26,523 nucleotides of DNA. It comes from a virus. The stretch covers positions 1 to 26,523 of IMG/VR virus record IMGVR_UViG_3300032116_001139; one strand, given 5' to 3'. Positions 1 to 26,523 of this stretch are shown piece by piece (position 1 is the first letter of the stretch; each line of letters starts with the position of its first letter). Below the pieces are notes generated by a model, which saw only the letters and a program-made list of their open reading frames with translations, ran no database searches and had not been told where the DNA came from. The position numbers were made by a program, and so were the translations under genes.

Positions 1-56
1 GGGCAGTTAATCACGCGCTTGGCGGTGGACCCGCCAACGATATTGCTATGACTCAT
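1..56 (-). CDS. DUF2800-like protein, N-terminal fragment (runs off left edge)
   Basis: Only the first 18 codons lie in the window. They read MSHSNIVGGSTAKRVINC, which resembles the N-terminus of phage DUF2800 proteins, a family thought to be related to Cas4/RecB-type PD-(D/E)XK nucleases. The ATG at 56-54 has a good ribosome binding site, AAGGAG, 8 bases upstream, and a sigma70-like promoter further upstream. The gene is transcribed leftward, divergently from the VRR-NUC nuclease and helicase operon, which fits a DNA replication/recombination region. The family name rests on recall of a short N-terminal signature; no catalytic residue is visible in this fragment. Confidence 0.6.
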   Translation of the reverse strand, partial: MSHSNIVGGSTAKRVINC

Positions 57-85
57 CGAGGACTCTCCTTTACTGTGTTTGCGCA

Positions 86-114
86 AGCGTAGACCGGCGC
101 GTTTGGCTTGTCAA
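86..114 (-). promoter_or_regulatory. Sigma70-like promoter for the leftward DUF2800-like gene
   Basis: On the minus strand TTGACA (114-109, a perfect -35) is followed by a 17-base spacer and TACGCT (91-86), which keeps the key T, A and final T of a -10 box. The AAGGAG ribosome site and ATG at 56 follow about 30 bases downstream. The -35 sits in the block AATGCTTGAC, which also occurs at the promoter near 16794. Confidence 0.55.
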
Positions 115-143
115 GCATTGTTTTATCGCATAGGATTCTCAAC

Positions 144-431
144 ATGAGAGAGAAGACGATTGAGGAATACCTGACCTGGGCGGTGGAGCGCGCAGGCGGT
201 GTCACGTTCAAGTTTAGAAGCCCGAGCCAGCGCGGCGTTGCCGATCGCATCGTCTGCCTGCCGAATGGTCAGACGTGGTTTGTTGAACTCAAGGCCGAGC
301 GCGGGCGGTTGTCGTCACTACAGAAAGTGTTTGCGTCCGTGATGGCGCAAACGAACCAGCGTTACAAAGTCATATATTCCATAGAGGAAGTCGATGCTTT
401 TGTTGAGACCGTATCAAGAGCAAGCGGCTGA
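144..431 (+). CDS. VRR-NUC domain nuclease
   Basis: A 95-residue single-domain protein of the VRR-NUC branch of the PD-(D/E)XK nucleases, which cut branched or flapped DNA during repair and replication. Visible family features are the N-terminal helix with EEYL (7-10), GG (18-19), the GVADRI segment with catalytic Asp34, the FVELK strand with Glu48 and Lys50, and Gln60 in the following helix. ATG 144 is chosen over the upstream TTG at 108 because AGGA lies 8 bases before it and the family normally begins near the EEYL helix. The 3' end overlaps the helicase gene by 38 bases, so the two are probably co-translated. Standalone VRR-NUC beside an SNF2 helicase is a recurrent phage arrangement. The biochemical substrate is inferred from the family. 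Confidence 0.9.
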   Translation: MREKTIEEYLTWAVERAGGVTFKFRSPSQRGVADRIVCLPNGQTWFVELKAERGRLSSLQKVFASVMAQTNQRYKVIYSIEEVDAFVETVSRASG

Positions 432-1731
432 CTTTCTCTACGAGCACGACCGCGCGATGGTGCTGGCGCCTGTGGGCGCTGGCAAGACCGCGCTCACCCT
501 CACGGCGATGCGCGATGCAGTACAGGACGGCGTTGTCAAGCGTTGGCTCGTCGTGGCGCCGCTGCGTGTGGCGCAACACGTCTGGCCGGTCGAGGCAACC
601 AAATGGACACCCGATCTCACCCTATCCGTCGCTGTAGGCTCGCCCTCTTGGCGACTCAAAGCGTTGGCGTCAAATGCCCGCGTGGTGGTTACGAACTACG
701 ATAATTTGCAGTGGCTAGCTAAACAGAAGATGGACTTTGACGGCGTGGTGTTCGACGAGCTGACGCGTCTCAAGAACCCGTCGGGCGTTCGCTTCAAAGC
801 GATTCTGAAGGCGCTGGAGCCGGTCAAGATTCGGTGGGGGCTGACGGGCAGCTTCACGTCAAACGGCCTAGAGGACGTGTTTGGGCAATGCAAAATCATC
901 GACCAAAGCCTACTTGGGCGGAGCAAAGGCGCCTTTTTGCAGCAGTATTTTATCTGCCTCAACAGGGAGTATGGCGAGTGGACACCCGCTACCGGCGCGT
1001 TGCCGCAGGTGATGGCGCGGATCAAGCCTGCGACCTATGTGCTAGAGCCTGGCGAATACAAAGACAAGCTGCCGCCGTTGCACACCGTAACGCTACGTTG
1101 CGAGCTCCTTGACCGCGAGCCCTACGAGAAGATGAAGCGGGACTTCATGGTGGAGTTCCCCGACGCGCAAGCGATCGCGGCTAACGCGGCGGCTGTCACA
1201 GCCAAGTTGCAGCAGATGGCCTCGGGGTTCGTCTACGACACGACCCGCACGGCCTCCGACCGACCCGGCAAGTTCGACGTGACGCAGAAGACCGTGTGGT
1301 TTTCTGACCACAAGTTAGAGCTGCTGGAAGACTTGCTAGACGAAAACCAACACGCCAATACGATAATTGTTTACAATTACCAAGCCGAACTGGAGGCGCT
1401 GAAGCGCTGGTATCCGAAAGCGGCGACGATTGACCAACCGGGCGTCATCGACGCGTGGAACCGAGGCGAGATTGAGCTGTTACTGATCCACCCGAAGTCG
1501 GCGGGTCACGGGCTCAACTTGCAGCACGGCGGCAGTCGGATGGTGTTTCTGTCGCTGCCGTGGTCGCTAGAGGAGTACGAGCAGACGATCGGACGGCTGC
1601 ACCGTAGCGGCCAGCGGCATGACGTGTGGGTCTATGTCCTGCAAACGGACAAGACGATTGACGAGAAGATTTGGGCGGCGCTGCATGACAAGCGCGCCAT
1701 GTCAGACGTAGCAATGTGGGAGCTGAAATGA
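394..1731 (+). CDS. SNF2-type (superfamily 2) DNA helicase/translocase
   Basis: A 445-aa SF2 ATPase. Motif I is APVGAGKT (25-32, Lys31), motif Ia lies near VVAPLR (53-58), motif II is VVFDELTR (118-125, Asp121-Glu122), motif III is GLTGS (149-153), motif V begins SAGHGLN (369-375) and motif VI is QTIGRLHRSGQ (397-407), the form typical of SNF2/RAD54-like proteins. It should translocate on double-stranded DNA or remodel replication and recombination intermediates using ATP. The length is compact, with no extra nuclease domain; the VRR-NUC domain is supplied by the upstream overlapping gene. The start at 394 has GAGG about 6 bases upstream. The next gene starts inside its stop codon (ATGA). Helicase identity is certain; the biological role is inference. 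Confidence 0.93.
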   Translation: MLLLRPYQEQAADFLYEHDRAMVLAPVGAGKTALTLTAMRDAVQDGVVKRWLVVAPLRVAQHVWPVEATKWTPDLTLSVAVGSPSWRLKALASNARVVVTNYDNLQWLAKQKMDFDGVVFDELTRLKNPSGVRFKAILKALEPVKIRWGLTGSFTSNGLEDVFGQCKIIDQSLLGRSKGAFLQQYFICLNREYGEWTPATGALPQVMARIKPATYVLEPGEYKDKLPPLHTVTLRCELLDREPYEKMKRDFMVEFPDAQAIAANAAAVTAKLQQMASGFVYDTTRTASDRPGKFDVTQKTVWFSDHKLELLEDLLDENQHANTIIVYNYQAELEALKRWYPKAATIDQPGVIDAWNRGEIELLLIHPKSAGHGLNLQHGGSRMVFLSLPWSLEEYEQTIGRLHRSGQRHDVWVYVLQTDKTIDEKIWAALHDKRAMSDVAMWELK

Positions 1732-1925
1732 ACTGGCGCGAACTAAACGCACAACTGAATCAGATGGCCGAAACTGAGGTCAAAGCCCTTCTTGACGCCG
1801 AGATGGCAGGCCGCCAGCGCGTCACCTTTGTCGAGCGACTGCACCAGCGTTACTGCGCCCTGCGCGCGACACGCGAGCGGGCTGAGATGATGGCCCTACT
1901 CGCCCCGCGCTCGCAGGTAGCGTAA
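1728..1925 (+). CDS. Small helical protein, last gene of the nuclease/helicase operon
   Basis: A 65-aa protein starting MNWRELNAQLNQM, predicted mostly alpha-helical and rich in Glu, Arg and Leu, with the segment LHQRYCALRATRERAE suggesting an amphipathic helix. It resembles a short conserved protein found beside phage SNF2 helicases, but no function is known to me. The ATG at 1728 overlaps the helicase TGA (ATGA), so it is likely translationally coupled; a GTG at 1716 in the same frame is less likely. Its last 30 bases overlap the 3' end of the opposing metallophosphoesterase gene. A helicase or nuclease accessory role is only inference from position. Confidence 0.75.
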   Translation: MNWRELNAQLNQMAETEVKALLDAEMAGRQRVTFVERLHQRYCALRATRERAEMMALLAPRSQVA

Positions 1926-2957
1926 GTATTCGGCGCCTTCTTCGGGCGTCCACCAGACTTTGACCATATCGGGATGGTCTGGTGGCAGGCTCGGGTTGAT
2001 CGTCACTAGGGCGCAGGGACTGAACGCGTTGTCGCGGAAGCCTCGCTCCTTGGCGTAGCGATCAAACACTTTGTAGCTGGCGACCTTCATCGTGTGCATT
2101 GCAATGCCCGTAATCGGGTCTTTGAGCACTGAGTAAGCCGATTCGTGTTTGTGCCCCGCGACGTAGATGTGGTCGCGGGTGCCCATAATCGCTGCCTTCA
2201 TTGGCCCATGAGCCGGGTTCCAGATCGACGAGCCGGTGTGGTCGTGCCGACTGTTGACGCGCACCTCGACCCCGTTCGGAAAGCGCAGCGCGATGCGGGC
2301 TTCGCTTGACTTGTAGAGCGCGTCCTGTTGTTTGGCAATCCAACGCATCGGATCACCCGAGCCTGACCACAGGTCGTGGTTGCCGCCGAGTATCCAGAGC
2401 CAGTTGCATCGGCCCACGAACCACTCTGCGAGGCGCCAGGCCTGCGCCGCTGACGTACTCTGCTCGCCGTAGAGCTTGGCCAGACGGCCTACCCAGTTGT
2501 TCGTGGTGTCGCCTACGTTGACGGCGAACAGCCCTTCGGTGTCTTGGACGAGCTGCGTGTGGCGCTCCAGCGCCTCGATGTCAGTGCCGTCGTCATCGAC
2601 GTGCGGGTCGCCAAAGAACAAGATGCCTATGGCGCCAGGTATCTTGATCCGAACTGGAATCAGTTTTGAGGCTTCTTCGTGCTCGCGCTTGTGCGCGAAC
2701 TGCCGCTTGCGGTGCTCAATGAGCTGCTCGATCGGCACGTCGTCCATCGGCAGCGGGGTAAACTCAAAGTCTTTCTCGGGCAGCGTAGCCTTGTTGTAGG
2801 TCGAGTCGGGAACTTCAAACCCCTTGGCTTTGAGCCCGTCAATTCGGGCCATAATGGACCGAGCGTTTACATTCAACAATCGCGCTGCTTCTGCTCTAAC
2901 CCCATTTGCTTCGCGTAGCGCCTTGACTAGCTGATCGTCGGATACTTTCCGAGCCAT
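1896..2957 (-). CDS. Metallophosphoesterase with N-terminal HTH
   Basis: A 353-aa calcineurin-like phosphoesterase. The metal-binding motifs are in order: GDPH (116-119, Asp117 and His119), GDTTNN (149-154, Asp150), GGNHD (191-195, Asn193 and His194), a His-rich RHDH (237-240) and GHKH (268-271). Residues about 5-45 form a Fis/HTH_8-like helix-turn-helix (DDQLVKALREANG, then AEAARLLNVNARSIMARI), followed by a charged linker to about 105. Substrate is unknown; the family includes nucleases and protein, nucleotide and phosphodiester phosphatases. The HTH suggests DNA targeting. GGAG lies 6 bases before the ATG. It is the last gene of the leftward late operon, 3 bases after the HEXXH protein, and its 3' end overlaps the opposing 65-aa gene. 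Confidence 0.88.
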   Translation of the reverse strand: MARKVSDDQLVKALREANGVRAEAARLLNVNARSIMARIDGLKAKGFEVPDSTYNKATLPEKDFEFTPLPMDDVPIEQLIEHRKRQFAHKREHEEASKLIPVRIKIPGAIGILFFGDPHVDDDGTDIEALERHTQLVQDTEGLFAVNVGDTTNNWVGRLAKLYGEQSTSAAQAWRLAEWFVGRCNWLWILGGNHDLWSGSGDPMRWIAKQQDALYKSSEARIALRFPNGVEVRVNSRHDHTGSSIWNPAHGPMKAAIMGTRDHIYVAGHKHESAYSVLKDPITGIAMHTMKVASYKVFDRYAKERGFRDNAFSPCALVTINPSLPPDHPDMVKVWWTPEEGAEYLRYLRARGE

Positions 2958-2960
2958 CGT

Positions 2961-3317
2961 TTACTCCATCGTTGTTAGCATCTGTTGCAGCAAGTGCCCG
3001 AGGCGATCTACGAGCTGTTCGTCGCGGGACAAATCATCATGTCCTGCCACGTCAAGCATCGCGTGAATTGCTTCGTGAGCCCACACCTGCTGGCGATTTG
3101 TGCCTTTACAAGAACTTAGAATGTGAATCTCATACTTGTCAGGAAGCCACATTCCAACACAATTTTTGCCATGCCGCCACTTTGAAGGCGGAATAGCTTT
3201 TACTTTGATGGTGTGACCGGCAAGTTGAAAGTGCTGTGGGATACCGTCGTCGCGTGTTACGGCGCCGGTTGTGCCCACTTTTGCAGCGCACGCAGTTTTG
3301 CGTTTTGCGCGTCGCAT
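2961..3317 (-). CDS. Putative small zinc metallopeptidase-like protein (HEXXH)
   Basis: A protein of up to 118 aa with HEAIH at 81-85 in a helix and a following acidic helix containing Asp99-Glu100 as a possible third zinc ligand, a layout seen in minimal zincin-like and ImmA/IrrE-like proteins. Start choice is uncertain. The ATG at 3317 overlaps the 3' end of the Rz gene by 61 bases and has no clear ribosome site; a GTG at 3278 would give 105 aa and keep the whole catalytic region. It lies between the spanins and the metallophosphoesterase and is probably co-transcribed with lysis genes. Target is unknown. It could be an inactive zinc-binding protein, since only the HEXXH core is visible. 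Confidence 0.7.
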   Translation of the reverse strand: MRRAKRKTACAAKVGTTGAVTRDDGIPQHFQLAGHTIKVKAIPPSKWRHGKNCVGMWLPDKYEIHILSSCKGTNRQQVWAHEAIHAMLDVAGHDDLSRDEQLVDRLGHLLQQMLTTME

Positions 3318-3718
3318 TGCGCGGCTAGTTCGCGTAGCTCGGGCCCGATGTCTGGCCCTTGTTCAAAATTTGTTCCAGCCGATCCTGCACTGCTCCCGGC
3401 GGCGGGGGCGGCTCCATCAGCTCCTTGGGCGGCGCTACCGGCTGGCACTGCGGCGGGCTCGCGGCACAACCGGACAGGAGTAGAGCGAGCAGGACGGCGA
3501 GCAAGAGCAGCCAGTTCGGATGCGTACGCAGACGAAGCCACTTCAGCACGTATGCGATTAGCACGCTCGGTCCGTAGTTCAGCTTCCAGACGCTCCACTT
3601 GAGGGCGAATTTCTTCACGGCCTTGCTCCCGAAATGTGTGTGCCGCGTAGACTGCCAGCAACCCTAAGCCGGCTGTCAAGATCAAATGCGGCGCGTACTT
3701 CAGTAACCAGTAAGGCAC
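3257..3718 (-). CDS. Rz: Rz-like i-spanin (inner-membrane subunit)
   Basis: A 153-aa type II membrane protein. A single N-terminal transmembrane segment (about residues 8-26) is followed by a charged coiled coil (about 30-75), an Ala/Pro/Gly-rich stretch and a C-terminal helix, the architecture of phage inner-membrane spanins that bridge to an outer-membrane lipoprotein and fuse the membranes at lysis. The low-complexity middle coincides with the Rz1 gene nested in another frame. The start is GTG, sharing one base with the endolysin stop (TAGTG), so coupling is likely; no strong ribosome site is seen. Assignment rests on topology, position after an endolysin and the nested lipoprotein gene rather than on sequence identity. 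Confidence 0.82.
   Translation of the reverse strand: MPYWLLKYAPHLILTAGLGLLAVYAAHTFREQGREEIRPQVERLEAELRTERANRIRAEVASSAYASELAALARRPARSTPVRLCREPAAVPAGSAAQGADGAAPAAGSSAGSAGTNFEQGPDIGPELRELAAQCDAQNAKLRALQKWAQPAP
3325..3618 (-). CDS. Rz1: Rz1-like o-spanin lipoprotein nested inside the Rz gene
   Basis: This gene lies wholly within the Rz coding region in a different frame. It has a hydrophobic run (LLLLAVLLALLLSGC) ending in a lipobox with Cys51, then a proline-rich mature domain (CQPVAPPKELMEPPPPPG), the signature of Rz1 outer-membrane lipoproteins. The mature form would be 47 residues. The start is unresolved: GTG 3618 has GGGAG 7 bases upstream but gives a long 50-residue leader; GTG 3549 lacks a ribosome site but gives a standard 27-residue signal peptide. 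With Rz it should span the periplasm and disrupt the outer membrane at lysis, which points to a Gram-negative host. Confidence 0.85.
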   Translation of the reverse strand: MKKFALKWSVWKLNYGPSVLIAYVLKWLRLRTHPNWLLLLAVLLALLLSGCAASPPQCQPVAPPKELMEPPPPPGAVQDRLEQILNKGQTSGPSYAN

Positions 3719-4059
3719 TACTTTACACCATTGTGCTCAAAACTGTAGTGGTTGCCGTCATTGAACCGTCCGCCCCAGCGCGCCAGCGGGTGCTGCTGCT
3801 CCCACCATTCACCTAGCGGTTGGTGGTCTTCGGATTGTTCCAAAAACTCACCGTTTCGGAACAAGTTGAGATCAATAGCCAAACGCACCTTATGGGCGCT
3901 GTTGGGGTGGCTATAGGACTTACGTACGCCTAAAGCGCCGTGGACTCTGGGGTCTCTGTAGGCGTCGCCTAGTGAGACCTCATAGCCCAGCTCGTAAGCC
4001 TTCTCAATCAGTTTGGCCACCAGACGGGCGAACACACGTTGCTTTTGGCCTAACGTCAC
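3718..4059 (-). CDS. M15-family peptidase endolysin (VanY/L-Ala-D-Glu peptidase-like)
   Basis: A 113-aa single-domain peptidase of the M15 family, which cuts the peptide stems of peptidoglycan. The zinc-site motif S-x-H-x6-D appears as SAHKVRLAID (54-63, with His56 and Asp63), and the C-terminal GNHYSFEH (102-109) supplies the last histidine ligand, His104. The N-terminal helix and GDAYRD (31-36) also match phage endolysins of this class. There is no cell-wall-binding domain and no signal peptide, so release through a holin is expected. GTG at 4059 overlaps the TGA of the preceding membrane protein (GTGA), and the stop shares a base with the Rz start. Bond specificity cannot be decided from sequence alone. 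Confidence 0.88.
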   Translation of the reverse strand: MTLGQKQRVFARLVAKLIEKAYELGYEVSLGDAYRDPRVHGALGVRKSYSHPNSAHKVRLAIDLNLFRNGEFLEQSEDHQPLGEWWEQQHPLARWGGRFNDGNHYSFEHNGVK

Positions 4060-4283
4060 GGCTTGTCAGCTTTGGCGTCTAGCTTGTCGTTTATGCGCAT
4101 AAGCATCGTTTTGATTTCGTCGATGTCTTTGTGGTAGTCCACACGCGTCACATACGTCAACGGCATAGCACGCACGTCACGATCCAGTCGTTCAATGCTG
4201 CGGCTAATGTTGTTGAGAATCCACCCGCCAAACAAGCCAGCGATTCCTATGATGATGTTAAAGAGAATCTGCCCGTCATCCAT
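4056..4283 (-). CDS. Small membrane protein of the lysis cassette (N-terminal TM, C-terminal helix)
   Basis: A 75-aa protein with one N-terminal membrane segment (about residues 6-24, LFNIIIGIAGLFGGWIL), then a charged region with heptad-like spacing (IERLDRDVRAMPL, later DEIKTMLMRINDKLDAK). Similar proteins are common in phage lysis regions and are sometimes called holin- or XhlA-like. ATG 4283 is preferred over the in-frame GTG at 4286 because GGAG lies 6 bases before the ATG, and TGATG links it to the upstream gene by one base. It is directly upstream of the endolysin, so a holin or holin-regulator role is plausible but not demonstrated. Confidence 0.8.
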   Translation of the reverse strand: MDDGQILFNIIIGIAGLFGGWILNNISRSIERLDRDVRAMPLTYVTRVDYHKDIDEIKTMLMRINDKLDAKADKP

Positions 4284-4462
4284 CACACGCTCCGTAGCAC
4301 TAGGGTGACTAGCCAGCTAATCAGCGCTCCCGCCGATAGCCACAGCAGCTTTTCGACCCAATCAATCCGTTTCTCTAGCCTTGCTACCCGGTCTGCGACG
4401 GACTTGACCTTGTGGCCATAGTCCGTCTTCAGCAGGCGCAAGTCCTTGGTTTCGACCGTCAC
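4283..4462 (-). CDS. 59-aa coiled-coil plus C-terminal TM protein, lysis cassette
   Basis: A short gene recovered by translation from GTG 4462. The protein starts VTVETKDLRLLKTDYGHKV, continues with a coiled-coil-like segment (SVADRVARLEKRIDWVEKLL, about 21-40) and ends in one membrane segment (about 40-57). This matches small XhlA/hemolysin-like phage proteins in layout. GTG overlaps the stop of the upstream holin-like gene by four bases (GTGA), and its TGA shares a base with the ATG of the next membrane protein. The uninterrupted frame, precise overlaps on both sides and sensible topology support a real gene. It mirrors its downstream neighbour, which has the TM first and the helix second. 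Confidence 0.78.
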   Translation of the reverse strand: MTVETKDLRLLKTDYGHKVKSVADRVARLEKRIDWVEKLLWLSAGALISWLVTLVLRSV

Positions 4463-4665
4463 TTCTTATCGGCAAGCGCTTGCGTCGTAATCGTACGCAG
4501 CACTAGGTTCGTGACCGCGCCGACCAGCAAGATTGCCGCTGCGACATCTTGGCCGAACAGCGTCGTCAGGTGCCCAGCGAACATCTCGATGCTAGCAAGC
4601 AGCGCCAGCATAACGTTCCACCACACCGTTTTGGATTTAAGCGCACCTTTAATTGACGGGGGCAT
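4459..4665 (-). CDS. Putative holin (two hydrophobic segments)
   Basis: A 68-aa protein beginning MPPSIKGALKSKTVWWNV, with two hydrophobic segments (about 15-32 and 40-58) separated by a short loop and followed by a polar, partly charged C-terminal tail. Size and topology fit small phage holins, which form inner-membrane lesions that release endolysin. ATG 4665 is chosen because AAGGAG lies 6 bases upstream; a TTG start at 4686 would place the ribosome site inside the coding region. It is the first gene of the lysis cassette, directly after the last ejection-protein gene. No family was identified with certainty. Confidence 0.75.
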   Translation of the reverse strand: MPPSIKGALKSKTVWWNVMLALLASIEMFAGHLTTLFGQDVAAAILLVGAVTNLVLRTITTQALADKK

Positions 4666-4675
4666 AGTCGTCTCC

Positions 4676-6496
4676 TTACTGAGCAAGTTGGTTTTGACGG
4701 GCTTCAGCGCCCGCGAGTGCGTTCGTCACCACAGCCGCCGGCGCTGCTGCGCGCTGCGCTGCGGCGCCTGTCGCGCGGATAGCGCCAGTGGCGCCTTGTA
4801 CTGCCCCTGCGCGGCGTTGCGCGGCCTCAAGGGCGAGCGCAGCCGTCTCGGGTTGCAGCATGTCAGTGGCGATTTCAATAGCGAGCTTGCGGTCAATTTT
4901 ACCGGCCAAACGCTTCAGGATCGCGTTGGCCACAGTCGTGACGCGGTTAAGCAACGTCGGCATCGTCACGCCGCCTGCCGCCTCGACCAAGAGCTGCGTG
5001 CCAGCCGTCTCAGCACTGGGGCCAGCCGGGCGTGCCGCGCGAGCTTGCTCGCGGTACTTTGCCTGGCGCGCCAAGTCCTTGCGGATGTTTTCGACGATAT
5101 TGACTTGATCGGGCGTGAGCACGTCGGAGAGCTTTTCATAGCGCGGCGCGCCCGCAGCAGCACGCTGGATCGTCTGCGGCGCGGCTTCAACAGCCCCCGC
5201 AAACGCTGCCGGGCGGAGTTTTTCTTCGCCTTGCAGCGCTGAAGTCAGCTTGCTCTCAAGGTACTGACCAACTTCCATCTGGTTAATTGGCTTGCTACGC
5301 GCCTGAAACGCGCTGCGTGCCGTGCCATATTCCGGCACTTGGCCTTCTAACCAGCTAATAAACTCTTTGCGCGTGCCGGCGATTTTGCTGGCTTCAACTT
5401 TGCCAATGCCATAAGTCGCGGGGTTTTGCACCAAATCATCTAGCGCCATTTTAACGTAGTGCATGTCGGCAGCGGTATAACTACCGCTTGCACCAAACGA
5501 CGCGCCTTCTTCTGCCGCCAAGTCTTTAGCGCGGTCAAACGCTTTTTTCACTGACGGACGCGATTGCAAGGCTTTAAGCGTAGCGTCTTCGGCGACGGCT
5601 TTGGCGCCAGCCTGCCCGTAAAGCAAATTAGCTTCAGCCGCGCGGGCCATTCTAGCCGACGTAAGCTGTGCCTCAGTGCCGCCCACCTCGCGGATAGAAG
5701 CCGCGCGAGCGGCGTCTTGGGCTTGTCGGCGTGCCATGTACGCGGAGGGCAGAATCTTCTCTGCCGACTCTTGCAGCGCCGAAAAGCGCGTCGCGCCTAC
5801 AGGCGCTGCGGCCTCGCCAGCCGTCGGCATAGCGCCCGGTACAATCTCAGGCTGCTGACGCAGCGCGTTAATAATCTCCGGCGCGCGGCCTTCAGCGGCT
5901 TCAAGTAGCACGTTGGCCTTACCGCCGATCGCGGTACGCTCTAGCGCGTTGATACCCGCGCGACCCGCAGCCGCCACCGGCGCTGTGATGACACGGGTGG
6001 GGTCCGTAACGCGAGAAACCGTGCCAAGCACTTGACCTGCACGTCCCGGCGCTGCCGCAGCACCAACGCCCGTGATGGTAGACACGTCGGCGGCAAAGCC
6101 AACGGGGTCTGTAGCAATGGTGTTCTTGAGCGCCTCGACGCTGCCATAACGGTCGCGGTAAACGCCGCCGACAGCGTTGGCCTTTTCAATAAACTCTTGT
6201 GCCTTGTCGGGTCGTGCCATCCATTCTTGCGGGATAAACCGAGCGTACGCGCCGGTCAGCACCTCGCCGAGTTGCTCCAACGTCTCGCGCGGACGCGTGA
6301 CAGCCGTGTAGAGGCCTTTAAGCATTTGCATCCCGCTCTCAGGGATGTTGCTAACGGCTTCCCGTCCGACCTGCGCCCATGTGCGCCCGGTCGGCATGAC
6401 ATCCTGACGCTGTTGAGCCAAGTACGCATCGGGGTCAAACGCCGGTGCGGTAGATGGCTTCTTTTGCGCCAGATACGCGTCTGGATCAAAGGCCAT
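4676..6496 (-). CDS. Putative internal virion / DNA ejection protein (606 aa)
   Basis: A large Ala-rich, mostly helical protein. It opens with two copies of AFDPDAYLAQ (residues 2-11 and 19-28), a short motif I recall from N-termini of phage injection or internal virion proteins. The middle has amphipathic and hydrophobic helices (for example TDPVGFAADVSTITGVGAAAA, about 130-150) and the C-terminus is almost entirely Ala/Arg/Gln helical. It is the third of three consecutive genes between the fibre module and the lysis cassette, where podophages such as P22 and T7 carry proteins ejected with the genome. No lytic transglycosylase motif is seen. The ATG at 6496 is preceded by GGAG about 10 bases upstream. 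Function is inferred from position and composition. Confidence 0.65.
   Translation of the reverse strand: MAFDPDAYLAQKKPSTAPAFDPDAYLAQQRQDVMPTGRTWAQVGREAVSNIPESGMQMLKGLYTAVTRPRETLEQLGEVLTGAYARFIPQEWMARPDKAQEFIEKANAVGGVYRDRYGSVEALKNTIATDPVGFAADVSTITGVGAAAAPGRAGQVLGTVSRVTDPTRVITAPVAAAGRAGINALERTAIGGKANVLLEAAEGRAPEIINALRQQPEIVPGAMPTAGEAAAPVGATRFSALQESAEKILPSAYMARRQAQDAARAASIREVGGTEAQLTSARMARAAEANLLYGQAGAKAVAEDATLKALQSRPSVKKAFDRAKDLAAEEGASFGASGSYTAADMHYVKMALDDLVQNPATYGIGKVEASKIAGTRKEFISWLEGQVPEYGTARSAFQARSKPINQMEVGQYLESKLTSALQGEEKLRPAAFAGAVEAAPQTIQRAAAGAPRYEKLSDVLTPDQVNIVENIRKDLARQAKYREQARAARPAGPSAETAGTQLLVEAAGGVTMPTLLNRVTTVANAILKRLAGKIDRKLAIEIATDMLQPETAALALEAAQRRAGAVQGATGAIRATGAAAQRAAAPAAVVTNALAGAEARQNQLAQ
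6413..6493 (-). repeat. Two-copy peptide-level repeat AFDPDAYLAQ
   Basis: Codons 2-11 and 19-28 of the 606-aa ejection protein encode the identical decapeptide AFDPDAYLAQ, 17 residues apart. Seven of ten codon pairs differ at the DNA level (GCC/GCG, GAT/GAC, CCA/CCC, GAC/GAT, TAT/TAC, CTG/TTG, GCG/GCT), all synonymously, so the peptide is preserved although the DNA copies have diverged. Confidence 0.95.
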
Positions 6497-6498
6497 AG

Positions 6499-7731
6499 TT
6501 AACGTGCTCCAAGTCGCTGCTTGATTTGCGCCGCGCGCGGGTCGTTCGGGTTGGAGTTAGCCCAGTTGAGGGCGTCCTGATCTTCGCGTGACAAATTAGC
6601 CGGTGCTGCGGCACGACCTTCAAACTTAACTTCAGGGTAGTAGTCTTTAACTTCTGGCTCTTTCTTAGCCAGCATGTCGCGCTCTTTGTTGTAGCGGTCA
6701 ATGACGTTTTGAGCAGACTTATCGTTGATGCGAATGATGCGTCGGATGGACTCAACCGACAGCGTTTCTTCGCCTGCCGCGATCTTCTTAGCAAACTCAC
6801 GGTCAGCATCTGAAAGGCCCGTACCGGCGCCAAACGCCGTGATGCGCTCGGCAACCTGCTGGCCAACGCCCGCGAAGTAAGCCTCCGTCGCCGACACGTC
6901 GATACCCGCCGCCTTAGCCACTGCCAGACGCGCGTTAGCCAACGTGCCCGAAATAAACTTCGGATCGTTGAGCAACGGCGCAAGCTGCTCAGAGTTTTGC
7001 AGCGAAGACACCGCCGACTCTGCTTTAGTGCGGAAGTCATCCAAGCGCTTGCCTGCGGTTTCGCCCAGCGTTTCGCTAAATTTCTTGCCGGCAGGCGGTA
7101 GGTTGACCGTAGTGCGAGCCGCACCCGCGCCCGCGATGCGAGCCTTCTGCGCCTCGACCGCAGCCGACATGGGTATAAACAGCTTGGCCCGTTCAGCCGG
7201 CGGAATCTGCGACAGAAACTGACCGCGCAGCGCAGCCTGAAGCTGCACGGGATCGTCCGGCAACGAGCTAACAGCATAATCGCGGAACTGCGGCACGATG
7301 GTGCCTTGCGCGATCATAAAGTCTAACTGGTCAAGCACTTGATCTTTGGTTGGGGGCGCTTCGCTATACGCTAGATCGCCCAGCGTCTTTTGGAATCGGC
7401 CATAATTTTCGTCGGCCAATTTGGCTTCAAGGCCGCGAACTTCCATACCTGTTTTCTCTGCCGTAGCGCGCTTGCCTGCGATGTCAGCAAACGAGGCGGC
7501 CATTTCGGCGCCAGGCTTGCCAAATCGCATAAGCTGATTCTGCGCCTCAGCCGTGGTCAAGTCAGGCGTAGCGGCAAGAAAGTTGCGCAGTTCGGCTGCG
7601 CGCTGGGCCTCCAACATAGCGGCTTGATCCGCCGCGCGCTGTCGAGTCGCCGCACGCCCTGCTTCAAGTCCTTGCACGTACTGGCCAAGGACGTTAACGG
7701 GCTCCAACTGAGTTGCACCGATGACTGCCAT
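6499..7731 (-). CDS. Putative ejection / internal virion protein (410 aa)
   Basis: A mainly helical, Ala/Arg/Glu-rich protein with no membrane segment and no recognised catalytic motif. The N-terminal third is a long helical stretch (GLEAGRAATRQRAADQAAMLEAQRAAELRN region, about 20-50). A Pro/Gly-containing break near NLPPAGKKF (about 210-218) separates it from a second helical half, and the C-terminus ends with acidic, Asn-rich repeats of helix caps. It lies between the DNA-transfer-like protein and the 606-aa protein and has a strong AGGAGG ribosome site 9 bases upstream of its ATG. By position and composition it is likely one of the proteins ejected with DNA, comparable in role to P22 gp20 or gp16, though I recognise no direct homology. 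Confidence 0.62.
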   Translation of the reverse strand: MAVIGATQLEPVNVLGQYVQGLEAGRAATRQRAADQAAMLEAQRAAELRNFLAATPDLTTAEAQNQLMRFGKPGAEMAASFADIAGKRATAEKTGMEVRGLEAKLADENYGRFQKTLGDLAYSEAPPTKDQVLDQLDFMIAQGTIVPQFRDYAVSSLPDDPVQLQAALRGQFLSQIPPAERAKLFIPMSAAVEAQKARIAGAGAARTTVNLPPAGKKFSETLGETAGKRLDDFRTKAESAVSSLQNSEQLAPLLNDPKFISGTLANARLAVAKAAGIDVSATEAYFAGVGQQVAERITAFGAGTGLSDADREFAKKIAAGEETLSVESIRRIIRINDKSAQNVIDRYNKERDMLAKKEPEVKDYYPEVKFEGRAAAPANLSREDQDALNWANSNPNDPRAAQIKQRLGAR

Positions 7732-7733
7732 GA

Positions 7734-8459
7734 TTACGGTCCTCCTGCGCCGGCTGCGGGCGCGCCGCCGGGCGGCTTATCAAAATATCCGCCCCGATAG
7801 AGGCCGTAGCCCGTAGCCGCCTGCCCAAGCGCCTGCGCCAGTGCGTTTGACTGCCCAAGATAGCCCGACGCGCGAGCCTGCCCAGCGCCCATCATCAGAT
7901 TGCCGATGTTAGAGCCCATCTGGCCGGCCTGCCCTGCGACCTGCTGTGCCGTCGCCAGACCGCCGCCGTAGAGGCTGCCGAGCGCGCCAAGGCGCGTGCC
8001 CATCAGCGCCTGTGCGCGATTAAAGGCATTCATGTACTCTTGCGAGCCCATATCTTGCCCATACCGCACACCAGCGCGGATAGCGCCGCCGCCAAGGTAT
8101 TGGCCCCGCGCCGACTGCATACGCTCCAGCGCCTTCTCACCTTCGGCCAGACGGAACGCATAGCCGGGATCGGCTTCCATTTGCGCCGCCGTAAACGGCG
8201 CGCCGATTGATCCGTAGCCGGGTGTGCCGGGCTCGCCGCCAATGCCTAACATGCGCATCAGCTCGTTCTGTGCGGCCATGCCTGATTGACGGAACGGCTC
8301 CTGAAGCTCTACCTGCCGTTCAAACGTCTCGCGCTGCAACTGCGCCGCTTGATCGGCGGCCTGCTGCTGCGCGCTGGCGGCCTTGCTGGCCCCCCGCGAC
8401 GCGACGGCACCGCCGATAACGGCACTGCCAAGGATTGCTGCTGCGGTTCCAATGGCCAT
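7734..8459 (-). CDS. DNA transfer/injection protein-like (241 aa)
   Basis: The N-terminus has a Gly/Ala-rich hydrophobic segment (about 4-24, IGTAAAILGSAVIGGAVASR), followed by a Gln-rich helix with the pattern QQQAADQAAQLQRETFERQ, then QEPFRQSGMAAQNELMRMLG. This arrangement is typical of phage proteins annotated as DNA transfer protein p32 or P22 gp7-like injection proteins, which enter the cell envelope with the genome. The rest is Gly/Ala/Gln-rich with repeated short helices, ending in a Gly/Pro tail. The ATG shares one base with the stop of the GNAT gene (TAATG). It is the first of the three presumed ejection genes. Confidence 0.72.
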   Translation of the reverse strand: MAIGTAAAILGSAVIGGAVASRGASKAASAQQQAADQAAQLQRETFERQVELQEPFRQSGMAAQNELMRMLGIGGEPGTPGYGSIGAPFTAAQMEADPGYAFRLAEGEKALERMQSARGQYLGGGAIRAGVRYGQDMGSQEYMNAFNRAQALMGTRLGALGSLYGGGLATAQQVAGQAGQMGSNIGNLMMGAGQARASGYLGQSNALAQALGQAATGYGLYRGGYFDKPPGGAPAAGAGGP

Positions 8460-8917
8460 TACGCCACCTCTCTCATATACGTGCGTTCCATAGGACGAAA
8501 CCCTTTTCGTGCATACAGGCTAGCCATCTTGCCTGCGCGGTCATCTTCAAGGGCAATCATAAAAAGTGCTGTCGCGTTTTTTGCGATTGCCCACGATTCG
8601 ATCGTATCGTACATGGCTTGACCGGCTCCTTTGCCCCGTGCTTCGGGGGTCAGCCACCACCACAACTCTTGCACTACCATATTGGTCGGGCTGAAGTACA
8701 TAGGGTAGAACAATGCGCCCGCGATGCCAATAATTTTGCCATCGTCTTCAGCCAACCAAACGCCTACCGACGGGTCGTGTATGGCGCGTAAGTAAAAGTC
8801 TGAGTAGCCGTCCACGTCAAACGGTATAACGCCGTGCATGGGGGACGCCGCATGGAACGCCTGCGCGAGTGGCAGGTAGCGCGGCAAGTCCTCAGCGATG
8901 GCGTTACGGACGATCAC
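8459..8917 (-). CDS. GNAT-family N-acetyltransferase
   Basis: A 152-aa GNAT protein. The N-terminal strand-helix MIVRNAIAEDLPRYLPLA is typical, the central strands carry IIGIAGAL and VVQELWWWLTPEARG, and motif A, which binds acetyl-CoA, is ARGKGAGQAMYDTIESWA (R-G-K-G-A-G core). The C-terminal LYARKGFRPMERTYMR matches the usual motif B end. It should acetylate an amine on a protein or small molecule. It is embedded between virion genes, starts at a GTG overlapping the stop of the upstream virion protein (GTGA) and ends one base into the next ATG, so it is expressed with late structural genes. The target is unknown; a virion or host protein is possible. Confidence 0.9.
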   Translation of the reverse strand: MIVRNAIAEDLPRYLPLAQAFHAASPMHGVIPFDVDGYSDFYLRAIHDPSVGVWLAEDDGKIIGIAGALFYPMYFSPTNMVVQELWWWLTPEARGKGAGQAMYDTIESWAIAKNATALFMIALEDDRAGKMASLYARKGFRPMERTYMREVA

Positions 8918-9249
8918 GAAATCTCCCGCCCCGAGGCGCGGATGTTGATCGCCGACGCTGCCGAAGCGATCGTTGAGATCGACCCGCCGGGGGCAAGCAC
9001 ATGGCCCACAATCTCAGGAAACGTGTACGTCTCAGAGGGCAGCAGGGTCTTGCTTTTGATGATTAGGTTCTGGTTGCCGGCGTTATCAAACTGCGTCACA
9101 AGGTTGACCGAAATGGTCCGCGCCGTGGTGTCGTAGTTGGTCGCCGTAAACTTGTCGATGATGGCCGACACGCCAGAGGCGCTGTACTGCGTCGTCTGGC
9201 TAGACTCGGCAATCTTGGCCGGAATCAAAACTCGTACGTTAACTGCCAT
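8914..9249 (-). CDS. Conserved virion-associated beta-sandwich protein
   Basis: A 111-aa protein with alternating hydrophobic/polar residues suggesting a beta-sandwich (NVRVLIPAKIAE, then TISVNLVTQFDNAG, then a C-terminal NIRASGREIS). Proteins with the same opening and the same ending are common in podophage structural clusters, where they sit beside tail fibres. There is no signal peptide or membrane segment. The ATG at 9249 has AAGG 7 bases upstream. Its place between the polyglycine adhesin and the GNAT gene suggests a tail-tip or fibre-associated structural role, but I know no demonstrated function. Confidence 0.68.
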   Translation of the reverse strand: MAVNVRVLIPAKIAESSQTTQYSASGVSAIIDKFTATNYDTTARTISVNLVTQFDNAGNQNLIIKSKTLLPSETYTFPEIVGHVLAPGGSISTIASAASAINIRASGREIS

Positions 9250-9257
9250 GTGTCACC

Positions 9258-9890
9258 TTAGAACGTAAAGACCATGCGGACGCGGCCATTAGAGCCTGCG
9301 TTACCGTCAAACAATTCGCCGCCGTCGCCGCCCGCGCCCGCCGTCAACGTGCCGTCACCAGCGATTCCAGCCGCACCCGTTTGGGTGTAGAACGCACCGC
9401 CATTACCCGGCGTGTTGGTCGTATTGCCGCCCGAGGCCGTGCCGCCCGCACCTTGTTGGGCAAACTGTCCCGAGTCGCCGCCGTTGCCGGGGTTAGCGGT
9501 CATAGTGGTAATTGTAAACGTACCACTTGACACGTTAGAGAACGTGCCGGGTTCGCCGTTCGGCGAAAACCCCGTGCCGCCCGCGCCGCCGGCGCCAACA
9601 ATATAGTTGATTGTCTTGCCGGGATCGCCCCCACCAAGCACCAAAATGGTCTTGCTATACCCGCCGCCCCCGCCACCACCGCCGGGGAACACTTCGGGTT
9701 CGCCTGGCGCGATGAAGCCAAGATAACCGTAACCGCCGCCACCGCCCGCGCCCCAGACCTCAATGGTCACGCCTGTGGCGGCGACCGGGATCGTTACCGA
9801 TCCAGAACCAGGTTCGCTTGCGTCATAGACGCCCGCACCGGCCCCGCCGGTCGTGCCTATGACAAAGCCTGCTAGGGTTGCGCCGCCCAT
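9258..9890 (-). CDS. Glycine-rich (polyglycine-type) tail adhesin
   Basis: A 210-aa protein. An N-terminal segment to about residue 30 is followed by a beta strand (GVTIEVWGAGGGGGYGY, about 40-56) and a long run of Gly-rich loops (GGGGGGGY near 70, then GAGGAGGTG, GNGGDSG, GAGGTASGG, GAGGDGG) before a final strand RVRMVFTF. This matches the glycine-rich domain of phage appendages, where parallel polyglycine II helices display variable loops, as known for the S16 gp38 adhesin. It is probably a receptor-contacting tip. Its ATG shares a base with the stop of the preceding fibre gene (TAATG). Confidence 0.75.
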   Translation of the reverse strand: MGGATLAGFVIGTTGGAGAGVYDASEPGSGSVTIPVAATGVTIEVWGAGGGGGYGYLGFIAPGEPEVFPGGGGGGGGYSKTILVLGGGDPGKTINYIVGAGGAGGTGFSPNGEPGTFSNVSSGTFTITTMTANPGNGGDSGQFAQQGAGGTASGGNTTNTPGNGGAFYTQTGAAGIAGDGTLTAGAGGDGGELFDGNAGSNGRVRMVFTF

Positions 9891-10690
9891 TAGGTCAAGC
9901 CTGCTCCACTAATCAGCCAAGAGGTCGCGCCGATCTTAATACAAGTTGCCACACCGTTCTGGGCCAATGTCCGCGTGCCGGTCGTCGTGCTGTTCACAAG
10001 CGTCAGCGTGTCCGACGTAATGGCAATCGAGAGCGCGCTCGCGTTGACGTTGATTACGACAAACACCGTACCGACCGGGAACGGAACCGACGCGTTGGCC
10101 GGGATCGTTAGCGTGACGCTGCTGCCGTTCATTAGAATCGACTTGCCCGCATCCGAAGCAATTAGCGTGTAGTTGGTCGTTTTACTGTTTTGCGGGGCGT
10201 CCCGGTAGCCCGCCGGGTAGTTGGTGTTGGACGGCGCGTTATCGGGAATTAAGACGTTGCCCGTAAACGTCGGGTTGTTAATCGGCGCAAACTTGGCGTC
10301 GGAGGCTACTTTGGTGTACGCGTCCGTGATGCCGTAGCCCGACAGCGTGTCCGGCGTGCCGGCGATGTCGGCCCATTCAATACCCTGCACGCTGAAGTCG
10401 TTGACGCCCGACACGTCGTCATACGTGCCGATCGTGACGTTTGCGGAGGTTTGAAGGACGAACTTATAGGACACGCCCTGCGACAGCCAAATTGGCTGCG
10501 CTGTGCGGCCTGCCGCGTTAAGGACAATCGGGTTCGTGTTTGGCGTCGCGCCGGATGAACTCGTATACGTCGCCTGCGGCGTAGTCGTACCCGCTGCATA
10601 CGTGTAGAGCTTGCCGCCCGACAGGATGTTGCCGTTATTGTCGAAAAACTGCGCCCCGACACCGGCAAATGGAGAAAGAAATACGCTCAT
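9890..10690 (-). CDS. Tail fibre with podophage head-binding-type N-terminus
   Basis: A 266-aa protein with three parts. Residues 1-95 (FLSPFAGVGAQFFDNNGNILSGGKLYTYAAGT and on) form a domain widespread at the start of podophage fibres and functionally comparable to virion-anchoring domains. A short fibre section follows, with TPDTLSGYGITDAYTK and NNPTFTGNV (about 110-145). The C-terminal domain (about 165-266) has the pattern TLIASDAGKSI, then TIPANASVPFPVGTVF and a final WLISGAGL, common at the ends of phage fibres. ATG 10690 overlaps the upstream stop (ATGA). It likely anchors or extends the adhesin genes downstream. Confidence 0.78.
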   Translation of the reverse strand: MSVFLSPFAGVGAQFFDNNGNILSGGKLYTYAAGTTTPQATYTSSSGATPNTNPIVLNAAGRTAQPIWLSQGVSYKFVLQTSANVTIGTYDDVSGVNDFSVQGIEWADIAGTPDTLSGYGITDAYTKVASDAKFAPINNPTFTGNVLIPDNAPSNTNYPAGYRDAPQNSKTTNYTLIASDAGKSILMNGSSVTLTIPANASVPFPVGTVFVVINVNASALSIAITSDTLTLVNSTTTGTRTLAQNGVATCIKIGATSWLISGAGLT

Positions 10691-11391
10691 ACGTACACCT
10701 GCATAACGGTCAATATGATGGATGGAATTGCTGGCACCGGGGAAACCGCCGCAAAATGCTGCAACTGCACGCTAAGATCGTCAACGGAAAAATATAACTG
10801 AAAATAGTCGCCGTTGGATAGCGGCAAGAAATAGTTTGCAGCCGAGAATATTTCGGCGTTGTTGCCTTGAATCTGAATTAACGAGGCCGAGTTAGCGACA
10901 GCCGTGCCGTTGATAGCCGGCCAAATATAAAACTTACCCGTGCCGCCCGAAGTCTTGTCCACCTGAATGGAAAACTGCACGTTGTAGATGGCGGGCCGCG
11001 AGACTTTGATTTTGCTGTTGTCCGCTGGATCACGGTAGACGCCATACGCCGTGTCGGCGTTGTTGTACGTGATAGCTGTGGCCGTGTTAATCGTCGTCGC
11101 TGCTTGCGTCTGCGTTGAGAAAAACGACCCAAAATTTACCACATTCGGTTCGGGATACCGGGGCATCAGTTTAAGCGCCTGTATCTCCGACTCCAGCACC
11201 GGCACGGCATCTTCTACCGTAGCCGCCAACGCCGGGGTCAGCTCAAGGTCCGCCGTCGTGATCTGCGTTGTGCCGCTGCCTGTCAGCGTGAATTGGTTGT
11301 TGAGAAACCTAAACCATTCGCGCGAAATGAGGCCCGTCCGCTCGTCAATGAACGGTACGCGAGGCGCCGGGATGTTAGTGATGTTAGGCAC
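10687..11391 (-). CDS. Tail protein with C1q/TNF-like beta domain
   Basis: A 234-aa protein. The N-terminus (MPNITNIPAPRVPFIDERTG, then LISREWFRFLNNQF) is a conserved virion-attachment segment in podophage genomes. A linker to about residue 95 leads to a C-terminal jelly-roll-like domain (about 98-234): FSTQTQAATTINTATAITYN, later YNVQFSIQVDKTSGG, NGDYFQLYFSVDD and a final strand of hydrophobic residues, resembling trimeric C1q-like phage domains. The start is GTG, lying within the last codons of the gp10-like gene (8-base overlap). A role as tail knob or receptor-binding trimer is inferred. Confidence 0.72.
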   Translation of the reverse strand: MPNITNIPAPRVPFIDERTGLISREWFRFLNNQFTLTGSGTTQITTADLELTPALAATVEDAVPVLESEIQALKLMPRYPEPNVVNFGSFFSTQTQAATTINTATAITYNNADTAYGVYRDPADNSKIKVSRPAIYNVQFSIQVDKTSGGTGKFYIWPAINGTAVANSASLIQIQGNNAEIFSAANYFLPLSNGDYFQLYFSVDDLSVQLQHFAAVSPVPAIPSIILTVMQVYV

Positions 11392-12901
11392 TGGTTCCCG
11401 CTATCCTAAGTTCAGCGCCCATAATCGCCGTCACCATTGGATCGGCGGCAGATACTTCGTATACGCGATCGCGCGACTTGAGTGTTGCGCCAAGCCGACG
11501 CCAAATTACGCGGGTTTGCGTCGCGCCGATGGGGCCAAGCGATTCCCACCGCTCGTTGCTCCACGTATGGCCGCCGTCGTCTGACCAGCGCAACATGACT
11601 TGCGGGTTAACAACACTATTGTTGGGCTCACCTTCGACAACGATGTTGCCGAGGTCTTGCTGCAAGATGTACCCCGGCGCTTGTTGCTCAAGAAAGCCTG
11701 GGTCATCGTACAAGCCGCCCACACCCGTCTGACAGTCAAGCTGCAACTGGTGGTGGATGGTACGAGTCAAATTGTTTGCGCCGGTCGGCAGCGCGCGCCA
11801 CGTACGCAGCCATTTCTGTAGCTGCGTATCGTCGCGGAAATACCGCAAGTCAAACTCATAGAGCCGGCCATCCTCAAAGTCGCCGAGGATTGGCTTGCCC
11901 TTGAACCGAGCATGGCAGTTTGACCGATGCCGGCGGAACTCGCCTTTTTCAAACGCGGCGCGTTCATGCCACGCGCCCGTCGCAGCGTCATACACCCATG
12001 TGGTGTTGGCCGTGGGGAAAATCAGCACGTAAAAGGCGTGGCCGTCCTGCTGGTACGTGTACGCCACAGCGTCGGACATATCCGTGTAGTTTTGGATGGC
12101 GAACTCAACCGCATGGGTTGAGACGCGCACGCCTTGATAGCCTTGTGCGCGGTACACGACACCCTGACCACGCGCATCAGCACCAAGCCAGAATACGCTG
12201 TTATCAAGCTTGGCAACCGAGTACGGCGCGATGCAGCCGATTTCGTTGTACGCGCCTTGGATGCGCGTCAGCGGGAAGTCAGGATCGCCCGAGTTGTACC
12301 AGACTTCAACGGAGTTGGTGCCAAACAGCCACGCCTCACGGTGATCGACAATAATAGACACCAGCCCGTCCGGCGAGCCTTCTGCCGACGCGAAATCAAG
12401 CGGGTCGATCGACAGGCCGTTTAACAGTGCCGTCACCCACACGCGCTGGCTGTTCGGCTCGTTGAACACAAAATAGCCGTCTAAGTAACCTACGGTCACT
12501 GCGCCGGGAAAGTCAGGATCGGTGATCTGCGCAAAGGCGTTCGTATTGTTGTTGTAGATGTAGCCGTTGGGGTTACACGCTACAAATATCTGCGTGCCGT
12601 TATCGGCCATGGACACCGCGCCGTTACCCGTAATATCGCCGAGTTTGGTGATGTTTAGGTTTTCATCGACCTTATAAAACTCTTGGCCAGACGCGACAAA
12701 CAGCGACCCGTTAAGCGGGTACAGCCCACGAATAGGCCCGCTGCCTACCTCCATAAACCGTCGCATACCGGGGCAACGCTGAAGATACGCCGGCTCTTTG
12801 CCCGCTTCGGGTATGACCTCGGGGTACAAATTGACCAGCCGAGCGTCGGCGGCGTTTACGCTGCGTGCAACGTAAGACGATCCGAGAATCGGCGTCTTCA
12901 T
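11384..12901 (-). CDS. Packaged DNA stabilisation protein, P22 gp10-like
   Basis: A 505-aa protein matching the P22 gp10 tail-hub family, which closes the portal channel and forms the hub to which tailspikes attach. The N-terminus (MKTPILGSSYVARSVNAA, then RLVNLYPEVIPEAGKEPAYL) is the usual opening, followed by propeller-like beta repeats (GSLFVASGQEFYKVDE, DNGTQIFVACNPNGYIYN, DGYFVFNEPNSQRVWVTAL, DNSVFWLGADARGQGVVYRA). Length is close to the 472 aa of P22 gp10. It directly follows the gp4-like gene with a one-base overlap (TAATG), the same order as in P22. The assignment is well supported by family pattern and context. Confidence 0.87.
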   Translation of the reverse strand: MKTPILGSSYVARSVNAADARLVNLYPEVIPEAGKEPAYLQRCPGMRRFMEVGSGPIRGLYPLNGSLFVASGQEFYKVDENLNITKLGDITGNGAVSMADNGTQIFVACNPNGYIYNNNTNAFAQITDPDFPGAVTVGYLDGYFVFNEPNSQRVWVTALLNGLSIDPLDFASAEGSPDGLVSIIVDHREAWLFGTNSVEVWYNSGDPDFPLTRIQGAYNEIGCIAPYSVAKLDNSVFWLGADARGQGVVYRAQGYQGVRVSTHAVEFAIQNYTDMSDAVAYTYQQDGHAFYVLIFPTANTTWVYDAATGAWHERAAFEKGEFRRHRSNCHARFKGKPILGDFEDGRLYEFDLRYFRDDTQLQKWLRTWRALPTGANNLTRTIHHQLQLDCQTGVGGLYDDPGFLEQQAPGYILQQDLGNIVVEGEPNNSVVNPQVMLRWSDDGGHTWSNERWESLGPIGATQTRVIWRRLGATLKSRDRVYEVSAADPMVTAIMGAELRIAGTSA

Positions 12902-13698
12902 TAAAAGTTCCCGGCGTAGATGTTGTAGCGATTACGCCGCGCCATCAGGCTGTACGGCATAGCCATCAAGTCATGCGGGTTGTTGATACGCTTGAGATTG
13001 CGCTTGCTGTACATCGCCACGCGGCGCACTTCGGGCGCCGGCTCAACGCCAAACTCCGGTGCCAATTCCAGCGCCAAGTTGTAGCGGAACGCCCGCAAGT
13101 AACCAGGCGGCATCAGAATTTGGGTGTCAAGCGCAGCCGGGTCTAACAGCCGCTGCACCGAAATAAAGTGAAACTCCAGCGTCCGATTAGGCACTGGATA
13201 GACCGACAAAGATATGTCTGGGAACGTGTTGTTTACAAACATCACCTGCGGATAGGTGCTCTGCACCGTTTTAACCGCGATGTTGTTGTACTGCAACTGG
13301 TTGATAAATTTGATGCCGTACGACACATTGGTTGTCGGATCGCGGAAAAAGGTCGAGTCGTCAAGCAGAATTGGACGCTGCTGCTCAGGGACAGGGTTGC
13401 CGTCCTCTAGCGACAGGTAATCGTCATTCTGCGTAATGATTGGCACTTCGCTTTGGGTGCCGATGACGTACACAAAGTCACCCGTCGGGCCGAGCGTCTG
13501 AATACGCTCGCCAGCGGGCCAAAAATACGTTTGGTCTTGCGTACAGAACACGGCGAGACGCTCGGTGTTCCAGCTATCGACCATTTGGTCAAACGCCGAC
13601 AGGGCGTCTTGGGCCATCGCAGCCGAAGGCGTTTCGCCTTCAGCCAAGATACCGAGCAGACGCAAAGCTCCGTTAATTTGATCGCCTGCGGTTGCCAT
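12901..13698 (-). CDS. Head-completion / tail accessory factor, P22 gp4-like
   Basis: A 265-aa protein. The N-terminus (MATAGDQINGALRLLGILAE, then ALSAFDQMVDSWNTERLAVF) is the helical opening of gp4-like packaged-DNA stabilisation proteins, which bind under the portal ring and extend it for gp10. The C-terminal half contains PPGYLRAFRYNLALELAPEFG (about 200-222), also typical of the family. It is longer than the 166 aa of P22 gp4, as in many environmental relatives. AGAGGA lies before the ATG, inside the last codons of the upstream gene. The adjacent gp10-like gene confirms the context. Confidence 0.85.
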   Translation of the reverse strand: MATAGDQINGALRLLGILAEGETPSAAMAQDALSAFDQMVDSWNTERLAVFCTQDQTYFWPAGERIQTLGPTGDFVYVIGTQSEVPIITQNDDYLSLEDGNPVPEQQRPILLDDSTFFRDPTTNVSYGIKFINQLQYNNIAVKTVQSTYPQVMFVNNTFPDISLSVYPVPNRTLEFHFISVQRLLDPAALDTQILMPPGYLRAFRYNLALELAPEFGVEPAPEVRRVAMYSKRNLKRINNPHDLMAMPYSLMARRNRYNIYAGNF

Positions 13699-13701
13699 GG
13701 C

Positions 13702-13899
13702 TTACTCTTTCCTCTTACGCCGTGCCCTTAACTCGTTATTGGCCGCGACAGGTTCCGGCGACGCAGCAGGTTCTTCCTGCCGCGCCGCCGGTTCCAAAGG
13801 ATCATACTCCTCCCAACCGTGCTCGTAGTCCATAGCCGCCTCCATGTCGGAGATAGCGATTTTTAGCCCGTGAACCGGGTGGCGAAGATATATGTTCAT
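13702..13899 (-). CDS. Small conserved head-region protein (65 aa)
   Basis: The N-terminal 30 residues (MNIYLRHPVHGLKIAISDME) are a conserved opening of small proteins encoded next to phage coat genes. The rest is acidic and Ala/Pro-rich (about 35-55) and ends in a basic cluster, RARRKRKE. No membrane segment or enzyme motif is seen. The ribosome site of the following gp4-like gene lies in its last codons. Function is unknown; a small virion or assembly component is a guess from position. Confidence 0.75.
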   Translation of the reverse strand: MNIYLRHPVHGLKIAISDMEAAMDYEHGWEEYDPLEPAARQEEPAASPEPVAANNELRARRKRKE

Positions 13900-13901
13900 A
13901 A

Positions 13902-14222
13902 TTACGGCAACAGTCCGTAAGCCTGCAAACGAGCCTCAAGCTGGCCCACGCGATCCTGAAGATTCTTGATAACAGACAACACCGTGTTGCCTTCGTCCTT
14001 CGTGACGAAACCAAACGCGCTGCTGTTAACAAGGTCTTGAATCGCGTAATCGGGCGTGACCGGCGCAGTGGACGAAATGGTCGTCAACTGAGCCGTGAGC
14101 GCCGCGCCCTTGGCTACCGGGGTCGTACCATAAAAGCCGACCGTACCGCCAGAGGTGCCAATGACGGCACCGTCAAGCTCGGGGTCAGAGAAGGCAACAC
14201 CAACTGCCTTAGTATTCGGCAT
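13902..14222 (-). CDS. Conserved head-region protein with C-terminal coiled coil (106 aa)
   Basis: The first half (about 1-55) is predicted beta-rich and contains GTVGFYGTTPVAKG, a motif recurrent in phage head-cluster proteins. The C-terminal 30 residues (SVIKNLQDRVGQLEARLQAY) look like a short coiled coil, suggesting trimerisation. ATG 14222 has AGGAG 8 bases upstream; an in-frame TTG at 14228 is too close to that site. It may be a head fibre or capsid-decorating trimer, but the sequence does not prove it. The gene follows the 14245-14272 hairpin. Confidence 0.72.
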   Translation of the reverse strand: MPNTKAVGVAFSDPELDGAVIGTSGGTVGFYGTTPVAKGAALTAQLTTISSTAPVTPDYAIQDLVNSSAFGFVTKDEGNTVLSVIKNLQDRVGQLEARLQAYGLLP

Positions 14223-14244
14223 AGTCAATACTCCTGTATGAAGT

Positions 14245-14272
14245 GCCCCCTACGGTTTGACCCGTAGGGGGC
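14245..14272 (-). other. Perfect 11-bp stem-loop between two head genes
   Basis: GCCCCCTACGG (14245-14255) pairs perfectly with CCGTAGGGGGC (14262-14272) around the six-base loop TTTGAC. It lies between the stop at 14280 and the ribosome site of the gene starting at 14222. There is no T-run after the stem on either strand, so it is not a classical intrinsic terminator. It could stabilise the capsid mRNA 3' end, be an RNase III site or attenuate downstream expression. Confidence 0.85.
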
Positions 14273-14279
14273 GTTGCCA

Positions 14280-14681
14280 TTACGAGATGCGGTAGACAGT
14301 CCACGCACCGTCGCCAGTCTTGCGGCAACGGAAGTGGCCGGACGTACCAGCCGAAACCGCGCCTGCACCAACCAGCGTCCAGCCCGTGCCGACCGCAACC
14401 GTGATCGCATCCGATCCCGACGCATCAATGTTGATGACGAAGAAATCGAACGCCGCATCGACTTTTGCCGTGGACGAGTAAGCAGCCTCCCACAGAGCAA
14501 CGGTCGGAAGGACAAGGTTGCCCGCCGTGCCGTTGAACGTGAAAAGACCACCCGCAAGCTGGGCCGGGGTCGCCGTCGCGCCCGCCGTCAGCGCCGTCGG
14601 GGCCGCCTGCGCGAACATAATCGGCTCGCCGACATTGCCAGCGCCAACCTGATAACCACTAGTACCGTTAGGAAGTGCCAT
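14280..14681 (-). CDS. Putative capsid decoration / head-associated protein (133 aa)
   Basis: A 133-aa protein opening with MALPNGTSGYQVGAGNVGEP, a pattern found in phage proteins encoded immediately after the coat protein, and continuing as an Ala/Thr/Gly-rich predicted beta domain (for example DFFVINIDASGSDAITVAVG, about 80-100) with a final HFRCRKTGDGAWTVYRIS. No enzyme motif or membrane segment is visible. It follows the coat gene by 30 bases, with GGAG about 9 bases upstream of the ATG. High expression with the coat protein and a surface-decorating role are inferred from position and the strong ribosome site. Confidence 0.7.
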   Translation of the reverse strand: MALPNGTSGYQVGAGNVGEPIMFAQAAPTALTAGATATPAQLAGGLFTFNGTAGNLVLPTVALWEAAYSSTAKVDAAFDFFVINIDASGSDAITVAVGTGWTLVGAGAVSAGTSGHFRCRKTGDGAWTVYRIS

Positions 14682-14711
14682 GTTTAGTTACTCCGTGAAT
14701 AAGGTTAAGAG

Positions 14712-15923
14712 TTAGCCCCAGATGCGGCAGGCCATCTGCGGACGGATCACCGAGTAGCCATACAGCACGTCGATACGGCAGGGCATACGGTCGTTGTTGA
14801 TGTCGTACTGACGGACAACGCGCATGGAGATGCCGTTGTGGACCTGACGCGACGCCATGTCAACACCCTGCGGGAGCAAGAGGTCGGCGGTGGCAAACGT
14901 GATCGCGTCCTTGTGGTACACAAGGTTCTGAGCGTACTGGCCAGAAGCGGCACCCACGTAGGTCACGACATCGCCGGCGGTCGGCAACTTGCTGACCGTG
15001 GCGAGGGCGTGCGTCGGGCCGTAGACCGCCGGCAGGAACTCAACGTCAACGAACTCGGTCGAGGCCGAGGTCACGCTGTTCTGCACGACGAACTGCTGGA
15101 GCGCGCCAGTGGACTCGCGGGTCTGCGGGTTGACCGCATACACGCCAGCGATGGTGAACACGTCGCCGGGGACGAGCGTAAGGCCGTCGGTCACGTTGTC
15201 GAGCGTCAGCTTCGTCGCACCGTTGGCGAGCGTGGTCTTGACGATCGGGGTGTCCGCGCGCGAGGCCGAGCCGTTGGTGTGCTGCTTGATCGACTGAGAC
15301 ATGTTGATCTCGTCGTAGCCGAGGATGCCTTCGCCCATCATGCCGTTCTTGAACTGGCGGCTGATCGAATCAACCGGGTTGAACAAGCCCTTCATGCCTT
15401 CGACGAGGCCGGCGTTGGCAGCCGGGTTGACGGTGGCGTAGCGCGGGGCCATGCCAGCGGCAGCTTCGTTCAGCTTCTGCTGCGCCTGCAACAGAACGAG
15501 CGAGGTGCCGGGGGTGACGCCAGGCGTACCGACCGACTGGAACACGTTCTTGTACGAGTTGGCCACATCAGCGTCGATGCTGGAGGCGAGCTGGCTGATA
15601 CGCGGCTTGAGCACGCGCTCGGCGAAGTCGTCCAACTGGAGAGCCATTTCGGCGCTGGTGAAGTTGACGCCAATGTGCTTCTGCGAGGCGACGGTGAGCG
15701 TGGTGAACTGCTCGTTGTCGTCCTGAACCTGAAGCGCAGCGCCGTCGGTCACAAGAGCGCGATCCGGCAGACGGATGCGGAGGGTCGAACCAATCTTGGC
15801 ACCTTCGACAGCGAAGCTGTCGTCGTACTGACGGTTCACGTTACGGGTGATTACGAGGTTGTTCTCCAGGATTTCCAGAGCCTTCCGCGTAATCATGTCA
15901 ATAGTGAGAAGTGTATTAGCCAC
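14712..15923 (-). CDS. Major capsid protein, P22 gp5 coat-like
   Basis: A 403-aa protein of the P22 coat family (HK97 fold). Recognisable stretches are the N-terminal MANTLLTIDMITRKALEILE, RQYDDSFAVEGAKIGSTLRI, FTSAEMALQLDDFAERVLKP, a central beta domain (about 215-320, including TLVPGDVFTIAGVYAVNPQT) at the place of the P22 insertion domain, and a C-terminal HNGISMRVVRQYDINNDRMP followed by CRIDVLYGYSVIRPQMACRI. Length is close to the 430 aa of P22 gp5. The start is GTG at 15923, with GGAG 7 bases upstream and no better ATG. It follows the scaffold gene and a promoter upstream of it. Confidence 0.93.
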   Translation of the reverse strand: MANTLLTIDMITRKALEILENNLVITRNVNRQYDDSFAVEGAKIGSTLRIRLPDRALVTDGAALQVQDDNEQFTTLTVASQKHIGVNFTSAEMALQLDDFAERVLKPRISQLASSIDADVANSYKNVFQSVGTPGVTPGTSLVLLQAQQKLNEAAAGMAPRYATVNPAANAGLVEGMKGLFNPVDSISRQFKNGMMGEGILGYDEINMSQSIKQHTNGSASRADTPIVKTTLANGATKLTLDNVTDGLTLVPGDVFTIAGVYAVNPQTRESTGALQQFVVQNSVTSASTEFVDVEFLPAVYGPTHALATVSKLPTAGDVVTYVGAASGQYAQNLVYHKDAITFATADLLLPQGVDMASRQVHNGISMRVVRQYDINNDRMPCRIDVLYGYSVIRPQMACRIWG

Positions 15924-15944
15924 AATAAATCTCCAAAAAAGAAG

Positions 15945-16721
15945 TTAGCGGTTACGTCGCGCTTCCCACTGTTTAATCTGTCTCAGGCGCTCGGCTTCGA
16001 TCCACTCCGACGTGCTCATGTCCTTGACTGAGCGTGGGTCCGTCGTGTCTCGGGCCGGCGCGCCTACGGTTTTAGCCGTCACAGGCTTAATCGGCGGGGG
16101 CGCGTTGGTTGTTCGTTTGACCGGCGGATTGTCGGTCAACTTGACCTCAATCTTACCGATCTCCTTGGCTTGCAGGTAGGGCGACAGGCGGGAAATACGT
16201 TCAGCTTCACGGGGGTTGGAACCTAAGTAGTATGCTACGTCGGGGCCAACTTCTGAAGCCTGAATCGTCTCGGCCATTACGTTCGTGATTGGCAAGGCTT
16301 TGTTGTACACGACTTGTTCAAAGTCGTCGTACTTGTCAAAGGCCGCTTCCTCACGTTCCTTATAGGCCATCAACAGCTCGCGCTGCTGCCGGTCTGCCTC
16401 CCGTTTGGCCAGCAACTCCTCGGCTTTGCGGGTTGCCAAAGCATCCGCGTAAGCGTCGGGGTCAATGTCCCGGTCAGGCAGCGTGGCGGGCGTCTGAGCT
16501 TGGGACTCAGGCGCTTTTAGCGCTTGCTCTCGTTCCCACTTGCGACGTTCCCGTGCAAGTCGTTTGCCTACTAGCGCGTCGAGCTCCTCTTGGGAGAACG
16601 TCTTAGCAGGCTTTTCTTCCGGCTTTTCGGCCTCTTGGGCCACTACTTCGGGTTCCGGTGCTGCCGTAGCTGCCGGTTCCGGCGCGGGTACTTGCTCCGC
16701 TACTACTTCGTTTTCAGACAT
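15945..16721 (-). CDS. Scaffolding protein
   Basis: A 258-aa highly charged protein without hydrophobic core segments, the usual composition of phage scaffolds. The first 40 residues are Glu/Pro/Ala-rich, followed by helical regions (FSQEELDALVGKRLARERRK, about 42-61; TRKAEELLAKREADRQQREL, about 96-115) and a basic C-terminal tail (IEAERLRQIKQWEARRNR), which in P22 is where scaffold contacts coat. It lies directly upstream of the coat gene, as expected. AGGA precedes the ATG by about 7 bases, and the gene is first behind the promoter at 16767-16794. It acts as an internal guide for procapsid assembly. Confidence 0.85.
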   Translation of the reverse strand: MSENEVVAEQVPAPEPAATAAPEPEVVAQEAEKPEEKPAKTFSQEELDALVGKRLARERRKWEREQALKAPESQAQTPATLPDRDIDPDAYADALATRKAEELLAKREADRQQRELLMAYKEREEAAFDKYDDFEQVVYNKALPITNVMAETIQASEVGPDVAYYLGSNPREAERISRLSPYLQAKEIGKIEVKLTDNPPVKRTTNAPPPIKPVTAKTVGAPARDTTDPRSVKDMSTSEWIEAERLRQIKQWEARRNR

Positions 16722-16740
16722 TTTGATTCCTTACGAATCC

Positions 16741-16757
16741 CTGGTGAACCGCACCAG
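16741..16757 (-). promoter_or_regulatory. Stem-loop in the 5' UTR of the scaffold/capsid transcript
   Basis: CTGGTG and CACCAG form a 6-bp inverted repeat around a 5-base loop. It lies about 10 bases downstream of the -10 box and 20 bases before the scaffold start codon, so it would be at or just after the transcription start. A 5' stem-loop could protect the abundant capsid mRNA; an operator for a dimeric repressor is an alternative. Confidence 0.6.
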
Positions 16758-16766
16758 TACGGGTAA

Positions 16767-16794
16767 ATCATAGTTTGTTGCGTAAAAGAGTCAA
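16767..16794 (-). promoter_or_regulatory. Strong sigma70-like promoter for the scaffold/capsid genes
   Basis: On the minus strand TTGACT (16794-16789) is followed by a 16-base spacer and TATGAT (16772-16767), each one mismatch from consensus. It lies in the 76-base gap between the tailspike stop (16798) and the scaffold start (16721), one of the few gaps in the late operon. The -35 is embedded in AATGCTTGAC, shared with the early promoter near position 114. It would use host RNA polymerase and raise capsid expression above the upstream packaging genes. Confidence 0.75.
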
Positions 16795-16797
16795 GCA

Positions 16798-18630
16798 TTA
16801 GCCCATAAATGCCAGCGTAGCAACTCTGTATGAGCCAAGACGGTTTTTGACGTTTACCTTTCCGTCCGCAAACCAGACATTAAACTTGCCGTCAACATCG
16901 GGATTTGACCCTGTAGTGGATACCTCAAACAAGTCGCCGCTTGCTGCCGCAAGTTTGTGGATCTGATTACTTCCGCAAGCAAAAAGCCCTTGGGTAGTGT
17001 ATTCAAAGTCTACACTTATCGTAAACAAACCTCGGCTTGCAAAATAAAAACGCGGAGCAAACGCGTACGATGCGTCATCATCCAATCCTTGGGACTGGAC
17101 AGACACAGCGCCGCCAAGATTCAAATCGGTAAGCGCAGCGCCAGCAAGCAAAGGCGCTTTGTTGTTAGAAGTTGTTGTATAGGAATTGGTAAATCCTTGG
17201 TTTAACCCGCCAAGTAACGCGCCACCGTAAGTGGTGCCGGCGCCGGTTGTTGTAGTGACAAACGGCTTAACATTAGCCGGAGTTGCTACGCCATCAATGT
17301 TCATCACATTTGTGGCGACAATATCATAGTTCGTATCCGTGCCGTTTGTACCAACAGCAGAATAGACAAGGCTTGGCACAACGACGTTATCTAGTCGAAC
17401 CGTACCATAAGCGCCCGCAGCAAAGCCTGTGGTTACGATCCACTTGACGGGGTTTTTATTTACCGAAACATTGCTAATAGAAATCAGCGGTTTAGTGGGA
17501 ACGCCAATACCGGCGGAGGCCACCGTCGCGCTGACAACTTGGTCTATGACGTGGGTTCCCGTAGTTACGCCGGGGTCAATAGAGTTGAATACTTGTAGCC
17601 CGTTAACCATCGAGCTTGCTGAATCTTCGCTGTAGTCGGCTGAATGGTAAAAACTGACCAGCGCTAATCCAGTTTGAATCGGGGATTTTGCGCCGCCGTC
17701 GTACCCACGATAGAAGAACTGGCAGTTGGATACCATGCCAACGCCATACTGGAAGTTAATTTCCGTACTACCGCCATAGATTGTAGACCCATCATCACGA
17801 ATAATGGTCTCATCGCGGACGGAACCCACGGCTTGAACTTTTATGGCTCGCCCAGCGCAGTTGCGAAAGACGTTGCCGTATGAAGTTAGTGTAGAGTCAA
17901 CATATTGCCCAGAAATAGTCGTTGGATCGGGGCCAAAAAACTTAAATGCGTCAAAATCAACGTTGTTTGGCGAGCTAACGGCATCGTCGCCAAAAATAGC
18001 GGCGTATTGGTTGCCGTAGTGCATACACTCTCGAACGTACTGAGTGCTGCTGTACTGCGATACGGCAATACCCGTTGTTCCCGTTGATCCCGGCGACCCA
18101 GTACCCGCCGCGCGGGTAATTAGCCTAACTCTGTTGTTTGCTATTGTTACTAATTGAAACGAGCCAGATACGTTAACGGCTTCGTTGTATATGCCCGTAA
18201 CATTCATCCTAAAACGAATAAAAACATTGTTAGAGATTGTGCAATTCGGAAGAGTGTTAACGCTTGGCGTTGCTGTATTGTAAATGGCTAAACCGGCAGC
18301 AATTTTGCTATTGCCATCAAACGTCAAACCGTCAACTGTCAACGAATTGTTATTAACTTCAATTCGTATTAAATAGTTTTGATTGTTAGTCGCTCCGGTA
18401 TAGATAAAAGTACCGTGGCCGTACAATGTCACATTTGTAGGAATCGTTGCCGTCACGTTGGACGACAGCGCATACGTTCCAGGCGGTATGTAAACGTATT
18501 GCGCACCAGACTCTAAAGCGTTTTTAAGCGCCGTAGCGTTGTTGGTCGCTCCGTCTGCTACCGCACCAAAATCGAGGATGTTGGCTTGAGAGCCATCAAT
18601 CATCGAGTATGTGACTTTGGTAAGTGCCAT
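16798..18630 (-). CDS. Tailspike with pectate-lyase-type beta-helix (610 aa)
   Basis: After a short N-terminus (MALTKVTYSMIDGSQANI) the beta-helix entry motif ILDFGAVADGATNNATALKN (18-37) marks the pectate_lyase_3/glycoside-type domain found in phage tailspikes that bind or cut surface polysaccharide. Repeated short beta rungs continue to about residue 440 (for example TISNNVFIRF, NVFRNCAGRAIKV, NCQFFYRGYDGG). The C-terminal 150 residues form a separate domain. There is no virion-anchor domain of its own, so it may attach through a neighbouring fibre. The region is AT-rich compared with the capsid genes. The start follows the upstream stop by two bases and has no obvious ribosome site, suggesting coupled translation. 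Enzyme specificity cannot be read from the sequence. Confidence 0.8.
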   Translation of the reverse strand: MALTKVTYSMIDGSQANILDFGAVADGATNNATALKNALESGAQYVYIPPGTYALSSNVTATIPTNVTLYGHGTFIYTGATNNQNYLIRIEVNNNSLTVDGLTFDGNSKIAAGLAIYNTATPSVNTLPNCTISNNVFIRFRMNVTGIYNEAVNVSGSFQLVTIANNRVRLITRAAGTGSPGSTGTTGIAVSQYSSTQYVRECMHYGNQYAAIFGDDAVSSPNNVDFDAFKFFGPDPTTISGQYVDSTLTSYGNVFRNCAGRAIKVQAVGSVRDETIIRDDGSTIYGGSTEINFQYGVGMVSNCQFFYRGYDGGAKSPIQTGLALVSFYHSADYSEDSASSMVNGLQVFNSIDPGVTTGTHVIDQVVSATVASAGIGVPTKPLISISNVSVNKNPVKWIVTTGFAAGAYGTVRLDNVVVPSLVYSAVGTNGTDTNYDIVATNVMNIDGVATPANVKPFVTTTTGAGTTYGGALLGGLNQGFTNSYTTTSNNKAPLLAGAALTDLNLGGAVSVQSQGLDDDASYAFAPRFYFASRGLFTISVDFEYTTQGLFACGSNQIHKLAAASGDLFEVSTTGSNPDVDGKFNVWFADGKVNVKNRLGSYRVATLAFMG

Positions 18631-18632
18631 AG

Positions 18633-19394
18633 TTAAACAATATAAATAACTGTAAAGTTAATGCCTGCGGTGGCTGTAATTGCGGTCATACAATAAATTT
18701 GAGTATTGTATGCAAGGCAAGTAGAACTTTGATTGACATTTCCAACTGTTACAGCACCAGACCCAACAGTGCCTACCGTAATTGGCAAGTTAGTTGTGAT
18801 AGCTCCAGCTGCGGCACACGCGACACTTGTTGCGCCAATAACTTCACCACTTGCGATGACCAAGCGCCCAATACGCGAGTATTTTCCGTTCGAAGAAAAC
18901 GCTCCAACAACCGTGAGTCCTGGGCCTTGGTTTGGCGTCCAAGTGCCTTCTTCGTACCAGTTAAGCAGCTGGCTCGTCATGCCAGCCGCAGGGGTGTTTT
19001 CAGAAAAACTAACGCCTTTGGCGGCAGTTCCAACTATAAAATTGCCCAAGTTATTTTTAACATTACCTGATGAGTCAATTCGCACATGCTCAACAGCGTT
19101 TGAAATAAACTGCAACGAGTTATTGCTGTGATCGTATTTAACTCGGCCAGCAAGCCCCGCGTCTGAGTCAACAAAGTTTAAAAAGCCGGTTTCACCAGCA
19201 AGTGACTGTACGATTGAAATGCCGCCATTGTCTGCGACACTAGCGGTGATAGGGCCGGTAGCGACGGATCGCCCAGCTGTCACGTTGGCTATTGAAACTT
19301 TGACGGTGCTACCACCTTGCACGATGGGCAGAACTTCCGTTCCGGCAAGCGGCGTGGTCGCGCCAGTTAACTGTGAGATTTTTTTGTCAGCCAT
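18633..19394 (-). CDS. Tail fibre protein with YEEGTWTP-type C-terminus (253 aa)
   Basis: The N-terminus MADKKISQLTGATTPLAGTE, then LPIVQGGSTVKVSIANV (to about 37), is an adaptor segment shared in pattern with the neighbouring 544-aa spike. The middle has repeated beta fibre features (SLQFISNAVEHVRIDSSGNV). The C-terminal domain starts near residue 145 with LLNWYEEGTWTPNQG, followed by GKYSRIGRLVIASGEV, a motif set recurrent at the ends of phage tail fibres. A role as a fibre or adaptor joining the two spikes is inferred. AGGAAGG lies about 10 bases upstream of its ATG. Confidence 0.78.
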   Translation of the reverse strand: MADKKISQLTGATTPLAGTEVLPIVQGGSTVKVSIANVTAGRSVATGPITASVADNGGISIVQSLAGETGFLNFVDSDAGLAGRVKYDHSNNSLQFISNAVEHVRIDSSGNVKNNLGNFIVGTAAKGVSFSENTPAAGMTSQLLNWYEEGTWTPNQGPGLTVVGAFSSNGKYSRIGRLVIASGEVIGATSVACAAAGAITTNLPITVGTVGSGAVTVGNVNQSSTCLAYNTQIYCMTAITATAGINFTVIYIV

Positions 19395-19413
19395 GATGGT
19401 TTAACCTTCCTAA

Positions 19414-21048
19414 TTAGGTGTCAGTCACAATTGTTTTGACTGTGCCGTCGCCAAACTTAACTTTCAAATCGCCATCGGCGGAGTCTACATAAATTTGCGC
19501 CCAACCCGCCGCAGTTGAAGGTGCGCTTACGCCGTCAGCAACGGCTAAACTAGTTAACTTACGCTGATATTGCGTCTCGTCAGTAATAACTGTGCTACTA
19601 CCAATATACACATCCATTCTATTTTTTAATTCGCTTTTACGCGTGTAACCAATAGAAGATGTGGACAGTTGAACCGGAATGTCTACAACGCATCCGGCGG
19701 GCGCATCCGCAGTATCGGCGGCATGGAACAACACGGGTTGATGCCCTGATGTTCCCCATTGGCCGTCCCACAAACCGCCTGTTAACCTAAAGTTATAAAC
19801 GTTTCTATTGCGATCCGCGCCGGTAGTTGTGGCATTTGCGTAGTCCAACGCTCGACCAACTCGGAAGCCATCGTAAGTAATAGCTTCCATGTATGGATCA
19901 ATTACATCAATATCGCGGACGCCGGAGCCGCTGCCGTCTAGCGGGTCAATGACCATCCCGACATCGTTGCCTTCAAAATTGCATCGAACAAACGTCTGCC
20001 CGTAAATCGTTTGTGAAGCGTTCTTCGGCTGGATAACGACGCCATATCGGCCTTCCTTAAACGAACAGCCGACCCATGCCGAACAGGTAATGTCCGCAAC
20101 AAGTTGTAAGCCAACGTAGCAGTTGTCGGAAAGAATGGACACTGCGCTTATCGGAAAGCAAAAATCAGCTTTGTATCCAACATAAAAGTTGAACACAGTG
20201 ATATTTTGAAGCGTTAAGTTGATGGCGTAGTTAAAAAAGATTCCTACTAGCGTATGCGGCGGAGTGCTTGTAGGCGTGATTGACCCTAAAGATGGGCCAA
20301 TCAAACTCAAACCCTGCATGGCAAAACGCGATTTTTCCTCAAACAACCCGACGCCCGATCCGAACGTAATCATATTGCCGGTCGTCAACGCGGTGTTTGA
20401 AAAATCAATTGTCGCGCAGTCGCCAACAATGGCGTGAAAATGGTTGTTGGAGAAATAACTAACCGTGAAATTTAACGCGCTGTCGCAACGGTAAACGCCT
20501 TTCGGAAAGAAAAGCGTGCCGTTTGCTGACTTAATTGAATCCCAAGCCGCCTGAATGGCCGCAGTATCATCATTAACGCCATCGCCAAGTGCGCCGAAGT
20601 CTTTGACGCTAACAATGTCGCGCTCTTTTGACTGTACGGTACGCGTAGCTGCGCCAATTCCCGCCTGCGTAAACAAAATGTTCGATGCGTTAGCGTTAAT
20701 CGTGCTGACGGTTTGAACCGTTGAAAACTTAACTACCGCGCCGACGTGCAACCCTTGCGAGAACGTGACCGTATTGTTGTCCGTTTCGGTGTAGGCCGAT
20801 CCTTCGTACTGATTGACGCCATCAACAAACACCATCAGGTTGTTAGCGCCCGCAGCGTAGGTCATCGTCGTCAGATTGAAGACCGTCTGACCGGCAGTCG
20901 CGGTTTGGACTTCTTCAAACCCAACGTAGGTCTGAATGTCCGACGCGTACGCCTTCTTCGTTACGTTGTCCTGAACGACAACGAACAGATCGGTGCCTTC
21001 GACCGGCGAGTCTACAAGCGGAAGGTCTGAAATCTTAACGATTGCCAT
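19414..21048 (-). CDS. Tailspike with virion-anchor and pectate-lyase-type beta-helix (544 aa)
   Basis: Three regions are visible. Residues 1-42 (VKISDLPLVDSPVEGTDLFV and following) resemble an adaptor also present in the next fibre. Residues 45-115 (TATAGQTVFNLTTMTYAAGA, then NLMVFVDGVNQYEGSAYTE) form a small beta domain common in podophage tail fibres. The beta-helix starts with DFGALGDGVNDDTAAIQAAW (150-169), the classic pectate_lyase_3 entry, and runs to about 440. The last 45 residues (GWAQIYVDSADGDLKVKFGD) form a conserved trimer-end motif. It likely recognises or degrades a surface polysaccharide of the host. It follows the small 54-aa gene by three bases. Confidence 0.87.
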   Translation of the reverse strand: MAIVKISDLPLVDSPVEGTDLFVVVQDNVTKKAYASDIQTYVGFEEVQTATAGQTVFNLTTMTYAAGANNLMVFVDGVNQYEGSAYTETDNNTVTFSQGLHVGAVVKFSTVQTVSTINANASNILFTQAGIGAATRTVQSKERDIVSVKDFGALGDGVNDDTAAIQAAWDSIKSANGTLFFPKGVYRCDSALNFTVSYFSNNHFHAIVGDCATIDFSNTALTTGNMITFGSGVGLFEEKSRFAMQGLSLIGPSLGSITPTSTPPHTLVGIFFNYAINLTLQNITVFNFYVGYKADFCFPISAVSILSDNCYVGLQLVADITCSAWVGCSFKEGRYGVVIQPKNASQTIYGQTFVRCNFEGNDVGMVIDPLDGSGSGVRDIDVIDPYMEAITYDGFRVGRALDYANATTTGADRNRNVYNFRLTGGLWDGQWGTSGHQPVLFHAADTADAPAGCVVDIPVQLSTSSIGYTRKSELKNRMDVYIGSSTVITDETQYQRKLTSLAVADGVSAPSTAAGWAQIYVDSADGDLKVKFGDGTVKTIVTDT

Positions 21049-21051
21049 TCA

Positions 21052-21216
21052 TCACTCCAGCAGCAGTTGGCCGCCGTCTTCCTGCACCAAGTTGTCGCCT
21101 GCTTCAGTCAGCAAGTTGCCGACTGAGGCACCACTGTCGCGGGTGCCTGAAAACAACGTAGCCACGGCTCCAAGGCCGATGGCTACGCCGTTTCGCAGTG
21201 CGACTCCCCAACTCAT
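21052..21216 (-). CDS. Small 54-aa virion-region protein with N-terminal hydrophobic segment
   Basis: A short gene recovered by direct translation from ATG 21216: MSWGVALRNGVAIGLGAVAT then LFSGTRDSGASVGNLLTEAG and a Gln/Asp/Gly/Leu-rich tail. Residues about 5-23 are hydrophobic and could be membrane-inserting. The tail repeats a turn pattern (LLTEAGDNLVQEDGGQLLLE) that looks like short beta hairpins, a pattern also seen in other phage structural proteins. Its ATG overlaps the stop of the upstream gene by four bases (ATGA), and the next ATG is three bases after its TGA. Function unknown. Confidence 0.72.
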   Translation of the reverse strand: MSWGVALRNGVAIGLGAVATLFSGTRDSGASVGNLLTEAGDNLVQEDGGQLLLE

Positions 21217-21515
21217 CGAATGTTAATCGGCTTTGCGTACACGTCGCCGCTATCAGCAACGCGAATCGCACTTACTCGCCAGGGCGCGCCAGTGCCTTGC
21301 GGCACAATGAACGGAATCGGCGTAAACGCCGGAATCGGGGTGCTGGAGGTCGTTGCCGTCACGCCCTCGCCCACAACGATGTATGCCGGGGTCGTGGACC
21401 ACACCACCACGCCCTGCGGGCCGGCTTGCCACGTCGCAGTTGAGCCCGCCGTTCCCGTGTACGATACCGTACGACCGGGATATACGGCATCGGCCATCGG
21501 ATTAAGAAGTTCCAT
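21213..21515 (-). CDS. Hypothetical virion-region protein, beta-rich (100 aa)
   Basis: A Thr/Pro/Val-rich, predicted all-beta protein (MELLNPMADAVYPGRTVSYT, later WQAGPQGVVVWSTTPAYIVV and a final strand). No catalytic motif, signal peptide or membrane segment is seen. GAGGA lies about 6 bases upstream of the ATG at 21515. It sits between the helical-bundle gene and the tailspike cassette, so a small structural role such as tail or fibre attachment is possible. I do not recognise the family. Confidence 0.72.
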   Translation of the reverse strand: MELLNPMADAVYPGRTVSYTGTAGSTATWQAGPQGVVVWSTTPAYIVVGEGVTATTSSTPIPAFTPIPFIVPQGTGAPWRVSAIRVADSGDVYAKPINIR

Positions 21516-21524
21516 GCTTTATCC

Positions 21525-21887
21525 TCACGCTAAGAAGCGCAGCTTATACAAAGTGCTCAAGTAAAGAGCCACAATTTCGTCAATAATGTTCTGAATTGCA
21601 GAGTCATCTTCGTCGCAAAACTTGTAGCGATTCGCTTCAATTTCGGCCAAAGACTCCTGCAAAAACTCAATGACGTTGCCGTTTTTCTTGGCCGATTGCA
21701 ACGTAATTGGGCCGATCAAGCCATGACGGCCCTGATAGGCTTCCGCAAACGTATCTGCCAAGTCGATGATACCGTCGTAAAATGCCCCCAGCGCCTGATG
21801 CTTGGCATAGCTACGCGTATTGAGATGCACTGAATGGGTGACATCTCGCGCTAGGAATAAGTGCCCGACAAAATCTGCTGGTTTCAT
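21525..21887 (-). CDS. DUF5856-like helical-bundle (ferritin/Dps-like) protein
   Basis: A 120-aa, mainly helical protein with features I recall from the phage DUF5856 group: HSVHLNTRSYAKHQALGAFY (about 18-37), DLADTFAEAYQGRHGL (about 42-57) and the C-terminal DEIVALYLSTLYKLRFLA. The spacing of His, Asp and Glu residues in helical segments recalls four-helix ferritin-like bundles, though a full metal site cannot be confirmed from sequence. It follows the portal with a four-base ATGA overlap and is therefore a late protein. A virion-associated or DNA-protecting role is only inference; the family assignment is moderately sure. Confidence 0.7.
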   Translation of the reverse strand: MKPADFVGHLFLARDVTHSVHLNTRSYAKHQALGAFYDGIIDLADTFAEAYQGRHGLIGPITLQSAKKNGNVIEFLQESLAEIEANRYKFCDEDDSAIQNIIDEIVALYLSTLYKLRFLA

Positions 21888-24052
21888 TGCGGCGGTAACT
21901 CCGTGCCCATTTCAGGCATTGTCCGTTGGGCGGTCGGTGGCACAAGCTCGCCACTTGACATCATACCGGCCAAAGTGCCCATTATGATGTCCTGAATCTG
22001 CTGCTCATTCAAGCCGCTTTCGACTGCCTTGATGCGATCGGTCTCGGCTTGATACGCCTTGACCTCCGCCTCAAACTCCTTGATCTGCACTTCGCGGGCT
22101 TCCATTGACTGCTGCACGCGGCGGAGCATGTCCTGCATCATCTGCATTTCCTGCGCCATAACCTGCATCTGCTGGTTGGCCGCCTGAAGCGCCGGGTCTT
22201 CCTCGTCCGCCAAGAGCTTCGGATCAATGACCTTCTGGAGCCGCTTGGCGATCTCTTGGGCGCCCGGCCAGTCCATGTTCTTGACAAACAGATCGCCTGC
22301 GACCTGCCACAAGTTCGGGTTGGCCTGCAAAATTTGCCCCATGGCGTCCATGGCTTCCTGACGCTTGGTCGCGTAGGACGGGCCGGTCGTGACCGCCACG
22401 TCGTACTTACCGACCGACGGGTTGTAAATCTTCTCGATCACGATGCCCGCCTCGTCCATCACCCGACGGACAGGCTCGGCCTGCATCGGGTTGATCTTGA
22501 CCGTTGCGGTCTCTCCGTCAATGCCGATGATTCGGGCGATACGCTGGGTATCGTAAATCTTCGGAATCAAGTCAACGAGTTGGCGCGTCCCATAGCGAAT
22601 GGCCCGAGCTAGGTTATCTACAAAGTGGTATGTGCCTGTGTCGCCTTGCCGTTCACGCGCCAAAATGGCCCGACCCGTGCGCTCATTGGACCGCATACCG
22701 AGGCTGGCATCGTACTGGCCGGTCGCGGCCTTGATGTCGTCGGCAGCGCCCATCTTCGCCTGGATCAAGCCCGTCTGGGCGAGCGGCGGCGGGGCACGTT
22801 GTGGCAGCGGCAGGACTGCGCCCTGACCGTCTGTCACGTCGGGATTAACTTCTAAGTACGGCCAGTTCGTTGTATTGGCCGTCTTCCATTGCTGTTCGTA
22901 GCCTTCAAACTGACCGCCGTAGCCGATAAACGGCGCCTTGGGCGCGAGGGCCAGCATCTCTGCTTCCTGCGATACCCAGTAGTTGTACATGCGCTGGGCG
23001 TCCTTGGCGTTGCGCACCAAGCCCGACACGTACATACGACCTTCAACTTCAAACTCGTTACCGATTACACGGATGACCGGAATCCATTTGCCCGGCCATT
23101 CGCTTTCTTCAAGGATTTCGTAGCCGTTGGTCTTCAGCCATTTGACGCGTTTTACGTCAACTTCGCGCTTGCGGATCGGCTGAAGGCCGAGCATTTCCAA
23201 CTCTTGCGCTTCGGGCGACCCTTCAAACGCCGTTTGGTTGCCGGCGTAGAGATTCAGCGTCTCGCGCGTGTGTTCCTTGTAGAAATACTCCGCAATACGG
23301 ACCGTATTCTCGTTAATCCACTGCGATAACGCTTGATCGCCCACACCACGCTGCAAAACCGACGAAATCGGCTCTGCGTTGGGGTACATACGCTCAAAAT
23401 CCGCCTTCGGAATGTCCTCGGTGATGAAGCACCACTCCGCATCCGCACCACAAGGGTCTTGGATGGTCGGGTCCATGTACACACTGAAGCTATTTCGGAT
23501 GCGGCCTATGCGAAGGTCTTGATCGAACGTGTTTTCGTCGCAGTATTCCGTCAAAATGCGGAAATACCCTTCGCCGTAGGTGACTTGGTTGTCACAAGCG
23601 GTGTCGTACGCGACATCCGCATCCGAAATGTACTCAATATGACGGACAATTCCGTCAAATATCTCAGCGACCTCAACGTCCGCCTTGTCATCGACCGGGA
23701 TGACCTTGCCAGAAGGCCGATTTTGACGCTGATCGTTGGTCACTTGCCGCACATGCTGCGGCAGCTTGTTGATCGTTAGGCACGGACGCGCGTTGACCGT
23801 CTGTCCTTGCACCGAGCCGCGCGTCGCCAACACGTCTTGGGGCCACTGCCACTGATTGTCCGGCGATCCTGCCATGAAACGCAGGTCATCCAGCTCGTCT
23901 TCTCGGCTGTCAGAGTACGCCGAGAGGGCCATTGTGAGGCGCGAGCGCGCCGTGGCCAGTACATCGGCTGGGTCGCGGGAGGCTTTGCCCCGGTTGGTCG
24001 GCGTGTTGGCGACGCGAGCGGCGCCTCTAAGCCCTGTAGGGTCTTTAGCCAT
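21884..24052 (-). CDS. Portal protein, P22 gp1-like
   Basis: A 722-aa portal of the P22 type (P22 gp1 is 725 aa), forming the dodecameric channel for DNA packaging and ejection. Typical stretches include the N-terminal RSRLTMALSAYSDSREDELD, the segment QHVRQVTNDQRQNRPSGKVI, CDNQVTYGEGYFRILTEYCD, SFSVYMDPTIQDPCGADAEW and GQYDASLGMRSNERTGRAIL. The C-terminal 120 residues are a long coiled coil (QQMQVMAQEMQMMQDMLRRV, then EFEAEVKAYQAETDRIKAVE), comparable with the P22 barrel helices. The ATG shares one base with the stop of the preceding 46-aa gene (TAATG). The assignment is well supported. Confidence 0.92.
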   Translation of the reverse strand: MAKDPTGLRGAARVANTPTNRGKASRDPADVLATARSRLTMALSAYSDSREDELDDLRFMAGSPDNQWQWPQDVLATRGSVQGQTVNARPCLTINKLPQHVRQVTNDQRQNRPSGKVIPVDDKADVEVAEIFDGIVRHIEYISDADVAYDTACDNQVTYGEGYFRILTEYCDENTFDQDLRIGRIRNSFSVYMDPTIQDPCGADAEWCFITEDIPKADFERMYPNAEPISSVLQRGVGDQALSQWINENTVRIAEYFYKEHTRETLNLYAGNQTAFEGSPEAQELEMLGLQPIRKREVDVKRVKWLKTNGYEILEESEWPGKWIPVIRVIGNEFEVEGRMYVSGLVRNAKDAQRMYNYWVSQEAEMLALAPKAPFIGYGGQFEGYEQQWKTANTTNWPYLEVNPDVTDGQGAVLPLPQRAPPPLAQTGLIQAKMGAADDIKAATGQYDASLGMRSNERTGRAILARERQGDTGTYHFVDNLARAIRYGTRQLVDLIPKIYDTQRIARIIGIDGETATVKINPMQAEPVRRVMDEAGIVIEKIYNPSVGKYDVAVTTGPSYATKRQEAMDAMGQILQANPNLWQVAGDLFVKNMDWPGAQEIAKRLQKVIDPKLLADEEDPALQAANQQMQVMAQEMQMMQDMLRRVQQSMEAREVQIKEFEAEVKAYQAETDRIKAVESGLNEQQIQDIIMGTLAGMMSSGELVPPTAQRTMPEMGTELPPQ

Positions 24053-24192
24053 TACTTACGCTTCTTACCTTGTGCTTTACGTTTGACCGCATACGCGATC
24101 GCCACAGCCTGCTTGACAGGCTTACCCGCACGCACTTCGGCGCGGATATTTTTGCGGAACGCGCCTTTACTGGCGGACTTAACAAGGGGCAT
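24052..24192 (-). CDS. 46-aa basic phage protein (MPLVKSASKGAF type)
   Basis: A short gene recovered by direct translation from ATG 24192: MPLVKSASKGAFRKNIRAEV, then RAGKPVKQAVAIAYAVKRKA and a QGKKRK tail. It has 15 Lys/Arg against one acidic residue. The pattern (SASK near the start, AGKP-KQAVAIA in the middle, basic end) is that of small phage proteins encoded near terminase or portal genes. Its stop shares a base with the portal ATG (TAATG), so coupling is likely. GGGGA is about 10 bases upstream. Function unknown; nucleic-acid binding is suggested only by charge. Confidence 0.85.
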   Translation of the reverse strand: MPLVKSASKGAFRKNIRAEVRAGKPVKQAVAIAYAVKRKAQGKKRK

Positions 24193-24381
24193 TTATGCCA
24201 TTCCCCTGCGCTTTTTTACCATCGGGGTGGGCCGAAACGCCACCGTTGTGCGGATGATGTCGTCCGACATGCGCCGCGCCGGCATAGGCCGTACGGGCTG
24301 CCGCGCGGGCTGAGACGGTGCGCGCTCAATGAGCATGTTGCCCAGCGCGCCAGGAGCGATACCTACGCGATCGTACGGCAT
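24193..24381 (-). CDS. Hypothetical Pro/Arg-rich protein (62 aa)
   Basis: A 62-aa protein beginning MPYDRVGIAPGALGNMLIER, with a Pro/Arg-rich centre (PSQPARQPVRPMPARRM) and a basic end, VKKRRGMA. It is probably largely disordered. GAGG lies 8 bases before the ATG and its stop directly abuts the next ATG. It belongs to a run of tiny genes between the large terminase and the portal. No family recognised, no motif for function. Confidence 0.68.
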   Translation of the reverse strand: MPYDRVGIAPGALGNMLIERAPSQPARQPVRPMPARRMSDDIIRTTVAFRPTPMVKKRRGMA

Positions 24382-24383
24382 AC

Positions 24384-24539
24384 TTACTTCCTCTTTTTGG
24401 CCGTTTTGGCCGACTGACGGAACGCCTTGGCGGTCGGCGCTCCCTTGCTACCCGGTTTGCGCATCTTCTCACCACTGCCGGCTGCGATGCGCGCCCGCTT
24501 AGCGTGAATGTTCGCGTAAAGACCTTTCTTACTAGCCAT
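24384..24539 (-). CDS. 51-aa basic phage protein (MASKKGLYANIHAK type)
   Basis: A short gene recovered by direct translation from ATG 24539: MASKKGLYANIHAKRARIAA, then GSGEKMRKPGSKGAPTAKAF and RQSAKTAKKRK. The opening and the GSGEKMRKPGSKGAPTA core match a small protein family that I recall as widespread in phage terminase/portal regions. It has 16 Lys/Arg against one Glu. Its ATG shares a base with the upstream stop (TAATG). No enzymatic motif; probably a nucleic-acid or virion-binding peptide, but this is inference from charge. Confidence 0.87.
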   Translation of the reverse strand: MASKKGLYANIHAKRARIAAGSGEKMRKPGSKGAPTAKAFRQSAKTAKKRK

Positions 24540-24802
24540 TAGCCACACTTCCAGCGTCTAAGCGACGCCCTTGCTCGTTCAGCCGGCCCCTTGGCCTTAG
24601 CCACCACGCCCTTCATGCGCGCACAGAACGACCGTTTGCGTCCCGCGTCCGCCTTAGTCTTCGGGTTGGGTGCTGGCGCCTTGAGCTTACTGCCCGTAGC
24701 GCGGTTGTACTTCGCTCGGCCCTTGGCCGTCAAGCCCGCGCCCTTAGACACGGGCTGCTTCTCGCCTCGTCCCACCGACAGACTGACCGACTTGCGTGCC
24801 AT
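24539..24802 (-). CDS. DUF6321-like basic protein (87 aa)
   Basis: A strongly basic protein (25 Lys/Arg, three acidic residues). Visible family features are SVGRGEKQPVSKGAGLTAKG (9-28), AKYNRATGSKLKAPAPNPKT (30-49), RKRSFCARMKGVVAKAKGP (55-73) and the end LRRWKCG, which match what I recall of DUF6321. Two cysteines (Cys60, Cys86) lie in basic surroundings. ATG 24802 is preferred over the ATG at 24817 because it overlaps the terminase stop (TGATG) with GGGAG just upstream. Position next to the terminase suggests a packaging or virion role, unproven. Confidence 0.82.
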   Translation of the reverse strand: MARKSVSLSVGRGEKQPVSKGAGLTAKGRAKYNRATGSKLKAPAPNPKTKADAGRKRSFCARMKGVVAKAKGPAERARASLRRWKCG

Positions 24803-26331
24803 CAGGCTCCCATCCAACTGCTTGCCATGCCGTTGCCGCCCTGCCGGGCGACCACTCGTCTTGGCGCGTCGCGGGCCTCACGGCTGGCGAGCGGGTAGGC
24901 GAAGGTGACGGCGAGGGCGTCTGCCGCATCGGGCGACGCTTGACCTCTAGCCTTCATCTCCTTCTTACCCTCCAAGAAGATCGTCCCCGACGAGTTAGGC
25001 TTGACGTGCGGCCCGCACAGGTCCGACTTGAGTAGCCGATCATGCGGTATGCTCGCCGTGCGTAGCCATTCTCGCATGTCGCCCCACATCTCGGCGCGCT
25101 TGTTGCCCCACATCACAGGGTTCTTAGCCTTCCAGCCAAAGTTTACCCCACGAACCTTATACCGCTGCTCTTTCAGCCGGTCAAGTATGCCATAGCCGAG
25201 GCCTCCCTCGTCTATGACCGTAAGCGCTGGATTAAATTCTTCAATCGCGTCGATGACCCGGCCAACGGTCGCCATCGTGTCCTCTCCCCGGTAGCGCTTG
25301 ATGGCCACCACGTCGCGCCCTTGTCGGACGACGATGACGGTTGAGTCTGAGCCGCTTCGCGCTGGATCGACTCCGATAACGCGTGGCGCTGTCTCGTCCT
25401 TGTACCGTACCCGCGCCATAGCCTCCTCCACAATTCGCGGAGCAATGAACTGGTCGTCGCCGTCTGAAGGAAACTCTCCGTAGACCTCGACTTTTGCCTG
25501 GCTACTATCTGCTCCATACTCAGCGATGATTTGCTCGTAGACGGCTTTATCCGTATCTTCAACTTGGCGGGCGTCGATGTTTTGCGTTTGCCAGAATTCG
25601 CGTTTCGCGTTGAAGCACTCATAGAAATACCCCTCGTTGCGTCGTGGGTTGCTGAAGGCGAGCCAGAAGCGGTTCGGTGTGTTCTCCGTAAAGAAGCCCG
25701 CCGTCACCGACCAGATGGGGTCTGGGATACCGCTTGCTTCGTCGAATATGACCATCACACCGTCAAAGTTGTGCACGCCCGCGTACGCGTCGGGGTTCTC
25801 CTCCGACCACAGCCGCCCCTCGACCGACCAGTACCGCGTGCCTTTCTTCAGGTCTCGCTCGACGATCTCCGCGAGCCACTTGGCCGGCATCACCCGCGTC
25901 GCTGACACCTCGAACCAATGACTGTTGAGCAGCAGCGAGAGCCACTTAGTCACCTCGGCCCATGTGACCGAGCGTAGCTGCGCCTCGCTGTTAGCCGAGA
26001 CGATGATGGTCGAGCCGATGCGCGTTGTGAGCATCCAGAGGATCAGCCAACTGACGAGGGCTGACTTACCGATGCCGCGCCCCGAGGCTGTTGCCATGCG
26101 CAGCACCTCGTACCCCGTCGCCGTCTTGTTCTTAGCAATGTGAGCGGCGACCTTGCGCAGCACCTCGCGCTGCCACTTGCGCGGTCCGCTGAACTGCGCC
26201 AGTGGCGTACCCTGCTGCCCCCACGGGAAGGCGAACAGCACGAACGCCTCGGGGTCGTCCTTGATCGCGGGCGACCAAAGACGCGTCATTAGGAGCTGCT
26301 CGTCCTCGGGGCTATAGATCGGTAGTTGCAT
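24802..26331 (-). CDS. terL: Terminase large subunit
   Basis: A 509-aa packaging motor with both domains. In the ATPase domain the Walker A region is TASGRGIGKSA (81-91, Lys89), Walker B is VMVIFDEA (192-199, Asp197 and Glu198) and the coupling motif is SNPR (227-230). In the RNase H-like nuclease domain the metal ligands are Asp322 in VIGVDPARSG, Asp374-Glu375 in LTVIDEGG and Asp468/Asp471 in SPDAADAL. It cuts concatemeric DNA and pumps it into the procapsid through the portal. Length is close to the 499 aa of P22 gp2. The ATG at 26331 lies 20 bases inside the small-terminase gene, and the stop shares a base with the next ATG. Confidence 0.95.
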   Translation of the reverse strand: MQLPIYSPEDEQLLMTRLWSPAIKDDPEAFVLFAFPWGQQGTPLAQFSGPRKWQREVLRKVAAHIAKNKTATGYEVLRMATASGRGIGKSALVSWLILWMLTTRIGSTIIVSANSEAQLRSVTWAEVTKWLSLLLNSHWFEVSATRVMPAKWLAEIVERDLKKGTRYWSVEGRLWSEENPDAYAGVHNFDGVMVIFDEASGIPDPIWSVTAGFFTENTPNRFWLAFSNPRRNEGYFYECFNAKREFWQTQNIDARQVEDTDKAVYEQIIAEYGADSSQAKVEVYGEFPSDGDDQFIAPRIVEEAMARVRYKDETAPRVIGVDPARSGSDSTVIVVRQGRDVVAIKRYRGEDTMATVGRVIDAIEEFNPALTVIDEGGLGYGILDRLKEQRYKVRGVNFGWKAKNPVMWGNKRAEMWGDMREWLRTASIPHDRLLKSDLCGPHVKPNSSGTIFLEGKKEMKARGQASPDAADALAVTFAYPLASREARDAPRRVVARQGGNGMASSWMGA

Positions 26332-26523
26332 ACTCTGCCGTCAGCGCAGGGGTCGCGCGGGTGGTGGGTGTGTGGCTTAGTGCAGCCGGTGTATCCGACA
26401 CCACTCGGCCCTCGATGACGCGAGACTCCGCCTCTTGCAGCGCCGCGATGACGCTGATCTGCTGCTTGACATCGACCTGCACCTGCTGCTTCGCCACCCA
26501 GCCATGCACATGCTGGAGGATTG
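26312..26523 (-). CDS. terS: Terminase small subunit, C-terminal fragment (runs off right edge)
   Basis: The open frame enters the window at 26523 and ends at TAG 26312, giving about 70 residues. The fragment includes HVHGWVAKQQVQVDVKQQIS and VIAALQEAESRVIEGRVVSD, followed by a Thr/Ala/Pro-rich disordered tail. The helical part resembles C-terminal regions of small terminases located immediately before this type of large terminase, which recognise the packaging site and regulate TerL. The recognition (HTH) domain would be outside the window. The 20-base overlap with terL supports coupled expression. A GTG at 26509 is internal, not a likely start. Confidence is limited because only the end is visible. 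Confidence 0.65.
   Translation of the reverse strand, partial: ILQHVHGWVAKQQVQVDVKQQISVIAALQEAESRVIEGRVVSDTPAALSHTPTTRATPALTAEYATTDL

What the first reader, a model, noticed from the sequence alone, without database searches (positions are those of the whole stretch)
6413..6496. Duplicated N-terminal peptide AFDPDAYLAQ kept identical while its codons diverged
Both copies encode the same ten residues, but seven of the ten codon pairs differ synonymously. This indicates selection on the peptide rather than a recent DNA duplication. A repeated short linear motif at the start of a putative ejected protein suggests docking to the portal, a scaffold or another ejection protein.
Basis: partly seen in the sequence, partly recalled or inferred. 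Interest (0 to 1): 0.6.

Follow-up and report, generated by a model that had tools for sequence, protein, structure and literature searches.

The report
Matched docking peptides joining phage ejection proteins
The doubled peptide FDPDAYLA at the start of one injected phage protein is half of a lock-and-key pair: the other half is the last ~30 residues of the injected protein encoded just before it, and phages swap both halves together, which explains how two parts of the DNA-injection machine recognise each other.

Summary
The duplicated AFDPDAYLAQ is real; 7 of 10 codon pairs differ synonymously. It opens the gp16-like ejection protein (B, 6496-4676) of a P22-type podovirus contig. In IMG/VR the same tag, usually doubled, opens many unrelated B bodies. 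Its partner is not portal or scaffold: it is the C-terminal ~30 residues of the gp20-like ejection protein encoded just upstream (A, 7731-6499), an alpha-hairpin ALxWAxxNPxDPRAxxIxxRLG. Of 333 non-redundant A/B pairs, 304 match in type over three tail/tag classes and 2 are discordant. Homologues of the window's own B body carry about ten tag types, each with its own A tail (60 concordant, 0 discordant), while portal and scaffold hardly change among the closest. Adjacency alone cannot explain this: in two lineages tail and tag have exchanged proteins, and in 13 loci they are separated by a gene or gap. P22 and Sf6 carry two different pairs. Published genetics fit: P22 with only Sf6 gp16 or only Sf6 gp20 is dead, both together work, and losing gp20's last 33 residues is lethal. 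I conclude these are cognate docking elements linking the periplasmic-tunnel protein to the membrane/muralytic ejection protein. Binding itself is inferred.

The parts
4676..6496 (-). B: gp16-like ejection protein, 606 aa, carrying the N-terminal doubled tag
   Evidence: no direct PHROG/Pfam hit. Tagged relatives match the P22 gp16 families phrog_770/29864/29117/21143 and a DNA-ejection family phrog_26400
6464..6493 (-). Tag copy 1, AFDPDAYLAQ
6443..6463 (-). Low-complexity linker KKPSTAP between the copies
6413..6442 (-). Tag copy 2, AFDPDAYLAQ, 7/10 codons synonymously different from copy 1
6499..7731 (-). A: gp20-like ejection protein, 410 aa
   Evidence: directly upstream of B; 8 of 45 relatives match phrog_2534, a P22 gp20 family; the window A itself has no hit
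6502..6594 (-). C-terminal tail of A, LSREDQDALNWANSNPNDPRAAQIKQRLGAR: cognate partner of the FDPDAYLA tag
   Evidence: helical hairpin with pLDDT 87-90 in a related pair
7734..8459 (-). gp7-like ejection protein, 241 aa (third member of the cassette)
   Evidence: phrog_598, as P22 gp7

Best explanation
The doubled FDPDAYLA is a docking tag. It binds the C-terminal ~30-residue tail (an alpha-hairpin) of the upstream gp20-like ejection protein A. A is expected to form the periplasmic conduit and B the membrane-side or muralytic part, as for P22 gp20/gp16 and T7 gp15/gp16; tag and tail couple them in the virion or during ejection. Two tag copies on flexible linkers would raise avidity or let one B engage two A subunits. 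Phages carry many mutually exclusive tail/tag types (D, N, K, P, S, I, W, L, Q, E, F and others) and exchange tail and tag together, so A and B bodies can be reshuffled while partner recognition is kept. Shown here: sequence pairing, joint switching, polarity swap, pairing without adjacency. Shown in the literature: P22/Sf6 gp16-gp20 incompatibility and the need for the gp20 C-terminus. Inferred: direct binding, timing, avidity.
For: (1) Type matching in both search directions: FDPDAYLA tag to WAxxNPxDPRA tail 111 of 115 scorable; that tail to the tag 76 of 79; GYxFxGGDP tail to PW[ED]xY tag 94 of 100; NPFDQFD tag to FDxKYG tail 97 of 113; 304 of 333 non-redundant pairs concordant, 2 discordant. 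(2) Anchored on the B body, not on tag or tail: 60 concordant over about 10 types, 0 discordant. (3) Polarity swap in two lineages with unrelated A and B: L385 and L569/588/602; A ends in PWEKY or GPWTQYQ, B starts with two GYxFxGGDP domains. (4) 13 loci with a gene or gap of 255-692 nt between A and B: 11 N/N, 2 K/K, 0 mismatched; B bodies homologous across types (L403 K vs L480 N, 33% over 851 aa). (5) Tags lying after an inserted domain, e.g. phage IME10, doubled NPFAQLE/NPFAQIE after an SLT domain, with an N tail on A. (6) Named P22-like phages 10/10 concordant; P22 vs ST160 and SPN9CC vs L have 80-94% identical bodies but both elements switched. (7) PMC10883804: P22 with Sf6 gp16 alone or Sf6 gp20 alone gives <10^4 PFU/mL, with both 5x10^10; Sf6 gp16 is still incorporated; gp20 lacking its last 33 or 66 residues is non-functional. 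(8) AlphaFold of an A-tail/B-tag read-through: hairpin pLDDT 87-90, tag copy 2 at 82 between linkers at 56-65.
Against: No binding was measured, and no solved structure of these proteins was found by sequence. The AlphaFold test joins the two peptides in one chain; for the K pair the tags stay at pLDDT 56-65, not convincingly docked. Most tails and tags are neighbours in DNA, so many concordant cases are not independent of linkage. Types are assigned by regular expressions; 27 of 333 pairs have an unclassified partner. Pseudomonas phage F116 has a K tail but no clear tag. FDPDAYLA also follows an unrelated A family with a different tail in L005, L027, L093.
Confidence: 0.85

Rival explanations
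1. Hitch-hiking: tail and tag lie within ~200 bp and are exchanged as one block by recombination in the flanking bodies, so they match without binding each other.
For: In most loci A and B are adjacent; the switched region is short and contiguous.
Against: Polarity swap in two unrelated lineages; concordance with a gene or gap between A and B; tags after an inserted domain; the same pair on many unrelated A and B bodies; P22/Sf6 incompatibility.
Confidence: 0.07
2. The tag docks B to portal or scaffold, or is a packaging signal.
For: It is an N-terminal motif of an internal virion protein; the scaffold contains DIDPDAYADAL.
Against: Portal and scaffold stay 83-97% identical when the tag switches to IDPxKVxW; the scaffold DPDAY stretch does not follow the tag; Sf6 gp16 enters P22 virions but does not work.
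Confidence: 0.04
3. Tail and tag each bind a common third partner, such as a host envelope protein, and so vary together.
For: Joint variation does not by itself prove a direct contact; host YajC is discussed as a possible partner of the P22 conduit (PMC10883804).
Against: Near-identical bodies in related phages carry different pairs (P22/ST160, SPN9CC/L); polarity swap is hard to explain by two separate receptor sites; tail and tag differ in kind (folded mini-domain versus short linear motif).
Confidence: 0.05

Closest known systems
P22 gp20-gp16 (and Sf6 homologues) ejection proteins
   Same: Same cassette order gp7-gp20-gp16; P22 and Sf6 carry two of the pair types found here; their gp16 and gp20 are functionally incompatible one at a time and compatible together (PMC10883804)
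   Different: In P22/Sf6 the N-terminal module is a single stretch, not a doubled short peptide; the contact residues were not known and no pairing code is described in the papers read
T7 gp15:gp16-N 'molecular tape'
   Same: The N-terminal part of the gp16-type protein stabilises the C-terminal region of the gp15-type tunnel protein (PMC8954989)
   Different: The tape is residues 157-228 after the lysozyme domain; no repeated exchangeable tag or orthogonal tail types are described there
Docking domains of modular polyketide/non-ribosomal peptide synthases (own knowledge)
   Same: The C-terminus of one subunit recognises the N-terminus of the next; several orthogonal classes; includes short-linear-motif plus mini-domain pairs
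   Different: Different proteins and system; no homology tested; here the short motif is usually doubled and the pair can swap polarity

Membership tests
P22-type ejection cassette (gp7-gp20-gp16) | gp7 homologue (phrog_598) upstream | tested here: met
P22-type ejection cassette (gp7-gp20-gp16) | Second gene homologous to gp20 | tested here: inconclusive
   Window A has no PHROG hit; 8 of 45 A relatives match phrog_2534, which P22 gp20 also matches; position as expected
P22-type ejection cassette (gp7-gp20-gp16) | Third gene homologous to gp16 | tested here: inconclusive
   Window B has no hit; some tagged relatives match gp16 families phrog_770, 29864, 29117, 21143
P22-type ejection cassette (gp7-gp20-gp16) | P22-type portal, Hc3 (gp10), scaffold, coat in the same contig | tested here: met
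   phrog_156, phrog_578, phrog_8865, phrog_283
Matched docking-element pair | Type of one element predicts the type of the other | tested here: met
   304 of 333 concordant, 2 discordant; 60 to 0 in the B-anchored set
Matched docking-element pair | Pairing kept without DNA adjacency | tested here: met
   13 separated loci, 2 polarity-swapped lineages
Matched docking-element pair | Direct physical binding with cognate specificity | not testable with these tools
   Only single-chain models; genetic support from PMC10883804
Polyketide-synthase docking domains | Sequence or fold homology | not tested
   Analogy only

The most novel reading that the evidence does not exclude
A general docking code sets the order of proteins in tailed-phage ejectosomes: at least a dozen orthogonal tail/tag pairs, freely moved between tunnel proteins and any cargo (pore formers, lysozymes, transglycosylases), reversible in polarity and able to form chains of three proteins (L320).
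Probability: 0.5. Interest if true: 0.9.

Novelty: new variant of a known kind. Interest (0 to 1): 0.85.

Why it matters
Ejection proteins are among the most divergent phage virion proteins, and how the periplasmic tunnel recognises its inner-membrane partner is open. This gives residues: a C-terminal tail and an N-terminal tag that switch together. It explains the published incompatibility of P22 and Sf6 gp16/gp20, allows ejection proteins to be identified by their ends when the bodies have no detectable homology, gives a sequence rule for which A and B can work together, and makes the contact testable with short peptides.

Tried and rejected
Tag as scaffold mimic: the scaffold DPDAY stretch does not follow the tag type. 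Tag as portal partner: portal stays 88-99% identical among the window and its D- and I-type relatives. Tag as recent DNA duplication: codon identity between copies is near background. tblastn of the short tag and of NPFDQFD in named phages found nothing useful. An IMG/VR scan for the GTLNGR...EY tail returned 0 because my pattern lacked one codon; not evidence. First clustering of A included the tail, which inflated the apparent homology of A, so it was redone with tail and tag removed: 48 A and 45 B clusters. A first tail regex was too strict (replaced, whose listing stopped on an error after the counts were printed). The FDPDAYLA hits in cellular genomes that lie near an N-terminus are, but for one, in unrelated proteins without a second copy or a tail; NPFDQFD hits in L447/452/463/468/516 lie in a different protein without the matching tail. 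No paper in the library contains these peptide strings; subscription papers, including a 2011 comparative study of P22-like assembly genes (own knowledge), were not available.

Full report
OBSERVATION. The window is a 26.5-kb virus record with a P22-type late region: portal, scaffold, coat, Hc3 and a gp7-like ejection protein. B (6496-4676, minus) starts MAFDPDAYLAQKKPSTAPAFDPDAYLAQQ. Both copies, the coordinates and the seven synonymous codon differences are as reported. Over 66 loci with two exact FDPDAYLA copies, codon identity between copies is 0.46, against 0.40 between loci: the peptide is kept, the DNA is not.

HOW WIDESPREAD. Nearly all sit directly behind a gene A. With tail and tag removed, A falls into 48 and B into 45 BLAST clusters. 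The same pattern in 84,980 cellular genomes gave 64 hits, only one of them real.

THE TAG SWITCHES TYPE. Homologues of the B body, found with peptides from the body, carry many different N-terminal peptides, most of them doubled and alike within one protein: IDPxKVxW, GPWxKYQ, NPFDQFD/NPFAxFA, NRFxKYV, SWxxAPK, SFxEWxAAGKP and others. Each goes with its own C-terminal tail on A: FDPDAYLA with ALxWAxxNPxDPRAxxIxxRLG; IDPxKVxW with GTLNGRxVVEYxDGSxEYxD; GPWxKYQ with GYRFKGGDPxxxxxWEKV; NPFDQFD with LxxNPxLxxxFDxKYGxGxAxxxLG; SWxxAPK with FIDPNGxxRRKP. Classified by pattern, 60 loci of this set are concordant over about ten types and none discordant; the rest have an unclassified element on one or both sides.

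INDEPENDENT SCANS. From the D tail: 76 of 79 scorable next genes start with the D tag. From the K tail GYxFxGGDP: 94 of 100 with PW[ED]xY. From the N tag NPFDQFD: 97 of 113 upstream genes with the N tail. D-tag loci have the N tail adjacent in 0 of 201 and the D tail in 187. After removing near-duplicates, 304 of 333 pairs are concordant, 2 discordant and 27 unclassified.

LINKAGE IS NOT ENOUGH. (i) Polarity swap: in L385, A ends GGAKPWEKYRTPAAGGRSGK and B starts with two GYRFVGGDP/GFRFRGGDP domains; in L569/588/602, A ends GPWTQYQ and B starts GYRYTGGDP...GYEFLGGDP. The A and B bodies of the two groups show no similarity, so there are two lineages. (ii) In 13 loci, including cultivated phage Pam1, a gene or a gap of 255-692 nt lies between A and B; 11 are N/N and 2 K/K, none mixed, and some B bodies are homologous across the two types. 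(iii) Tags also occur after an inserted domain: in phage IME10 the N tag, doubled, follows an SLT domain, and its A has an N tail.

NOT PORTAL OR SCAFFOLD. In full contigs of relatives with the IDPxKVxW tag, portal is 88-96%, scaffold 83-97% and the gp7-like protein 75-85% identical to the window; the scaffold DPDAY stretch is present in both groups.

CULTIVATED PHAGES AND PUBLISHED GENETICS. P22, APSE-1, N7 and SPN9CC end gp20 with TSKSGIxFxVE and start gp16 with MKVTAxGKTFxFPxGT...DEYFAGQ; Sf6, ST160, HF4s, L, ST104 and phiv205-1 end gp20 with SNFSSLWGD and start gp16 with MAxAWKDVIASxxYQAL.... P22 and ST160 share 91.6% of gp20 residues 1-250 and 79.9% of the gp16 body but differ in both elements; SPN9CC and L likewise (94.3% and 90.7%). 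Some of these ten are near-identical to one another, so the number of independent events is smaller. PMC10883804 reports that P22 with Sf6 gp16 alone or Sf6 gp20 alone is non-functional while both together work, that Sf6 gp16 is still packaged, and that removing 33 C-terminal residues of gp20 kills function. Its authors concluded that gp16 and gp20 must interact; the present data point to the residues. N-type pairs occur in the E. coli K-12 phages Skarpretter and sortsyn, in Lumpael and in Proteus phage BPM-V3; a K pair in a Bradyrhizobium phage; a D pair in a Silvanigrella phage.

STRUCTURE. A read-through of A tail, stop and B tag (L263, D type) was folded: the tail is a helical hairpin (pLDDT 87-90), tag copy 2 reaches 82 while its flanks are 56-65, copy 1 is 67. 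For a K pair (L376) the tail is a small beta domain (86-87) but the tags are only 56-65. This is suggestive for D, undecided for K; joining the chains biases the test. No PDB chain resembles these proteins by sequence.

MECHANISM. By homology to P22 and published T7, P22 and DEV work (PMC8954989, PMC10883804, PMC10925440), A forms the periplasmic conduit and B the membrane-associated or peptidoglycan-cutting part; several B proteins carry SLT or lysozyme domains. The tail-tag contact would couple them. Because gp16 packages without a matching gp20, the contact is probably needed in the virion or during ejection rather than for packaging. The doubled tag may give avidity or bridge two subunits; natural single-copy cases (Skarpretter, Pam1) show that two copies are not obligatory.

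LIMITS. Binding is inferred. Types rest on regular expressions. Unrelated A proteins with another tail precede FDPDAYLA in L005, L027 and L093, and F116 has a K tail without a clear tag.

Noticed in passing
L320 4918-8751 (reverse-complement coordinates): Possible three-protein chain: A with a K tail, a lysozyme-like gene, a 222-aa protein with an N-terminal PWEKY tag and a C-terminal SDIQAIMRKYGTGR tail, then B starting YTPEQIYDAMRKADAAGD.
   Followed up: partly
L410, L421, L446, L454, L466, L467, L480, L481, L500, L505; Pam1 ON014753 11366-11515: A recurring arrangement with a small peptidase/lysozyme-like gene (or its remnant) or a gap of similar length between A and B; there the A tail carries an extra C-terminal extension such as GGxxxxGGFP.
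   Followed up: partly
L336 4011-4514: A phage lysozyme of 168 aa carries the doubled PWExxW/PWEQNY tag at its N-terminus, right behind an A with GYTFKGGDP: the tag can sit on a bare enzyme.
   Followed up: partly
L227 7597-8602 and L264 2392-4717: In these B proteins a Cys-rich CxNPxCxSxGxAHPNCxC segment precedes the FDPDAF/FDPDAYI tags.
   Followed up: no
L005, L027, L093: FDPDAYLA proteins behind an unrelated A family with a different helical tail (e.g. EEAEEFLKHHNLDADDIGKSRAKLKKL): possibly a second partner for the same tag.
   Followed up: no
L216, L226: D-like tail (YVEWAKANPSDPRAKLVLKKLNAE) with a different doubled tag, PEGLDEFIA/PEGLNEFIA: a variant that may show how types diverge.
   Followed up: no
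OP596615 (L727): Another doubled tag in a Bradyrhizobium phage, PAFDPTKPFE...PAFDSSQPFE, with A ending GHTYTLQPDGSYQ.
   Followed up: no
ON014753 Pam1_16: The tagged B of Pam1 is annotated 'mediator of RNA polymerase II', which looks like a misannotation.
   Followed up: no

Follow-up and report, generated by a model that had tools for sequence, protein, structure and literature searches.

The 76-nt gap in front of the scaffold gene of this phage would be the leader of a late mRNA that folds into a compact cis-regulatory RNA, made up of an H-type pseudoknot and a hairpin (P2) over the Shine-Dalgarno (SD) sequence. From comparative sequence analysis and by analogy, we think it reasonably probable that this conserved leader RNA is a translational operator for the scaffold protein, similar in its working to the leader of T4 gene 32. 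That its ligand is the free scaffold protein is a more tentative proposal. That the pseudoknot and SD hairpin occur almost universally in related leaders suggests that translation (or mRNA stability) is controlled here, beyond any extra transcription.

The window, which is the whole 26,523-nt stretch analysed and comes from an IMG/VR virus record, carries P22-like coat, portal and scaffold genes, all on the minus strand (Table 1). The gap before the scaffold gene is the widest among the neighbouring genes listed from the portal gene to the ORF at 4676-6496, the remaining intergenic gaps there ranging from -8 to 51 nt; the terminase-portal interval of 749 nt is occupied by small ORFs. The sequence-only reading of this DNA had placed promoter boxes, a stem-loop, an AGGA and the scaffold ATG in the 76-nt gap, and had proposed that the gap is kept for regulation. 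Every one of these elements was found where it had been placed, and the regulatory proposal is supported by an RNA structure in the gap that is conserved across relatives. Absent from that reading were the pairing of the loop with upstream bases, which makes the pseudoknot, and the second conserved hairpin with the SD sequence. Adjoining the portal gene, a 120-aa protein (21525-21887, minus strand) matches phrog_858, 'starvation-inducible transcriptional regulator' (E 6e-26), and is a possible candidate for a regulator of the late genes.

Table 1. Features of the scaffold leader and its surroundings (window coordinates).
Feature	Position	Strand	Basis or remark
P22-like coat gene, 403 aa	14712..15923	-	phrog_283 E 1.7e-74; PF11651 E 2.7e-36
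Scaffold gene, 258 aa	15945..16721	-	phrog_8865 head scaffolding, E 3.8e-29
Scaffold start ATG	16721-16719	-	sequence
Hairpin P2, 3' arm GAAUC	16725..16729	-	covarying arms
Shine-Dalgarno AAGGA	16728..16732	-	sequence; in loop and 3' arm of P2
Hairpin P2, 5' arm GAUUC	16735..16739	-	arms covary; arm-swap test
Pseudoknot stem S2, 3' arm CACCAG	16741..16746	-	covariation
Pseudoknot stem S1, 3' arm CGG	16749..16751	-	covariation; inside loop of the stem-loop noted earlier
Pseudoknot stem S2, 5' arm CUGGUG	16752..16757	-	covariation; 5' half of the stem-loop noted earlier
Loop L1, UA, nearly invariant	16758..16759	-	91-row alignment A1; UA in most distant members too
Pseudoknot stem S1, 5' arm CCG	16760..16762	-	pairs with 16751-16749; covariation
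-10 box TATGAT (predicted)	16767..16772	-	16-nt spacer; 4 nt before S1
-35 box TTGACT (predicted)	16789..16794	-	10/12 sigma70 match with -10 box
Upstream neighbour, 610 aa, pre-neck appendage/tailspike-like	16798..18630	-	phrog_33142, phrog_4775

The stem-loop noted earlier is one half of the pseudoknot: its loop bases CGG (16751-16749) pair with CCG (16762-16760). The loop thus pairs outside its own hairpin, and covariation of S1 and S2 indicates that both stems are conserved, as in an H-type pseudoknot. The complete leader runs from S1 (3-4 bp) through L1 (2 nt), S2 (6 bp), L3 (1-2 nt), one G and the SD hairpin to the AUG, with the pseudoknot 20-odd nt upstream of the scaffold AUG. The fold of the window by itself is modest (-13.1 kcal/mol, z -1.78), and 12 of 200 shuffles fold equally well.

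Relatives were collected by their coat genes from viral contigs (three sets of 80 loci) and phage records, and the leaders of their scaffold genes were read. We left out 11 loci in which the scaffold start is truncated at the end of the contig, 4 that lacked any scaffold match, some loci without a scaffold-profile ORF beside the coat gene, and those with wrong or cut starts (L207, L264, L270, L292, L294, L314, L328 and L355); L211 was kept with its start corrected. Removal of redundancy by similarity reduced 135 close leaders to the 91 of alignment A1. Loci selected by pattern in the gene-blind scan described below were excluded from every covariation count.

In A1, 87.1% of the S1 and S2 cells were paired, compared with 72.9 +/- 0.7% when partners were shuffled and 27-45% in slid registers, and two-sided changes numbered 139 against 42.5 in the shuffled control. 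S2 was paired in 90.5% of cells and showed two-sided changes at all 6 pairs; S1 alone had 41 double-changed cells against 10.3 shuffled. Parsimony counts on a FastTree scaffold tree gave 27 compensated double changes for S1 (0-2 in slid registers) and 52 for S2 (0-3), figures that are approximate because the parsimony cost of a double change was set at 1.9 steps. Aligning the gap in related phages and looking for covariation in the stem was the check that the sequence-only reading had proposed, and its stem came through with those 52 changes. The S1 arms occur as CCG/CGG (26 of 91 rows), CTG/CAG (19), CCT/AGG (7) and TCG/CGA (3), and more rarely as CCC/GGG (2), ACG/CGT (2) and ATG/CAT (1). In the fixed register S1 is not fully paired in 31 of the 91 rows, being broken, gapped or wobble; 12 of these are CCG/AGG and are rescued by a one-base shift, if the alignment is read in that way. 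S1 often has 3 bp only, since its outermost possible pair does not form in 37 of the 91 rows. RNAalifold on A1 reported S2 as the sole stem. Of 145 unique leaders, 101 were positive in a strict pseudoknot scan, as were 14% of shuffles and 20% of random genome windows; the leaders that the scan missed include some with a mismatch within S2.

P2 begins one base downstream of S2 and reads GAUUC-GUAAG-GAAUC in the window. Its loop length varies among relatives and no single register holds, which is why RNAalifold misses it and why fixed-register pairing is split (49.7% in the chosen register of A1 and 75.6% one column off). We therefore used an alignment-free swap test, in which the native arms reached a score of 10 in 81 of 91 leaders and swapped arms in a mean of 20.5 leaders and a maximum of 34. 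The arms appear as GAATC/GATTC, GATTC/GAATC, GTTTC/GAAAC, GTTCC/GGAAC, AACTC/GAGTT and GCTCA/TGAGC. With a permissive word list, an SD-like word lay within the loop or 3' arm of 70 of the 90 P2 hairpins found. P2 is AU-rich and may open unaided.

To reach further, 23 of 35 distant scaffold leaders were taken, one per lineage, chosen by eye. Under the strict rule 14 of the 23 carried the pseudoknot, compared with 3.15 expected from dinucleotide shuffles (P ~ 3e-8), with letters that are mostly unrelated; examples are ACC-UA-CCAAUG-GGU-UU-CAUUGG in L356 and AAGC-UA-CCCAUG-GCUU-CAUGGG in Vibrio phage VvAW1. The leaders of L287, L345 and L362 look right by eye, yet fail the strict rule or its 60-nt limit. 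In the scaffold leaders of P22, EBPR podovirus 1, Rhodoferax phage P26218 and Xanthomonas phage PBR31 no pseudoknot was found.

Upstream of the pseudoknot, the promoter boxes taken alone are not beyond chance: 16.5 kb held 4 promoter-like sites against 7.9 in shuffles, TTGACT/TATGAT being the sole 10/12 match among the four. Promoters of at least 9/12 ending 0-15 nt before S1 were present in 28 of the 91 leaders (2.0 expected), and those of at least 10/12 in 13 (0.3 expected), the control being simple shuffles of two-base blocks. Boxes with sigma70 spacing (16-18 nt) thus located occur in the window and are conserved in place in 28 of the 91 leaders; the other 63 fall short of a 9/12 match. 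The window promoter is probably real, judging from this comparison. Since its -10 box lies 4 nt before S1, the start is predicted at about 16762-16758 and may fall inside S1, in which case mRNA born at this promoter would lack the full pseudoknot. Where present, the promoter would supply extra mRNA for scaffold and coat that does not depend on the upstream genes, and in that subset of relatives the message would begin with the pseudoknot. It is dispensable, because locus L002, with a scaffold 97% identical, retains the RNA structure outside the 28 promoter-bearing leaders and because 63 of 91 leaders have no 9/12 match. The earlier idea of a dedicated promoter for scaffold and coat thus holds for a subset of relatives but does not give the main point of the gap; of the boxes and the stem, which that idea did not expect to be lost together in a relative, the stem is kept whereas the boxes often fail.

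Two further observations concern the DNA before scaffold leaders. In L213, L220, L222, L234 and L238, short inverted repeats with varying arms surround a -10-like box (for example CAGCATAATGCTG); they may form a third hairpin or serve as an operator. Hairpins that resemble terminators, with runs of T, immediately precede the scaffold leader in L084 (PAE2, upstream of 3795) and L376 (PBR31, upstream of 466) and would separate it from the portal message.

We propose that the pseudoknot is the recognition site and P2 the gate. With the factor unbound, the SD hairpin would open and scaffold would be translated; a trans-acting factor on the pseudoknot would hold the adjoining hairpin shut, and scaffold synthesis would drop. 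If the factor were free scaffold protein, scaffold synthesis would be coupled to the consumption of scaffold in procapsids. The strongest candidate for the ligand is scaffold itself, because the window protein appears to be a remote relative of P22 gp8, a scaffold that reportedly lowers its own synthesis after transcription (Wyckoff and Casjens, 1985). The relationship is suggested by sequence and by a predicted structure, each line of support being weak alone: the P22 scaffold ranked first in Foldseek with a probability of 0.99, though with an E of 0.26; a profile match between the two scaffolds had an E of 0.049; and PF09306 matched the window scaffold with an E of 0.0014 and 18.5 bits, below the curated cut-off of 25 for membership in the P22 gp8 family. 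The scaffold model is helical with a mean pLDDT of 75.7, the first 38 residues being of low confidence, and this predicted model shows no RNA-binding site. The two scaffolds share the same job in capsid assembly; in P22, by contrast, the gap before gene 8 is 13 nt and no pseudoknot was found in it.

The other readings that we weighed differ in how they treat the stems. If the boxes alone drove transcription of scaffold and coat, the 10/12 match and its enrichment in relatives would be explained, but many leaders hold the stems without a promoter. The compensatory changes in S1, S2 and P2 mean that the hairpins cannot be incidental, and they refute the promoter as a full account, leaving this reading next to no probability. 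A small-molecule riboswitch is hardly more credible. PreQ1-I is a small pseudoknot riboswitch, which the element resembles in size and topology, and an SD hairpin adjoins the pseudoknot here; however, there is no Rfam match (none at gathering score with the covariance models in the window and 7 further loci, and nothing sensible over the element even at E<=10), only 2 of the 65 columns of A1 are invariant, and the element precedes virion genes, not metabolic ones. A DNA operator or recombination palindrome is disfavoured: the loop-to-upstream pairing covaries, and the G-U pairs that occur on the sense strand of the stems in A1 point to RNA.

Two readings that accept the RNA structure deserve more weight, though both seem unlikely to us. 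In the better of them the pseudoknot is a 5'-end stabiliser that protects the message from 5'-end-dependent decay and gives scaffold-coat mRNA a longer life than the upstream part, with no ligand involved. The -10-like boxes, which peak 4-10 nt upstream of S1 and would place the start at the structure, are in its favour; against it, the structure is kept regardless in the 63 leaders without a 9/12 promoter, and the covarying hairpin over the SD sequence is left unexplained. Rather less probable again is an operator for a phage or host protein other than scaffold, co-regulating several late genes that bear the element. This would account for copies before phrog_6228 genes and a few others (three different genes in L112, L147 and L153), but 114 of the 120 matches listed in the gene-blind scan precede scaffold and most whole records have that copy alone. 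A scan of bacterial and archaeal genomes found no host copy, which makes a host regulon improbable.

For a translational operator of this kind there is a working precedent in phages. According to two papers, the T4/RB69 gene 32 leader contains an H-type pseudoknot of ~28 nt upstream of the SD region, and in T4 this pseudoknot is autoregulatory for a product made in stoichiometric amounts (PMC535899, PMC3014915). As described there, the likeness is that of a phage leader of similar size in which a pseudoknot precedes the ribosome-binding site of the gene under control; the window leader differs in its phages and its gene and has no sequence relation to gene 32. In those descriptions gene 32 has an unstructured AU-rich stretch with UUAAA repeats from pseudoknot to AUG, and its repression is proven, whereas in the window leader repression is what we infer. 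We do not place the window leader in the gene 32 family, because a covarying SD hairpin replaces the UUAAA stretch. In E. coli, the translational operator of the assembly protein S15 (rpsO) also contains a pseudoknot, according to one of these papers (PMC3014915); this is a bacterial ribosomal protein, unrelated to the window element in sequence and gene. No earlier description of the element was found in the open-access literature searched, a scope outside which most subscription journals fall, and neither capsid nor coat protein occurs as a term in the main text of a 2010 survey of 104 structured RNAs. A phage leader pseudoknot is already known from T4 gene 32; the window element differs from it in its gene, its SD hairpin and its phages.

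More broadly, these leaders may form a new family of phage regulatory RNAs, in which the pseudoknot and SD hairpin are bound by free scaffold so that assembly meters scaffold translation. If so, the family would occur in short-tailed phages from freshwater samples and in those of Vibrio, Shewanella, Thalassomonas and Pseudomonas, and would at times have been copied to other late genes. We hold this combined proposal a little more loosely than the identity of the ligand. If true, it would provide the molecular operator for scaffold autoregulation and add a second example to the pseudoknot leaders of phages, this one sampled widely and belonging to a gene of capsid assembly. The old question of how head assembly and scaffold synthesis are coupled would be directly testable with a 45-nt RNA and purified protein, and late phage operons would be seen to hide covarying RNA switches outside Rfam in gaps of less than 80 nt. 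What counts against a scaffold operator is that other genes also carry the element, that P22 and the three other phages named above are without it, that S1 is imperfect in some leaders, that P2 may open unaided and that the window promoter may start within S1.

The distribution of the element bears on this point. A gene-blind DNA scan, with a pattern that fixed 17 bases of one sequence version and left S1 free, gave at least 120 matches; among the 120 listed, 114 precede a scaffold-profile ORF, 3 lie where a contig ends and the remaining 3 precede other genes, one each in L112, L147 and L153. Isolates that carry the element include Thalassomonas phage BA3, Shewanella phage X14 and phage DSL-LC05. 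Covariance model R1 was run on a subset of the loci (52 and 58 of them). By this model, 24 of 26 whole records had one main copy, in the scaffold leader, with a second weak match in three; the records of L082 and L364 had no match at E<=1. R1 barely reaches distant phages (4 matches at E<=1 in 58 sources). A descriptor scan combined with a protein search found pseudoknots of the same type before phrog_6228 genes, in about 12 of 30 distinct leaders judged by eye. These are small genes (80-87 aa) of unknown function, often just upstream of the scaffold leader. Such a second pseudoknot lies at L041:5818, L070:4866, L203:1341, L224:1330, L234:1317, L247:1321, L256:1315, L274:1324 and L077:4161, and also in L185, L227 and L232, where the linker is UG in place of UA. 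Copies before other genes lie in L112 (3333, minus strand), L147:2042, L153 (8108, minus strand) and L349:446; one of these genes neighbours lysis-like genes and another a portal gene. Because pseudoknots of the same type precede other late genes, a ligand confined to scaffold is not required. It is possible that the leader has spread between phages.

The bacterial and archaeal genome scan gave 7 matches, six of them without context and one true. The true match (L379) is a phage scaffold fragment in a metagenome-assembled genome (MAG), and a host-borne element was rejected. In that record (CP070643.1, 7522-7598), a MAG given as a chromosome, a run of N links the scaffold fragment to unrelated chromosomal sequence, probably through a mis-join. 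In L373 (MW202674.1, 1465-2256) the annotation splits the coat gene in two around a small ORF, as though an insert had interrupted it.

Follow-up and report, generated by a model that had tools for sequence, protein, structure and literature searches.

A probable exchangeable three-slot receptor-binding cassette in the head operon of a P22-like podophage

Gene content and base composition of the block

The window, i.e. the whole 26.5-kb viral record that was analysed, carries a P22-type head operon on its minus strand, in the order terL, a DUF6321 gene, portal, two small genes, a first tailspike (TSP1), a fibre, a second tailspike (TSP2), scaffold and coat; past the coat gene follow gp4- and gp10-like genes, a second adhesin group and ejection-like genes. 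Portal, scaffold, coat and the gp4- and gp10-like genes were all found in the order of a P22-type head/tail module, and the phage is a freshwater P22-like podophage. This head gene order is common to the window, phage DSL-LC05 (proposed Luchaoviridae, OR003940, PMC10611076) and P22, the insert apart; in P22 the gap between portal and scaffold is 14 bp and holds nothing inserted. The genes of the region are:

21884–24052, minus strand: P22-type portal, left flank (Pfam PF16510, E 9e-180)
21525–21887, minus strand: small DUF5856-like gene, conserved flank (Pfam PF19174, E 2.8e-22)
21213–21515, minus strand: 100-aa gene, function unassigned, kept in the close clade and missing from others
19414–21048, minus strand: TSP1 (Pfam Pect-lyase_RHGA_epim, PF12708, E 4.5e-13, above the curated cut-off)
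18633–19394, minus strand: fibre, slot B, N-terminus MADKKISQL, with a PHROG of unknown function as its sole match
16798–18630, minus strand: TSP2 (PF12708, E 1.5e-9, above the curated cut-off)
15945–16721, minus strand: scaffold protein, right flank (PHROG 8865 head scaffolding, E 3.8e-29)
14712–15923, minus strand: P22-type coat protein (Pfam PF11651, E 2.7e-36)

The preliminary description of this DNA had placed two beta-helix spikes and a fibre among head genes, and the Pfam matches, with the portal side on one flank and scaffold and coat on the other, bear this out; TSP1 and TSP2 both have the pectate-lyase-like domain of beta-helix tailspikes. An AlphaFold2 model of TSP2 was rough (pLDDT 68.7) and, when compared to the PDB with Foldseek, matched the phage tailspikes P1, Phi92 and HK620 at E 1e-6 to 1e-5, with TM-scores of only 0.2–0.4, while the TSP1 model, built from a 3-sequence alignment, reached a pLDDT of 32.6. 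An agarase-like assignment of the fibre was set aside, as the PDB sequence search gave a marginal agarase match alone. Elsewhere in the window, a GNAT-like acetyltransferase gene, named from its sequence, lies at 8459–8917 between the second adhesin group and the ejection-like genes, and one relative (L085) carries a tandem pair of gp4-like genes at 10640–12146, which match the window gp4 at 31% and 73%.

Base composition sets the block apart. Earlier hand counts of G/C (21 of 60 bases at 18301–18360, 41 of 60 at 15001–15060) proved exact, and the shift that they indicated was confirmed: the GC content of the block is 0.484, and no equal-length, non-overlapping stretch at lower window coordinates falls below 0.563. 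GC3 is 0.475 inside the block compared to 0.728 outside, with a change-point log-likelihood ratio of 101 (block shuffles reach at most 22.8). The break lies at TSP1 codons 98–131, i.e. within the first cassette gene; TSP1 codons 1–145 have a GC3 of 0.63–0.66, like core genes, and the TSP1 body one of 0.50. At the other end, the best-fitting low-GC3 segment extends 75 codons into the scaffold gene, and composition alone therefore fails to mark the right edge.

Low GC and GC3 would fit the recent arrival, in one event, of AT-rich foreign DNA (a moron-like insertion, as opposed to a standing, repeatedly exchanged cassette), as would the narrow P22 gap and the mere 330 bp or so found at the cassette position in three relatives (L057, L073 and L081). 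However, most relatives with a cassette of the A-B-C type (see below) show an equal GC drop with different alleles (0.08–0.13 in L004, L006, L045, L070, L076 and L082), the slot order recurs across the family, and one type of TSP1 N-terminus is common to different bodies at 59–88% identity. We therefore dropped low GC as proof of recent import, because it is common to most alleles in relatives; it is a general mark of spike alleles of the A-B-C cassette type. A single acquisition is refuted as the sole explanation and is very improbable for the block as it stands; at most, it could account for how the slot itself arose.

Allele exchange between close relatives

The relatives compared were 80 IMG/VR records found via the portal, and more found via the spikes; all are metagenomic contigs, in which misassembly might mimic single cases but not identical breakpoints across many contigs. 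Portals are 91–100% identical among close relatives, and one record (L084) is the same phage as the window (99.93%). The stretch from the DUF5856 gene to the scaffold gene spans 326 to 7130 bp among relatives, and the block is absent from L051, L057, L073 and L081. In L102 and L103, terL, portal, scaffold and coat are 99–100% amino acid-identical to the window where sequenced, with nucleotide identities of 95.8% from terL into TSP1 (L102/L103) and 98.1% from the TSP2 stop codon into coat (L103). Their spike bodies are unrelated to those of the window, and all that can be aligned between the flanks is two short islands in the fibre (19270–19397 and 18932–19046). Unlike spikes despite alike flanks were also found in L089, L091, L097, L004, L105 and L006. 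The parts of the two spikes concerned are:

20614–21048, minus strand: putative docking part of TSP1, comprising a KIS-type N-terminus (codons 1–44) and a neck (codons 45–145), kept while bodies change
20545–20613, minus strand: left exchange point at the beta-helix start VSVKDFGALGDGVNDDTAAIQAA (codons 146–168), where nucleotide homology ends
19414–20544, minus strand: exchangeable beta-helix body of TSP1, with an unrelated body in near-identical phages
18563–18632, minus strand: short N-terminal peptide and beta-helix start of TSP2 (MALTKVTYSMIDGSQANILDFGA), a DNA island in L097

On the left, homology ends at 20545–20554, inside TSP1 at the DFGALGDGVNDDTAAIQAA motif, in L102, L103, L089, L004, L094, L091 and L097, and at other TSP1 points in L105 (20597) and L006 (21020); the first 168 TSP1 codons are the conserved side, and the GC3 break in TSP1 lies close to this end of homology. 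On the right, it restarts at 16794–16801, the TSP2 stop codon, wherever that side was sequenced. The swappable module of the preliminary description thus stands as regards exchange, with near-identical phages carrying different spikes, but not as regards its start, which is at about 20550 inside TSP1 and not at the start codon. Nor is it one unit, as the three genes swap separately: L086 retains TSP1 (94%) and carries other fibre and TSP2 bodies, and the slots therefore exchange independently.

The synteny comparison proposed at the outset showed the block replaced or absent while the flanks were conserved, and equal divergence of spikes and flanks, which had been named as the finding that would speak against a module, clearly did not hold (flanks 96–98% nucleotide-identical, bodies unrelated). 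A model in which selection drives orthologous spikes apart by fast point mutation, with no exchange at all, draws its sole support from the expectation that spikes evolve fast. It is extremely improbable in view of the abrupt breakpoints, which leave almost nothing alignable between two flanks of 96–98% identity, and of the same bodies found on different adaptors (see below). In the sequences compared, the block has the marks of a modular receptor-binding cassette, i.e. a conserved N-terminus and a C-terminus exchanged between close relatives.

The right edge and the scaffold leader RNA

TSP2 and scaffold are separated by a 76-bp spacer that starts at the homology boundary. The features at this edge are:

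16767–16794, minus strand: promoter-like site TTGACT-16-TATGAT, right edge of the swap unit
16719–16766, minus strand: putative scaffold leader RNA ending in ATG, with a pseudoknot and a ribosome-site hairpin proposed from covariation
16760–16762 with 16749–16751 and 16754–16757 with 16741–16744, minus strand: leader pseudoknot
16735–16739 with 16725–16729, minus strand: leader ribosome-site hairpin

A promoter just after the cassette had been counted towards the module. The site is present, and the close clade retains its -35 hexamer, but the site was dropped as a part of the cassette because it sits on the conserved scaffold side. Promoter-like matches in the region are no commoner than chance (4 found vs 6.2 expected).

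Mutual information, computed with no structure given from a MAFFT alignment of 74 leaders, ranked the Watson-Crick pairs of the proposed helices at the top. In the named pseudoknot, 9/9 pairs changed on both sides (61 cells in all), and pairing was kept in 97.1% of cells compared to 80.9% when shuffled and 30–44% when slid, a slid control that leans towards the structure because the pseudoknot was read from the same sequences. Support for the leader RNA is covariation, not stability, and nested minimum-energy folding was unexceptional (z -0.87). A covariance model located the element at the scaffold start in the full records searched, one per genome, and almost all phages of the window's family have the leader ahead of their scaffold gene; in G006, the element occurs a second time, at the contig end, ahead of a fragment of 27 residues that shares the scaffold start. 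Outside these phages, the leader was found beside the scaffold-like gene on a Rhizorhabdus contig (E 7.6e-5), with a weak match in Cupriavidus (E 0.003); the covariance model had no match in P22, VvAW1 or P26218. Searched against Rfam 15, the window has no match at gathering level and no relevant one at E up to 5, and our literature search found nothing, among the papers listed, on scaffold autoregulation in P22 or on a phage scaffold-leader pseudoknot. The leader RNA is apparently undescribed and is the most novel item that we saw.

Scaffold synthesis in P22 is self-limiting, and its adjustment in P22-type phages is an old question. We give an even chance to the reading that an undescribed cis-acting leader RNA fixes the right edge of the cassette and, as a candidate operator of scaffold translation, would part the head operon from the swapped spikes. 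The candidate regulator may be the scaffold protein or another head protein. If the leader is a feedback site, it would open this old question to direct testing. As a separate observation, a 769-kb contig of Rhizorhabdus histidinilytica UM2 (NZ_FUYM01000001.1) holds a portal 69% identical to that of the window together with the leader RNA, and may represent a prophage-like relative in a cultured host.

Slots, shared bodies and the single head-binding domain

The slot order A-B-C recurs across the full records, although not all of them have three slots and the N-terminal patterns used for slot classes miss some members. Slot A is a spike with a KIS-type adaptor or a tailspike head-binding domain (TSP1 in the window), slot B starts MADKKISxL or similar (the fibre) and slot C starts MxLTKxxxxMI (TSP2); where a record has a slot-C spike, slot B almost always separates it from the A spike. 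The similarity of the TSP1 and fibre N-termini pointed out earlier is there: by eye, about 13 of 38 residues are identical. The TSP1 N-terminus is 59–88% identical over residues 1–104 to 1–284 in those relatives whose bodies differ, and the neck is common to head-binding-domain spikes at about 50–59%. The N-terminal peptide and the DFGA motif are conserved across 47 distinct slot-C proteins, in which identity is about 0.1 beyond residue 40; the class was picked by its N-terminal pattern, towards which conservation at those positions leans. Such a short conserved N-terminal peptide on a secondary spike is one feature of an anchor-branch arrangement, and in TSP2 we infer that it is the slot-C docking peptide.

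Bodies are also shared across slots. The TSP1 body (146–544) is 73% identical to residues 16–414 of the L087/L088 slot-C spike, which has a short peptide, and the TSP2 body (17–610) is 74% identical to residues 61–655 of the L085 slot-A spike, which has a long adaptor. Both joins fall at the DFGA motif of the beta-helix start, and by sequence comparison the same body is present on different predicted anchors in L085 and L087/L088.

The element that may hold these spikes lies outside the block:

9890–10690, minus strand: short fibre with a tailspike head-binding domain (residues 1–100; PDB 9vyg and 7eeq, E 6e-10 and 2e-9)

This domain, located after gp10, is the only one of the window phage. 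The second adhesin group had been treated as separate from the block; it is a distinct locus, but not a separate business, as it holds this domain. Exactly one head-binding domain was found in 29 of 31 records (E up to 0.001), and none in L130 (no recognisable portal or gp10) and L162 (portal 28% identical); all genomes tested with window-type head genes carry a single copy. Six-frame translations of 28 records, scanned with a profile, likewise gave one head-binding-domain ORF each. Its address changes: it is in the cassette in 13 records (L045, L053, L070, L076, L082, L088 and others), after gp10 in the window and 14 more (one of these, with no sequenced portal, was assigned from its scaffold and gp10 genes), and in two distant records between scaffold and gp10. 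Mapped on the portal tree, these addresses require 4 changes, with at least 3 demanded by well-supported branches. In some cassettes, the domain forms a naked protein of 163–170 aa, which is followed by B and C.

That the number stays constant while the place changes suggests one common anchor, a role that the single head-binding domain would fill; no description of this arrangement was found in the accessible parts of the literature on known systems. An alternative explanation, possible if somewhat doubtful, is that TSP1, fibre and TSP2 attach independently to the tail, with no branched complex on the head-binding-domain protein. The slot-A spike of the window clade has its own KIS-type N-terminus, the head-binding domain is on another protein 8 kb away, and the Pfam and PHROG matches of the cassette proteins include no T4 gp10-like branching domain, all of which agree with independent attachment; however, genomes keep one head-binding domain despite its changes of address, and the naked proteins followed by B and C suggest a common anchor.

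The block is very probably an exchangeable three-slot receptor-binding cassette of a P22-type podophage. Each slot would hold its own N-terminal docking part and draw its C-terminal part from a common pool, probably through recombination at conserved stretches (the beta-helix start motif, gene starts and the spacer after TSP2); the homologous-exchange route is proposed by analogy with known tailspike systems. The complex is probably held on the tail by the single head-binding domain, which in the window is on the 9890–10690 protein. A swap would alter the surface polysaccharide bound or degraded by the virion, and presumably its host range, with head assembly untouched. Portal relatives fall mostly in metagenome bins of both beta- and gammaproteobacteria, and we therefore claim no host.

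Swapping of receptor modules is already known in Kuttervirus and Klebsiella phages. The Kuttervirus work (PMC8432352) describes receptor modules common to several tailspike types, with a conserved motif as the proposed exchange site; similar to the window, Kuttervirus and other Ackermannviridae have several tailspikes with slot-specific N-termini and pooled receptor modules. They differ in having four-spike clusters with recognised XD domains, whereas the window belongs to a podophage whose three slots lie in the head operon, whose motif sits where the beta-helix starts and whose single head-binding domain varies in genomic address. In Klebsiella podophages KP32 and KP34 (PMC6872550), the anchor is on the first protein, further ones have a short conserved N-terminal peptide, and the depolymerase part is horizontally transferred; the window shares the short peptide on secondary spikes and the transferred body part, but has another peptide, another genome position and no detected T4 gp10-like branching domain. 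For E. coli phages, PMC10408124 reports conserved DNA before and after the exchanged receptor domain as proposed recombination hotspots. Conserved DNA also flanks the exchanged domain in the window, where, however, the motif occurs at the start of the beta-helix and, on the right, the boundary coincides with the promoter-like site and the scaffold leader RNA. DSL-LC05 shares with the window its head genes (portal 74%), its tailspike genes between portal and scaffold and its scaffold leader RNA, and differs in that the head-binding domain is a naked 170-aa protein in the cassette; no discussion of the cassette was found in the accessible part of the paper on that phage.

Overall, an actively exchanged receptor-binding cassette of a known kind is real in this little-studied family, and what is new is its three-slot podophage variant. 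The relatives amount to sharply bounded natural experiments, with alike flanking head genes and different spikes, in which spike, receptor and host could be linked once hosts are known, and the occurrence of one head-binding domain at two genomic addresses predicts a common anchor.

A further observation concerns the second adhesin group, which contains a glycine-rich protein at 9258–9890. Cassette genes of L009, L013 and L025 start with a stretch like GTWTAPAGVTSVEY, which by eye is maybe akin to this protein, and the glycine-rich stretch is possibly another domain that moves between the second adhesin group and the cassette.
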